Assembly (NCBI GenBank): GCA_900095095.1
Contig: FMBT01000293.1
Span: 124,001 to 188,000 of the forward strand
DNA length: 64,000 nucleotides
Source: Fragilariopsis cylindrus CCMP1102
Taxonomy: Eukaryota; Bacillariophyta; Bacillariophyceae; Bacillariales; Bacillariaceae
Direction of reading: 5' to 3'
Of the stretch, positions 1 to 64,000 are shown in pieces (positions within the stretch are counted from its first letter, which is position 1; the number at the start of each line of letters is the position of its first letter). The notes under the pieces are model-generated. The model made no database searches and was not told the origin of the DNA. It worked only from the letters and a program-made list of their open reading frames with translations. The translations under genes were made by a program, and so were the position numbers.

Positions 1-549
1 TATGACTACGGACTAGGAAAGAAAGGAAAAGGGAAGAAGAAAAATAGATATATAATTGAATATGATGAGGAGGAGGAAGATACGGAGCTTATTGAACAAA
101 TTGTCACCAGTACTGATCAAGAGGGAGAGGAAGAGAAAACAGAATGTATACCGGTACCGGTAGATGGTTCATCCGAACAGGAAAATGACGAAAAACAAAC
201 GGATGAAACTCTTGCCGATCAGGATCAGGATGATCAACAACATATAATTATGGAAGATCCACTACTAGTAGAAACAGACATTATTCAAGACGACGAGGAC
301 GATGACTATATTGATGATGCCGATTCAACTGAAAGTGAGGAAAGTGAAGAACCTGATATTTGGAGATGTGAATGTTGTCGGAAGGATTTCAAGAGTGAAG
401 CTCAGATGGAAAATCACATGAAAAGCAAGAAGCATAAAACTGCTCTAAAAAAGTACGAGGCAAAGCTTAAGAAGAGAGAAGAAGAGATAATGTCGGATAT
501 GCTTGAAGATATGGCGATGAATGACGAATTTTTTGAAAAGAACCAATAA
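1..549 (+). CDS. DnaJ/JJJ1-DNAJC21-like protein, C-terminal part (5' partial)
   Basis: The reading frame is open from the first base of the window, so the gene begins outside it; an internal ATG at 250 is probably not the start. The visible 182 residues are highly acidic (Glu/Asp runs) with a Lys-rich opening stretch. Near the C-terminus lies a U1-type C2H2 zinc finger: CECC, then KDFKSE, then NHMKSKKHK. It is followed by a charged Lys/Glu helix. This finger embedded in acidic, lysine-rich sequence is typical of the C-terminal half of JJJ1/DNAJC21, a cytosolic J-protein that helps recycle 60S ribosome export factors. The J domain itself would be upstream and is not seen, so another zinc-finger splicing or ribosome-assembly protein is possible. 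Confidence 0.55.
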   Translation, partial: YDYGLGKKGKGKKKNRYIIEYDEEEEDTELIEQIVTSTDQEGEEEKTECIPVPVDGSSEQENDEKQTDETLADQDQDDQQHIIMEDPLLVETDIIQDDEDDDYIDDADSTESEESEEPDIWRCECCRKDFKSEAQMENHMKSKKHKTALKKYEAKLKKREEEIMSDMLEDMAMNDEFFEKNQ

Positions 550-1021
550 TTACAAGTGGTGTAATGAATCTCTAGCTAGCAATAATATAATCAAAAATGG
601 AGGACAGATAACAGTAATATTCGGAATTTTTGTGTTGATAAATAAATAGCTAGTCATCCTCCAATAGAATGAAAACTTTCAATGACGACCAAGATCCGAT
701 TTGTTCAATTGATTTGAAGTGATACAGCTTCTTCACGATCTAGATTAGTAAGGCCTTACGTCATATATTTCAATAGTATTTTATTTTTGTCATAATTGAT
801 GTCAGCCATACATACACAGGCTCTTATCACTCAATTGCAGTGATTACGAAACAAAACGAAATATTAATGCTCCTGTCTATTCAATACCTATTCGTTATAA
901 TATCTAATTATAGTTCTGTTGTTGAGAAATATTCGTACAGTTCTCAACTCTCAGTACTCGTCAGTGTACACGTTGCCCTTTTTTCATTTTCAATATGTAA
1001 TACCGAATTTGGGGGACCTAA
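550..1021. other. Intergenic, convergent gene ends
   Basis: This 472-bp AT-rich stretch lies between the stop of the zinc-finger gene and the stop of QCR7 on the other strand. It should hold both 3' UTRs. A short ORF at 840-1025 has no recognisable features. No RNA gene or repeat was seen. Confidence 0.5.
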
Positions 1022-1599
1022 TTAACCCGACTTGTGATTGTTAAGAAGATCAAATTCAAGATCTCTATTCAGAATTTTGTCAACATCGGCCGAAATTTCT
1101 CTTTTCATTGGTTCCAATATCATATTTGGTGCATAATCCTGAAGCTCCTTTTGTTTGAAAGCCAAATCACTGGCACGTTTCAATCGACGGTAACGACCTT
1201 CAATGACATCCGGATCTGCCAATTCAAGTGCCTCGTTGACCTCTGGTTCATCACGACTCATCAAATCCTCGTATCGAAGTCCTATTTTTTTCAAAACGAT
1301 ATTGTTCATGGAAAACGACACAAGATTCATTTCATTGTTAGTAAAAGTTTAAGATAAAATTAAAATGCCACATTAAAATCGAGTCGGATGAGTCGTATAG
1401 TGTGTTCTATCACGTTAATTTTTCTCCTCAACGCAGCTGTAACGAACAGCTTTTCCGCCTTGTCGTTTCGTAAAGGACTGGCTCTCCATTGTCGTTCATC
1501 AAACTCACCCATCTTATTCAGTTCCGTTTGTACCGCACCCTGATAGGCTCGGGAAGCTAGTTTCATCACAGGTTCTAACGCTTTTACTATTGACGCCAT
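1022..1599 (-). CDS. QCR7: Ubiquinol-cytochrome c reductase 14-kDa subunit (QCR7/UQCRB)
   Basis: Two exons, 1599-1509 and 1281-1022, encode 116 residues. The intron (1508-1282, 227 bp) has a GTGAG donor, a TACTAAC branch-like motif and a TAG acceptor. Splicing joins NKMG to LRYEDL in frame. The product matches the small helical QCR7/UQCRB family: an N-terminal helix, then GLRYEDL, then a RRLKRASDL-type basic helix, and a C-terminal MILEPM segment. Length is close to the usual 110-125 residues. It is a matrix-side subunit of mitochondrial complex III needed for assembly around cytochrome b. It is divergent with transportin, 335 bp away. No frame damage is seen. Confidence 0.88.
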
Positions 1600-1934
1600 G
1601 GTTGTTTATTTTTTTTGTTTCCTCTTATGATTGATGAGTTCTGAAGAAGTTGAAGAAAATCGTTCGTTGTGTGATCGATAAGTTCGTTGTGTCGTTATAA
1701 CTTTCGATTTATTTGACTAGTTCGACTAAAATCGCACGATCTGATCGCCACCGCTCATTAATTCGAGACATCGAAAAAACGATCATGTCGATCATCAAAT
1801 TTCACAAATATTTTTTCAGCAATCAAAAAAATCTCCGGTATGAGGTAGGAATTGTCACACAAAACCCACAATAAAAAGTATCAAACGCTTCAGATTCATT
1901 TATTCGTCTTCGCCCACCATTGAATTGGCTGATC
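1600..1934. promoter_or_regulatory. Divergent promoter region between QCR7 and transportin
   Basis: The two start codons face away from each other across 335 bp, so the region must hold both promoters. An 11-bp direct repeat, GTTCGTTGTGT, occurs at 1662-1672 and 1682-1692. The 20-bp spacing equals about two helical turns, which would suit a shared factor site. This is inference from spacing only; no known element was recognised. Confidence 0.4.
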
Positions 1935-4900
1935 ATGTCGATGGCGAATCGTCTTCCACCTCCACCAAATGGACAAGTTTTGTCATTGGTATCAGCATTA
2001 TCTCAAACAGAAAATCACGATTTGCATGTTCAGGCAATCCAAGCTCGAGATCAAGCTTTAAGTTCGTCTCCGGATAGTTATGGTAATCTTTGTCTTCAAC
2101 TTGCATGTTTAATGGTGGGAAGTGACCAACCAAACCAATTATTCCAACGAATTGACTCATCCGAGCTTGAAATATGGCACCGTACAGATGCGAATACGAT
2201 TGCGCGGATTCAAGCAAATCCAAATATGTGGATACCATTTGGACAAATGGCCGGTCTAATTCTTAAAAATGCGTTACTACGACCGCCTATGCAAACAGGA
2301 ACTACTACTAACAGGATGATGTCATTGGAAAGTGAAATCGCAAAACACGTCAAAGAGGTTTTGTTATACGGTCTATCCCTGACTCATACGGAACTAAGAA
2401 ATGTTATATCATCAGTGATCGCTGATTGCTCTGTCTCTGCAGATGCAGTTCAACCATATCTAAGCATCAAAAATTGGCCGAATTAATGCCAACTCTTTTG
2501 CATAATTTAGATCCAAAAAGGACTCAGAATGTACATGCTATTCATGGATCGATATCAACAGTGAAAAAAATGATGGAAGATGATCCAGATGAAATCCCTA
2601 CTCCTGATTTGGATAATTTAATACCTTTATTGTTGCAACTATTCCACTCTCCAGATGAAGCAATAAGAGTGTCTACGTTACAGTCTCTAGCAGCGTGCCT
2701 AGCTTTTGGGTTGGTTCCGAGTGCTTTAGTATTACAATTTTCGACATACTTGGAAGGACTATCCCAGTTGGCTACTGATCCAAGCATGCAAGTTCAAAAA
2801 TGGGTTTGTCGATCAATAAATACACTTCTCGAACATCACGCACAGTACATCCAACCACAATGGGAATCGATTTGCCAATTTATGTTGCAATCTACCATGA
2901 AAAAACAGCAACAGCAACAATTGTGCGATGATCAGATCGATGTTGCTGCAGAAGCTTGTGAGTTTTGGTTGATATTTGGTAGCTTGGATGAGATGCTCTT
3001 AACAACACCTATGTTGGAGACCGTCCAACGGATACTACCACAATTAATTCCAATACTAATTAACAATATGGTGTATTCATACGAGCAAAGGATAGATATA
3101 CAGGCTCAAAATGAAATAGAATCACAAGTGGAATTAAATAATGACACAACCCAAGGCATGAAACCAGTATTTCATAAAGCGAAAACCAAAGGACAAAATT
3201 CCAATGATGGGACGAACAACGACGGAAATGGCGACGACGACGACGACGACGAGGATGATGATTTAAATGAGGACGACAATGAATGGAATCTACGAAAGTA
3301 TGCCGGTGCGTCATTGGATACTTTGGCAAACTTGTATGGTCCTGAACCGATCTTGCCGAATTTGCTACCTTCGCTGCAACTTGGTCTTACCAGTACAGAT
3401 CCATGGGTACAGGAAGCCAGTATTTTAGCCCTTGGAGCGGTTGCAGAGGGTTGCCGCGAAGAAATGTACACACATATGAATCAACTTTTTCCGTACCTGA
3501 TGAATTTATTGGCTACGCCTGAATCACCTCAAAATTTACCCCAAGTGAAGTGCATATGCGCTTGGACGGCAAGTAGGTATGCTGATTGGGCAGTCAATGA
3601 GGTCGAAACTGGATCTCAAGGTCACCTTTTAGCGGAGATGACAGAGGTTTTCTTGAAACGGCTCGAGGACAAAAATCGAAAAGTTCAAGTTGCTTGCGGT
3701 TCCGCATTAGGCGAATTGATGGAAACAGCTGGTGATCTCATGGCTCCGTATTTGCAAGAAGTTTATCTTGCACTTGTTTTTGCTATGCCGAGATACCAAG
3801 GACGCAGCCTTGTGATAATTTTGATACATTAGGTATAATGGCTGAATACTGTGGCTCAGCAATAGGAGAAAATGACCTGCCAAGAATATACATTCCTCCC
3901 ATGCTTGCATTGTGGAACAATATGTCAAGGCAAGATCCGACGAACCGAGTTTTGTTACCTCTCATGGAAAGCTTGGCATGCATTTGTGTCACTTGTAGCA
4001 TGAACTTTCAACCTTTTGCCTTAGAAACATTTGAGACGTCTATGGCTGTAATCGAACAAGTGCAATTAATGCTAGCAACAACGGATCATCCAGATTATGG
4101 AGATTATGATCCAATTATATGCGCAACAGACCTGTTAGACGCTTTATGTGAAGGTATGGGAACAAACTTTGCTTCTCTCGTTCTAAGCAGCAGCCGATAC
4201 AATCAACATTTCATCAACGTCCTTCACCTTTTATGTACCCATGACTCGGCTGGAGTCAGAATGAGTGCCTTAGCACTGTTGGGAGACCTAGCTCGGAATG
4301 CACCAGCTATGATTGAACCCGCCCTACCGCAACTGATACAGGATGCAATTTGTAATCTCGACGCTACCCTTGACGAGGATATGCACGCTAGTCTGTACAC
4401 AAATGCGGTCTGGGCGATTGGTGAGATATGTGTAAAATGTGGTGAAAATTCTGCTCCACTCGAGCCATACGCACCAGCCTTGATGCAACACTTGATAGCA
4501 ATGTTGATGGGCAATGGCACCGAGCGGGTCTCTTCAGTACCCGGTCTTGCAGAAAATTCTGCAGCCTGCGTTGGACGTCTCGCAAACGTCAATCCGATGT
4601 TTGTTGCTCCGGATCTACCACGATTTCTATTAGGATGGACCGATGGTTTGTCTCGGATTTTAGATATCGATGAAAAACGGGATGCTTTTACTGGACTGTG
4701 CAATGCCCTATATGCGAATCCTCAAGCAATTCAACAGGTAGAGGCAAGTGCTCCTGATGTCATCATCACGTCCATCTTGTTTGCTATCACTTCTTGGCAT
4801 ATACCAGCTGATTTCCCAGATGACATCAACACCTTCTTGAATGGTGATTACAACTTCCGTCCGTTCCCTCCAACGGAGGCTGCTCTTGGTAATCGCCTTA

Positions 4901-5013
4901 CTCAGCTCATTCAAAACATAAAATCTTCCGTGGGAGGAGATGTATGGAAAGTTGTTGAAAACCGTCTCCCTGTAAATGTTCGAAGACTGTTTCGAGAGGT
5001 CTATCAGCTCTAA
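1935..5013 (+). CDS. Transportin-1-type importin (karyopherin beta-2)
   Basis: HEAT-repeat nuclear import receptor of about 1,025 residues. It binds PY-NLS cargo and RanGTP and carries RNA-binding proteins into the nucleus. Diagnostic stretches are EACEFWL, a long acidic loop (Asp/Glu run near 3230-3280, the transportin H8 loop) followed by EWNLRK, then SRYADWAV and ALLGDLARN, and a C-terminal VWKVVENRLP-like helix. The first in-frame ATG is at 1935. The coding sequence is broken twice by -1 shifts, near 2470 (PYLS to KHQKLAEL) and near 3810 (YQGRSL to CDNFDTLG). Each is cured by one extra base in an A or T run, so the gene is probably functional and the breaks are sequence errors. Confidence 0.9.
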
Positions 5014-5218
5014 CGCGACTACTACTTATGTGAAGATTAGAATAGTGATAGGATCTACCTTATTAATTAATTCTTACATTTTTAAAAGTACATATTAGTC
5101 TATTGATTTACTTTCGGTGCAATTCGACACAAAAAATAACCAGTCGTTGATTACTGTGCCGCTAGGATTTGGAGGCGCATGATTCGATTCGATTCATACT
5201 GAATGGGTCTCAATAAAT

Positions 5219-6214
5219 CTATCGCGTCATGTACAATTGTTGATTTGATTCTACTTCTTGCTGAATTGTAAAGCCGAATCTCTTGTACATATTGATCGCA
5301 TTGATATTCTCTTCTTCAACATACAACGCCATCGTTCCACTACCCGGCGATGTTTTCTGTACATATTTCAAGGCGGAATTCACGACGGAGGATCCCACAC
5401 CACGACGTCGATATTCGGGGGAGGTAATAAAGTTGATAATTGTTGGGACAGTATCGACATCTCGAATACTGCATTCATCTTCCACATCTTGTATGGTCAA
5501 GCCATCCATCGTCGTGATTGTTGTTGTTGTACCGTCGTCATCATCATCCTGTACCGGTTTTGATAACATAGCAATCTCACAAAATCCTATAATCTCTCCA
5601 GTAATAGTATTTTCTGCAGTGATCATTTTATGGTATAACCAATCAAAATTTTGAGGAGCACACATAAAGTTGTGGTTTTTCCATATATGAGGTTCATTGG
5701 ATAGTGATGCTGCTTTTTCTATACTGGTACGAAACTGATCGTTGGACCATAACATTCTCAATTGCTCCGCTTCTGTAAGAGGAGACTCGAGGGAGGAGGA
5801 GGAATGTTGGCCTTCCGTTACAATTTTCTTTCCAGTCTGGGTGGCGTCCATTCTCGATTGTAACAGAGAGGTGACACCAGATACAGTACTCTTAAACTTG
5901 AAGTTAAAGGGAGAAACTTTACGATTCTTCTTCTTGTTTTCTTTGGTCTTATCTTGTTCTTCTTCTTCTAATAATGCATGTGTCAACATAGTCGCTATTT
6001 CCTTAATGTCACTTTCCACAGTCGATCGTATTCTCAGATTGAGCTTTGCTAATTGTTGTTGATTCGTGTTGATTCCTATAGTATCTGTACCCACCCTTGT
6101 TCTCGTCATTATACCTGTGTCTCCCTCCCAAGACGGTGCGATCACCGCCATCGCGTAGCAGTACTTTATTATCATGGACGATAATAACAATAGTCGAATT
6201 TTTATCACAATCAT
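5219..6214 (-). CDS. GNAT-family N-acetyltransferase with N-terminal signal
   Basis: An intact 331-residue ORF starting at an ATG at 6214. Residues 1-30 are hydrophobic and could be a signal or plastid pre-sequence. The middle is low-complexity (Asp and Thr runs). The C-terminal third is a GNAT fold: RRRGVGSSVV is the acetyl-CoA-binding motif A (R/Q-x-x-G-x-G/A), followed by ALYVEEENINAINMYKRFGF, the usual motif B with Tyr-Lys-Arg-Phe-Gly-Phe. Substrate is unknown. It is tail-to-tail with transportin (205 bp). Diatoms have many secretory or plastid GNATs of this layout. Confidence 0.75.
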   Translation of the reverse strand: MIVIKIRLLLLSSMIIKYCYAMAVIAPSWEGDTGIMTRTRVGTDTIGINTNQQQLAKLNLRIRSTVESDIKEIATMLTHALLEEEEQDKTKENKKKNRKVSPFNFKFKSTVSGVTSLLQSRMDATQTGKKIVTEGQHSSSSLESPLTEAEQLRMLWSNDQFRTSIEKAASLSNEPHIWKNHNFMCAPQNFDWLYHKMITAENTITGEIIGFCEIAMLSKPVQDDDDDGTTTTITTMDGLTIQDVEDECSIRDVDTVPTIINFITSPEYRRRGVGSSVVNSALKYVQKTSPGSGTMALYVEEENINAINMYKRFGFTIQQEVESNQQLYMTR

Positions 6215-6870
6215 GATTTATTTGTAGCTGTTGTTGTTGCTGTTGTTGCTGTTGCTGCTGGTGTTATGAGTATGGAATTTTAAATGCTGATAAAGTGTCT
6301 AACCTTCTAATTCTGCTGTAGTCTTTGCCGATGAAGCGATGAAGAATAAAATAATGCGAAAAGAATAAATCGATAATGCATGCATGCATTCACATCGCAT
6401 TCATTCGCATGAGCGATGATGAGTCAATATATTATTAAATTTGATTGATGCATGGGTGTGGAAGAATGCTTGTGGCGTATGACGTGTATTATAAAATCAA
6501 CAGTCAACAATTTTATGAACTGGTTTTACAGACGTGCAATAACCGACAATGGGATTGGGTTAAAAAACACCAATCGTCCAATCGTGCATTAGTAGCACGA
6601 CTCAATTCTTGAATTCCGTTTACTTTTTTGTCATCTTGAATCTTTTTATGTCATACCTTTAACCTTCACATCAGATCAAGCTTTGTTCTTACAAACATCA
6701 AAAGCAGTCACAGCCTTGTAGCAATCACACGAGCAATAAGATAACTCCTACCACTCATCATTATATCAGTGACAAAACCATACCAACACCAACCCACCTG
6801 AGCGAACTTGCAAGATACCCTTGTGACACAAATATCGTATTGATCCTGCTTCGCTTTATGGTTATCGTTA
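6215..6870. promoter_or_regulatory. Divergent promoter region; start of a later duplication
   Basis: This 656-bp spacer lies between the GNAT gene (minus) and the membrane-protein gene (plus). It has a short TTG/CTG microsatellite near 6225-6262. From 6799 onward the sequence recurs exactly at 14029, marking the left edge of the duplicated target segment. No clear TATA or other motif was identified. Confidence 0.4.
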
Positions 6871-7813
6871 ATGATGATGATAATGTTGACGATGACGATA
6901 AATCAAAGAACACTTACTTTCTTCTTCCTCATCCTGCAGACAGTGAATTCCTTTTCTTCCACTCCCTATATTAGAGGGACTTACTCTGGCCTAGAAAAAT
7001 ACATAGTACCAGTAACGACATCCACAAATGGCAGATACAATACAAAATACCCATATACGACTTCGTCAGAAGTAATGAGTCCAAATAACCGAAATAGAAA
7101 TACGAGAAGGAAACAGCAAGCAATGTTCGAGAACTTTCGTTACGAATCATTGATCGTCGACCTCACACATCATACTACTATTATCATCCATCACACAATC
7201 CATCACACAATCAGTCACCTCATCCATTCGAAGATATTGGTGGTGTTTCCCAATGAGTTTGGCTCTGTACCCACCCTACTGTTCTATCTTCAAAGGAACA
7301 TGTGCGAACATGCCGGATTGGTGGAGGATGGTCAATATGGAGTATATTGCTGCCTCTGAGAATGCTAACTGGATTATTGGTCCATTTTTAGCCTCCAATA
7401 TTTCTTACATCATCTGTGGACTATATCTGATGAACCGATTCCGTTTTTTTCAAACATCTCCTGTGAATGGTGATATTGAATTCCGACCGACAAAATATTC
7501 CATGCTCGGAGTTTGGATTATTGCCGCCGGTCTGATCAGCACAATTTTTCACCATACTCAGGCTCTTGGTTCGCACTCACTAGCCGTCGATCTGTATTTT
7601 TTGGATCACGCGGTGGCAGGGTCCGCAACACTCTATTTCCTGGATACCTGTGGTGTACCATCCAGAATGGCCTTACTCATTGGTGCTGTAGCATTGGTCA
7701 CCCTCGTGATCACATCACCTGGTTATACTTTCCTTCATTCTTCCTGGCACTATCTTTCGGCAGTCACGGCAACAAAATGGGCTTTAGATGGGTATAATCG
7801 ATTATCCCGATAA
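6871..7813 (+). CDS. Small multi-pass membrane protein, CREST-like (frame-broken copy)
   Basis: The N-terminal part (6871-7359) opens with a signal-peptide-like core (TLTFFFLILQTVNSF). The C-terminal part (7253-7813, another frame) has about six membrane segments with polar residues placed as in the CREST hydrolase superfamily (alkaline ceramidase, PAQR, TMEM8): STIFHH, then a D within LYFLDH, then SSWHYLS. The match is by motif layout only, so the function is uncertain. The two parts are out of frame here, but in the truncated duplicate at 14101 they are fused in one frame. The copies differ only by three indels (1, 3 and 1 bases missing here), so the break is probably a sequence error. Confidence 0.5.
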
Positions 7814-7855
7814 CCTTAATATTCCTGGAGAGATTGCGTCTATATATATATGTAT

Positions 7856-8138
7856 ATACTATAGGTTTAACGCTAAAGGAGTGGACTATTAACACATGTA
7901 CTATTGTTACTGAAATTATGTCTATAATTTTCGCCCATTGGCTTCTTCAGCAGTAAATTTTGATTTGCAAAACAGTATTTGGTATTTTGTAGTATAGAGA
8001 GATGGGGTAAACGCTAAATAAGTACCGTTGTGGATGGTCCAGTGGGTAATATTTACGTTTGTGAAAAAACTAAATGAGTACTTTCCTGGTTGGTCCAGTA
8101 AAAATACTTCGCTGTTTTGGGAGCAAACGGCTTCTTTT
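7856..8138 (-). repeat. Terminal direct repeat (pLTR), 3' copy of the Penelope-like element
   Basis: 283 bp, no difference seen from 13745-14027. It contains a hammerhead-like fold at 7907-7957 and two internal echoes: AACGCTAAA occurs near the start and again near 8010, and TGGTCCAGT occurs twice (near 8035 and 8092). Its right edge (8138) falls in the loop of a long hairpin whose second arm lies outside the repeat. Confidence 0.85.
7907..7957 (-). ncRNA. Hammerhead-ribozyme-like motif, type I (3' copy)
   Basis: Reading the minus strand: helix I TTACTG (7956-7951), catalytic box CTGAAGA (7950-7944, fits CUGANGA), one extra A (7943), helix II GCC/GGC (7942-7940 with 7935-7933) with a 4-nt loop, GAAA (7932-7929), helix III ATTAT/ATAAT (7928-7924 with 7919-7915) with a 4-nt loop, then UU and the cleavage point between 7913 and 7912, then CAGTAA (7912-7907) closing helix I with perfect complementarity. 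The open helix I topology is that of hammerheads described in Penelope-like elements. Weak points: the extra A before helix II and a U at the cleavage position, which may lower activity. Confidence 0.62.
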
Positions 8139-8156
8139 CGCCGTTTGATCCCAAAA
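8115..8156 (-). other. 17-bp-stem hairpin straddling the repeat boundary
   Basis: Arms 8115-8131 and 8140-8156 are reverse complements with one mismatch; the loop is 8132-8139. The left arm is inside the terminal repeat and the right arm is outside it. In element RNA this lies in the 3' UTR just before the 3' repeat and may be a structure recognised by the reverse transcriptase. Confidence 0.6.
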
Positions 8157-8160
8157 AATG

Positions 8161-8190
8161 GGGGCCATCTTGTTAACAAGAATAGGCCCC
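8161..8190 (-). other. Nested hairpin after the RT stop codon
   Basis: GGGGCC (8161-8166) pairs with GGCCCC (8185-8190), and the interior holds the 12-bp palindrome CTTGTTAACAAG (8169-8180). It sits between the RT stop at 8195 and the boundary hairpin, so the element 3' UTR carries two consecutive stems. Confidence 0.5.
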
Positions 8191-8194
8191 GTGA

Positions 8195-10182
8195 TTATAG
8201 TTGTTGTTGTTGGTAGCTTGTATCAATGAAGCCTTCCAATCGGTGTTTCTTACATATATCTCCGATGTTGGGGGCTTTTGAAAATGCTATTATTATGCGT
8301 TCTAGCTTTAGTCCTGCTGTTTTTAGTTCGTTTTGAAGATCTGTCGTTAGTATTCGTAATTCATGTTTCATGGGGTTGTTTGGATGATGTGGTAGATGTA
8401 TGAATAGTAGGCTTCTGTCTTCTGTTTCTTGTGTCTTTGTTGTTCCTGGTTTAGGGTTTGGTAGTACTGAAGTTTCTACTTTCTTGATGGCGTTTGTGAA
8501 GACTTGTATTAATGTCTTGTGTATGTGACCTCTTTCTAACATTCTGGAAAACAGTAATTCGATCATACATATGAAGTCTTCTTCGTATGTATTCTGCCAA
8601 TAGTATCTATGTATTAGTCCGTACACAAAACTGTACAAGATGTTGGCTGGTTGGCAGGAGTCTGGTGTTCTATATAGGTATAGATTCATTGTTTTTTGGA
8701 AGGTTTTTGTAGTGATAGTACCGTCGTCTTGTATTGTTATTGTAAGATCCAGGAAGTCTATTGTCGTTGCTGGTTGTTCTGTAGTCCAGTGGAGGCGTTT
8801 GTTGGTGGGTCCGAAGTCATTCATGTTCGATTCAAGGTCACCGAATGATCCTTTTCTATCATCGAATATTATGAACGCATCATCTATTAACCTTCTATAG
8901 AATTTGATATATGATAGGTGTAGTAATTGCGTTTCTTCGTGGTAGCTGTAGTAAATCGTTGCATACATGCAGGCTACATTTGTTCCCATTGCTGTACCGT
9001 TCTTCTGCAAGAAGTATCTATCTCCGAATGTAAACACGTTGTTCTCCATCAGTCGTTTGACGCCTTGAAGTACTAACTCTTTTGGAAAGTTTTCTGCAAG
9101 TTGTTCTTGATGAAGTGCGAACCATTTTCCTAGTATTTCGATGGCATGATCAGTGTTTATATTGGTGTAGAATGCGTCTGCGTCCGATGATACTAGTTTA
9201 CAACCCTGTAGATTTTTTAAATCTCTTATATCATTTAGGAAATGCCACGAATCTTTCAAGTAGCAAGGGCACAGGTGTACTACACTTTGGAGTTGTACGT
9301 CCAACCATTTGCTCAAAGATTCCATGACTGATGATACACCACTGACTACCGGTCTTAGTGCCCATGGCTTCTTGTGCATTTTTGGCATTGCATAGAAGTA
9401 TGGTATGCCAAGACTTTCTTTTGGATGCATTCTTTTTAAGCCATCTCTTTTCCCATGAATCGAATCGATAAAGAATTTACGGTCTTCTTCTGATAATACT
9501 TTCGGTGGTTTATCTATGAACGTGCCACAGATCCATCTGAAATTGTTTTCGTTGAGTATTACCGCGTCCAATTCTGACAGTTCTTGGTATGTTGCTTTCT
9601 TATCAAGGTGGTCACTTAAGCATCTGTTGATGTACTGTTCCAACTCCAAGATGCATGGTCCGAGGTTCTTGTCTGCTGCGACTATTATATACTTTCTTTC
9701 CTTTCTTATTATTCTTAGAAGTTCGATCTTTGCTTTGTCTAGATTTCCTACGTGTGGTACTTTCTGGCTTTGTTGAAATGCTTTTTTGATTGACTCTTCA
9801 AAGTTATTGATTGCTTTTTCTATTTTTCTTGGCGCTTTGTCCAACTGCAAGTTTTCTTTTCTAATATATAATTTTGGATTGTATGTTCTTTTGTGTCGTA
9901 GTCAGGGAACTTTATGAACTTTACTCGTATTGAGCGTCGTAGTCTTTCGAAATCGATTGGGGTTTTGTCTTTCTTTGGAGGTAGCGATATCCCAAAGCCT
10001 AGATTCAATCCTAATGTGTCAAGTAGTTCCTTTGTTATTGCTTCTGGTTTGAGGCAGATGTTATGAACTTTGAGGTTATTAGGACGTCTTGGTAGGTTGA
10101 GTGGGTGTACCTCTGAAGTTAGACGTAGGATGTTATGTTTGACTGTGTGTCGTGCATCTGCTATTATTCCGAAACGTTTCAT
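8195..10182 (-). CDS. Reverse transcriptase of the Penelope-like element
   Basis: Two overlapping frames: 10182-9820 (N-terminal) and 9850-8195 (551 residues). They join with a -1 shift at an A-rich stretch, giving roughly 660 residues. RT blocks seen in order: AADKNLGPC (finger), YAMPKMHKKP, LRPVVSG, SDADAFYTNI (first catalytic Asp), NGTAMGTNVA, YRRLIDDAFIIF (catalytic DD), TIDFLDLTI, then a thumb-like NLYLYRTPDS segment. The end, IIIAFSKAPNIGDIC, matches the conserved tail that precedes the GIY-YIG domain in other Penelope-like elements, but here the protein stops soon after. The frame stays open upstream to about 10384, abutting the Gag-like ORF, so both may be one polyprotein. Confidence 0.75.
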
Positions 10183-10343
10183 ACATATACTGATAGTCCT
10201 TTGTTTGACTTTGTCTTGATGTGTATGTTTTGTTTTGTTTCTTTCTCTTAATTTCCTTCTCGTGTCGTATCTTCTACTTTTTCTTTGTTTGTTTCCTTCG
10301 TCTGCTGTACCATTTAGGCTTTTTGGTGGTGGATTTTTCCAGC

Positions 10344-13300
10344 CTAACCTTTTTGTTTCTTTCCTGCGTTTCCTACCTGTTGTTTATTTAATTCATTTCC
10401 TATTCTTCGTTTATCTCCTGCTTTCCGGTTGTCTCCTTCATACTGTTGTGCTTGTGTATAGTCCGTTCTGCCTCCTGCGTCTCTTCCTCTACCTCTTCCT
10501 GTTCTTCCTCCTCTACCGCGTCCTCTTCCTCCTCTTTGGAATCGTGAACTGGAGTAATCTTCTCTTCTGTGGTGGCTTTCGTCTCTGTCATTGAATCTTG
10601 CTCTATCGTTGTGTCGTTCCGTATATTGTCCTCTTTCGTTGTAGTTGTTGTATCCGCCTCGTCGGAATTGTTGGTTGTGGTTCGGGTTGTAGTTGTTGCC
10701 TTTGTAGTTGCCTTGTTGTGTCGTTGTGGTCTTGTTTGTTGTTGTCTCACCATCATCATCATCGTCAACCTTGTCATCGTTGTTTTTATTTATTTTATTC
10801 AAATATGGGTTAATAATTGGGCTCTTATCGACTGTTTGGTTATCTTCTTCATTTTGTTTTTGTTTTTTGTTATTTTGGGTTTGATTTTTGTTATTTATTT
10901 CTGATTGTTTTTTGTTTTTAGTCGAATTGTTTGGGCTTGTGGCAGTTTTTTGTGTGCATTTACTTAAGTCTTTTCGGCTAGTGTGTTCTTGCGTTTGTGT
11001 CTCCGATACGTGGGTTGTACTACTGTCTTTGTTGTTGATATCTGTATCGCGGACTCCTAGTGCTTTCGAGTATCGTGCTAATGCGTTTTGTTTCTTATGT
11101 ATCTGTCCCATTATGCTTTTAACTGTATCCTTCTTCCACTTGTTTAGTTCCATAACGTTCTTAATATCTTTGGTGTTCTTTAGTATATCGGATACTCTAG
11201 CGCTTTTTTCAATAGTCTCCCTTGTGTACCTGAGATCTCTTACTGCTTTCAAACCCTTTTCCTCTATAATCGAGTTATAAAACTTTGTTTTTGATCCTAA
11301 TGTCATTTCCGCTACCAATTCTTGCAGATCAGCTGCCACGGACGTCGCAACTGTCCATGTGTCGTTGCTCGGGCGTTTGACGTTCAAGGTTCCAATCTTG
11401 ATGCTGTTTGACTCTTTTATTTCTGTTTCTAATATACGTTCTGGATATTTAAGTGTTGTAGTTAGGTTGTTCATCATAACTTCATTTGTTACGTCCGCCC
11501 ATTCCGAAAGTGCGTTGCATGCTCTTCCTGTTAATAGGAACAGGTATGCAAATCCGCATACTTCGTCGCATGTGATTGGGCATCTGTTCGCAATGCCTTT
11601 TACTAGCATTTGCATCCTTTTCTGTTCGTTGAATTCTGTTACTATTTTTGTTGCTTGTAGCCTTATTAAATATCTCAGTTTTTCTTCCATAATGACAAAC
11701 CTTTGTTTATCGTGGTATTTGATTTCTAGTTCCGTATATTTATTTAATTCTTTTTGTATTTTGTATTGGTATTGTTCGACGATCCCGTCGAGTGTTGATC
11801 TAATTTGATTGCACTCGGGGGTGTGTTTCAACTTGTCTATCGATTGCAGAAGTGGCCGGGTCTTTACACATTTCATTAGCATGCCGTCTTTAGCATATAT
11901 GTCTCTTGTGCAAATACTACTCCACCTCTTTGCCTCCGTTAGTTGCAGCAGGTTGGAAATTACCTTTGCTGCTTCTCTAGTATCACGGTTAAGCGTGCTC
12001 ATAGTATCAGGATCTAAATTTACAGTCAGTTCTCGTTTTGATTTGTCTTCCCAGTTTATTTCTGATAGTTTCATCTTTATATATTTATCTTTTAATGTTG
12101 TATCTTTACTGAAATGTACTTCGACTACAGTACCAGCCGGTTCTGTTTGTGTAGTCAATTGATCCTGTCCGACCGTTGAAATTGTGCTGTTTTGGCTTAG
12201 AATTGTTACGATATTAAGATCGTTTTCATTCATATTGTTTTGGAGGAGTTCTATGTTTTCAAGGTTAGGATTGTTAACATTTTGCTGGGGTTCTGTTGTG
12301 TCGTTTGCTAGAACGTCGTTATCCTCTCTATCAGAAGCCCTGTTTTCATTCTCTAATTCTTTTAACTCTTTGATGAAAATCAAGTCATCTGCCTCTTCTT
12401 GTGCTGCTGCGTCGAGTTCGTCTGCTTCTAACTCTCTGCGGTAGTCAAGTGATGCTCCAATGATTTGATACGCTTTCTTTTCGGCAATCGATGCATTCTG
12501 CATTATTGTTGCTAGAAGTTGTTGTCTTTTCTGTTTCTTTATAAAGATCAAACTCGCGCTGTTTGCTTTGGCAATATTTCCTTGTAAACGAAATCTTGCC
12601 TTATTATTTTGCATACTGGTCATTGTTTTGATTAACTCCTTGTTTTCTTCATCACTCTCTCTCAACAGTTTCTTCGGTTTGGCTAAACTTGGTGTATAAA
12701 TAATTTGTTTTTCGACGTCTGGGTATGTGATGAATTTGTTAATATATTTATTGCATGTGTCGTAAACCTCCAGCATAGTTCCTCTCCGGATAAAACTTTC
12801 TGGTCCGCATTTGGTCTGATTGGCGGATACTTTCTGTTGCAGGTGAACGTTACTGGGTACCAATTGTATGGGATGATGATCTTTACGTCCTCAAAAATCC
12901 AGTGTTCAATGGCATGTTTGATGATTTTCGCATCCAACAACCAAAACTTGTGGTTTTCACCTGGTGGATTGTTCAGGTCCCAGTTTGTCCAGTCTTTTTC
13001 GGTCATGGATTCCCATGTTGCTACTGTTCCGTCGTCCTTTTTATATTCGCCAAATTGCAAGATAGGCTGTTTTGGTAGACCGTTTCCATTTTCATAGTTG
13101 TTTTCTTTTCGTGTTACTTTTTCTTTTTCTTTTGATTTTTGTTCTTTTTCTTTTTCTTCTTCTTCCTTTTCTTCATCTTCGTTTTCGTTCTGTTTATCTT
13201 CTTTTTCTTCTTCGTCTTCATCATCTGAATCTTCTTCATTTTCTTTATTTTTATTTCTTTTTTCATTTTCTTTATTTGATTTTTTCGTATTGTTCTTTTC

Positions 13301-13663
13301 GTTTACGTCTTCTTCCAAACCTCCTTCGTAGTCAAAGATTTCTTCCGTTTCCGTTCGGTTTAATTCTTCTTCTAACGTTGCTAAGAATCCGTCTCCAATA
13401 TCGGTATGAGTTTCATTGTCTAAGAATTCGTCTTCCATACCGGTAGGAGTTTCACTATGTTTAAATGGCGTTACTGTTGCAGCTGTCTCGTTGCTTTCTT
13501 CTTCAAGATTCTTCTCTTCCATCTGTTTCGCTGAGCGAAACGGTGGTTTGAGAGGTGTTTGCATCTTTGCGACTGTAGTCGCGTTTCGAGTTTTGGGCTT
13601 TTTGGCATTTTCTCTATCGGTAGAGGTGCTTGTATCGTTGTTGTCGCTGTGGCTAGTTTTCAT
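10344..13663 (-). CDS. Gag-like ORF of the Penelope-like element (acidic coiled coil plus RG box)
   Basis: 13663-12683 (326 residues) and 12863-10344 (839 residues) overlap and join with a -1 shift near 12850 (one extra G repairs it). The N-terminal third is Glu/Lys/Asn-rich low complexity with coiled-coil character. The middle is helical with no domain I recognise, including a Cys-containing NRCPITCDEVCGF stretch. The C-terminal quarter is Asn/Thr/Lys-rich and ends in an RGG/RG-rich box (RGGRGRGRGG) typical of RNA-binding proteins. Position upstream of the RT suggests a nucleocapsid-like role, which is inference. No GIY-YIG motif was found here. Confidence 0.55.
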
Positions 13664-13744
13664 CTTGTTTTCGTTAAATTAAATTATTTATTTACTTTGT
13701 TTATTACTTGGTCGCTATGTCTCTTGACTACTTTAAATATCACA

Positions 13745-14027
13745 ATACTATAGGTTTAACGCTAAAGGAGTGGACTATTAACACATGTACTATTGTTACT
13801 GAAATTATGTCTATAATTTTCGCCCATTGGCTTCTTCAGCAGTAAATTTTGATTTGCAAAACAGTATTTGGTATTTTGTAGTATAGAGAGATGGGGTAAA
13901 CGCTAAATAAGTACCGTTGTGGATGGTCCAGTGGGTAATATTTACGTTTGTGAAAAAACTAAATGAGTACTTTCCTGGTTGGTCCAGTAAAAATACTTCG
14001 CTGTTTTGGGAGCAAACGGCTTCTTTT
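13745..14027 (-). repeat. Terminal direct repeat (pLTR), 5' copy of the Penelope-like element
   Basis: Second copy of the 283-bp repeat (offset +5,889). In element orientation it forms the 5' end. It stops abruptly at 14027, one base before the duplicated host segment begins at 14029. Confidence 0.85.
13796..13846 (-). ncRNA. Hammerhead-ribozyme-like motif, type I (5' copy)
   Basis: Identical to the motif at 7907-7957: CTGAAGA box at 13839-13833, predicted cleavage between 13802 and 13801. Having one in each terminal repeat would let a read-through transcript cut itself into unit-length RNA. Confidence 0.62.
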
Positions 14028-14028
14028 G

Positions 14029-14621
14029 TGAGCGAACTTGCAAGATACCCTTGTGACACAAATATCGTATTGATCCTGCTTCGCTTTATGGTTATCGTTA
14101 ATGATGATGATAATGTTGACGATGACGATAAATCAAAGAACACTTACTTTCTTCTTCCTCATCCTGCAGACAGTGAATTCCTTTTCTTCCACTCCCTATA
14201 TTAGAGGGACTTACTCTGGCCTAGAAAAATACATAGTACCAGTAACGACATCCACAAATGGCAGATACAATACAAAATACCCATATACGACTTCGTCAGA
14301 AGTAATGAGTCCAAATAACCGAAATAGAAATAGCGAGAAGGAAACAGCAAGCAATGTTCGAGAACTTTCGTTACGAATCATCATTGATCGTCGACCTCAC
14401 AACATCATACTACTATTATCATCCATCACACAATCCATCACACAATCAGTCACCTCATCCATTCGAAGATATTGGTGGTGTTTCCCAATGAGTTTGGCTC
14501 TGTACCCACCCTACTGTTCTATCTTCAAAGGAACATGTGCGAACATGCCGGATTGGTGGAGGATGGTCAATATGGAGTATATTGCTGCCTCTGAGAATGC
14601 TAACTGGATTATTGGTCCATT
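14029..14621 (+). pseudogene. Truncated duplicate of the membrane-protein gene and its 5' region
   Basis: Matches 6799-7386 with no substitutions seen and three extra insertions (1, 3 and 1 bases near 14332, 14380 and 14402). Starting at 14101 these keep the signal-peptide part and the membrane domain in a single frame, which ends at 14625 after the first membrane segment because the copia LTR begins at 14623. It is broken by the missing 3' end. The copy directly abuts the Penelope-like element and looks like the right half of a very long target duplication. Confidence 0.8.
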
Positions 14622-14622
14622 A

Positions 14623-14886
14623 TAATAGAGCGTTACAAGCAGTAAGTAGTCAAATAGGTTTAGACTAAAGTAGAAATTATGAGTACTAGCTATTGTAATG
14701 AGTCGGGTCTGTATCGTATCGTATATCGCAAGTGAATGCGATATCGTATATGAAAGTCAGTCCTGAGTGATTCTTGAGTCACTAGTATTCGGAGTCGTAG
14801 TCGATATCATGCGCGCAAGCGCGTGATATAATAACTTATATGAGATAATCAGAAGCCGGTACGCTATCGCCAGCTACCGTCTGTTA
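14623..14886 (-). repeat. Copia LTR, 3' copy
   Basis: 264 bp, ending TAA...TTA rather than the usual TG...CA. It holds two hairpins: TATCGCA/TGCGATA, and a GCGC-rich stem flanked by ATATCA/TGATAT. It differs from the other LTR by C at 14816 and C at 14864, both T in the 5' copy. Confidence 0.92.
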
Positions 14887-14895
14887 CTCCCCTTT
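14887..14895 (-). other. Polypurine tract of the copia element
   Basis: On the minus strand the bases directly upstream of the 3' LTR read AAAGGGGAG, an all-purine run in the position expected for plus-strand DNA priming. Confidence 0.65.
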
Positions 14896-15273
14896 ATTTC
14901 ACATAAGGTATTATTTGTATCGTATACAAGGATTCTCTTAAAAAAACCTTTTTTAGGAAAAAGAGAAAACTTTACTTTATCTTTTATCCAAAAGATATTT
15001 GATAATTTGTTTGTTTGCTTGTTGTTTTCGTAGGCAGGTGGTATTCGCACATGGTGGGTTGTAAAATGTGTGAACAAAACTTATAATATAATTTTGCAAT
15101 CCTTTATATTTCTTCATTAACAATACAATCTTCATCATTGTATCATCCTTCAAAATATGTCGATTCTGGCAAAATTTATTTATCGTAATGGAGTATCACG
15201 ATATGTTGTATAATTTCTTTCTTCATTGTAATAAATTTTTCAATGTTCAGATCTTCATTCACCGTAACACGAT

Positions 15274-16140
15274 TTACGATGGTTCAAGATTCTTGTTTGT
15301 TTTCGAATGAGGGTTTCTTGTCTTCGAAGTAGGTGGTGTATAATGCCGATATGGTATTGGTGCATCTAGAATATCCACCGATTTGTCGTCTTTATGGGTA
15401 TTCAGTTGACGAAACAGGTATGGATGCGCTAAACGATGAAAAACACTTGGTCCTAGTGGTTTTGTTAGGATATCTGCGATGTTTTGTTCTGATCGGACAT
15501 GTCCAAATCGAACAAAACCAGCAGCAATTGCTTCGCGTATCCGCATGATTTGACAAGATAGATGTTTCTTCTTGATCTTTGATGATGGTAGTGTTGTATT
15601 TACAACCACTGATAAATTATCTCCAAGTAATTCACTTCTCTTTTCAACTCTTATACCAAGACATCTTAATTTGTATCTCATTTCAATGATTAGATCAATT
15701 GCCATTCGAGCTGCAATCATTTCAGATCCAAATGTAGATGTTTCGACTGTACGTTGACGTTTTGAAACCCAAATAATTGGTGTGTTGTTAATTAGTAACA
15801 ATATACCTGTAACTGATCGACGTGTTACATTGTTTCTTGCATGATCAGCATCAACATACACAGTAAGTTTTACAGGATCACCATAAGGGTCTGGGGATTT
15901 TTCAGGTATATCTTCAATGGCATCCGGAAAGAATTCACTCCAATCACAATCACGATGAAATGTTGCAAGTTTTCTTCCTGGTGGATCAGAAGAATCGATT
16001 GTTAGCATGGCTCTGGGATGTTGTTTTAAGTAGCCGAATATACGTTGTAGTGCTAGAAGATGACCTTCTCGTGGTGCTACTGTATATTGAGCCAAAGTAT
16101 TGACAGCAAAATGAATATCAAATCTTCCTAGTGTAACCAT
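15274..16140 (-). CDS. Copia RNase H domain
   Basis: 288 residues. It opens with the copia RT tail (TLGRFDIHFAVN), then the RNase H fold: VYVDADHARN (first Asp), FGSEMIAARMA (Glu), LLGDNLSVVVN (Asp) and the end motif NIADILTKPLG. It continues the RT in a -1 frame: the real join reads PF-YHAELDNSK at 16224-16230. Degrades the RNA strand during reverse transcription. Confidence 0.88.
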   Translation of the reverse strand: MVTLGRFDIHFAVNTLAQYTVAPREGHLLALQRIFGYLKQHPRAMLTIDSSDPPGRKLATFHRDCDWSEFFPDAIEDIPEKSPDPYGDPVKLTVYVDADHARNNVTRRSVTGILLLINNTPIIWVSKRQRTVETSTFGSEMIAARMAIDLIIEMRYKLRCLGIRVEKRSELLGDNLSVVVNTTLPSSKIKKKHLSCQIMRIREAIAAGFVRFGHVRSEQNIADILTKPLGPSVFHRLAHPYLFRQLNTHKDDKSVDILDAPIPYRHYTPPTSKTRNPHSKTNKNLEPS

Positions 16141-16208
16141 CCAGTTTGCACTTCCAAGTAGTGAACGGTATTTTGATTGTTCTTTGGCAGAGATCAGTTT
16201 TGAATTAT

Positions 16209-17621
16209 CTAGCTCAGCATGATAAAAGGGTCGTGTGGTACAGTAACTTTACGAAACGTAGTTTCACACATCCGTTCTAAATTTTCCATACAATTCTTGA
16301 TATATGTATGACTTGAAAGACCAAATTTTATATTATGTTCTTCCCATGTAGGAGGATATTTAACAACGTCACCTCCAAGGTAAAATTGTGGGTATCCAAC
16401 GCCCTTCATCGTATAAAATTCTTCGAGATAATGAATAATTTTCTCTGGTTCTTTTGAAAAACACATTACGTCATCAACATATCGTGCAATATATTCATAA
16501 CTTCCATCAGCTGTTTTTCTCATCCATAGATCATGATCAGCTCTTGATGGTCGGAAGTGAATACGTCGAAGTTTTGCAGATAATGATTCATGGAAACGTG
16601 CTGCTCCAGTCTTCGTTCCATAAACTGATTTACTCAAGATGAGTCGTTTTCCTTCAAGTTCTGGTCCAAATTCTGGTCCAGCAATGATGAATAGTTTCTC
16701 CGTAGTAAATGATGTGAGGAAAGCGTTTCCAACGTCTCCCGCAACACATTTTAAATTATTCATTTGGGCCAATAAGAATCCCATTCGAATTGCTTCAATC
16801 GATACGACAGGTGCAAAACAGTCTTCTTTATGAACTGGAGGAGATCTGTTACCATCAATAACTAATCTTGCTTTCCGTCTTCCATCGACTTTACAAGCAA
16901 ATATTAGATGATATGGTACTCGTCTGTATCCTGGCGGTGTAGGTTCGCCTTCTTGAAGTGGTTTGAATGAGTTAAATTCATGAATTATTTGGTATAATTC
17001 TTTATCAATTGATTGTTTCCAAAGTAGATTTCCATTTGAATCGTCAACTAACTTTGATGATTTTGCGGATTTTGGTATTTCTACTCCAAACTCGTATTTC
17101 TTACCAGTAATAACTGATGTTCGATAAGTTTGTATCATGGTTGTTAATGTTTTATCGGAATCGATGTATTTTGGTATCCATTCCCAACCAGGCTTATAAA
17201 TTAAATCATTTTGATATGCATATCTAACACATAACCATGGATCGTCCATACGTAAATCATCAAGAGGAATATTTTGTTTTGGTGTGTTTTCATCAGGCCA
17301 TTGTATTTTCATGTACACTTTTCGTTCCTCATCATCATGAAGATGTTGTACATGATGCGATAAGATAGTCTTCGGAGTCCAATGTGCAACGTCTGGATCC
17401 GGTGAAAACATATCATTCAGCTTGTCTAAGTAAGAGTGATATGCTCGTAATTCTTCAACATTATCAATCGGTTTCATTTGAATGTGTTGTACTTTTGGAA
17501 ATACACTTTCAACTTCAAATCGAGATATCGGAGGTAATGCCGTAGTTGATAATGGTTTAACGATAGCAGATGATGTAAACATAATAATTCCTAGTTTTGC
17601 AATGGTGTTTATACATTTCAT
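16209..17621 (-). CDS. Copia reverse transcriptase
   Basis: 470 residues. Conserved copia RT blocks: KARLVIDGNRS, CFAPVVSIEAIRMG, AGDVGNAFL, SKSVYGTKTGAARFHE, RYVDDVMCF (catalytic motif, 16470-16481), FYLGGDV. Reading upstream in the same frame past the ATG at 17621 stays open and holds repeated short KATIPTDRGA-like units, so the ATG is probably not a true start but an internal Met. The upstream ORF must join by a -1 shift near 17867 (an A run). The frame ends at 16209 after HDPFIMLS, beyond which the RNase H part follows in -1. Confidence 0.9.
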   Translation of the reverse strand: MKCINTIAKLGIIMFTSSAIVKPLSTTALPPISRFEVESVFPKVQHIQMKPIDNVEELRAYHSYLDKLNDMFSPDPDVAHWTPKTILSHHVQHLHDDEERKVYMKIQWPDENTPKQNIPLDDLRMDDPWLCVRYAYQNDLIYKPGWEWIPKYIDSDKTLTTMIQTYRTSVITGKKYEFGVEIPKSAKSSKLVDDSNGNLLWKQSIDKELYQIIHEFNSFKPLQEGEPTPPGYRRVPYHLIFACKVDGRRKARLVIDGNRSPPVHKEDCFAPVVSIEAIRMGFLLAQMNNLKCVAGDVGNAFLTSFTTEKLFIIAGPEFGPELEGKRLILSKSVYGTKTGAARFHESLSAKLRRIHFRPSRADHDLWMRKTADGSYEYIARYVDDVMCFSKEPEKIIHYLEEFYTMKGVGYPQFYLGGDVVKYPPTWEEHNIKFGLSSHTYIKNCMENLERMCETTFRKVTVPHDPFIMLS

Positions 17622-20074
17622 AGGTAGAGTTTCTTTTCGTAGTCTTGAAGATCGTCTACCATTTGTTTCATCTTTATCGGTATCAGGTAATATATTTTTA
17701 GATGAAATAGCATCTCCCCTATCCTTTTCAATCGTAACTTCCTTCTTCGATGAAATTGTAGCTCCCCTGTCTTCAGAAGTAGAAGCTCCCCTTTTCGCTG
17801 AAGTTTTAGCTCCCCTATCTGTTGGAATAGTAGCTTTCTTTTTCGTTGAAATATGAGGTGTCGTTTTACAGGAGGTAATTCTTCGTTGAAACGATATTCA
17901 TGAGGATAAATTTTATAGAGATCAATACTTTCACGTATTTGTTCCATATCCAAATCTTCATTATCATTATCATCATATCTGATGTGCCACATTTGATTAT
18001 GATTGTCATCCGTCCATGTAAAGGTAACTGTACCAACGTAAATTCCATCATGAAATCGTTTTGATATACGTTTTCCGACTAATGTTGGAGTTAGTTGTTC
18101 GTTTATTTTTGTAGTATCCTCAGTATGCGGTGGTTGAATTTCATTTTTATGTGTAACTGTTGATGAAGGTTTCTTGGCATCTGTCTTTTGACGTTTTAGA
18201 TCTTTACGTAGAGGTATCGCTGTTGATGAAAAACGTAATTCAGACTCCCCTGTATATGGATCATCTTGTGCAAGATGTAGTTCAAGCATTTTGTCAACTG
18301 ATGGTGGTACTAAGCATAAATCTGGTAATTCAAGTATTGAATCAAATTTTGATATTCGTTCAGTTGATGGTTCAAAAAATTGTTCCGGATCCGTATCCGC
18401 ATCAAGATTTAATTCATCATGATCATATTTATCCATTGTGTCCATATCAGATGGTGTTGGATGCCATGTTTCCGATGGTTGTTTAAGTTTCGGTCGGACT
18501 GAAGTATCTAATGTCGACCCGTCCCATCTTACTCTTTTGTTAGAAGTAAATGGTCTGACGACGCTGACACTTACGACTTGTTTTGTTTGATCATCATATA
18601 TTAGAAATGTAAGATCATCTCCAACATTGTTACTGCATCCAACGAAATATCCAGGTCGTTCTCTTGATTCTGGAAATTTATCAACATGATCAAGGTATAA
18701 CACTCTTTCCCAAAAGACGAATTGTAGATACTTTGATATATCTCGAGTAATACCATCTCTTGCTGTAGCAGGGATGAACTTTCTTTCATTGTTCCATGTA
18801 TGATTATGTATGTCAGCTAGGTAATTTGCAGCCAAGAACCAAGTCCATACTGGTGCTCCAGTCATATCTAACAATACATGTAGTGCAGCTTTCATCCATC
18901 GAACTCCGCCGCTTTCACAAACATTTTGTTGTTGGTTATCAACTTCTGAAAATTGATCCTTTACCAAATGTTCTCTGTTGAAATCCTTGACCTTGTCACT
19001 ATTTGCTTCCCCCGCATTATCACGTCGTAAGATACTTGGTATTCCATGGTCTCGAATAAAATCTTTATAGGCCATTAAGAAACCTTCTCCACCTGGTCTA
19101 TGTCCATATATTTGAATACATGTTGTTTTCATTCCATAAAATATATGAGCATTAACGAATCCATTAGCAACATCTGCGCAGTTACAATAGAATTTGTCTG
19201 TAGAAATTCCTTCATTAATTCTTCTTGTATTAAGGAAAGGGAATCTTGCTTTTACATGTTTCCGTAGTGGATATCGAATGATGAGTCTCGCTAGTTGTGT
19301 TGTATTAGCAAGTGTTTTTCGTACAATCTCAATTGGTCTGAATCCGAGAAAAGGTCTAAGTTTCTGAGGATCTAAGTCTTTGTGTAAAACTCTGTGCCAG
19401 GTTTTAACTGCACATGCATGAGCATCACGATCATCTTTGTGTAGAAGTTGAGGTGGTAGTTCAAGTTCTTCATCAGTTAGATCATATTGTTGATTAGTGA
19501 AAAGTATCCGATGTAGATTAATGTTTGAAAATATGGGATCATCACCATCTTCGTGAGTCTTTAATAATCTCAAATATTTTTCTTCTTCCTTGTTCCTTTG
19601 TTCACTTGGAGTTCGATTTAGTGGTAGTCCGACTAAATCATCATATCCTTGTTTTGAAAGGAAGCTATCAATATTTGTAAAAGTATCAAAAGATGGTAGT
19701 TCATTTAATACGTTCATCGGTTCTGGTTCAAATGAATTTGCAATAAATGCCTTGGTTGGCTCTTTTCGGACATTAGATATTGTTGGAAAGGTATCGTCTC
19801 GCTTTATTGATGCAATGGTCGAACGACGTAGACATGATGCTTGTCGGAAATTTATTGTAGTCGGAATCGGTTTCGGTGTGATTGGTGTTGAATCTCTTGG
19901 TGACCCCAATGTTGAATACGATGTTTTATCTTCTTGTATACACGTTGCTGATGTAGTTTCAAGTTTCTTGACTTCTTCATATTCATCATCATTCAACGAT
20001 GATTCATCATCTCGTGATAACATTATTGGAGTCGGTGCAGATGGGTAAGATACTTTTGTGTCTTCATATTTCAC
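17618..20074 (-). CDS. Copia integrase region
   Basis: 818 residues; the first codon in this frame is GTG, so it is a polyprotein segment rather than a separate gene. The catalytic core reads STDKFYC (Asp), ILRRDNAGEA (Asp) and QNVCESGGVRW (Glu), the D,D-E triad of integrases, followed by the copia-typical PGYFVGCSNN and VVRPF. The C-terminal 100 residues before the stop are read in the wrong frame after a -1 break near 17867. Confidence 0.88.
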   Translation of the reverse strand: MKYEDTKVSYPSAPTPIMLSRDDESSLNDDEYEEVKKLETTSATCIQEDKTSYSTLGSPRDSTPITPKPIPTTINFRQASCLRRSTIASIKRDDTFPTISNVRKEPTKAFIANSFEPEPMNVLNELPSFDTFTNIDSFLSKQGYDDLVGLPLNRTPSEQRNKEEEKYLRLLKTHEDGDDPIFSNINLHRILFTNQQYDLTDEELELPPQLLHKDDRDAHACAVKTWHRVLHKDLDPQKLRPFLGFRPIEIVRKTLANTTQLARLIIRYPLRKHVKARFPFLNTRRINEGISTDKFYCNCADVANGFVNAHIFYGMKTTCIQIYGHRPGGEGFLMAYKDFIRDHGIPSILRRDNAGEANSDKVKDFNREHLVKDQFSEVDNQQQNVCESGGVRWMKAALHVLLDMTGAPVWTWFLAANYLADIHNHTWNNERKFIPATARDGITRDISKYLQFVFWERVLYLDHVDKFPESRERPGYFVGCSNNVGDDLTFLIYDDQTKQVVSVSVVRPFTSNKRVRWDGSTLDTSVRPKLKQPSETWHPTPSDMDTMDKYDHDELNLDADTDPEQFFEPSTERISKFDSILELPDLCLVPPSVDKMLELHLAQDDPYTGESELRFSSTAIPLRKDLKRQKTDAKKPSSTVTHKNEIQPPHTEDTTKINEQLTPTLVGKRISKRFHDGIYVGTVTFTWTDDNHNQMWHIRYDDNDNEDLDMEQIRESIDLYKIYPHEYRFNEELPPVKRHLIFQRKRKLLFQQIGELKLQRKGELLLLKTGELQFHRRRKLRLKRIGEMLFHLKIYYLIPIKMKQMVDDLQDYEKKLYL

Positions 20075-20103
20075 GTTAGTGTTAGGGCAGCAGGTATCGG
20101 TTT

Positions 20104-22875
20104 TTACCAGCCCTTGCGAAAATTTTCATTACGAATTTGAAGTCGTTCTTGTATTAATTTTCTGTTCATATCACTTAATAGACTTTCACGACGTGCTTGG
20201 TCCTTTTCTTCAGTTTCAATATCTTCTAATAATTTTTCTAATCCTTGTAATCGTAATTGTCTGTCTTGTTCATATAGGTTTCTAAGGTATACAGACGGTT
20301 TTATTTCATACGGACTGTCCTTTTCTTTGTCTTCGTCTAACATTTGTTGTAGTATTTCAGATAGTGATCTTTCGTTGTCCAATCTGTTAAAAATTTCTTC
20401 AACTTGTTCTAGATATGGTGACATACAAGCATCCGACAGATCGAGGAATTCATAACATTTTGCTACATCGTTTATCATGTCGTTCCGAATTTTACCAATT
20501 ATATGTTTACCTTCCGATTTTGTCATTGATTCATAATTATGTTTTCTAAGTTGATTATGTGCCAATTCATCAATCTTTTCTAAATCGCCTGGTGCTAATT
20601 CTGATTGTATCCAATCATATTTTGTATCTTGAATATTAATTGTTTGTTCAAGTAATTCATCTAATTTTCTTGAAGCAAGCATAACGTTTTTACCTGAGAC
20701 ACTAATTGTTTCAGCTTCGAATGTTGCTTGGTATCCCTGAGATGATTCATCTGGATCAATAGTATCGTCTTCAAAAATTGGTTGGTCTAATCGTTGTGTC
20801 AATTCATCATCATCATCAACTGGAGCAACTTGAGGTTCTGTAGTTGCAGCGTTAATAGCAGCAGTATTCAAGATTGAATTGGTGATAACAGGTGCAGCTG
20901 TTGCAGTTATCGTAGTTTGCGATTCTGAAGTTACGTTAGATGATATGTCTTCAGGAAAATCCTTATATCTATAACGTTGTGGTAGCCATGGTGATTTAGA
21001 AACAATTTCATGGATATTGTAACGACTGTCATCACCTTCTTCATATGGTAATATTTGTATTCCCATAATTGCTCCACGGTCTTCCATCGGGACATGGATA
21101 TCTTCATTAATCTCCAAACGTTGAAGTCCCATGACTCTTGGATTAGATCGGTGAACATGTGATGTTGAACATGAATCAATAACTTTCCCATATTCACGTA
21201 TCTGATACTCAGATAAAAGTGTTGTAGATGAGTGTGCTAAGTATGGTGATTCATGAATGAGGAGAAGTATGATGTCTCCTGATTGATCCTTTGTCTTTAA
21301 GTATGCTGAGACAATTGGCACTCTGTCTGATTGAGTTGTTGCCGGATCATATCCTACCAGTCGTGCATATCTTTTTGTACGGTTAATAACGTGTGCATGT
21401 TTTCCCAAGATACATGAATCAGCTCCACCGTCTGAAATTCCGAAGATTTTCCCTTCATGTACACATTTGTATGCTAAGCGGTAGTTTGCTTTGATATCAA
21501 TTGTGTCTTCATCATCATAAAACTCTCCATATACAGATGTCATATGAACGTTACGTATTTCATTAATGAATTCATCTTCATAATCTTCCATTTCTTCATC
21601 GATGCTTTCATCATCATCAAGTAATCCAGATATTCCTAACTCTTGTATACATTGTATTGCTGTTAAGGTTTTACGAACGTCAAGTGGTGGTTTATTCAAT
21701 GTCGGGTATTGTTGGCCGATTGATGCTTTATCTTTACTTGTATCTTTAGGCTTCTTACGTTGTTCATCACGTATTTCTTGTCGAATCCGGGTAATCTGTT
21801 TCTTGAGGGTTTCATCTAACTTATTCCATAGTTCTGGTGGTACACTAAGGTTTAATCTCGTTGGATCCTTCTTGAATACATTATAAACAGCCCGAGCTGC
21901 ATCTAGCTTTGGATGTTTGTTACCGTTTTCTGTAAACTTGTCTTGAAACGCCACATATGCATTGGTAACTTCGTCTCTTAATTCATCTAAATTGTTAATT
22001 TCACGAATATCAGAAGTCGCAGTTAGTAGGTGAGTCGGAAGTATTCCATCTCGTTGCGTTTTTCCATAATGTTTTCCTCTCTTGATTAAATATTTAAATT
22101 CACTTGTCCATGGATCATCTCTTGATCTTATTTGGTCAAATAAATAATGCATAGTAGGTATTTGGTCAATGATATTATGTTCAAGTTGGTCAATGATTTG
22201 ATCTTTTCTTAATGTTGGATCCAAACGTTGCATCTTCAATATGTTCGTTTGTAGGCTGTTCATGTACGTTTCAAATGGCATCTTTGATGGATAAAATTTC
22301 TTATTTATTTCATCACGAAGTTTCCATTTTGTTTCTTGTTCTGTATCTCCACCGTTGACAAAGGCTGCCAATAAGTTCACCACTGCATATACACCATCGC
22401 CACGTGCGCTTGTGATTTCCGGAATGTTTTCAGGATCATCAATAGTTGTCGTAAGGACTCCAGATAACCAACTGATATCAAACATACACTGTTGGGCTGT
22501 AATACCGAATCGATCCCAGAAGGTACCGCTGTGGATGTGGTGTTTGTTTAACTGATATTCATTGACAAAATTTTCATCTATAAGGTAGCTTGTTCCGTTT
22601 TGTAACATAATTCCAAATAATCTGGTCTTATATGTCTCAAATGTTTCCTTGTTTCCATTCCAATGCAGGTCTTTTCGTGAGATTGATGATCTGTACTTGA
22701 TTCCTCGAACAGATGTTCCCATCGATGTTTCTTGAGATTGATCTTGATATGCTGCTGCTGCAGCATGAGAATATGGTGTTTCTGGCATATTATACGCTCG
22801 GACATTGTTAGGATGTTCTGTTGAGGTGTAGGATATCCATATCCACCATTTGACGTATGAGGTGCTTGAGCACAT
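20104..22875 (-). CDS. Copia Gag and aspartic protease
   Basis: 923 residues. Residues about 70-330 are a copia-type capsid region (DLHWNGNKETFETYKTRL start, then FETYMNSLQ and YLFDQIRSR). Near residue 480, GISDGGADSCILGKHA is the protease site (D-x-GA class), making the Gag-protease order usual for copia. The C-terminal quarter is charged and helical. The natural N-terminus probably lies in the overlapping upstream ORF, joined by -1 near 22830. Confidence 0.8.
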   Translation of the reverse strand: MCSSTSYVKWWIWISYTSTEHPNNVRAYNMPETPYSHAAAAAYQDQSQETSMGTSVRGIKYRSSISRKDLHWNGNKETFETYKTRLFGIMLQNGTSYLIDENFVNEYQLNKHHIHSGTFWDRFGITAQQCMFDISWLSGVLTTTIDDPENIPEITSARGDGVYAVVNLLAAFVNGGDTEQETKWKLRDEINKKFYPSKMPFETYMNSLQTNILKMQRLDPTLRKDQIIDQLEHNIIDQIPTMHYLFDQIRSRDDPWTSEFKYLIKRGKHYGKTQRDGILPTHLLTATSDIREINNLDELRDEVTNAYVAFQDKFTENGNKHPKLDAARAVYNVFKKDPTRLNLSVPPELWNKLDETLKKQITRIRQEIRDEQRKKPKDTSKDKASIGQQYPTLNKPPLDVRKTLTAIQCIQELGISGLLDDDESIDEEMEDYEDEFINEIRNVHMTSVYGEFYDDEDTIDIKANYRLAYKCVHEGKIFGISDGGADSCILGKHAHVINRTKRYARLVGYDPATTQSDRVPIVSAYLKTKDQSGDIILLLIHESPYLAHSSTTLLSEYQIREYGKVIDSCSTSHVHRSNPRVMGLQRLEINEDIHVPMEDRGAIMGIQILPYEEGDDSRYNIHEIVSKSPWLPQRYRYKDFPEDISSNVTSESQTTITATAAPVITNSILNTAAINAATTEPQVAPVDDDDELTQRLDQPIFEDDTIDPDESSQGYQATFEAETISVSGKNVMLASRKLDELLEQTINIQDTKYDWIQSELAPGDLEKIDELAHNQLRKHNYESMTKSEGKHIIGKIRNDMINDVAKCYEFLDLSDACMSPYLEQVEEIFNRLDNERSLSEILQQMLDEDKEKDSPYEIKPSVYLRNLYEQDRQLRLQGLEKLLEDIETEEKDQARRESLLSDMNRKLIQERLQIRNENFRKGW

Positions 22876-25091
22876 CCTTGCGTTATTGGTGAACCAAAAC
22901 GTATAGCTAAATCAGCTGCGCTTGCATTTGGGTGCATTCGATGATATTCTTCTTGAGCATTTCTTCGTTGGAAGTGCGGATTTCTAGTCAACTGTGGTCG
23001 AAATGGTACATTCGTATTTGATAATGGAGGACGGTACATGTCACCACTTGGGCTCCCGCTTCCACCTTGACGGTATGTTGCTAGTGGTGATCGCTGCGCA
23101 ATACCATCATTTAGTGATTGTTGGTAACCATTTTCAAAAACATTATTTGGCACAGATGTATTAGCGTCACATGGGTGTTGTGGTTGCATCATACTCGGAT
23201 TAGTTGCTTGATATGGTTGCTGTACTGGATCAACTTGAGGTTCGGCTTGTTGCGTGGCAGGAGGTCTGGCTGCAGAATGCTGATGAGAGGCATTTCCGGC
23301 GAAATGGCTCGGTGCTGCAGGTCCTGTCGCAGAATGTTGATTAGCAGTATTCCCTTGTCTTGGTGCTGGAGGTCCTGTCGCAGAGTGCTGATGAGCAGCA
23401 TTCGCGACGAATGGTCTTGGTGCTGGAGGTCCTGTCGCATGCTGATGGACAGCATTCCCGACGAATGGTCTTGGTGCTGTATGTCCTGTCGAATGCTGAT
23501 GAGCAGCATTCCCGACGAATGATGGATGTCCTGTCGAATGCTGATGAGCAGCATTCCCGACGAATGATGGATGTCCTGTCGAATGCTGATGAGCAGCATT
23601 CCCGACGAATGCTGGATGTCCTGTCGTAGAATGCTGATGGTTATCATTCCAATTGACATGAGCAGAATTGTTTGTGGCAGGATAATGGGCATTGTTAGCA
23701 GGAGGAGGAGCATTGTTAGCAGGAGGAGGAGCATTGTAAGTAGCAAGAGGAGAAGCATTGTTGTTAGCAGGAGGAGGAGCATTGTAATTAGCAGGAGGAG
23801 GAGCATTGTAGCCGGTAGGAGGAGAAGCATTGTAGCCGGTAGCAGGATGGTGGGCAGGAGAAGGGGCATGATGGCTGGTAGGTTGAAAATCTGGGGAATT
23901 AGGCTGATACGGATGATTGACATGATGTGTAGGTTGGTAGACATGTTGGTCGGCAGGAGGATGGTGGTAGGCATGTTGGTCGGCAGGAGGATGGGCATGT
24001 TGGTAGGCATGTTGGTCGGCAGGAGGATGGGCATGTTGGTAGGCATGTTGGTCGGCAGGAGGATGGGCATGGGCAGGAGGCGGGACTTGATGGGCATGAT
24101 TGACATGGGAATTGGACGGAGGAGGGACTTGATTGACATGATTGACATGGGAATCAGCAGAAGGACGGGCAGGAGGATGGGAATCGGCAAGAGGAGAGAC
24201 TTGATTGACATGATTGACATGTGAATCAGCAGAAGGACGGACAGGAGGATTGGAAACGGCAAGATAGTCAGGAGGTGTTTGGTATGAAATCGGGGAGGGG
24301 ACGTTTTGATTTGCAGGTTTGACAGAATTGCCTTTCTTAAAATTTCCATTCCGAGGTTTCTTTAAACCATCTTGATTCGAACCATGACTAAAGTTAGTAC
24401 CTTCAGTCACTCCAAAATCGAATTTTGGTGTCGTTTTATCTGGTAGAGCTTGAAGAGGATCAGGGCCAAATGTCACTTCATCTTCGAGTGGCTTTACCAA
24501 GTTATCATATACGTGGTTCGCATGCTTTTCCAACGATGTTCTTGGTGTATCGGATTTGTCATTCACCGGTGCTTTTGCAGAGAAAGGACTGGGGAGCACT
24601 GATGCGAAATTTCTTCCAAGATATCCAAAAAGAGATGAAGTCGTAGATGCTTTAGCACGTGCAGCTTCAGCAGCTAATGTAGCTTTTTGCACATCCATGT
24701 GTTCAATAAGATCAGCATCGTCGTAGTGTTTGTTAAGCTTAGATCGTTTAGCTTTCTCTAACTTCTCAGCTTCTCTTGCATTGTTTTCCGCATTGCTGCG
24801 ATCCACGTTGCGTTGTTCAGATATACGATCATACATCTCTTGTTGAGAATATGATTCGTTGTTTTGCTGTTCGATAAGAACATCAGCAAACTTGACGGCA
24901 CTTGTATCGCTATTAGCATTTGCTTTGTGATCAGCAATTTTTGCTTTTAGCGACATCTCGGTTGCCAACATGTCTTCAAGCTTCTCATCTTCAGTAAGAT
25001 TAGGAGTATCATCATCGTCATTAGTAATTGTACTAACGTGATAAGGAGGTAAGGTCATCTTGAGGTTTGTAGTTTTAGATTTAGGAATCAA
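22578..25091 (-). CDS. Gag N-terminal extension with His/Pro-rich tandem repeats
   Basis: 837 residues starting at an ATG at 25091. Residues 1-180 are charged and coiled-coil-like. Residues about 290-640 are Pro/His/Ala/Asn-rich with two tandem repeats: a 12-residue unit HPPADQHAYQHA (36 bp, near 23940-24070) and a 15-residue unit AHQHSTGHPSFVGNA (45 bp, near 23490-23625), plus YNAPPPAN units. No known domain. The last ~95 residues are probably out of frame; the true protein continues into the capsid frame. Such low-complexity tails could drive Gag condensation, which is speculation. Confidence 0.6.
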   Translation of the reverse strand: MIPKSKTTNLKMTLPPYHVSTITNDDDDTPNLTEDEKLEDMLATEMSLKAKIADHKANANSDTSAVKFADVLIEQQNNESYSQQEMYDRISEQRNVDRSNAENNAREAEKLEKAKRSKLNKHYDDADLIEHMDVQKATLAAEAARAKASTTSSLFGYLGRNFASVLPSPFSAKAPVNDKSDTPRTSLEKHANHVYDNLVKPLEDEVTFGPDPLQALPDKTTPKFDFGVTEGTNFSHGSNQDGLKKPRNGNFKKGNSVKPANQNVPSPISYQTPPDYLAVSNPPVRPSADSHVNHVNQVSPLADSHPPARPSADSHVNHVNQVPPPSNSHVNHAHQVPPPAHAHPPADQHAYQHAHPPADQHAYQHAHPPADQHAYHHPPADQHVYQPTHHVNHPYQPNSPDFQPTSHHAPSPAHHPATGYNASPPTGYNAPPPANYNAPPPANNNASPLATYNAPPPANNAPPPANNAHYPATNNSAHVNWNDNHQHSTTGHPAFVGNAAHQHSTGHPSFVGNAAHQHSTGHPSFVGNAAHQHSTGHTAPRPFVGNAVHQHATGPPAPRPFVANAAHQHSATGPPAPRQGNTANQHSATGPAAPSHFAGNASHQHSAARPPATQQAEPQVDPVQQPYQATNPSMMQPQHPCDANTSVPNNVFENGYQQSLNDGIAQRSPLATYRQGGSGSPSGDMYRPPLSNTNVPFRPQLTRNPHFQRRNAQEEYHRMHPNASAADLAIRFGSPITQGCAQAPHTSNGGYGYPTPQQNILTMSERIICQKHHILMLQQQHIKINLKKHRWEHLFEESSTDHQSHEKTCIGMETRKHLRHIRPDYLELCYKTEQATL

Positions 25092-26561
25092 TAGTAAAAC
25101 AAGGCTTTACGAAGCAGAAGAAGTCGTAAAGTTTTGCGAAGTTAGGCAAATTTGTTTTATGTCTTGAAAAAGTGATTATTCGGCGGTCGCAAAATCATCG
25201 AAATTCTAAAATAATTTTAAAAATTGTTGATTTCACCGTACTCTGTCGCGGTAAGTTTTTATCTTCTCTCATTTTTCACGATATTACGTTGGTTTGCCTT
25301 TGTTTGGAGCGTGGCAATCCAATCGTGTTGCTTCCGATTGTTAACAAAATGAGCTGTATCTAGCTGTACTCTTGCGTCAATTCAAATCTGTATACGTTTC
25401 CGACTTAATACTTGCATCCGACGCGCGTGTCATTTTCAAATATTGTATACGTTTTTGATGATATTTTGCTGATACTTGCTTCCGATTTGTTGAAGGTCGT
25501 TTTTGATATCTTTCTTTGTTGTGATCTGGTTTTTAAACCAATCATGTGACGCAGAAATGATTGTCGTCAAATTAGACAGGTGTAAGCCAATCAGAATCGA
25601 TCAGATTCAGTCCCGATGGTGTTGAACTTGAAAAATAATGAGAGTTTCTTAGAATTTAGAATTCAAATATCAAATAAGTGTCGTGCGAAATGATCGAAAA
25701 GTGTCTTCTCCTTGTTTTAATCGTTTTGAATGATCAATCGACGATGGTGATCAAGAAGATTTGTGATTTGTGAAGTTTTATTCGGGTTTTACAATGGTAT
25801 ATGAATATTACTTTACTTGAAGAAGACGGTTGTTCAGTTTATACCAGTCAACGTGATCGGTAGAATGCTACGGTTCAGAGCAATGATCAGAAACGTTACC
25901 GTATTTTGCGAAAGCATTGGCGAATATGCTTAATCGACTTTTATATTATTACATCGCCATTCTTTTATATCTATGTTTATATTATATTTCTATTGAAACC
26001 GGGTCTAATCGGAGTTTTTCATGTAAGGGGGGGGGGGGGTTGTTTCGTATCCCAGTTTTCCTCTGGGGATAATATTGTATTCAGCTTTGTATCGGTTAGG
26101 CCGGATTCCTAACTTATCGGAAATCGATACAGTCCTATTAACATCGCCTATCTTCCTTATGATCGAAGGTGACAAGGTCTTTATGTCTCATCATGGAAGA
26201 ATGGATACGGTAATGTTAATTTTTAATGAGGATTCGTCGTCACTTGTGTGATTGCCACGAATCGTCCATAATAATAGCAGAATGAGGGTAATTAAGTCTC
26301 ACTCATAAGTAGAAGACGGTGTGCGTGAAATCCTTTCACTACATCAACTCCTGTCGATGATTACACAGATATTCAATATCAATCAAATGTCGATCCGTTA
26401 GTTTGATGATATGTTATCCTGTCTTCAGCTTTCCTACTAGGATTCTCTCAAGGATCCTTGTTATTCATTTTAGCTTAATTTAAGTATTGTTCAAATAGTT
26501 ACATTCCCACCTTAGTTCCTCTATAGTAGTCCCGAAGGACCACCATGGGCGAAAAAAAGGC
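25092..26561 (-). other. Copia 5' leader
   Basis: About 1.5 kb between the primer site and the first gag ATG, unusually long for copia. It contains a 13-nt C run on the minus strand (G13 at 26027-26039) and a 7-bp hairpin with a C(UUCG)G tetraloop (26526-26543) 36 nt from the LTR edge. Short ORFs here look random. Packaging or translation signals are possible but unproven. Confidence 0.5.
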
Positions 26562-26579
26562 AGATTGGGTCTGATAAAC
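26562..26579 (-). other. Probable primer-binding site of the copia element
   Basis: Directly inside the 5' LTR the minus strand reads GTTTATCAGACCCAATC. It does not match a tRNA 3' acceptor end, but resembles the complement of an anticodon arm (compare TTAT-G-CCC in half-tRNA initiator-Met primers of copia). The tRNA cannot be assigned with confidence. Confidence 0.4.
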
Positions 26580-26843
26580 TAATAGAGCGTTACAAGCAGT
26601 AAGTAGTCAAATAGGTTTAGACTAAAGTAGAAATTATGAGTACTAGCTATTGTAATGAGTCGGGTCTGTATCGTATCGTATATCGCAAGTGAATGCGATA
26701 TCGTATATGAAAGTCAGTCCTGAGTGATTCTTGAGTCACTAGTATTCGGAGTCGTAGTCGATATCATGCGCGTAAGCGCGTGATATAATAACTTATATGA
26801 GATAATCAGAAGCCGGTACGTTATCGCCAGCTACCGTCTGTTA
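26580..26843 (-). repeat. Copia LTR, 5' copy
   Basis: 264 bp. The promoter for the element should lie here, on the minus strand. T at 26773 and 26821 are the only differences from the 3' LTR. Flanking sequence to the right (26844 on) shows no relation to the duplicated host gene on the left side of the element. Confidence 0.92.
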
Positions 26844-28788
26844 ATAAGCAACATACCAATACCCACGGCGTTGCTATTACTGTATTTCAACAATTTGCAA
26901 GACCATCACATAAAGTTGGTACGTTTCCATCAACGTTGCTGTCACCACTACCAATAGCATTTTTTCTTTTCTTTTCTTGAGGCATATTTTCCTTTGTATT
27001 TCATAAGGGGGTTGCAATTATCTAAAATTTTGTACAAAATTGTATCCGTGTATGAAAGGAAGATGGTCCAGTAGTTGCAAAAGAAACTGGAGAGTTTTAA
27101 TCACAGTACTCACATGTTCTAACACTCACAAGCAGTTCAATAGTATACATTACTAATAAGAGAACATAAAACATATACTCTATTATTACACTAACATTTC
27201 TAGTGGATACAACTTATTTGGTATATAATTCTCCTCTCTAACTAATGTTCCTCTCAAATACTAGTTAATGATTTCTTCACAAAGTTTGGCTTGAGCGTGA
27301 TATTATCTGTGTTATCCTTCTTTTGGATCCATTTTCTCCTGTGCCGGTAGTTTTCCTATGCACTACTTATCAATCCAAGCCAAATTTATGGAACTGGTTT
27401 GGTATGGGATGAAGAATTGAATAAGTTTGCCCACAATACTAAGGGATAGTATAAAGAGTAAACACCATCCAACCAACCAAGCAAAATGATAGAGGGGATT
27501 GGTGGTTACAATATACACACAGCTTCATCAGAAACAATGGAATGATTTGTAGGTAGGTAGTACATCATATCAATACTAGGTGCAACATACTGCACTGCAG
27601 ATATTTCAGATAATATGTAGTTAAAAAATGTTCAGTCAATTATCCATGAGGCTTGGTAATGATACATCTATCTAGTTCTGATATAATTTGGTCCCATGAG
27701 TAATTACCAGACATTCAGTAACAATTTAAATACAAAAAACAGGAGGCTGAGCTGGAAAATGCAATGGCATCATCAGAATACACATTAGGAATTAGTTGTA
27801 TCCAAATGGAACTGCTCACTCAAAATGGGTCATCCACAACCAGTTACACCTATCGAAAACAGACAATAGTGTGTCAAAAGGTATACAAAGATGATCAAAA
27901 CAATTGACATGCAAGGAGCAGTATTATTATTAGTTGAAAGAAGGATATATAAAGAAGAACATTTTAATATGTATTGGGAGGCCAGTACAAACAATCTAGG
28001 AGGCTACCATAATATTATACTACACCACTGTGTGTTTTATCACATTCTATTACCAACCAAGCATCCCACTGGCTCCCACCAACAGTGAGTTCATCCAGTA
28101 TATTTATTATACATATGAGGTAAAATCCAACGGAATAAGACTGTGTTGAAAGGGTGTGTTAGTAGCTGTTAGACAAATGTCACAACACAGCTCATTTGCT
28201 ATTCACTGACTCACTAATAAAACCAGTATCATGCTCTTTGAACAAAATCAGACCTAAAATTACAATCATGGCTGGCTGTTGCTCAGTTAGTAATCACAAA
28301 GTATGGTGTCTACTACTTCTTGAACTAAAAGAATAAGTAGTCAATTGTCATTGCCTTTCTACCTCTATCCCACTAAGAGAACGTAAATATCAGAATAAGT
28401 AATAACGGTACTCACCCCTTCCAAATGTCATATCTATTAGTTGCTGACCATCATCTTGAGCTGCTACTTATTTCTCGGTGTTAATATTTCTTGGTGTTAA
28501 CAAATAGATCATTTACTCTACCTTCTAAGGTTGTGCTATGATTCAGACTATCCTTAGTAGGAAAAAATTGAACAAGGCTGTCCGCAAACAAAACTTGTTG
28601 TCAATGTCTGGTTTGAATCCTGCACATTTATCTGTGCATTTAGGTTGGTGCTCTTGGCAACTATTTCATGAATTATTCGAAAAGTTTGGCTAGTTAAAAA
28701 CAATAGTGGTGATTTTTCGTCATTTCCGTATATTTTATTTGTTTACGATTCTACTGTACACTATCGGTATCTCTGAATTGATTCTATA
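26844..28788. other. Gene-empty stretch right of the copia element
   Basis: 1.9 kb of AT-rich sequence without a convincing ORF. The longest, 27891-28088 (65 codons), has no features. A GGTTTGAATCC string at 28610-28620 resembles a tRNA B box but no cloverleaf surrounds it. The last ~100 bp should be the 3' UTR of the carboxylase gene. It may be old, decayed transposon or simply intergenic DNA. Confidence 0.45.
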
Positions 28789-31190
28789 CTACAATGGAAT
28801 ATTTGAATGTTTCTTCTTAATCTCTGGCATGGTTTTGGTACGGAGTAGCCGAAGATCATTGCATAAAATGCGCCTAGTGTCTTTAGGATCTATGATGTCA
28901 TCTACAAACCCCCTCTGAGCAGCTATCATTGGATTGGCAAATTTTTCATTGTATTCTGAAATGTGCTGCTCCACATTATTCTACGAAAGGAGAGGAAAGG
29001 AAATATCACAATATCGACCAGTTAAAGAGAAAAATGAATCAAGCCGAAAGAGAGAGAAAGAGAAAGAAGGGGATCAGCATACCATTACGATATTTTATCA
29101 CGCGAAGAAAGATCGCTTCCTTTATTCGTTTGTATCATAAAAATAGGAGTGCAATGGCAAATTGTACTTACATCGCCTCGATACAAGATATTGACAGCTC
29201 CTTTAGCTCCCATCACTGCAATCTCTGTACCAGGCCTATAGCAACAGGGCATCAATCAACAAATTGTCAGGTGAGTGGGTAAATCAGATGTAGTAACGGA
29301 ACATAATGTCACACCATTTGTCAGAATATACAACTTACCATGCGTAATTACAATCAACTCTAAGGTGCTTGCTAGCCATCACGTCGTAGGCCCCTCCATA
29401 CGATTTCCTAGTTATCACTGTGACTTTTGGTACAGTAGCTTCTGCGTATGCAAATAGTAGCTTCGCACCATGACGTATGATTCCTCCAAATTCTTGTTCC
29501 GTTCCTGGTAAGAAACCCGGTACATCGACAAGAGTGACCAGGGGAATGTTAAAAGCGTCACAAAAACGAACAAATCTTGCAGCTTTGTTACTAGCATTGA
29601 TATCAAGGCATCCCGCTAAGGTCAATGGATTGTTTGCAACAATTCCAACTGTATGACCTCCATTCGAGCAAATCCGGTTACGATATTCTGTGCCATTTCT
29701 GGCATAATCTCAAAGATATCACCGTGATCGACAATTTGTCGAATGATATTCTTCATATCATACGGTGAATTAGGATCATCCGGGACCAGTCGTTCTAATT
29801 CCGGAACTAAACGATCTGGTGGATCGGATGTTTCCTTGATCGGAAGTGTTGACTTGTCATTTGAACTGGGCAAAAAATCGAGTAAACGTCTCATTGCTTT
29901 CATCGTAGCGATATCATTTTCAAACCTACCATGCGCCACACCACTTTTACTTACATGAACCTTGCTTCCTCCTAAATCTTCTTTAGTGACATCTTCGTTG
30001 GTAACCGTTTTGACTACGTCAGGGCCTGTGACGAACCTGTTTATTACAGAGATAAAAATAAAAATAACGCGAAAAACATCATATTCAATAGGCCAAAGGA
30101 TGCGACAGTAATCACCTATTATGAGAAGATATTTTTTCAATGTGGATTCATATAGATGTTTCTTCGTTTTTTTGGTGGATTTGGTAGATATCGTATGCAT
30201 CTATCTCTCTTCGTTTTCTTTCTTACTTACATGTACCTGAAAAAATGAAGAAATTGAAATCAAATGGCAGTTACGACCACGTACGCAAAAACAAAAACAA
30301 AAATAGTTGGGTGGTTGATTGCAAGATGCGTAATACATTTAAAAATAAATATTGAATGGAAATAAAAAAGGTGTTCAATGTATCAATGCATCAGAACGAA
30401 ACATATTAAGTAAAGTCACTTACGATGTAGATTCAACCATAAAAATAAAATCTGTCATGGCTGGACTATAGACGGCTCCGCCAGCACATGGGCCCATAAC
30501 AACAGATATTTGTGGAATGACACCAGATGCATCCACATTTGCTTGGAAGACATCCGCATACCCTGCTAAAGAATTCACACCCTCCTGTATTCGAGCACCA
30601 CCAGAATCATTTAGTCCAATCACGGGTGCACCAACACGTGTTGCCATCTCCATGATTTTCACAATTTTTTCAGCATGTGTTTCCGATAAACTTCCACCAA
30701 ATACTGTAAAGTCTTGACTGAACGCATACACGTATCGGTCATTCACTTTACCATATCCTGTTATGACACCATCTCCTGGAAATTGTATTTTCTCCATATT
30801 AAATTCTGTACAACGATGTGTTTTAAATGCATCCAATTCCTGGAAGGTACCCTCATCAAACAGTATTTCTAATCGTTCTCGAGCTGTCAACGAACCTTTC
30901 GCATGCTGACGATCAATCCTATCCTGACCTCCACCCAGTAATGATTTTTTTCGTTCTACTTGTAATCGTTCTTTAAATTTTGATTTCAACATGGACGGAT
31001 CTTTTTCATCAGCTTCATCATCTTCCGAAGTAACAGCAGAAGAAAATAAGCGATAATCTTGTGTTGTATACTGGGAGAGACATCTTAGTGATGCAGGAGA
31101 AAAAGAAGGCAGAAGATGAGCCTGGTTGTAGGATCGCACCAAGTGACTACTTGTACGACCGATAATAGTAGCAATGATTTTCTGAACCAT
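28789..31190 (-). CDS. PCCB: Propionyl-CoA carboxylase beta chain, mitochondrial
   Basis: Carboxyltransferase subunit that moves CO2 from biotin to propionyl-CoA (odd-chain fat, Val/Ile, Met catabolism). The start is ATG 31190, followed by a Ser/Arg-rich mitochondrial presequence. Exons: 31190-30424, 30236-30231, 30036-29339, 29236-29173, 28980-28789; all introns are GT-AG. The second exon is only 6 nt and restores TSYMFVTGPD, the family sequence. Key stretches: [36 protein letters not shown]-like [24 protein letters not shown], and the end HSNIPL. One -1 break near 29657 (GAGGT, needs one more G before GHTVGIV). Apart from that break the gene model is complete. Confidence 0.92.
30231..30236 (-). 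other. 6-nt microexon of the carboxylase gene
   Basis: GTACAT flanked on the minus strand by a TTTTTTCAG acceptor and a GTAAGT donor. Joining it between exon 1 (...ACATC) and exon 3 (GTTCGTC...) yields Ser-Tyr-Met-Phe-Val, matching the Ser-Tyr-Leu-Phe-Ile of the family. Skipping it also keeps frame but deletes two conserved residues. Confidence 0.85.
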
Positions 31191-31727
31191 TATTGTGTGG
31201 GTCGTCGTCGTGTTGGTTATCAAATAAATAAAGCACTGTCAGTCTATTTTGCAGTAGCTATGATTAATCTTATGTCGCCAACCGAAATTCTTTGCCACAT
31301 CGATATTTGAGGCGAGGGGGGCTTCAAATATAAGAATGAAACAGTAAGAAAAAATCTGATTGATTTGTCAACAAGACAACAAACAGAACTCTTATATTGC
31401 TTGATCTCTTCTTGATCTCACGATCGAACAAGGACATGAAAACATCGAAAATCGAGAAACGAAGCAAACAATATAAATAATAAACCTTTTTGACATGAAT
31501 TAGTGATTGAGTCTGGAGATGTGGACACGGGATTAAAAAATTCGAGTCGTGCCAAAAATCAAACCGTGGTCAACCGCATAAATATTTTCTTTCTTTTTAA
31601 TTTATTGTTGATTGTGTTGAATCTTAACTGGTACTGTATATACAATGGCGCTTTTGCTTTGGCAGAATGGCTCTCTCATTCCAGATCATTGTCTCGCAAG
31701 TATTCACCACCATAATTAGTACAGTAG
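31191..31727. promoter_or_regulatory. Divergent promoter region of PCCB and the amine oxidase gene
   Basis: 537 bp between two outward-facing start codons. AT-rich with no motif I can name. A short ORF at 31503-31715 has no recognisable features. Confidence 0.4.
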
Positions 31728-34700
31728 ATGATGATGTTTCAATATTCCATCACTGATTCCGATGGAGCCATGAAGGCACTGAAAGAGATTTCAGACCGAT
31801 TGTTTCAATCAACACAGAATGAGAATGAGAATGAGAATGAGAATAATGATGATGACAATGATGATAATGATAATGATAATAATGAAGATCAGTCATCATC
31901 TTCGTTACCAATATTACAATTAGTATCGATGAAGGAATCATTCGATATAGAACTACTAAAAAAATTCTACGAGGAACTTATGATTCCAAATTTTCCTCTT
32001 GAAGATGAACGGGATGACATAGAAGATTGGATCTACTGTTTAGATCCTACCCAACAGCAAAATCAAAATCAAAATCAAAATCAAAATCAAAAGGAACAAG
32101 GTCCAAGCATGGATGTTATGTTGTTGATATTAAAGCAAGAACAAAAAAAGGTCGTAGAAGAAAAAGATAAATCATCATTATTATCAAGAATAGCAAAATC
32201 AACAACAACAACAACAACCACCACGATCATTGGAGGTATCGCCTTTGAATATTATAAACAAGCACAATGTGGCTTGTTGTCCTATATGGTAGTCGCAGAA
32301 GATTTTCGACGGCTAGGCATTGTACGAAGCCTTCATCCTGTCGCTTGTGCAGCAATACAACTGTTACATGAAGAAGAACTACAAAAAGCAGTAACATCAT
32401 CAACATCATCATCACCATCACCATCAACAACAACAGTCGACAATATAAACAGTAGTACTACTACTACTACTATCAAGGCAATTTTCGCTGAGACTAATAC
32501 CATTGAGGCCGGGGATGTACCACCTGAAATAATTCGAAAGCGTCATGAGATACTGTATAGTTTAGGTTATCGTCAATTGAAGTTTCCCTACGTTCAACCA
32601 CCTCTGGTAGAAGACGGGGTTAGTTTTGATGATATTATGCTGTTAATCTATTGGACTGGGACTGGGGGTGCCAATGACAATGACAATAATATCAGTCCTT
32701 GCGACAATGGAAGAAGTAATAATAATAATAGTTGTACTATAGAAACTGAAATTTTGTACGGCTATGTAGTCGACTTTTATAAATCAGTGACTGGATACGA
32801 TACTGATACATACAAGAATCATTGGTATTACAAACTTGTTGATTGGTATCGAAAAGAAAACTATTTGACAGAGATTGCGAAAGATCTACCATGGGATGAT
32901 AGCACGCAAGAAATGAAAGATTGTATGATGAAAAAAACTACGACAACAACATCATCATCATATAGTCATCATCATCATCATCATCATCATCTATTGACCA
33001 GTAACACAAAGATCTTAGAAAACCCTACGACTGATTCGACGATAGCAACGGCAAGCGTGACAACGACAACGACAACAACTCCACCACAGCCATCTACAGA
33101 AGTCGTTGTGGTTGGGGCTGGAATTGCAGGACTAGTTGCTACCATTACATTAGCCGAAGAATATTTGAAAGAGCAGCAGCACAGCAACACAACAGCAGCA
33201 GCAACAGCAACAACAGCAACCCTCACAAGAAAGAGCGCCTTTGACAATCACCTTAATCGAAGCTAATTCATTCGTAGGTGGGAGAATACGAACCGTTGTA
33301 TCCAATACAGATACAGAAACAATAATTGATGAAAATAGTACCGTAGATCCACTCATATTCAACAACGACAGATTGTCGAGTATCCAAAAAGTAAATAGCT
33401 TCGCGCCGTGGCCAGTAGCCATAGGCGCGGAGTTCATACACGGAGTCGATAGTATGGTAAATGAATTGATTGAAAAGAACGAAGATTGGCTGGTTCAAGA
33501 AACGTTCGATCTTTGTTCATCGTTAGATGAATATCCATCAAGGAATTCATTTGTTCAGAGGAGAAACTTAATTTCGTTGACAACCGAACGAAGGACTATG
33601 CCACATGTACAAATTTGCATTGGTGGAAGGTGTTATCCATTACAGCCTCAGTATCATCAAGTCAGCAGCACATCTACCTTTAGTGACGAACAAAATCGTG
33701 CGCACCGACTAATCCGTCAAGTAAACAATATATGGAACAACTTACAAGATATAAATGAAGATACGAAGACAGAAATCAAATCCTACCGTGACATGTCCCT
33801 AGATAAATTCATCGAAGAGCAGTTGTCTCATGATGAAGGTAATTTATCTGATGATGATATTGAAACAGTGAAACAAATAATAGAATGTTTATATTCCAAT
33901 ACAGCTGGTTCATCTAATATGTTTATGGGAGTATCTGAAGCCAGTCGAGAAGAATATAATTGGGAATATACAGAAAGTAATTTTCGTTCAGGTCAGTGCT
34001 TCGCCGAATTCATAAAATACTATCTCGATCTTATTGCCGAAATAAACAAGCAAGCGGAATCAAGAAACTCAAACGTGAAATCAACATTGTTACGACATGC
34101 CCAATTATAGAAATCGGAAGTGCTTTACAAAAGGATGATAACAACAAAACTCAAAACTATCCTATCAGAATTTCGGCCAGTGCTGGAGAGACTTTTGACT
34201 GTGGTAAATGCATCGTGACAGTTCCATTGGGTGTCCTGAAGCCAATAAATTAATTTTCGAGATGAATACAAGATTCCAACTGAAATGCAAGATGCAATTG
34301 ATACTATCAATATGTTTTCTGGAATAAAAGCCCACATGCTTTTGAAGATTGGAATTGATATTAGCTGCATGACAAAACATATGAAATCAACAGAACTCTT
34401 CTTCTGCCCTGGTGAAATTTTCTCGCAGGTTTGGCTTCGTCGTAACGAAGAGACTGTTTTCTGACAGGATTCTGTGTTTCCAACTGTCGAGATCGACTAA
34501 TTGATTTGGTATTAAGCAGCGAGAAGGAGGGAGAGGAATCAAAATCCGAGATTGCACAAAACTTGATGCTACAACAAATACAGCGTTTATTTGAACCGAG
34601 TAATAGCGAAGTAAAGGCCTTCGTCGATCCCTACTCACCCACATGTTCATCGTTTGCACTTCATGATTGGTCAGAAGACGAATTCACTTTAGGAATTTAT

Positions 34701-34876
34701 TCCTCACCTTCAGTCGGTGCTGGTTTTACACATCGCGATTGCTTGACAAAGCCTATCAATAATGATATTGGTTTGCAGGGGAGCATGCGAATGCAACTAC
34801 ATGTGCTACCGTACAATCGGCTATGGAAAGTGGTTCAAAAGCTGCTAAGGAAGTCTTTCAGGCACTTGGAATTTGA
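31728..34876 (+). CDS. GNAT acetyltransferase fused to flavin amine oxidase (frame-broken)
   Basis: Residues 1-~430 form a GNAT-like domain: GLLSYMVVAEDFRRLGIVRSL carries the acetyl-CoA site, and later FPYVQPPLVEDG; several Asn/Thr/His low-complexity inserts interrupt it. Then EVVVVGAGIAGLVA is the FAD-binding GxGxxG, followed by FVGGRIRT, AIGAEFIHG, CIVTVPLGVLK, YSSPSVGAG and FAGEHANATTCATVQSAMESG, the full set of polyamine/LSD1-class amine oxidase motifs. Breaks occur near 33180 (CAG repeat), 34050, 34255, 34462 and 34768; most are mended by added bases in homopolymers. Either a real bifunctional enzyme with sequence errors or a young pseudogene. Acetylation plus oxidation suggests polyamine catabolism, by analogy to SSAT and N1-acetylpolyamine oxidase. 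Confidence 0.68.
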
Positions 34877-35026
34877 TCAAAAATAAATGCTAAATATAAA
34901 ATTATAGTATTATCTCTCTTTTGTAACACTAGAAATATATGCTTCTACGAATGAATCTCTCTCTCTCTCTCTCTTTTCAACCAGCAACCTCATCGCGCTC
35001 TTCAAAGGAATTTTTAGTTTGAGATG

Positions 35027-36787
35027 TTACATGCATAAAGGCGCAACCTTTACCTCGTTTGCAATCACCCACAAATGAAAGGGCATGCAATGTTGTGAAT
35101 GATTTCGGTCCTTCCACAACTGCATCTGCTTTTCTTTGCTCAATGTCTTCATCTCTTGCACTGTATCCTTAGTCGGAACTACCACGCCCTGCCGAAGATC
35201 TGAAGACGATACAATAATTAGAGAGGAAAGAGACGGAGTAGAACCGTTGTTCAATGTGTGAGGATAAGCTAGAAAGATATGATCCAAACGATTCCCGTAG
35301 GTTAATGACTTACAATATTCTAAATCTTCCTTTTTTTCTCGTTTTGCCTTTCTTATCATACGCGCTTCATATTCTTTTCTTTTTCCTTCTTCTATTTTCT
35401 TCCTTCAAGAGCTTCGCTTCCTTTTTGGCACTTTCAACATCGAATTGGAATGATTCAGGATTTTTTCGATATTGTTTGACTTTCAAAATTACACCTTCTA
35501 CTTCATCGACGGATGAGCAAGCAAGACATCCTCCCATCAGCTGGTACGTTTTTAATTCGTCTTTTAGTATTCGTCTTGTGTGAAATATCACTGTCCTCAA
35601 TATGGCAGGATATTGTCGAACTAGACATATGTACTCTAGGGCCAACTGAACCTTATCATCGGAAGTTTCATAAAGTTCACTCAATGACACATTTGTCGAA
35701 CCTTTCGTACTGCACTTTTTTAGTTTGACTACTAAAGCCTCCTTTTCGGAGAGTTTCTTCCTTTCTTTTGCAGCGAGTACATCCTCCCTTCTTTTTCTAT
35801 CTTCGCCTCTATAGACAAAATCTTTTTCAATTTCTTGATCAATTTTTCTCGTTTAGGCCATTCCTTGAAAACTTTACCACCCTTTACTTCGATCTCGCTT
35901 ATACTACTGCTGCTACCCTTTTTTTCAGTGCTGTCTTCTTCTCGACTACCGAACCGTGGAAGGTACAGTGCTGGATTGTCTAAAATTCCTTCAGCGCTCA
36001 TAATACCATCGGCCTTGGTTAGTTCCAAGTTCTTAACGACGTCATCGTGTGTCTTTGTATTCCCATTTGTCACCAAGATTTTGTCACGGTAATCGTCACA
36101 CTGAGACAATTCCTGTTGGAGTCTTTGAATTTGATCCAGCAAGGCAGCACCGTCACGTGCCCCCGCCCCCTTTCTAAGATAGCTTGCTCGATATCGAGCA
36201 TGAATGGCAATTAACGAGGCCCCTGCGTCGTATAATTGTTGACACAACTGTAACGTTTCCTCATAAGTACCCAACAACCGAATCTTAACAAAAATCGGGA
36301 TCTTTACAGCCACCGATGCGGCTGCCACCATGCTAACAATGAGGGGACGATCCTTAACATCTAACAGGTATGAACCAAAATGACCTAAATATGCCGTACG
36401 TTGTGGGCATCCAAGGTTGAGATCTATCGCATCACAATATGGCTCAGCAAGTTTGGCAGCCCGTGAAAAATCTTCAGGAGTATTGGCAGCAAAATGACAA
36501 ACCAATGGTCGATCAAATGGAGTGGTTTGGAATTCCTTTAGTCTATATTCCTCCGATTTAACGAATTCAGATGCCATCATCATCGGAGTGTAGATAAGTT
36601 GAGCTCCATATTTACGACATAGCAATCGAAAAGGAAGTTCCGATGCCCCAACCATCGGTGCAACAATATAACGATAATCGAAAGGCAGACAGATTTCAGT
36701 TTTCGCCTTTTTTGTTGTATTTTTGTCCACGGGAGAGGTCAAATTTTCTTCATTTTCCTGCAGCCGTTGCCTTTTTTTGCTTTCCAT
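35027..36787 (-). CDS. DUS1: tRNA-dihydrouridine synthase, DUS1 type
   Basis: FMN/NADPH enzyme that reduces uridine to dihydrouridine in the tRNA D loop (positions 16/17 for Dus1). The first ATG in frame is 36787. Motifs: YIVAPMVGASELPFR (FMN site), IDLNLGCPQRTA (family Cys loop), IFVKIRL, LIAIHARYR, ILVTNGNTKT and DGIMSAEGILDNPALY. The C-terminal helical extension continues in two further frames (35690-35367 and 35359-35027) with breaks near 35745 (-1) and 35388; both lie in A-rich stretches. The extension with LGGC-like MGGCLACSSVDEVE is usual in eukaryotic DUS1. Confidence 0.85.
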
Positions 36788-37183
36788 GATGATTGTTCGG
36801 TATTCGACTGATTCTAACAATGTTTTCACTTTGCGGTGGTCCAAGGATAAGATCTCGTTGATGTGAATTTGTGATTTGAACAAGAAATTTTAAAAAAGAA
36901 ATTACAAATCTGTTTTATTTGCTTTTGTTCTCGGTTTTGTGGTTTTTATAGTAACACGGTAGAATGACAGACTAGATATTTCGCTCTACGTCGATAGAGC
37001 AAAAAAGAACAGATCATAAAAAATAGATCATAGATCTCAAAAAGATCTTCACTCCGATACACAACGACAATTAAACATCTACAGTACTCGTATTGAAGCC
37101 AAGCAGTAACAACGACTAATATTACCTCTGTAACCAAACAAGCACAAGACACAGACAGCACACATAACGAAGAAAGAAAAGCA
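36788..37183. promoter_or_regulatory. Divergent promoter region of DUS1 and rhamnonate dehydratase
   Basis: 396 bp between outward-facing starts. It has a short AGATCATAAAAAATAGATCA inverted motif near 37010-37035, otherwise nothing distinctive. Confidence 0.35.
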
Positions 37184-39147
37184 ATGTCACTAATTTTTGG
37201 TCCTCATTCCCCGGTTACGCCGAATAAAAATGCTGTACTCATTAAACATGGTGAGCACTGCTGTATCGAAGAAAAGAAAAGGATGTTGTGAAATGAGTTA
37301 AAGAAAATGGAATGAGAATGTCATTATCAATTCGAGAAACTTTTTGTGACTCACTCATATTCACATTCATTTTCATGCTATGTAGTTCGAGCCTTCGTCT
37401 TTGGAGACGACAAACAAGAAAAGGAGTCTGGTGGTGGTGCTGACTGTCATAAGCAAAGCGCAGGACATTGGATTGTTGATTCTGATATTGCAAATCCTAT
37501 GTCGGTGTATGAACAATATCGTGCATCCCGAACTAGTTGGGGTATAGATGCAATGGGTAGCGTTGTCGTCGAAGTTGAGCTATCGAATGGTATGATTGGT
37601 GTTGGAATTTCTATTGGCGGTGATGCTGCATGTTATATCATTGAGAAACATTTGGCACGTTTCGTTGAAGGACAAGATCCTAGCAATGTGGAGTTAATAT
37701 GGGATCAATGCTGGCGATCAACAATCAACTATGGGCGTAAGGGTATTGCCATACAGGTGAGTGAGTCTATTTATTTCTTTAATGGGAAGGAAAGAAAGGA
37801 CAGAAGGGTAATAAAACCTCATATAACATCATATTTTGGTATTCGTTTTTATCTTTGAAATCCCCTTCTCTCACTCTATAGAACCTGCAAATCTTCCTCA
37901 AATTTTGACAGGCGTTGAGTGCTCTAGATTTGGCTATCTGGGACGCGCTAGGTCATTTACGAGGACTTCCCATCTATGCATTACTGGGCGGCAAAACGAA
38001 GGAAAGAATGCCTGTCTACGCAACAACAGCAAGGTAAATAGAACGGAATAGACTAGCTAGGACTATATATGTGACATCGGGGGGAGAAATTTGAAATACT
38101 TTTATGCACTATAAAACATCGATACTAGCTCACTTACACTGTTCACAGGCCCGACTTTGCCAAGTCGATGGGTTTTCATGGTGCTAAATTTCCTCTACCG
38201 TTTGGTCCAGCTCAAGGACAAGAAGGGATGAGAAAAATATCGAAATGGTAAAAAAGTGGAGAGAGGCTGTAGGAGAAGATTATCCGTTAATGATTGACTG
38301 CTATATGAGTTTGACTGTTCCGTATGCGATTGAATTAGCAAGACGATGCGAACCATACGATGTAAAATGGATCGAGGAAACACTCCCTCCTGACGAATAC
38401 GAAGGATATGCAAGAATCAAAGAAAAAGTCTGTTCAACTCTCTTGACGACTGGAGAACACGAGTACACTCGATGGGGCTTTCGTATGCTATTAGAAAAGA
38501 AGTGTTGCGATGTTCTTCAACCCGATATAACCTGTAAGCACCACTTCTTTACTCCGTGTATTCTATTTGCTGCATTTTAGATATTGATCAGTTTCTAACT
38601 CAACCACTCATTCACTCATTTACTCACTCCCCCACTCTATCCACTCTATCCACTCTACTGCTCAACTGATATAAGGGTGTGGAGGGATGACCGAAGCACG
38701 ACGGATTGTAGCACTTGCAAGCGCATATGATATTCCAATTATTCCGCATGGATCCTCTGTCTACTCATATCATTTACAAATTTGTTTTCCGTCATGTCCT
38801 ATTGCCGAGTTTCTGGTCATGGTACGTCGTGTGAATTAAATAACCATGGCGATTTTTATGATTTGTGCTTTCATAGTCAACGATACAATGTCACTCACTC
38901 ATTCACTCTGTCTACCTACCTCTCCCTCTACACATAAACACACACACACGCACATACACACACTAAAAAAATTGAACCTCCCTCTCAGTCTCCAAAGGCA
39001 GATAAGATTGTCAGTTATTTTGGCAACTTGTTTAAGGACGAACCTCTCCCAAAGGATGGATATGTAGAACTGACCGATAAACCTGGATTTGGCGTTGAGT
39101 TGAACAGAGAGGAGCTCAATTTGAGACGTCCCTATCCTAGAGATTAA
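37184..39147 (+). CDS. rhmD: L-rhamnonate dehydratase (enolase superfamily)
   Basis: Dehydrates L-rhamnonate to 2-keto-3-deoxy-L-rhamnonate. Six exons: 37184-37250, 37386-37756, 37912-38033, 38149-38533, 38676-38821, 38989-39147, all GT-AG. The N-terminus MSLIFGPHS reads into [12 protein letters not shown], then the RhmD-specific GGGADCHKQ and HWIVD. Metal ligands and bases of the barrel are present: Asp in MIDCYMS, Glu in KWIEETLPP, Glu-His in TTGEHEY, Asp in LQPDITWCGG, His in IPHGSSVYS. The end [12 protein letters not shown]...RRPY is diagnostic. One -1 break near 38240 (one A missing from an A run). It lies tail-to-tail, 164 bp away, with a gene for the next two enzymes of the same pathway. 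No organelle signal is obvious. Confidence 0.9.
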
Positions 39148-39311
39148 TTTTCACAGATATTTATCTTAGACCTATAATTTATATAATGCATTCGTAGTTA
39201 AGCTAATCAATGATCTATGTTGGTATCAATTATACTGCATAGAAGAGTTCTCTTTGTTTTTCCTCCTCTCATAATCTCTATACTTCCACCTTACTAGTAC
39301 TCAACATTTAC

Positions 39312-40012
39312 CTAGTAGACCGACCTACCCCCCGTAGCATCGAAGCAAAATCCAGTTGTAAAACTAGTTTCTGGGTCACACATGAATACTACCATAGCAG
39401 CTATTGCCGATCATTCAACATTATATTCAAGTATAGTAGCACGGGAGAAAATAAAATGGGGATAAGACTACACATACACACACCACACACACATACACAC
39501 ACATAATATACTGCCTTCAACAGAGATAGACAAACGTACCGATCTCGTCAATAGTTCCACAACGTTTCATTGGTATCTTATCTGTCATGTACTTAACCTG
39601 TGCAGCAGGCATATCATCAACCATTTGTGTTCGCACTACTGCAGGGCACAGAGCGTTGCACGTTATGCCCGTCTCAGCATATTCTTTGCCAATCGATTTA
39701 GTCAGTCCAATGACGGCAGCCTTGCTGGCTGAATATGCCAGCATTCCTGCATTGCCTTCCTTTCCCGCAATAGAGGAGATTTTACCGATCCTCCCATAAT
39801 CATTTTCTCTCATGTAAGGAAGGGCTGCCTTGCATCCATTGAAAATACCATGAACATTGACACGAAAAACAGCCTCAAAGTTATCAGGATCAACATCTTC
39901 TGTCTTAACCCCAGTTGAGCCGACAATTCCTGCAGCTTGCACTGGAACAGAATGGATTAGAAATGAAATAGAGAAGGAACAAAGATCAGTATCGACAGTA
40001 CAAGCGATTTTG

Positions 40013-40050
<38 letters not shown>

Positions 40051-41518
40051 CGACAACGGCAACTCCACCGCCAACACATACCAAGGATATCTATTTTGTC
40101 TCCGTTGCTTGTTGCGATTTTCGTCCAAGTTTCGCTTACTGCCTTGTAATCCCCCACATCACAGACTTCTCCAGAATAACGACAATTCGGAACTGATTCG
40201 TTCAACTTTTTACAAGCAGCTTCAATTGATGTTATATCCAAGTCGACGATTGCAACCCTTTTGGCACCTTCCATGCCTAATCGTGCCGCGATTCCATACC
40301 CTATACCTCTTGCACCACCTGTGACAATACATGTTGTTACTTTTGTACTTAACCGACCTATCGCAAAGACTGGTTGTTGACACGATAGAGCAATATTGTC
40401 GCAAGTATGTTCTAATCCCGACTTTGCTAGTGGACCAACTATTGGCGTAGTCAGAGTGCCGATACCATCAATTTCACACTCTACCATATCACCGGGCATT
40501 AGCCATCGTGGCGGATTCCGAAAACATCCTACTCCAGGTGGCGTTCCAGTGGCAATCACATCACCAGGACGGAGGGTCATAAAGCGAGAAACAAAGGCAA
40601 CAATTTCATCAACACCAAAAACTAACTGCTCTGTATTGGATTCTTGTAAGGTTTCCCCATTCACGCGACATCGAATACCCGTCTTGTGTGCGTCTTCTAT
40701 GCTAAAGTCATCTGTGGTAACAATGACAGGACCAATTGGTGCATAACCATCCATAGACTTGCCCAATAGCCACTGCCCGCCGTTCTTCTCTAGCTGCCAG
40801 TCTCTAAAAAAACAAAAGCAAAAAACAGTTTTACGAGTGAGGGAAAAACAATCAGAAGGAGCGAAACATGTAATTGGAATCAAAACAGTTAGATGTATGA
40901 ATCAAGGAAGTCGCTATTCAATTCATAGTTGCAGTAACGAAATAACATCATCAGGAAAGATTTTTTCTATCGAATATAGAGTAGAGTAGAGTAGAGTACA
41001 TACCTGGCCGATACATCGTGTATAACAGTAAATCCACCAACGTACTTGTGGACGTCTTCTTTTGATGTATATCTAGGTACCGATGCTCCAATTACAACTC
41101 CTAATTCCACTTCATAGTCCAGCTTTTCTGTATGCTCATCCTTAGCCACAGCATCTCCCGGACCAACGATACAATCCGATGCAAATTTAGAAAATACTAA
41201 AGGTTCAGTTGGAATTTCAACATCTTGTTCGGTACAATGATCCTTGTAATTCATACCAATGCATAAAAATTTCCCAACGAGTGATCCATCTATTGGTACT
41301 AAAAGATGACAATCATCTGCTGAAATATAGTTGGAAGAAGTACTCAACGAAGTTTGTGCTATAAGTTCATCTGCTTGGATCAGTCCTTCAACAATAAAAA
41401 ATTCACGGACGTTGGAAGCAATAGATGTCAAATCGCAATATCCACCGCCTTTTTCAGAAGGAAGTTGAGCGACCAACTTAGTCATTCCGTTATGTTGGAC
41501 ACTTGCTAGACGAACCAT
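39312..41518 (-). CDS. Bifunctional FAH-family hydrolase / short-chain dehydrogenase (oxidative rhamnose pathway)
   Basis: Four exons, 41518-41004, 40803-40082, 39941-39540 and 39400-39312, give an intact 575-residue protein without any frame break. Residues 1-~295 are a fumarylacetoacetase-like hydrolase: LCIGMNYKDHC, DYEVELGVVIG (metal Glu pair), KSMDGYAPIGP, TGTPPGVG. Residues ~310-575 are an SDR: IVTGGARGIGYG (NAD site), ISSIAG (Ser), YSASKAAV (Tyr/Lys) and the end TTGFCFDATGG. In bacteria the SDR (LRA5) oxidises 2-keto-3-deoxy-L-rhamnonate and the FAH enzyme (LRA6) splits the diketo product to pyruvate and L-lactate; here both are one chain. Assignment to rhamnose rather than fucose rests on the neighbouring RhmD. 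A GATGAC repeat fills intron 2. Confidence 0.85.
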
Positions 41519-42075
41519 GGCTATTATAAAGATTGTATTACTGTGTTGTTTTGTTTGCTCTGTTCCTTTTATGATCTTATTATCGATTTATTTGGTACAG
41601 TAATAGCAAACACGATTGGAATTTTCCTACGCATAAATAAAGTCTTGACACCATGAAAAGAAAAATCTTTGCATTGAAACTAAGTCTGTCCTAAGCCGCC
41701 TTTTCCGCGCCATTGAAGATTTCAATTTTATTTTTGAGATGTGAAGTGTGTTCAACAACGCGTTCAAACGTAAGTACTGTAACTAAATACAAATTACATA
41801 TCTTCATCTCTGCCTAAGCTGCTGAAGGCGATACTGATTTCAATTACTAATTGTCCCACATGGTAAACAGAAGGTGCGAAGCAAGAAACAGTCGCAAGTT
41901 CGTGTCAACATTGTGTACTGGTGGGACGTCCGGATTCTTTTTTCTCAACATTCCTTTTACATTATTTGTCAATCAATATTCTCGTGCAAAAACCGCCCAA
42001 AAACGAATAGCGAATTAATCTTGAAAAGAAAATGGTGCAACGATAATATTACTAATAGAAAGCAATTTTCCAAAG
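41519..42075. promoter_or_regulatory. Divergent promoter region of FAH-SDR and RNase H-like genes
   Basis: 557 bp between outward-facing starts. No repeat or RNA gene seen; small ORFs from 41874 overlap the next gene's 5' end and look random. Confidence 0.4.
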
Positions 42076-43365
42076 ATGAAAATTCCCTCAACTTCTTATC
42101 ATTTTCGGGAGTTCATAATTGTGCCGTCACTATTCTTTCACTTTTTCATCTTGGCAATCGCGTCACCTGTACAACAACAAACGACGATAACGACGACGAC
42201 AACGGCAATTACGCACTTAACACTACAATTTGACGGGTGTCTTCGTCCACCACGAGATCCTGGGTTTCCAACCATATCTCGTCGTATGATAGCATGTGCT
42301 GCTTGTATTGGAGTGGTACATAATAATGAAATCACACCTTTAGCGGTAGGTGCAACATCACTTCCCGTTACTACCGAAAGTACGTCGCAACATGCCGAGT
42401 ATGAAGGTCTATTAATGGGATTGGAGTGGTTGGTAAAATTCTTATCGTGCCAGAATAAAGATTTTCCTCTACCGCAAATACTACTGATCGATGAAGATGA
42501 CATTGACAGCATCGCTTTACGACGACAACCAAAACAACAACAACATCGACGACGAGAAGTACGGATATCAATAGAAGGCGATTGTAAGACTGTCACTGAC
42601 CAAATATCTGGCAGGTCAACACCTCGTAAATTAGAATCTTTATACCAACGTGCTCGGTGTCTACTGGATCAGCTTATTAGCACTGAAAACAATCATTACG
42701 TAGTATTAGTTGAACCAGAATATCATCATATTCCACGGAGTCAAAATTCAATAAGTGACAGTCTTTGCAATAATCTAATGAATATTGTCACCGCCAAGTC
42801 CTGGATAGATAGCATCAATCAGTTGGAACAAGCCGAAAGCCAGACATTATCATTTGCGTCACTTTCTCTTCTCCTTGAAGATGTAACTAGAAATACTAAG
42901 TATTCGCTACGGCCTTATTTGTACGAGATGCTGGTGAATCTCGCTCTGCAGAAGAAGAGTGAAAGTGAAGACAAATTTCTGGTAGAAATTGGGAAGCTAC
43001 TCGTCGAAGAAGAATCTCAGAATCATAAACAGACAATTAGAAGAGGGGTCGAACTTCAGATTCAAGGCTGGAAAGGATTGAAACAAGATAAAAAGGCTCA
43101 TTTCCTAGAACGAAAATATCGCATTTTACTTTCTAATCCATCTCTATCTTCGAATGATGATGATTCAATTAGTAGTACATTACTTGCTGATAATGGTCCG
43201 GATGTGTTAAGGAGCTTGGGCGATACTATTGAAGGAGAATGGGACATAGCCATACCCGATGTCTGGAAGCCGATTCTTGATACGTGGTTTAATTCTGCTC
43301 GAAACGAGAAAGCTACATGGGAAGAAGAAGGCGGTTCGCCATTGTGGATAGATATTCTTCGTTAA
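42076..43365 (+). CDS. RNase H-like fold protein, secreted or organellar
   Basis: Intact 429 residues from ATG 42076. A hydrophobic N-terminal segment (about residues 13-30) could be a signal peptide. An RNase HI-like domain follows: LQFDGCLRPP (first Asp, residue 53), HAEYEGLLMGLEWL (Glu, near 115), ISIEGDCKTVTDQI (Asp) and SISDSLCNNLMN (last Asp), the order of the four acidic catalytic residues. A helical C-terminal region of about 180 residues has no known domain. May cut RNA in RNA-DNA hybrids; plant and algal organelle RNase H-like proteins have similar layout. Function is inferred. Confidence 0.65.
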   Translation: MKIPSTSYHFREFIIVPSLFFHFFILAIASPVQQQTTITTTTTAITHLTLQFDGCLRPPRDPGFPTISRRMIACAACIGVVHNNEITPLAVGATSLPVTTESTSQHAEYEGLLMGLEWLVKFLSCQNKDFPLPQILLIDEDDIDSIALRRQPKQQQHRRREVRISIEGDCKTVTDQISGRSTPRKLESLYQRARCLLDQLISTENNHYVVLVEPEYHHIPRSQNSISDSLCNNLMNIVTAKSWIDSINQLEQAESQTLSFASLSLLLEDVTRNTKYSLRPYLYEMLVNLALQKKSESEDKFLVEIGKLLVEEESQNHKQTIRRGVELQIQGWKGLKQDKKAHFLERKYRILLSNPSLSSNDDDSISSTLLADNGPDVLRSLGDTIEGEWDIAIPDVWKPILDTWFNSARNEKATWEEEGGSPLWIDILR

Positions 43366-43447
43366 TAAGAACGAAAGAATAGCTAGTTAGAACATAAGCA
43401 GGTTATTTTATGATACCGTTTCTTTAAAAGTCTGTACTATACTACTA

Positions 43448-44320
43448 TCAATAACCAAAGAATTCTTTATCAAGCCATCCATCGTGTTTTGGTTCTTTAG
43501 AGGATCGCACTGCTGAAAAGGAACCCAAAACTGGACGACATAATTGTTTCCACCATGGCACGCCATGTCCATGCTCTTTCCAAACTATTGTTCCATGCGT
43601 CATTTTCCCACAACATGCTGTTTGTTCTCCATTTATCTCTTGACGGTTTGATTGTTGAGGTTGTCGACCGTGTCTCCCCCACAATCGACAATTCATCGTC
43701 ATCTGGACAGTCCTTGGAGGAACACATTCTTCTTCAGGATTATCTGTTGCTGCTCCTGATTTTTTTATTCTTTGACGAGGGTAGGATATCAGTGAAACTT
43801 CATCATATCTTCGATCCGTCAAACAATACGGATTCGCTAGAACATTCCAGCATCCATGCATATACATTACTCCCGTGGACGATTTGGATTTTTTTTCTAT
43901 TGTTGACATATCACAATCTTCCATCGATATATGATCTTTTACCTTTTTATTGCTACTATATGACGAGTATTTTATTATCTTTTTGGGTGCCAAGATAAAG
44001 GTCCCGTCGGGAGCAAGAGATAGGATACAATCTAAAGAGTATGTTCCCCATGGTCGTCGTTTGACGGAAGGTATTATCATTTCGCTTTTTGTTCTTGTTG
44101 TTCTTTTTTTTGAGAAGAACGACCGTTGAGCAGAAACTGAAGGAAAGATACGAGAGGCATCTATCCTACTCCAAAAGATTGACACATCCCATTCTCCCGA
44201 AGCCAATTGAATGGAGTTCATTGGACGCGCATCAGCCTTAAAATGATATGTAATGAATACTATACCCAGACAGAAGAATCCCTGCCGGATAAGCGATGCG
44301 AGCCTCCTCCTCTGTGCCAT
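43448..44320 (-). CDS. Unknown protein with N-terminal membrane anchor
   Basis: Intact 290 residues, start ATG 44320. A basic N-terminus is followed by one hydrophobic segment (LIRQGFFCLGIVFITYHF, residues 10-27), so it is a signal anchor or signal peptide. The remainder is basic and Cys/Trp-containing, with GVMYMHGCWNVLANPYC and DRRYDEVSLISYPR standing out as likely conserved cores. The GTW/DGTF-like start (GTYSLDCILSLAPDGTF) suggests a small beta domain. I do not recognise a family. Divergent from the photolyase-like gene. Confidence 0.5.
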   Translation of the reverse strand: MAQRRRLASLIRQGFFCLGIVFITYHFKADARPMNSIQLASGEWDVSIFWSRIDASRIFPSVSAQRSFFSKKRTTRTKSEMIIPSVKRRPWGTYSLDCILSLAPDGTFILAPKKIIKYSSYSSNKKVKDHISMEDCDMSTIEKKSKSSTGVMYMHGCWNVLANPYCLTDRRYDEVSLISYPRQRIKKSGAATDNPEEECVPPRTVQMTMNCRLWGRHGRQPQQSNRQEINGEQTACCGKMTHGTIVWKEHGHGVPWWKQLCRPVLGSFSAVRSSKEPKHDGWLDKEFFGY

Positions 44321-44783
44321 TATCTTTGTTATTTTTTTTGTTTTTTTGAATTCAGTTCAAGTTCATCTAGCCTAACGTCGTCGGTGTTGATGTTCGCTCA
44401 GTGGTTATTGATTATTATTTTGTGTCAGATATCTAAAATATTAAGCGGAGAATGATCAAATTTCTCAAATTAAAAATTTGCTCACTAAATGAATAAATTA
44501 GTACTAAATCATTCCCACATACAAAGCGTGTTCCAGACGTGTGTAAGGTTTGTGTCGTACACGCTGTCCACCTGAATTTCTGACTGAGTGAGTGAGTCGC
44601 GACTCACTGACTTGAACGCGTTCACGTCATTGACGTCATTTGATTGGAAGGTGTCTCATTCTTACATTCTTATACGGGTATTTTAGATCATTTTATCATT
44701 AAACTTCCGAAAACAATGTTCAATTATTTTATTCATAATACAAATTCTCCTTCGTATTAGATAAGAATTCTTTAAGTTAGACC
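44321..44783. promoter_or_regulatory. Divergent promoter region with palindrome and TGACGTCA element
   Basis: 463 bp between two outward starts. It holds a perfect 18-bp palindrome (44591-44608, core GAGTCGCGACTC) and, 22 bp on, a perfect bZIP/CRE site TGACGTCA (44631-44638) preceded by another ACGTCA (44624-44629). Aureochromes, the blue-light bZIP-LOV factors of diatoms, bind TGACGT, and the downstream gene is photolyase-like, so light control is a reasonable guess. Confidence 0.5.
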
Positions 44784-47352
44784 ATGGTGATGATGACGTC
44801 GATTACACATGCCATTTACGGATTTCTCCTTTTCATCGTCTATAGTGATGCATTCGCATTCCAAAATGCGGTGAGGTCGTCGTCGTCGTCGTTATCGTTG
44901 TCGACAGAGACAGGGATAGATATGAAGAAGCGATCTCGATTGGTTTGGTTGACTGGAAATGAAGATTTGAGAATACACGATCACGGTGGATTTATAGATG
45001 CGTTTACAAAAGCAGCTGAAAGTGAAAGTGACGAGCTGGTAATACCCGTGTTCATAATTGATCCAAAGATGCATCTTCGATCGCGATCGTCATCTTCATT
45101 GATACGACTCCACAAATGTCTGACGTCTCTAGAAAAAGAGATTGCGTCATTATCTTTGTCGTCATCATCATTACATCCCCTCGTGGTACGGATAGGATCG
45201 TCGCCTTCGGTTCTCCCTGCGTTGGCAAAAGATTTGAATGCGATCGCATGTCATGTTATAGTAGACGACGTTGTTTCGAGTATAAGAAATGCACAACAAT
45301 TGACTTGCGAATCACTCACCTATATGGATATCGATGTTCTCAGATGGTCGAATTGTTTACGGCCATCTGCACCATGGGCCGCCGATGTCTCCAACGATCG
45401 ATCAGAGCAGTGCAACAAACAATCCCAACTTCCAAGTTTCTTTCCCGATTACTGTAAAATTGCTGATGCACTACCAGCTATGGCACCGAATGATAAACTT
45501 GATCACATTTTGTCATCAGATATTTCCCAGATGGAAGATTCAGTCACAGTAAGATCGGAAGGGATTCCATCCCTACAAGAGCTTTTACGTATGGCGGAAG
45601 AAGTCACACCTGTCGCTGTTTTAGAAACAAAGTCACAAAAATATTGCAATACCAACGAACCGTTCGAAGGGATCATATCTGAAAACTGGTCAACTGAAAA
45701 AGGAGCAAAGAAAGCACTTGCAGATTACTGCCGGATTGGGAAAGATGAATTTACGAAAAAGCATTTTATAGCATCGGATGCTGCCAACATAGGCTCGGAT
45801 CGAATAGTAAGAGCATGTACGCATCATCAATTGCAAGGATTGTAAAAAATCATAATCCAAGTGACGTGCTGCAGAAAGAGAAGGACCAACAAGAGCATTT
45901 TCTTCGGCTTTATCTCTCGGTGCACTTAGTGCAAGAGATGTCCTTGATGCGGCAAGAAATAGGTCACCAGTAACACCACCAATTTCGTTGTGGGATGGAA
46001 ATTCAAAAACAAAAATTTAGATAATAATAATAGTGCTGGTCTGTTGCCGTCGGATAATGATATATGGGGTAGAAGTAGTGAAGGTTGTTTATCCGATGTT
46101 TGTGAATGGAGAGAATGGTTCCACTTACTTGCAGAGAGGTCGTTGGCGCTTCAAGAAAGGGCGAACCAGCCACATCGGGAGGCGAAAAAATAACGACAAA
46201 TACTGGCGATCATCGTGAAAATGGACACGTCAACTATTGGAGATGGAAAGACCAGCATTTAGTCAGATATCTAACCTGGTCAGCCGGCGAAGACTATGAT
46301 AAACAAGACGAAGAGACACGCGCCCCAGCGATACTACTAGTTCATGGGTTTGCAGCTTCCGCTGAACAATGGGAACGACTAGTCTATAGCATCAGAGAAC
46401 AGACAATTCAGTCAAATAATGGAAAAGATGTGACCCCTCCTATTTATGCAATTGATCTTCTTGGGTTCGGTCACTCGGAAAAACCAAGCTTGAGTTACAC
46501 TCAGTATTTATGGGAATCGCAAATTGTCGACTTTGCTATTGAGGTTATGGAGGCAACACCTATGGTGATGGTAAGTGCAATTGTTGTGTGTTTCTTGGTT
46601 TTGTTCTAAATTCAATTATGATCTTTTACTAATTCTTCTTCCATTTTATGGTCTATTTCGAAATGCGCGATTTGTTTAGGTTGGGAATTCTATCGGTGGA
46701 GGCCTTTCAGCTGGTGCTGCTGCATCATTGGGAAATAAGATTGCCGAGGTCTTGTGTTGTGTAATACTGCTGGAGTTCTATTAGATCCTGATACATATGA
46801 TGGATACAACGGATCGGAAGTGACATAATTCTCACACGGAAGCAGCCTTTGAAGGCAACCCGAAACACCGTACAGCCCAGTACCAATTTTTGGTAACAAA
46901 GTACTAGATATTTTTGGTTCATCAATTGTTAAATTCATATATCCTCAAATCGAAGATAGATTATCGGTTATATACGGTAATAATATGGACAACGCAGACC
47001 CTGCTGTAGCGTATGCGATCCAGCAGTCCGCATCATCTCCGGGCAGTCCAAATGTTATTGGTTCGGGTCAGAAACTCGGACCTAATAGACCATTGAACGA
47101 GGTACTAATAGATATTGATGTTTAGTTGTGAAGGGTTTAGACGATAGGGTAAGTTCTCCTGAGGCAGCCAAGAGTCGAGCCGAGCTCTTCTCTAAGTTAA
47201 AATCTGATAGGGTATACGTTGAAACGATCGATAATGCTGGTCATTGCCCCCACGATGATGCACCAGACAAGGTTGCCAACGCCATCGTGAATTGGTCAGC
47301 TTCATCTTTATCGGGTACAAAATTAACTCAACAACAACAACAGCGGCAATAG
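44784..47352 (+). CDS. Photolyase-like domain fused to alpha/beta hydrolase (plastid-targeted, frame-broken)
   Basis: Signal peptide then DAFAF at residues ~23-27, like the ASAF plastid motif of diatoms. Next is the Rossmann domain of photolyases (RLVWLTGNEDLRIHDH, VIPVFIIDP), a helical part with FSSALSLGALSARDV, and then an alpha/beta hydrolase: YWRWKDQHL, ILLVHGFAAS (oxyanion), DLLGFGHSEKP, VGNSIGGG (nucleophile Ser elbow), LDDRV (Asp) and NAGHCPHDD (His). This matches a plant/algal fusion protein (Arabidopsis At4g25290 type). One intron, 46571-46680. Several -1 breaks (near 45810, 45875, 46010, 46185, 46752) plus more toward the 3' end. The full FAD-binding photolyase domain is absent, so DNA repair is doubtful. 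Confidence 0.72.
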
Positions 47353-47669
47353 AGAACGATGCTGCGTTCATTGTTCAAGAGTAAAACGAGAATTGAATAG
47401 TTAACTTATGGTATATTCTAGCTACTAAAAGAGAGAAATATAAGATAATAATTAGTAATTATTGACATTAGATAAGATAAGATTGTATCAACCCTAAAAT
47501 AGATTAGAGGTAGAATCTTAATAAATTCCTACCGTATAATGAAAGATCTCGAAACCGGCAACGATTATCCGACAATGCGACGAGATTCCGATCAAAGAAA
47601 AAGATCTGCGACGAACTGCGAATAGGTCTCTTTCACTTTCTTGTTTTACTCTCTATTTTTTTAATCTCT
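47353..47669. other. Intergenic, convergent gene ends
   Basis: 317 bp, AT-rich, between two stop codons; expected 3' UTRs only. A TTAGATAAGATAAGATT repeat-like string near 47468 is unremarkable. Confidence 0.4.
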
Positions 47670-48123
47670 CTACTCTTTTTGAAGAACAACGTTCCATTCT
47701 TCAATAGTGTGTCCAGTAACAATTCCATTTAATACGTATGGATCACTAGCAGCATATGCCTTCGCAGATTCAGCATCAGTAAAGATAAATAATGCTCCAG
47801 ATGGAATTTCCATACCAACCTCACCAGTGGGTCCACCAGATAAACATTTACCATCCGCAATAAATTGTTTTGCTAATCCAAGATGACCTTCTCGATACGG
47901 ATCACGTTTTTCTAACACATCTGGAATATAGTCATATCGTAACAAATATTGTGTTGCCTGTAATGCTGACGATGTGGAGTAGTTGTTGCTTGGGTTGTCG
48001 ACCGAATTGTTGTACTGCTTGTGCTGGACCACCACGATGCGATTGCTGCATCATCCGTGACGACGACGTCGCCACAAATGCTAATGTCGTTGCTCGTCCA
48101 AGAATTTCAAGAGATCCAAACAT
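47670..48123 (-). CDS. YciI-like (YCII domain) protein
   Basis: The C-terminal ~95 residues are a YCII fold: YLLRYDYIPDVLEKRDPYREGHL (with the family Arg-His pair), GALFIFTDAESAKAYAASDPYV and the closing IEEWNVVL. Family members are small dimeric ferredoxin-like proteins with a His-Asp pair; the function is mostly unknown. The only ATG that fits is 48123 (MFGSLEILGRATTLAF, a mitochondrial-type presequence), which lies in another frame; a shift between 48035 and 47960 is needed to join them. Confidence 0.7.
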
Positions 48124-48599
48124 GATATATCTGTTATATTTGCTGTTATTTATACAATCTTGTAGTATTTCTGGTGTCAAGACAAGAAAAAATGTTCAAT
48201 ATGTCATGATACAATTGTGATCATCATGATGGCAATTGCACAGTAGAGATCGGATGGATGCCGAGATTCATTTTATTTTGGATCTTGTTATTTAGCATGG
48301 TCCTGAGGTTATTATTGGTACTTACTTAGACCTATTATCCTTTCTTTCGACAGTCATTTTCGAAAAAAATTCAAAAGTACAATTGTGGTGGGTTAGACAA
48401 CGACAAAAACACAAACAATAAAATAATAGTACGATCACTATTACAACACATTCAACAGCAACGCCATACCGTACATACATTTCATATTGACATTGGCAAA
48501 GATCGAAGAAAAGTTAGCTGGATCTGATTCTCTAGTGCTGACACAGAAGGACACTTATATAGCCCATCCGCCTTTTTTTCTGGTCTATTCTATTACATT
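48124..48599. promoter_or_regulatory. Divergent promoter region
   Basis: 476 bp between the YciI-like gene and the next plus-strand gene. AT-rich; no motif recognised. Confidence 0.35.
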
Positions 48600-50152
48600 A
48601 TGTTTTCAATCAAAATCAACAAAAGATTAATCGCAACAGAGGCTAAGAAAACAATTTTGCCATTGTTTGTTTTATATTTCATTGGATTTGTTTTCATTTT
48701 AGCATATCGATACCATACGCAACAGTATTATACTTCTCAAGCACTATTAGCAGCTCAGCATCAGGTCACTACTTCTACTGAGTTGTTGGAAGATAAAATA
48801 ATAGTGTCGATGAATAAGAAGAAGAAAAAGAAAAAAGTAGTAGTACTACAACCTACTAAAATCAATAATCCTCTGGAACAATATAAAGAATCAATCGAAC
48901 AACTTTCTACAGAATTATTAGATGCACAAGAATCTGTACGAATTCATACTACAAAAATTCTTCAACATTTAGTAACATTAGAAGCAATTGAAACAAGTGA
49001 TATTTTAACACAAGATCTATTACTACTACTATCATCATCATCGACAACAACAACAACCGACGACGAAGATACAGAAGTAAAATTGGATTCAGATTCAAAA
49101 AAAGATGATGTGAAATCGTTATTGGATCATTGGAGAGGAATTATTTCAATTGGCTCATTAAGAGAAATTCCATACGATGAATTACAGGATACATTTGATA
49201 GTGTTACAAAAGAGATCAAGGCAATCGAAAACAACAACAACTCAATGATGGACGACGAGGAAAGTACTGAAAAGCTCAGGGAACAATTTATGTTTGATAC
49301 TATTCTTGGTAGTACTGTAGTAAAAGAACAAAGTGAATTTGTATGCACCAGCATTGGTGGTGATAGTAATAATAAAAATAAAAAGAATAATAATCGTGTT
49401 TCATCAAAAGCAGCATCATCATATGCTTATGAAAATGATTTACAAGATTATTTGAATGACTATGAGAAGAAATTTGGTAATCGTGTACAAGGTCAAGGTG
49501 TTCATGCACTACTACCAGAATCTATAGAAGTATTGGAAAATACGACTGAATCTAAGATACAAATTATTATAGAAGATATTTATGATTTGGCAGAAGACTT
49601 AAAAGAAAAGTTAGAACATACGACAATAACAACTAAAACATTACCATCATCATCAGGGGACGATAAGTCTTCTTGTGTCGATCCAGAGTTTGTAACTACT
49701 TTGGTTGATGTGGGACTAAAGGCACTTTTGGTTCATGGAGATGTTAGGGAGGCACTCCGAAAAGCAACTCTTCAATTTGATACTGAAACATCAGAAGATG
49801 AATTAATTTTAGATGCCGATTTACCACTCAACAATGAATCACCAAAATCCTCCAGTAATAATAATAACAATAATAATAAAAATAACCTCATGAAGAGTAT
49901 CAATATACGATCCAAAATCGATACGCCCCTTCTTGTGAAGTCTGTTGATTGGATCGATCACTTTATTGATGCAATTAGTGGTTACTCCGATGGATTGGAT
50001 CAGTACTTGGATTCTATTACTGATACCATGGGAGCACTAGTGTAGGGGAAATTGTAGTTGCAAAGATCTTAGAACAAGCTGGACACGTTGGGGATATTGA
50101 CGTACCGGGATATTTTCAACAGATGAAAACATTACTTAAGCTATCAAACTAA
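48600..50152 (+). CDS. Unknown single-pass membrane protein with coiled coil
   Basis: Starts at ATG 48600. Residues ~20-38 form one membrane segment (ILPLFVLYFIGFVFILAY) after a basic N-terminus, so an N-in signal anchor is likely. The rest is acidic and helical with coiled-coil stretches, low-complexity Ser/Thr and Asn runs, and a conserved-looking YENDLQDYLNDYEKKFG segment. The first frame ends at 50045; a -1 shift at about 50035 extends it by 35 residues (VGEIVVAKILEQAGHVGDID) to the stop at 50152, and that tail looks coding. No family recognised. Confidence 0.55.
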
Positions 50153-50374
50153 AGTTCTCTACAGTACACACTCTTCACTTCTCTTTTCCTGATTTTTCGG
50201 AGGTTTAGTGATCTATCCAGCGTATGGAAAGTTGTATAATATTAAAAAATAAAGAGTAAATTATTCTATATAGCCGATTTCCGTACTACCTACGTAGGAA
50301 TATTATAATGAAGAATATATTATAGCCTAGCAAATTTATGATTTTAATTCATACATCTATTATTATAACTACGT

Positions 50375-53300
50375 TTATTTTTTAAATCCTTTCAAGCTTA
50401 ATTTCTTTTTCGTTGGAGCAGGTGCTGTTGCTACAGCATATCCGCTCATTTCACCACGTACAGCAAATTCCAAAACGGCTCGATCATGCTCGGACATACC
50501 ACCCATACCAGCCTTGAAAGGAATTGGTGTGGTTCTTGCCACATGAGTTATAGCTTGAGCGCACATCCGTCCAATGGAGGGATCAGATAATTTTCCCTGC
50601 GGTGGAGGGTGATTTGGAAGTCCATTGAAACGGAGGACGACAATAAAAACTTCAAACAGAACAATCAAAAACTCAGTTATTTCTTCTTCAGAAAAATCTG
50701 ACGAGAATTGTTGATAAGAGGCCAGGGCTATTTTCATGCAGTCAGCACATACAGTTGCGCGTCGTGATTGAATTTCAATCGAAGGATTACTCAAGGTACC
50801 GTATGCCTGAAAGACAGAAAAAACCTCGGCTCCTATAGCTGATAAAATGCGTCCGACCAAAGGATTCGGAGGTGGATCACTCTGAATTAGACTGCGAATT
50901 GCTCCCAAAGCATTTAATTGTTCTTCGACATTAGACGGATTAAGGAGTGCATTTTCTACCTCGAGTAGACTTTTCTCAGCAGCAATTCCATCCTTGATTT
51001 TAACCACTGACGACCATGCAGTCCAATTTCTAGACTTTGCAAGTTCTAAAGTTACCATCGCAAGTTCTGCCGCTGTGGACGATTCATGATGGAGACACTT
51101 TTCAAGAAGCTCTTGTGATGCTAAGTCTATTATTTCTGGAATGTTCTCTGGTCGTGTTGATAGCGATATCACAAGGGAGAGCATAGATTTTGCCAATGCA
51201 GAAGGAGAAGCTGGCATTCCAATAATTGTAGCTACTGAGATTAGACACGCCGAAATGATTGTCGGTGCCAGTTCGTTTGTCCATGGAATTTCTTTTTTCT
51301 CGAGAAGGTCCAGAGGACTTAAAAGAGCCAACAAAAATGGACAAGCATCTGAATCTTCTTCGAACAAAATCATACTTGAAAACGCCTTGAACAATTCACA
51401 TGATTTGACAATCAAGTCAACCATTCCTTCTGTGCGATACTTGCCTTTAGATCCAACTCTTGAGGACTTGACTACAACGACAGGCAAAAGTATACATTTG
51501 TAAATTTGAACTGTTGCCGCTTCAGTATCTTTTTTCCATTTTGCGCTCAGCTGAGATAAATTCGGTGATTCGGTCATAATAATTATTCCCGTCAAACAAC
51601 AGCAGGCGATTTCATAAACGTCTACTTCCTTTGCCCAAGATATTGTATCTTGACTTGACGACAATTTATCATTGAATGATTTAATCGCATCATACAAGCC
51701 ACTGAAGAGAAAGGGGACAATCAGTTCTAACCATTCTAGGCACTCCTTGCGTTTCGTATCCGATATCTCGTTGGACGCTAATGCATCCGAAAGAAATTTA
51801 ATCGATAATTGTGCATTATGTCCCCATGATTTTGCAAGAGCTGCCTTAGTGTAGTCGTCAATATCACATATATCACGAAAAGAGAAGAAGCTATTACCTT
51901 CATTTTTAGCTGGACTATCAAGAGATTGTCCGCAGAGGGACAACTTCGATCTAAGAAGTAAATTAGCTCCATCAATAGCTAGAGCAGCAGCATGGACACC
52001 AATAGACGAATTCTCCGGTTGAACAAGGCGATCGATTTCAACGTTTTCCAACGGTATATGTCCGAGCATCCATATCTTTCCAATCTTAACCATGAGAGCA
52101 GACCGCGATTTAAGATTCCCCTCTTCGTCCCTTGAGCCTTGTACAGGGTCCGGCTTGGAATCAACATTAAAAAATGGGACATCTTCTTCTGTCACAACTA
52201 CAGGACGAATCAATCTCTTCAGAACCATGATGTCATCAGTCACTTTTGAACGAATGAACGATCGCAAACAGTTACAGCCTGCCCAGAACAGACGACATGT
52301 CAGCTCGTCAATCTTTTCATCCGGAGCAGAAAGGGAGCTCTTGATACAAGAGGATAGTTGAGGAACGTATTCACTCAGTACACTTCTATGAGACTCGTCA
52401 GGATCTGGAATCGCTCCGAAATAATCAATTATCTTTACCAAGCAGTGCATTGAATTCTCCTGAAGTGTCCTTAGTTCTACCTGATCAACCGTAGCAGTAG
52501 CTACCACGCACCCTCCCGTTACTAGGTCAGAGATATGTAAGGCGAGAATCGACTTCGGGATGTCCGAATTCGTCGTGTTTGAATCATTGCACGCCTTTAA
52601 GCATTCGATCGTTGCCAACTTGGGATTGAAGTTCTGTGAATCCACCAAATTCGCACAATTTTGTTGGCAATTCGTTGCAAGCTCCATCAATGCAATATTA
52701 GTCATTTGAACAGCAATCGCTTTAACTTGCCAGCGAATGGGGCTAGCCAATTCAAACAATGACTGCGAGTCTGACGCAGCTCGATCAATGGCGGCCTTGG
52801 CCACTCTAGCAACCGTATACGAGTCATCATTGTATTCATCGTCATCGTCGATCTTACTCCCTGCAATAATAGACCGAGATAGTAGAAGATACCGCAAAAG
52901 GATCGGTTCACTATTTGTCGATAGAGCGCGCTCAAGGTAAAGAAGATAGCGGAGAACATCTGAAACTTCTTTCACACAATGCTTGCCGTCATTAAAGGAA
53001 ATTTCAGCTTCTCGTGGCGAGGCCAAACCACGATGAAATGTTTCTCCAGAATAGCTCTCTCTCGCCGAAGCGGCCTCTAAAGCAGCAAATAGGAGCGAAA
53101 CAACCTTCATATCACTCCACTCTGCAACCAAAATTTGAGAGACAGATAGAACTCGTAATACTCTCAAAGTTGCCCTCAAGCATATGTCTGAAGAATGGCA
53201 ACCCTGGGGTATGTCCTGGATCCCTCTAGATAGGACCAACAATCGATCTGGAGTAATGTTGGCCATCAAAGATGGGATGCAGGATAGTATAGGATGTTCG

Positions 53301-56300
53301 TCATATTTGAGTCCCCCACCGTGGGCTGGTAGTAGATCTTGATTACCAGCAAGTAACTCAAAGAAAGCTAAAGCCTCAAGTTGAACAACAGGATGGTCAC
53401 CATGGCATTCAGTTATAATCACAGCCATGGTAGAAAATCGTCTTGCTATTCCGGAATCGAATTCTTCTAGGTGATGAAGTGAGGGAACCAAAAATGTCAT
53501 GAAGCGTAAAAGCACAGACAGAAACGACGACTCAAATGAGATTTTTTCTATCTCGTTTCCTTGATCAAGTACGTGGGAAGCAACCGTCCAAGAAGACAAA
53601 AAATTGTCTTCGACGATCTCAACAGCTTTCCTTAATAAATGTAAATCTTCCGCACTTAAATGTTCGGACCCCAATTTTCCTGAATACTCTAGTAACATCA
53701 GAAACGCATGAAGAGCCGATGCACGAGAGTTTAATGAGATTCCGGATGATAGGTGACCGGTCACATAAGGAAGCACTCTGATCATAATTTGAATTGTTGG
53801 TACTTGTAGTGAGTCCTCGCTGCGATCTTTTTTGCGAACAGGAGATCCACGTAGTCGAGACCGAGATGCACGACGTTCCTTTATGCGGTGTGTGTTCCGT
53901 TGGATGCAACCTAACGCTAGCAGACCGCCGGAGCGACCATTCTGGGATTCGTCTTGGACGGCATTACGACCTTGACCTTGCGATTGGCTTCGCAATACCA
54001 CTTCATCCAAAGAGTGCAATACTGCACTCTGTAGGAAACGCATATCAGATTTAACACCTAGAGTGGCCAAAAATGCCAAACCTTGAGATGCAGCACGCCG
54101 AATTTCATTTGACGGTGATGGTAGAATTGAAAGGAGAATTGACGAAGCTTTATTCATCCACGTAGGACCTAGTCCGATTGGAATATCATGCGTTGATTCG
54201 TCAAGTGGAAGAGACTTTACACACGAAAACAATACAGCAGCTATATTTGTTGCAGATGCGAGGTTATCCTGAAACTGGAACATGGAGCAGAATGCAACGT
54301 AAGAAAATCTATTTATAAAACTGCCCTAAACAAAGCTTGTTATTTTTCATATATCCCAACGTACCTTTCCAGTTCTGTCCTGATCTGCATTTCGTGTGTT
54401 GTTCTGGAAATAGACAGGCGGAAGCAATGACTGAAGTATATCCATTGCATTCTGTTGTTCCTTCCCACTTCGTAGTGCAAATGTTGAAGCAAAGGCCTGG
54501 ACTGCAGCGTCAACAAGGCGAATCTTTGTCGCACAATTGGGATCAACAGGTGGTTTCCATGTTCCGACTTCATGAAGAACTGTTGGCGGTTTTTCACTTT
54601 TTTCACTGTGAAGCAAACCAAGAACATGACTACCAAGAAATAATTCGTCGTCGTGCTTCTTCTTGCCATTTCGTTTGCCAAGAAAGCAAAATGCGGACTC
54701 TCTATCACCGTGATGCGCTATCTCTGATGTAAGTGTTATAATATTGTTTTCCAAATCACGCGCACCACCAACCTGACCAAACGTCGTTGCCCTACCGAAG
54801 GATACCGCATCCAAGATTGCATCCTCTTTGCTTATTAACGAAGAAAGTATGGAGCATGTTACATCGTTCTGAATAGACAATTGAATATGAGAAGCCGCAA
54901 AACCAAACACCGAGTCAGCAATCATGGGAAAACATCCACTTTTACCGGAAAAAGAAGAAGTACAGAAGGAAGTGTTAGGAGTCGTTAATTTTTGTGCTCA
55001 TTGGTTACAATTTTTCACATGCGTTTCTGTCTTTACGTACGGGGGCAACCATGCAAAGGCTTCCATAATTGAAGCCTTAGCACTATCAAGACGACATGCT
55101 GCAGCTGGATTGACAGGGGTGGATCCCAGTCTACCCTTGCTAAAAAATAAGGGCAGGAGATTCTCCAGAATTAAGGAAGTTCGACTCAAAGCATCAGGAA
55201 TCGATAGGAGTAGTTCCGAACAGAATTTGAGAAAGACAACGATCGAAGTCAGCATTGCCTCTACACACATCATTTCGTGATCAGCAGTAAATTTATTACT
55301 CAATTGAGTCGACTTGCAGACTTTTTGCCACAATCCGAAAATAAAAGCTATCTGATTTGATATGGCATTTGGTCCTGTTGTCAAGGCACCAGAAATCAAG
55401 CTAAGTCCAGCTCGAACACATGTACACGTACTGCTAGGACTACCTTCTTTCATGACACCGTTCGTCAAGGTTGATACAAGAATTTCACTAACAGACATGG
55501 CTGTGTCCAATATGTCTGTCGGGAGGCCGCCTGGAAGGTCGGGCAGGTCTCGAATTAGAATAGAAACCATCAGAGCCATACCATGGATTGCATACTGGTG
55601 CTTTAATGTTTCGTCTACTTTGACCTCTTTTTTTGCTGGTGCGTTCATTCCGAAACGAAATCGTGGTGCATCAGCCGCTTGTGTAGAGTCCATACGTCCA
55701 CCTGTACTGGCAATTGCCATAAGCTCTGCATGCTCCAGCTGGATTTTACTGATACTCTCGCGAGCTATATTACGTCCTTCCGAGGGAAACACTGACGCCA
55801 TCGCAGTACAAGCGACGGCAGCTTCGTATCGGACACCGTGATCAGGATGACGCAGACATTTAAGAAGGGCTGGGATTATCTCCTCAAGAGACGATGCTGT
55901 TGCTTCACCCAACGTGACAAAGAGATGAGATATTTCGACCAATATAACCTGTAGCTGATTGCTCTTCAATGCATTTTGTTTGTTCGTACACAAATCGACC
56001 AGCTCGTGAAGGAGTGTTAATTGTGTACTCTCGGTCATTTGCTCTGCAAAACCAAAAAGAACTCGATTCGTGAGCAAACGTGCGATACAACCATCTGCAT
56101 GAGAAATCTTGGGACCTTGTCCAAACATGTTTCTCCCCGTCTTGGTAGGAGTAGAAGATAGTGGACTACTACTAGATGAGATTCTAGAAGTAACCACGGT
56201 GGTAGCATCCAGATACTTAATTGTGGGCGCCCCTCGTTCTCGTGGATTTAGCTGGGCTTCCATATCATTCCCAAGCATTGCAAGTATTATTAGGACTGTT

Positions 56301-57660
56301 TCTTTATGCGAAAGACTACGCCCTTCACCTATTGAATGTATCAGCAATTGAAGTCTCAATAAGTAGACTATGCTTCGAGCAAAACCTACCCTGATAGCAC
56401 GGCCACCCAACGAAAAATTCCCTCCTGCTCTAGGCGCAGCTAGTTCTCCTCCAACCTTAATGAATACACTCACCAAGTACTTGATCGCTTTTGGTAGAGT
56501 ACTACATACTTCTGCCGGTAAAAGACCTCTCTTCCCGCCCCTCATTTCCGGTGCGCTACCGGTAACACCTCCGCTATCTTCGCCACGTCCTCGTTCGTTT
56601 TCCATTTGACGCTTAAACTCAATCGATGTGCACATGCATCGTGCAAGGGCTTCTGCCCACTTTTCTGAAACGTCTGCACTCTCGTCATCCAAATTCTTGA
56701 ACGCTAGAGTCATAATTTCCTCCAAACAAATAGTAGGTGAAATAGCTTGAGCATCTGGTGACGACGGTGATTTGACATGGACATTGATAGCCAGAGGTCC
56801 AAGGAGACAAGCCAGTCGTGCCGCCGCACTCCGTACTTCGGGAAATTTATCGTGGACAGCAATCTTTAAGAGTTTAACCATCTCGAGTAGTGCTTTATCT
56901 TCCAAAGCACCCTTCAGCATGAACTGTGCGCTCCCTGATATAGAACGAGTTTTCATATATGCTGTACGGGAGGCGACTGCCACGCTGCAAGCGGCTTGAA
57001 TGGCCGCAATCCGATAGGTAGGTTCGCCATTCCCACTAGATTTAAGTGCCCTTTGACATAACTGAGCCACATCAAAGGCCCAAGATGCTAATTGTGTAGA
57101 TAATTTCGGATCTTCTAAAACTCCAGAAATTACCTCCAATGCAGCAATCCGCGTCCCACCCAAGGCTCTCGCTGTTCTAGGATTCAACCCGGCCAGAATG
57201 ATCATGTCCCGAACAAAACCAAATATGTTAATTCTCTGTGCTCCTGATAGTCCCTCTCCTAAACTATGACAAAGGACAACCAATGGACCCATACTCGACG
57301 AATTGGCGTGCTTAACATTGGGGGAACGTCGCTCGGGAAGTCGGTGGTTGCATTTCCGTAACTTGCCGCTAAACTACTCGAAATACCCAATAGTTTCATT
57401 AAAACTCCCGCTAAAAGAGATGGGGCTGCCACCAACGGTGTATCTTTGGGGGCGCTTCTCAGCAAAGACCTCAAGGTATGAAGAAGGCCTAGCAAATCCG
57501 ACGAAGGCACAGGAGTAATCACATTAAACGACGAATGTATGCCCTTCGGTGGATTGATTGTGGTAAAGCTCCCCTTCCCATAGCCAATGATAACGGCACC
57601 TAACAAGGCACCAGCTTCTTCCACTGACTGTGGCATGGCCGTATCTTCAGGTGCTGCCAT
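50375..57660 (-). CDS. HEATR5/LAA1-like giant HEAT-repeat protein
   Basis: Three exons (57660-55041, 54938-54365, 54268-50375) with GT-AG introns of 102 and 96 bp give about 2,360 residues. Dense alpha-helical HEAT repeats run throughout. Matching landmarks include ALEVISGVLEDP, EVRSAAARLACLLGP, IRVGFARSIVYLLR, LPPGCFPMIADSVF across intron 1, LALGCIQRNTHRI, and a Lys-rich KKKLSLKGFKK end. HEATR5 (animals), Laa1 (yeast) and SWEETIE (plants) assist AP-1/clathrin traffic at the trans-Golgi network and endosome. One -1 break near 57318 in a C5 run (needs C6). The start ATG is 57660. The family call is by pattern and size; other HEAT scaffolds are possible. Confidence 0.65.
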
Positions 57661-58266
57661 GGCTGATTAGTTCAATACACAAGCATATGAATATCGACTT
57701 GTTCTACGACTTGTTCTACTAGTATGTACTTTGAACTAGTGTTGCTCTATGTTTTGGACTTTATTAGACATCACTCATATATTGAGACATACTAGTATCA
57801 TCGTATCATACCTATAGATAGTATATTACGTATTATACATATGATACATATGATATGCTCGTACATATGGTGATTTCTACTGCCAAGAAGAAGGCTCGCG
57901 CGGCGAAGATGTCACATACAAAATTCGAAGCAAAATAGCAAATTTCTATCAATTTTACTCCTGTTCAAACCAAAACCTCAATTTTTCAATTTTCCTCCCT
58001 CTCACAGGCTAAGAGGCACATACCCGAAGAAAAGAGTTGGTTTTAAGTCGACGCTCTACTCTACGGAACTCCCCTCTAAGACACTCCTACTGTGCGGGTC
58101 GTTGCTACTGTGATCGTGTTACATTGAAAGGAAAGAAATGGATGTAAACATACACCATATCTGTTATCGTCAACGTCTTCACATACATTACTCTTCTTCC
58201 CTATTCATACACCAAGGAAAGGAAGAATAACAGGAAAGAAAAGAAGAAACGACACTGACACTGACG
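57661..58266. promoter_or_regulatory. Divergent promoter region
   Basis: 606 bp between the HEAT protein and the surface protein. It contains AT-rich ATACATATGATACATATGATAT-type short repeats near 57835-57855 and a purine-rich leader just before 58267. Confidence 0.35.
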
Positions 58267-59925
58267 ATGATGAAAATGATAGTAAGCTCAGCTTTTATGC
58301 TGCTGATCCTTTCTCCCTGTCTGACATCCCCATGTGATGCACGTCGTTTGTCGTTGGATCAGACTCGAGGACAGCGTTTCCGATCTAGATCTTTGTACCA
58401 CGATATTCGTCCAGATAAAACAAAAGTATCGCAGGTTGCGGTAGCTCGCAGAGATGAACCATACGTGCAAACGGATGACGACTCGAAATACTGGACGAAA
58501 AAATTGTCTCCTTGCAAAGCCAAAAGCCATAGCAATGATGGTAAATCAGCAGGAAAAGCAGGTGGGAAGTCTGGAGGAAAAGCAGGTGGGAAGTCTGGAG
58601 GTAAGGCAGGTGGGAAGTCTGGAGGTAAGGCATCAAATTGTGCACATTCACATCAACCATCGACCTCGAATGGTCCTACGGTCTCTCTTGCTCCTTCGCC
58701 TAGTCCCTCGATCAGCATGAGACCAAGCATATCGGGAAGACCTTCCTACTATCCTACGAGTCAACCTAGCACTCCGCCTACTAAAAGACCAAGTTCGCGG
58801 CCATCTGATATACCGTCGGTTTCGTTCGAGCCAACCATTGCTATATTCAAAACGACACAGGATTCGAGTTCCGGTTGGGAATCTACTTGCACCGCCTCTC
58901 AACCAAGTAACCAAGACGGTGAAGACTTAAAGGAACAACGTCTCGTCTTTCGATACCGCCTATTTGTACCAGAAGATAACCCTGTAACTGAAAACACTAT
59001 CACCGACATGGAGGGACGTGTTCATGAAGGATTATCCCGGCACTTTCTTGAGTGCAAGGAAGTTGGTCGAGACAGTGATATATTTTCTATTTGGAGCATT
59101 TCCTCTGATCCTCTTGACATTATTTACTCCAATACATGTGATCTTCCAGATGATTATTCCCCTCCAGAAAAATCTACGTGCGTTCTGATGCAAGCAGACT
59201 TAGGAATGTATGTATATTTCCCTCCTAGTCGTCGTAATCGTCACCTCAACAATGAAAAAGAAAGAGCTTTGAAACCATCCCCTGCAACGGACGCAGATCA
59301 GCAAGTCATTGAAAAAACCGGGGAGTACTTAATCGCCGCCATGGAAGGGGGGGATTTCAATGACGACGAGATTGTCCTACAGACTGAGTTTGTAGGATTC
59401 ATCATGGAAGAAGATTTGCATGGTACCCTAAATGGAGGTGGATCCAATACTGCTGCAGCAGCACAACAATCGCAAACAAAACAGACAGACTCAAAAGTCG
59501 TAGCTGGAACTACGTTGATGGCCGCCGCTGCCGTTTGTTTGATAGCTGTTACTATCATTTCGTTACACCGAAGAAAACGACGTTCTGATGCATATCTAAA
59601 ACATATTGACGATAATTCCATATTTTCAGATAAGGATGATGCTGACCGTTTAACTTGCATCGTGGACGACAACGATAGTCTCGACTGGATGCACGAATAC
59701 GGACACAACGGAACGAACGGAGATGGTATGGAGAATACCGCTTACCACCACGATGTCCACAGATGTACATCTTCATACTGTGAGGTCTGTCGGCACCACA
59801 AAAACACGTACCCTACATTCATTGCATCTAAGGTTGCATCGAGTAACCTTGACGACCTTCGCTGTGGTCCATCGATTATCGAAGACAACAGATCGTATTC
59901 GTCTCCTGATACGGTGGATTTGTAA
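58267..59925 (+). CDS. Secreted type I membrane surface protein with Gly-Lys-Ser repeats
   Basis: Intact 552 residues. A signal peptide (about residues 1-25, LILSPCLTSPCDA) precedes basic RFRSRS. From ~residue 81, SPCKAKSHS leads into tandem GKAGGKSG units (24-bp repeats, 58547-58631), a Lys/Ser/Gly composition like silica-associated diatom proteins. Next is a Ser/Pro-rich stalk with SxxPS units (residues ~130-195). A folded ectodomain of about 200 residues has several Cys. One membrane helix (VVAGTTLMAAAAVCLIAVTIISL, ~411-434) is followed by a cytoplasmic tail with His/Cys. Probable cell-surface or silica-vesicle protein; the role is inferred from composition. Confidence 0.6.
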   Translation: MMKMIVSSAFMLLILSPCLTSPCDARRLSLDQTRGQRFRSRSLYHDIRPDKTKVSQVAVARRDEPYVQTDDDSKYWTKKLSPCKAKSHSNDGKSAGKAGGKSGGKAGGKSGGKAGGKSGGKASNCAHSHQPSTSNGPTVSLAPSPSPSISMRPSISGRPSYYPTSQPSTPPTKRPSSRPSDIPSVSFEPTIAIFKTTQDSSSGWESTCTASQPSNQDGEDLKEQRLVFRYRLFVPEDNPVTENTITDMEGRVHEGLSRHFLECKEVGRDSDIFSIWSISSDPLDIIYSNTCDLPDDYSPPEKSTCVLMQADLGMYVYFPPSRRNRHLNNEKERALKPSPATDADQQVIEKTGEYLIAAMEGGDFNDDEIVLQTEFVGFIMEEDLHGTLNGGGSNTAAAAQQSQTKQTDSKVVAGTTLMAAAAVCLIAVTIISLHRRKRRSDAYLKHIDDNSIFSDKDDADRLTCIVDDNDSLDWMHEYGHNGTNGDGMENTAYHHDVHRCTSSYCEVCRHHKNTYPTFIASKVASSNLDDLRCGPSIIEDNRSYSSPDTVDL

Positions 59926-60510
59926 AAGCTCATGTATGTTCATCGAAGATTCTATATGTTGTGAATCAACGATGCTTGTCGAGATAATCATTTCAACTTT
60001 TAGTATCTGAATACTACTCCTCCTCTACATTGATTATAATATCTTCAATAATCCAATGGTGCCATCAATTCTAGGAATACAGTGCAACTTTATACAGATC
60101 ACAGATATAATACACTACTGTAGTAGTGTTGTTAACCAGTAATATATTGATATGATATTTCTTGTCCTATTCTATAGCACATCAATAGTAATAGTACGTA
60201 CATTGCATTGTTTCCTATGTTACGATACAATATATTATTTACAATATATTTATCCACCATTATTTTCAATATAGTTTTTGGGGGAGATGGTTTTCTAGAT
60301 TTTTTTGTCGAATTTTTTGCGGCTGGCAATTTACTATGGAAAACGGAAAACATCAAAACAACTTTGCAACCTATCTTGAATCTACCGTATCTCTTATTAC
60401 CTTATTATCACACTATATACGATACTCTATATTTACTACCTCTCTGTTACTTCCGTCCCAAACGAAAAGGACCCTACCAGAGTAGGATCTGTATTGAACA
60501 GTTACTAACT
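59926..60510. other. Intergenic / possible 5' extension
   Basis: 585 bp of AT-rich sequence. From 60217 it is open in the frame of the next gene and would add a 98-residue hydrophobic, aromatic-rich stretch; this looks like chance or a 5' UTR rather than protein. Confidence 0.35.
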
Positions 60511-61476
60511 ATGAAATGGAATTCGCTTTTTCTAAAGTTATGGCTGTCGTCGTCCGTACATATGACAATGTCGTCGAGTAATGGTAGCAGCGCCAGTAAC
60601 AAGGGTGATTTCTTATTATCTCCCATCCCAAATTGGCAAGAATCATGGACGGCAAGTCAAGCTTCCGGAACTGCCATGGCAATGACCGTACAAGATTGTT
60701 TCGTTATATTTCTTAGGTCTCCTTCCACGAATGTTTATAAACCTGTGTATACGACGACAACCAGTAAGACAGAACTAAAATATGGATTGCATGTAGAAAG
60801 GATTGAACGAGAATATCAGCACAAAGTATCAGTACAATATGCCCCATCATGGTTTTCAATCGGGTCTCATTCACTATGCTGTATGACTGGTTTGGCACTG
60901 GATGTAGAACATACCAGTAGAGTCCTTCAAAGGAAGGTAGATGATCATTTAAATATCTATCAAACGTCAATGAAGACTCATGTAATGACACAAAAATTGG
61001 CTTCTGTTCTACAGAATGAATGTCTTGGTAAGGGTGGCCGACCCTTTGGAGTCCAATGCATGATACTGGGATGTGATGATATCGATCCGAATGATGGTTC
61101 ATTATGTATTTATTCGATTGATCCATCTGGTAGTTGGCAAAATTGGGGTAAAGCTTCAGCTATTGGGAAATTTGGTACGGAAGTACGAAGAACTTTAGCA
61201 AATAAATTGGTATCTTCCCCGACGACGATCACGGATCTCGAAGATGGTGTTTCATGTCTCATTGGAAGTTGGAAGGAAACATGTCAAGAAATGGGTATAA
61301 GTAAGAAAGACAATGACGATTATGAAGTACTGATACTGCAAAAACATCCAACAAATAGATTAAAAAGTAATTTATTTCGTATCCCAACAGATGAAGTCGA
61401 TCGAATAACAGAGAAGGTGGATTCTAATTTATTTTCTGATGGGAAAGAAGACAAAAAGAAGAAAAAGCTGTTGTAG
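60511..61476 (+). CDS. Divergent proteasome alpha-subunit-like protein
   Basis: Preferred start ATG 60511 (321 residues); an in-frame ATG at 60217 is possible. The core follows the 20S alpha fold: ASGTAMAMTVQDCFVI, IGSHSLCCMTGLALDVEHTSRVLQ, then KLASVLQNECLGKGGRPFGVQCMILGCDD, LCIYSIDPSGSWQNWGKASAIG and FGTEVRRTLA. The RPFG and DPSG..W..A.AIG boxes are classic alpha-subunit motifs, but the N-terminal YD-x-x-x-T/FSP signature is missing and the N-terminus is instead hydrophobic. It may be a diverged paralogue rather than a core subunit. The Lys-rich C-terminus resembles alpha-subunit tails. Confidence 0.6.
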   Translation: MKWNSLFLKLWLSSSVHMTMSSSNGSSASNKGDFLLSPIPNWQESWTASQASGTAMAMTVQDCFVIFLRSPSTNVYKPVYTTTTSKTELKYGLHVERIEREYQHKVSVQYAPSWFSIGSHSLCCMTGLALDVEHTSRVLQRKVDDHLNIYQTSMKTHVMTQKLASVLQNECLGKGGRPFGVQCMILGCDDIDPNDGSLCIYSIDPSGSWQNWGKASAIGKFGTEVRRTLANKLVSSPTTITDLEDGVSCLIGSWKETCQEMGISKKDNDDYEVLILQKHPTNRLKSNLFRIPTDEVDRITEKVDSNLFSDGKEDKKKKKLL

Positions 61477-61576
61477 TATTTTATGTTTGCTAATTAATGT
61501 ATTACAAGTAATATTCACTTTATATTATATAATATAGACACATACAGTATTCAATAGTCGTTATTATTTACGGTAG

Positions 61577-63517
61577 TCAATCGTGTTTTTCAAGAATATT
61601 TATACCTTCCTTGATGATGTTTGCTACTTGCAATGCACTCGGTCTATCGTGTTTATTATGAATCCAAGCATTTTCCATCGCTCGAATCATACACCGTTCG
61701 TACACTCCTGGATCATTGTATATCTCATCAGGTATCTTTGGTCGTTGTTTAGCTATCACAAATTTATATACATCTTTAAGATTCACACCTTCCCATGGTT
61801 CTATTCCTACTAATAAAAAATATAAAACATTCCCCAAGGAAAAAACATCCACTTTTTCTGTTTCCTTTTCGTAGGCGTATTCTTCCGGTGATCGATATTC
61901 ACCACCATTCCTTGCGACATCAAAACCACATTGTCCATCCGATGTTTGATTCCATTTATGAACTGTTTGATTCCACATTAAAAACCGAACACGATTAAAG
62001 TCAGATAGCTTATAATATCCATCTTGATATATGAATTGATCTGCTTTTATATCTGTATGAGCCATGGTAGGTCGACCTTCTTCATCTATGTGATGCGCAT
62101 CATGGATACTCAGTGACACATTGTAGGCGATACGCAATATATCTAGTTTGGTAGGTTCTGGTGAATCTTCGTCGTATATTCTGGTTAGGTCTCCCCCATC
62201 GGCGTAATCAAAAATTGCTGTATTAGAACAATGTCCGTATATATCTACAACCAACGAACTCTTATGTAGTTCGTCGAATGCTATCGCATCTCGCCGATGC
62301 CGATCATGATTTCGTAGGTCAAACTTTTTCTCCTTCGATCGTAGTGAACGGAGTGTTTTCATAGCTCGTTTCGTAACACCATCATGATCTCGAATCATCC
62401 ATACATGTCGAAATGCGCCTTGATTGACTAGACGCATTTGTTCATTTTTATCACGATCAGGATCGATGAGATTGTGTTTTTCGATTCTTTTTTTTTCTTC
62501 CCATTCCAATTCCATCGATTTTGGATCAATTCCTGTTAATAGATTCGATGGGAGTTGGTACAATTGTTGCCATCCACTAGATTCCTCATGGATTGTATTA
62601 CATGTTGGATTATGACTAAGTTGCCAAGATGGTGCAACTGGTTGACAATCACCTTTATCTAACGATTCTGCCTGATGGAGATATCTAGGATTCGTCATTC
62701 GTATCTCTACATAGGATTGTTTTAATTCACGTAAACCCCATTGTTTGATATCAAATAATTCTTCATCATTAACAGCGGCAAATCCAGGTGCCATTGATAA
62801 ACGAAATGTATGATTCTGATCAGTAAGTTTCACTACTCGAGGTTCTCGCGGCGAAGGAAATGTCGTTCTATGGAAGAATCGTTCGAAAGAAGTATTGTTT
62901 CGGTCGAACTTTAGTGAAAGTGGTTGTTGTTGTTGTTGTTGTTGTTCCTCGTCGTAATTGTTTATAAAGATATCATTCACTTGAGGATTACTAATTTTTC
63001 TTAAATTATTTTTGGCATCGGATCTTTTTCCTTTATTTCGTCTTATACGAGATTGTGTTTCGGATGATATACCGTTTCCGTTATAATATGATTGATCCAT
63101 TGTCCATATCATTGTTTGTGACGATAACGATGACGACATCAAATATATTGTTGGTGGCAGAAGCAACGCCAAAGATATTACAATGAGTACCATAATAACT
63201 TGTGATGTTCGTGTCAATGTTAAATATCTTACAATCCATCGTTGCCAAGACAATGATAGTATAGATCTTGGCGCTTTCTTCTGAAATCGTCGTATCGGCT
63301 GTTGTTGTTCGTATGACAATGACGATGATGATAACGATAAGTTCGACGATGACGACATAGTATCAGTATTACTTAAACTTGCGCTTGTTGTACGATTGGT
63401 CGGTTCGGTCGATATCGATGTCGATGGCAATACTAAACGATGTCGTCGAAGTGTATTTGTATTATTGTTACTATTCAATATATCATCATCTGTATTATTA
63501 TTGTTTTCGTTCTTCAT
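61577..63517 (-). CDS. Membrane-anchored protein kinase-like protein, probably lumenal
   Basis: Intact 646 residues from ATG 63517. A Ser/Asn-rich N-terminal tail, one membrane helix (QVIMVLIVISLALLLPPTIYL, ~residues 105-125), then a long stem. The kinase domain (~360-640) has AMKTLRS (ATP Lys), AHTDIKADQFIY in place of HRD-K-N (Asp 489), SDFNRVRF in place of DFG (Asp 506) and PEEYAY, VDVFSLGNVLYFLLVG for the C-lobe. The changed HTD and DFN triplets keep both catalytic Asp residues. Type II topology and NxT sites (WNQT twice) suggest a secretory-pathway kinase. Target unknown. Confidence 0.75.
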   Translation of the reverse strand: MKNENNNNTDDDILNSNNNTNTLRRHRLVLPSTSISTEPTNRTTSASLSNTDTMSSSSNLSLSSSSLSYEQQQPIRRFQKKAPRSILSLSWQRWIVRYLTLTRTSQVIMVLIVISLALLLPPTIYLMSSSLSSQTMIWTMDQSYYNGNGISSETQSRIRRNKGKRSDAKNNLRKISNPQVNDIFINNYDEEQQQQQQQPLSLKFDRNNTSFERFFHRTTFPSPREPRVVKLTDQNHTFRLSMAPGFAAVNDEELFDIKQWGLRELKQSYVEIRMTNPRYLHQAESLDKGDCQPVAPSWQLSHNPTCNTIHEESSGWQQLYQLPSNLLTGIDPKSMELEWEEKKRIEKHNLIDPDRDKNEQMRLVNQGAFRHVWMIRDHDGVTKRAMKTLRSLRSKEKKFDLRNHDRHRRDAIAFDELHKSSLVVDIYGHCSNTAIFDYADGGDLTRIYDEDSPEPTKLDILRIAYNVSLSIHDAHHIDEEGRPTMAHTDIKADQFIYQDGYYKLSDFNRVRFLMWNQTVHKWNQTSDGQCGFDVARNGGEYRSPEEYAYEKETEKVDVFSLGNVLYFLLVGIEPWEGVNLKDVYKFVIAKQRPKIPDEIYNDPGVYERCMIRAMENAWIHNKHDRPSALQVANIIKEGINILEKHD

Positions 63518-64000
63518 GCTGGTTGCTTGTATTGTGGCGCCTACAGTACTAGTACTTTATCGTTGGTGTTCCGCCGATCTCCTCCAAGTCTACGCTTGTT
63601 TTCTCTCACTTACGCCAATTAGATTTTTCGTTGTTTGTCTAGTATCGAAGTGTGCGTATGACGAAAGTGAAGAATTCTTCAAATGCAAAGACAAGTAGTC
63701 ATCGTGTTCGACTCTATTACCGGTTACATTGAAATACAAATTTGAATTACAGTATCGAAAAATCGAAAAATCGAAACTTCTTCTTCTTCTCATTATTTGT
63801 TTTTAGTATTTTGATTACCGTGCTTTCGCTCGATACTCAATACGATGATTCAAAAAAGTTTCCTAGTCCGTGATCAAATCCAGTCACTTCATCCTTCGCG
63901 ATCATTTTTTTTATGTCATTTAAAATCATACACACAATCTTTAATGTTCAATGTACGTATAGTAGTATCAAACATCAATCAAGTCAATCAATCTAGGCCG
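63518..64000. promoter_or_regulatory. Upstream region of the kinase gene
   Basis: 483 bp to the window end, expected promoter and 5' UTR of the minus-strand kinase. Two short ORFs (63396-63698 plus, 63590-63793 minus) have no features. Confidence 0.35.

Follow-up and report, generated by a model that had tools for sequence, protein, structure and literature searches.

Judged by their sequences, two convergent nuclear genes of a diatom probably specify the lower reactions of a non-phosphorylating L-rhamnose pathway of the bacterial type. They occupy positions 37184 to 41518 of the window, i.e. the whole stretch of 64,000 nucleotides that was analyzed. One gene very probably encodes an L-rhamnonate dehydratase of the RhmD/LRA3 type, and the other encodes an FAH-type hydrolase and an SDR in a single protein. 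Rhamnose occurs widely in the polysaccharides of algae, and bacteria are generally held responsible for its turnover. With RhmD and a fused dehydrogenase-hydrolase, a diatom could itself oxidize rhamnose, and the pair suggests an alga able to burn rhamnose to pyruvate and lactate. Among the papers listed from the one open library that was searched, none reported an L-rhamnonate pathway or an FAH-SDR fusion for diatoms.

Gene models and genomic setting

Two genes with splice sites had been predicted at this place, and exon models with GT..AG introns were recovered for both. The RhmD gene (37184-39147, plus strand) consists of six exons (37184-37250, 37386-37756, 37912-38033, 38149-38533, 38676-38821, and 38989-39147). 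Its model was built on haplotig L009 and then mapped onto the window; of the 16 splice combinations with an uninterrupted reading frame, the one that best fitted the bacterial relatives was picked. The intact haplotig copy encodes 416 aa. In the window copy, one base is missing in exon 4 compared with haplotig C717 (38230..38240, plus strand, near 38235), and therefore the frame is broken in this exon, a deletion that the original prediction had missed. Between the haplotypes, the RhmD gene differs at 18 synonymous versus 2 non-synonymous positions (dN/dS about 0.03).

The FAH-SDR fusion gene (41518-39312, minus strand) contains four exons (41518-41004, 40803-40082, 39941-39540, and 39400-39312) and encodes one protein of 575 aa. 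Its model was picked by SDR homology from 264 splice combinations with at least 480 residues. The FAH (fumarylacetoacetate hydrolase C-terminal) domain is located N-terminally (residues 84-293; 40440..41269, minus strand, interrupted by intron 1 at 41003-40804) and is followed by the SDR domain (residues about 327-575; 39315..40340, minus strand, interrupted by introns 2 and 3). No stop codon interrupts exon 2 (40082..40803, minus strand), which leads from the FAH domain into the SDR domain across about 33 aa of linker. Because the junction lies within this exon, the fusion is independent of exon joining, and one gene indeed encodes both domains, as predicted. Haplotig C717 ends within the fusion gene and contains one-base indels there, and thus this gene was read from the window only.

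The genes are arranged tail-to-tail, and the gap between both stop codons (39148-39311) has exactly the predicted length of 164 bp. The pair sits on a 769-kb contig, and the second haplotype carries the same genes on a haplotig that is 98% identical. A search of the source genome yielded 27 silicon-transporter matches, which mark it as a diatom genome; together with the introns, they bear out the proposed diatom-like nuclear origin. Four flanking genes were scanned for domains. Three contain unrelated domains (dihydrouridine synthase, reverse-transcriptase-like/RNase H-type, and photolyase), and the fourth gave no domain match.

Identity of the dehydratase

The haplotig copy of RhmD scored 528.4 bits with the NCBIfam equivalog model for L-rhamnonate dehydratase (NF011968, cut-off 393), and the best PDB match reached 457 bits. 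Residues D237, E263, E290, D313, H340, and E360 were invariant in all six aligned rows; they are presumably the catalytic residues, i.e. the metal ligands of the enolase superfamily and the His-Asp pair. A scan of genome contigs listed at least 513 relatives from at least 595 stretches, of which the best 80 were kept; because only listed matches were considered, closer relatives may exist. A quick tree included 60 of 85 collected rows, identical rows having been removed beforehand. In a careful tree of 27 rows, including the window row, the diatom protein grouped with proteins of Acidobacteriota and Chloroflexota with a support of 100/100. The predicted L-rhamnonate dehydratase function is thus strongly supported by the family cut-off and the tree.

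Identity of the SDR and FAH domains

The SDR domain matched Pfam PF13561 with 172 bits, and both the Ser-Tyr-Lys residues (S143, Y156, and K160) and the TGxxxGxG glycine motif were invariant in 8 of 8 rows. The best solved relative is 6D9Y, which is described in parts of PMC11199699 as a putative L-KDR dehydrogenase with Lys209 and Arg247 as proposed substrate residues. Both residues are kept in the diatom SDR when the chain numbering is taken as that of the paper plus 8, and their equivalents are invariant in all eight aligned SDRs, including those of the plasmid loci L030 and L031. A quick SDR tree was calculated with 50 of 97 rows. In a careful tree of 30 rows, from which characterised LRA5 was left out, the diatom SDR grouped with six Acidobacteriota SDRs with a support of 99/98, and it lay outside the other main SDR clade, which contains the RhmD-linked SDRs of Pseudomonadota. 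RhmD adjoins the SDR in four of these six relatives; for the other two, including the closest one (60%), no RhmD was found within the 12.5 and 8.6 kb that were read around them. Because RhmD and the SDR both group with proteins of Acidobacteriota, where they are mostly neighbours, the SDR is tied to rhamnonate metabolism. Among the 25 best of 226 families listed, no SDR model reached its own cut-off and no L-KDR dehydrogenase model was present; the best NCBIfam model was FabG with 209.9 bits, below its cut-off of 296. The RhmD-adjoining Acidobacteriota relatives and the two putative substrate residues support the predicted identity of the SDR as L-KDR 4-dehydrogenase (LRA5), although none of the listed curated SDR models reached its cut-off.

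The FAH domain matched Pfam PF01557 (FAA_hydrolase) with 222 bits. Residues H94, E97, E136, E138, D168, and K187, which we take to be the His-Glu pair and the metal ligands, were kept in 8 of 8 rows. With 206.8 bits the domain failed the cut-off of the LRA6 model (500), a value that the FAH from a Caulobacter RhmD cluster also just missed (497.7). The best solved match was the generic FAH protein 8sky (169.5 bits), and LRA6 (8gsr) scored 165.6 bits. In a quick tree of 50 of 90 rows, with the FAH of contig C89 as outgroup and characterised LRA6 left out, the diatom FAH fell outside (SH-aLRT 99) the clade with the RhmD-linked FAHs of proteobacteria, a clade that also includes some Acidobacteriota FAHs. 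In the first eight genomes that were searched, the nearest FAH (50%, genome G001) is encoded near an enolase-family protein, presumably L-fuconate dehydratase. According to parts of PMC11199699, the rhamnose and fucose pathways have the diketo intermediate in common, and the available text of PMC13406643 describes the compound as highly unstable. The FAH domain fits the hydrolase reaction, with a presumed substrate common to both pathways. The predicted LRA6 function agrees with the family and the residues, but not with the model score and the position in the tree.

Bacterial gene neighbourhoods and the search for fusions

Among the best 80 of at least 513 RhmD relatives, 66 loci contained an SDR with at least 150 bits, and 46 contained FAH and SDR together, in every case with FAH before SDR. 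All four Acidobacteriota RhmD loci in this set (L032, L034, L035, and L038) contained this SDR with 52-55% identity to the diatom SDR, compared with 38-47% for the other 62 of the 66 loci with such an SDR. ABC sugar-type transport genes are located upstream in L032, L035, and L038. No FAH match was found beside the closest RhmD and SDR genes of Acidobacteriota, the stretch of L034 ending right after the SDR. At least 5000 plasmid records had a match; the best 30 were listed, and at most nine stretches were inspected. FAH preceded SDR in six of eight plasmid loci, and the order was reversed in L025 and L030. In the stretches of L030 and L031, FAH and SDR were found but no match to RhmD.

No FAH-SDR fusion was found in the 80 RhmD loci or among the matches listed from 1,194 bacterial genomes, with three candidates scored per genome. 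The E thresholds were 1e-40 for 396 Acidobacteriota, 1e-62 for 400 Chloroflexota, and 1e-60 for 398 Pseudomonadota genomes, the Acidobacteriota having further matches beyond those listed, and a weaker fusion may have escaped because only listed matches and three candidates per genome were considered. Two apparent fusions were rejected: in the bacterial locus L074, Ns between the domains shift the frame, and in the single-piece Arthrobacter plasmid match H29, stop codons separate the domains. A phage search with the DNA of the fusion gene gave no match. A scan of viral contigs with the SDR alignment yielded 22 loci with 23-37% identity.

Proposed pathway and alternative explanations

By family membership, RhmD would convert L-rhamnonate to 2-keto-3-deoxy-L-rhamnonate, and the fused protein would catalyze the last two steps, with the net conversion of L-rhamnonate to pyruvate and L-lactate. 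The presence of both steps on one chain would limit the loss of the unstable intermediate. RhmD and the SDR probably originated in a bacterial relative of Acidobacteriota or Chloroflexota, and they are neighbours in Acidobacteriota; the diatom branches are long in the trees. The FAH would derive from the broader FAH group, some members of which use the same intermediate in L-fucose pathways. It would have been joined to the N-terminal side of the SDR, which matches the order seen more often among the inspected bacterial loci. The pair looks like linked bacterial genes that were transferred and are still together in a eukaryotic nucleus, with their operon orientation lost. We infer a joint function, co-expression, and a role in rhamnose recycling. 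It is also conceivable, though we hold this only tentatively, that the fused protein is genuinely bifunctional, arose in eukaryotes after bacterial transfer, and hands the unstable diketo acid from its SDR site to its FAH site. As both the L-rhamnose and the L-fucose routes contain this acid, a single fused enzyme could support the salvage of the two deoxy sugars in diatoms. Whether two successive reactions around an unstable compound are channelled can readily be tested with the fusion.

RhmD enzymes accept L-lyxonate and L-mannonate, and the pair might act on such a related sugar acid, or the fusion might mainly serve L-fucose breakdown via the diketo intermediate. The non-phosphorylating L-fucose pathway (FucD, L-KDF dehydrogenase, and the FucG hydrolase), as outlined in parts of PMC11199699 and PMC13406643, indeed shares this intermediate, the products, and an FAH-family hydrolase with the proposed pathway, and the enolase-family neighbour of the G001 FAH and the two plasmid loci that pair FAH and SDR without RhmD point in the same direction. 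However, the diatom dehydratase is RhmD, and the SDR domain clusters with SDRs linked to RhmD and retains both proposed L-KDR dehydrogenase residues. In addition, a PF13378 search of the genome gave strong matches to the RhmD gene and its haplotig alone; seven other contigs were listed, and the four that were read contained, by eye, three ordinary enolases and one OSBS domain (C197, C499, and C535 unread). We therefore regard both possibilities as unlikely.

Still less probable is a chance neighbourhood of genes with unrelated roles. Convergent rather than common orientation and the unrelated domains in three of the four flanking genes would agree with it, but the bacterial relatives adjoin each other, in the frequencies given above for the 80 RhmD loci and directly in four of the six closest SDR tree relatives. 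It is hardly credible that the sequence is a bacterial contaminant or that the two genes are decaying pseudogenes. The proteins are bacterial in type and the window copy of RhmD has a broken frame, but both genes contain GT..AG introns, a second haplotype carries them, the contig is 769 kb long in a genome with silicon-transporter matches, and the haplotype differences are predominantly synonymous.

Comparison with known pathways

The proposed lower L-rhamnose pathway resembles the bacterial LRA1-LRA2-LRA3-LRA5-LRA6 pathway of Sphingomonas, as described in parts of PMC5674754 and PMC11199699, in that an RhmD-type dehydratase, an SDR, and an FAH hydrolase are encoded close together, with FAH before SDR. 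In contrast, the diatom genes are nuclear, intron-bearing, and convergent instead of forming one operon, FAH and SDR are fused, and FAH does not reach the LRA6 cut-off. The Acidobacteriota clusters share the adjoining RhmD and SDR genes; their SDRs are the closest relatives in named records (52-55%), and their RhmDs are among the closest to the diatom RhmD (61-66%). Unlike in the diatom, the SDR is unfused there and no FAH match lies beside it (the L034 stretch being short). The fungal LRA pathway, which leads from RHA1/LRA1 to the LRA4 aldolase according to parts of PMC5674754, is likewise eukaryotic, uses an L-rhamnonate dehydratase, and is clustered in some fungi. However, that of S. stipitis ends with the aldolase and yields L-lactaldehyde, whereas the predicted SDR and FAH reactions of the diatom would yield L-lactate. 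RhaEW, an aldolase fused to lactaldehyde dehydrogenase (PMC3870299, in part), also unites two successive final steps of rhamnose degradation in one protein, as predicted for the diatom, but it is bacterial, belongs to a phosphorylating pathway, and consists of unrelated enzymes.

Upstream steps in the diatom genome

The proposed check of the genome for upstream enzymes yielded weak candidates at best. No L-rhamnose 1-dehydrogenase (LRA1) over the cut-off was found among the 17 of 94 first-look candidates that were scored exon by exon (best 124.5 of 400 bits), and because of this selection LRA1 was possibly missed. The best match to bacterial LRA1, on contig C420, looks by eye like a FabG-type reductase and was discarded as an LRA1 orthologue. 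For L-rhamnono-lactonase, there are two weak candidates, amidohydrolases of the bacterial-cluster type on contigs C265 and C89, which are 25-46% identical in parts. A second pathway on C89, where an FAH gene lies near the amidohydrolase gene (distance about 1.7 kb between the profile matches and about 0.8 kb between the open frames), was considered and dropped; this FAH resembles by eye an acylpyruvase (FAHD1-like) and has a very long branch. A search for the gluconolactonase family, with three loci read, revealed, besides further open frames, a TPI-SGL fusion. A rhamnosidase domain is present at two places in the genome.

Structure of the gene pair

The L-rhamnonate dehydratase gene rhmD (37184-39147, plus strand) was modelled with six exons, and its neighbour (41518-39312, minus strand) with four exons, GT..AG introns and 575 residues. 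Open frames were obtained for 16 and 264 splice combinations, respectively, and homology decided the choice in both cases. The stop codons are separated by 164 bp, and the gene models thus bear out the tail-to-tail arrangement of the original prediction. It had also assigned both an SDR and an FAH-type hydrolase to the neighbouring gene. This was confirmed: the stop-free frame of exon 2 (40803-40082) connects the FAH and SDR domains across a linker of about 33 residues; therefore, the fusion does not depend on exon joining. Intron 2 of the fusion gene contains a short repeat with GACGAT-like units (40015-40057).

A second-haplotype contig, C717, matches the window at 98.3% over 6,963 aligned columns. 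Its RhmD frame is intact. In the window copy, a missing base near 38235 shifts the frame in exon 4; this deletion could stem from faulty assembly or from a recent loss confined to one haplotype. The two RhmD coding sequences differ by 18 synonymous and two non-synonymous changes; simple counting puts dN/dS at about 0.03, and the gene has therefore been under strong purifying selection in the past. C717 stops within the fusion gene and carries single-base indels there, so that this gene is known from one sequence. The last 1.9 kb of C717 (5072-6958) contain six one-base indels and zero substitutions relative to the window, a pattern that suggests misassembly near the end of the contig.

The contig that contains the window is 769 kb long and belongs to a genome of 67.9 Mb assembled into 818 contigs. 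The genome contains 27 matches to the silicon-transporter family (top 757 bits; counted exon by exon, haplotype copies included), and none of 14 control genomes passed the cut-off; it is therefore a diatom's, as had been proposed. Three of four flanking open frames scanned encode unrelated domains (dihydrouridine synthase, reverse-transcriptase-like/RNase H-type, photolyase), and the domain scan of the fourth gave no match. Strong AT skew (-0.48 and -0.37) was observed at 10001-14000, and a GC skew of about +0.2 at 22001-26000.

Encoded enzymes and their bacterial relatives

With 528.4 bits, RhmD exceeded the cut-off of 393 set for the curated L-rhamnonate dehydratase model (second-best model 157.7 bits), and five of its seven best solved relatives carry the name rhamnonate dehydratase. 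The RhmD alignment was scanned against bacterial and archaeal genomes, and the best 80 of at least 513 relatives were used as loci. The best eight, with 61-66% identity, belong to Acidobacteriota and Chloroflexota, and the remainder reach at most 56%. A careful tree grouped the diatom RhmD with these two phyla at 100/100, beside their common branch; score and tree together substantiate an RhmD-type dehydratase.

The fused protein matched FAA_hydrolase (222 bits, residues 84-293) and SDR families (172 bits). The presumed catalytic residues of the RhmD, SDR and FAH families are all kept and are invariant in alignments with the bacterial cluster proteins.

With thresholds of at least 150 bits for SDR and at least 120 bits for FAH, and with several loci cut by contig ends, both neighbours were found together in 46 of the 80 RhmD loci, FAH preceding SDR by less than 400 bases in all 46. 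SDR alone was found at 20 loci, FAH alone at three, and neither at 11. The stretches of the four Chloroflexota loci (L033, L036, L037, L039) contained neither at these thresholds; at L033, the one checked, amidohydrolases flank RhmD on both sides. In two Acidobacteriota genomes (L032, 6889-7743; L172), a metallo-beta-lactamase-fold protein with 73% mutual identity adjoins RhmD and SDR, and is possibly the lactonase of that pathway.

The SDRs at all four Acidobacteriota RhmD loci among the best 80 are 52-55% identical to the diatom SDR, compared with 38-47% at the other 62 loci with an SDR. In a careful tree built without characterised LRA5, the diatom SDR grouped with six Acidobacteriota SDRs at 99/98. 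RhmD adjoins four of these; the stretches read around the closest relative (G297, 60%; 12.5 kb) and that of G281 (8.6 kb) showed no RhmD. According to PMC11199699, LRA5 acts on 2-keto-3-deoxy-L-rhamnonate (L-KDR) and yields a diketo compound that the fucose pathway also produces, from L-KDF; among solved structures, 6D9Y is closest to L-KDR dehydrogenases, and its Lys209 and Arg247 probably bind the substrate. Because 6D9Y was the best solved match to the diatom SDR, which keeps both residues, the predicted role in the rhamnonate pathway is favoured. The SDRs encoded at L030 and L031, stretches in which RhmD was not seen, have equivalents of both residues as well. The proposed LRA5 identity thus agrees with the tree and the ligands, but the top SDR model in NCBIfam was FabG, at 209.9 bits (cut-off 296).

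The FAH half is 50% identical to an FAH in the genome of L032, encoded near an enolase-family protein that we take to be a fuconate dehydratase, and up to 52% identical over about 210 residues to Chloroflexota FAHs. The proposed LRA6 identity held in part: the LRA6 hydrolase was the top FAH-type NCBIfam model, but at 206.8 bits (cut-off 500), and a quick tree without characterised LRA6 placed the diatom FAH, with support 99, outside a clade formed by RhmD-linked proteobacterial FAHs together with some Acidobacteriota FAHs. LRA6 and FucG hydrolases are described as phylogenetically close in PMC11199699, and the FAH domain could be suited to either sugar, rhamnose or fucose.

Origin and interpretation of the fusion

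Three candidates per genome were scored among the matches listed for 396 Acidobacteriota, 400 Chloroflexota and 398 Pseudomonadota genomes; neither these nor the best 80 RhmD loci contained an uninterrupted FAH-SDR fusion. In two Pseudomonadota genomes (L215, L216), the FAH and SDR genes share a frame that is interrupted by one stop codon at the junction; no RhmD match occurs in the 13 kb read. As this layout illustrates, loss of a single in-frame stop would be one simple origin of the fusion. The diketo compound, presumed product of the SDR and substrate of the FAH, is described as highly unstable in PMC13406643, which would offer a reason for fusing the two enzymes.

Taken together, these genes form a real enzyme gene pair with a fused dehydrogenase-hydrolase, most likely serving L-rhamnonate breakdown and acquired from bacteria. 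Some of the eight plasmid loci weigh slightly against this reading: FAH precedes SDR in six but follows it in two (L025, L030), and RhmD is present in the stretch at six, leaving two FAH-SDR pairs (L030, L031) without a match to it. At L030, an IlvD/Edd-type dehydratase accompanies the pair. The predicted chemistry is already known from the bacterial L-rhamnose pathway. In the fungus S. stipitis, an aldolase catalyses the final step instead (PMC5674754), whereas an SDR and FAH route is predicted here. As far as our searches show, the novel elements are the occurrence in a diatom, the fusion of FAH with SDR and its retained linkage with RhmD; no report of them appeared among the papers listed from an open library.

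Candidates for the remaining pathway enzymes

Among the 17 of 94 candidates scored in the genome, no L-rhamnose dehydrogenase reached its cut-off of 400 bits, the best having 124.5 bits. Two amidohydrolases of the bacterial-cluster type (C265, C89) are weak lactonase candidates. Profile matches to the alpha-L-rhamnosidase six-hairpin domain (PF17389) occur at two places on C90 (411960-413138 and 488376-489627; best pieces 111 and 160 bits). On these results, both the upper pathway and the source of rhamnonate for the pair are putative. A PF13378 search of the genome found no second strong dehydratase; of its matches on seven other contigs, four were read by eye, three being enolase-like and one OSBS-like.

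On C89 (105284-108263), about 0.8 kb separates a FAHD1-like open frame from the amidohydrolase open frame, which resembles those of bacterial rhamnose clusters. In the region of C372:37292-38113, a 726-aa open frame combines triosephosphate isomerase (264 bits) with SMP-30/gluconolactonase (184 bits), a fusion for which we found no published report in diatoms; a haplotype-like copy is present on C629.
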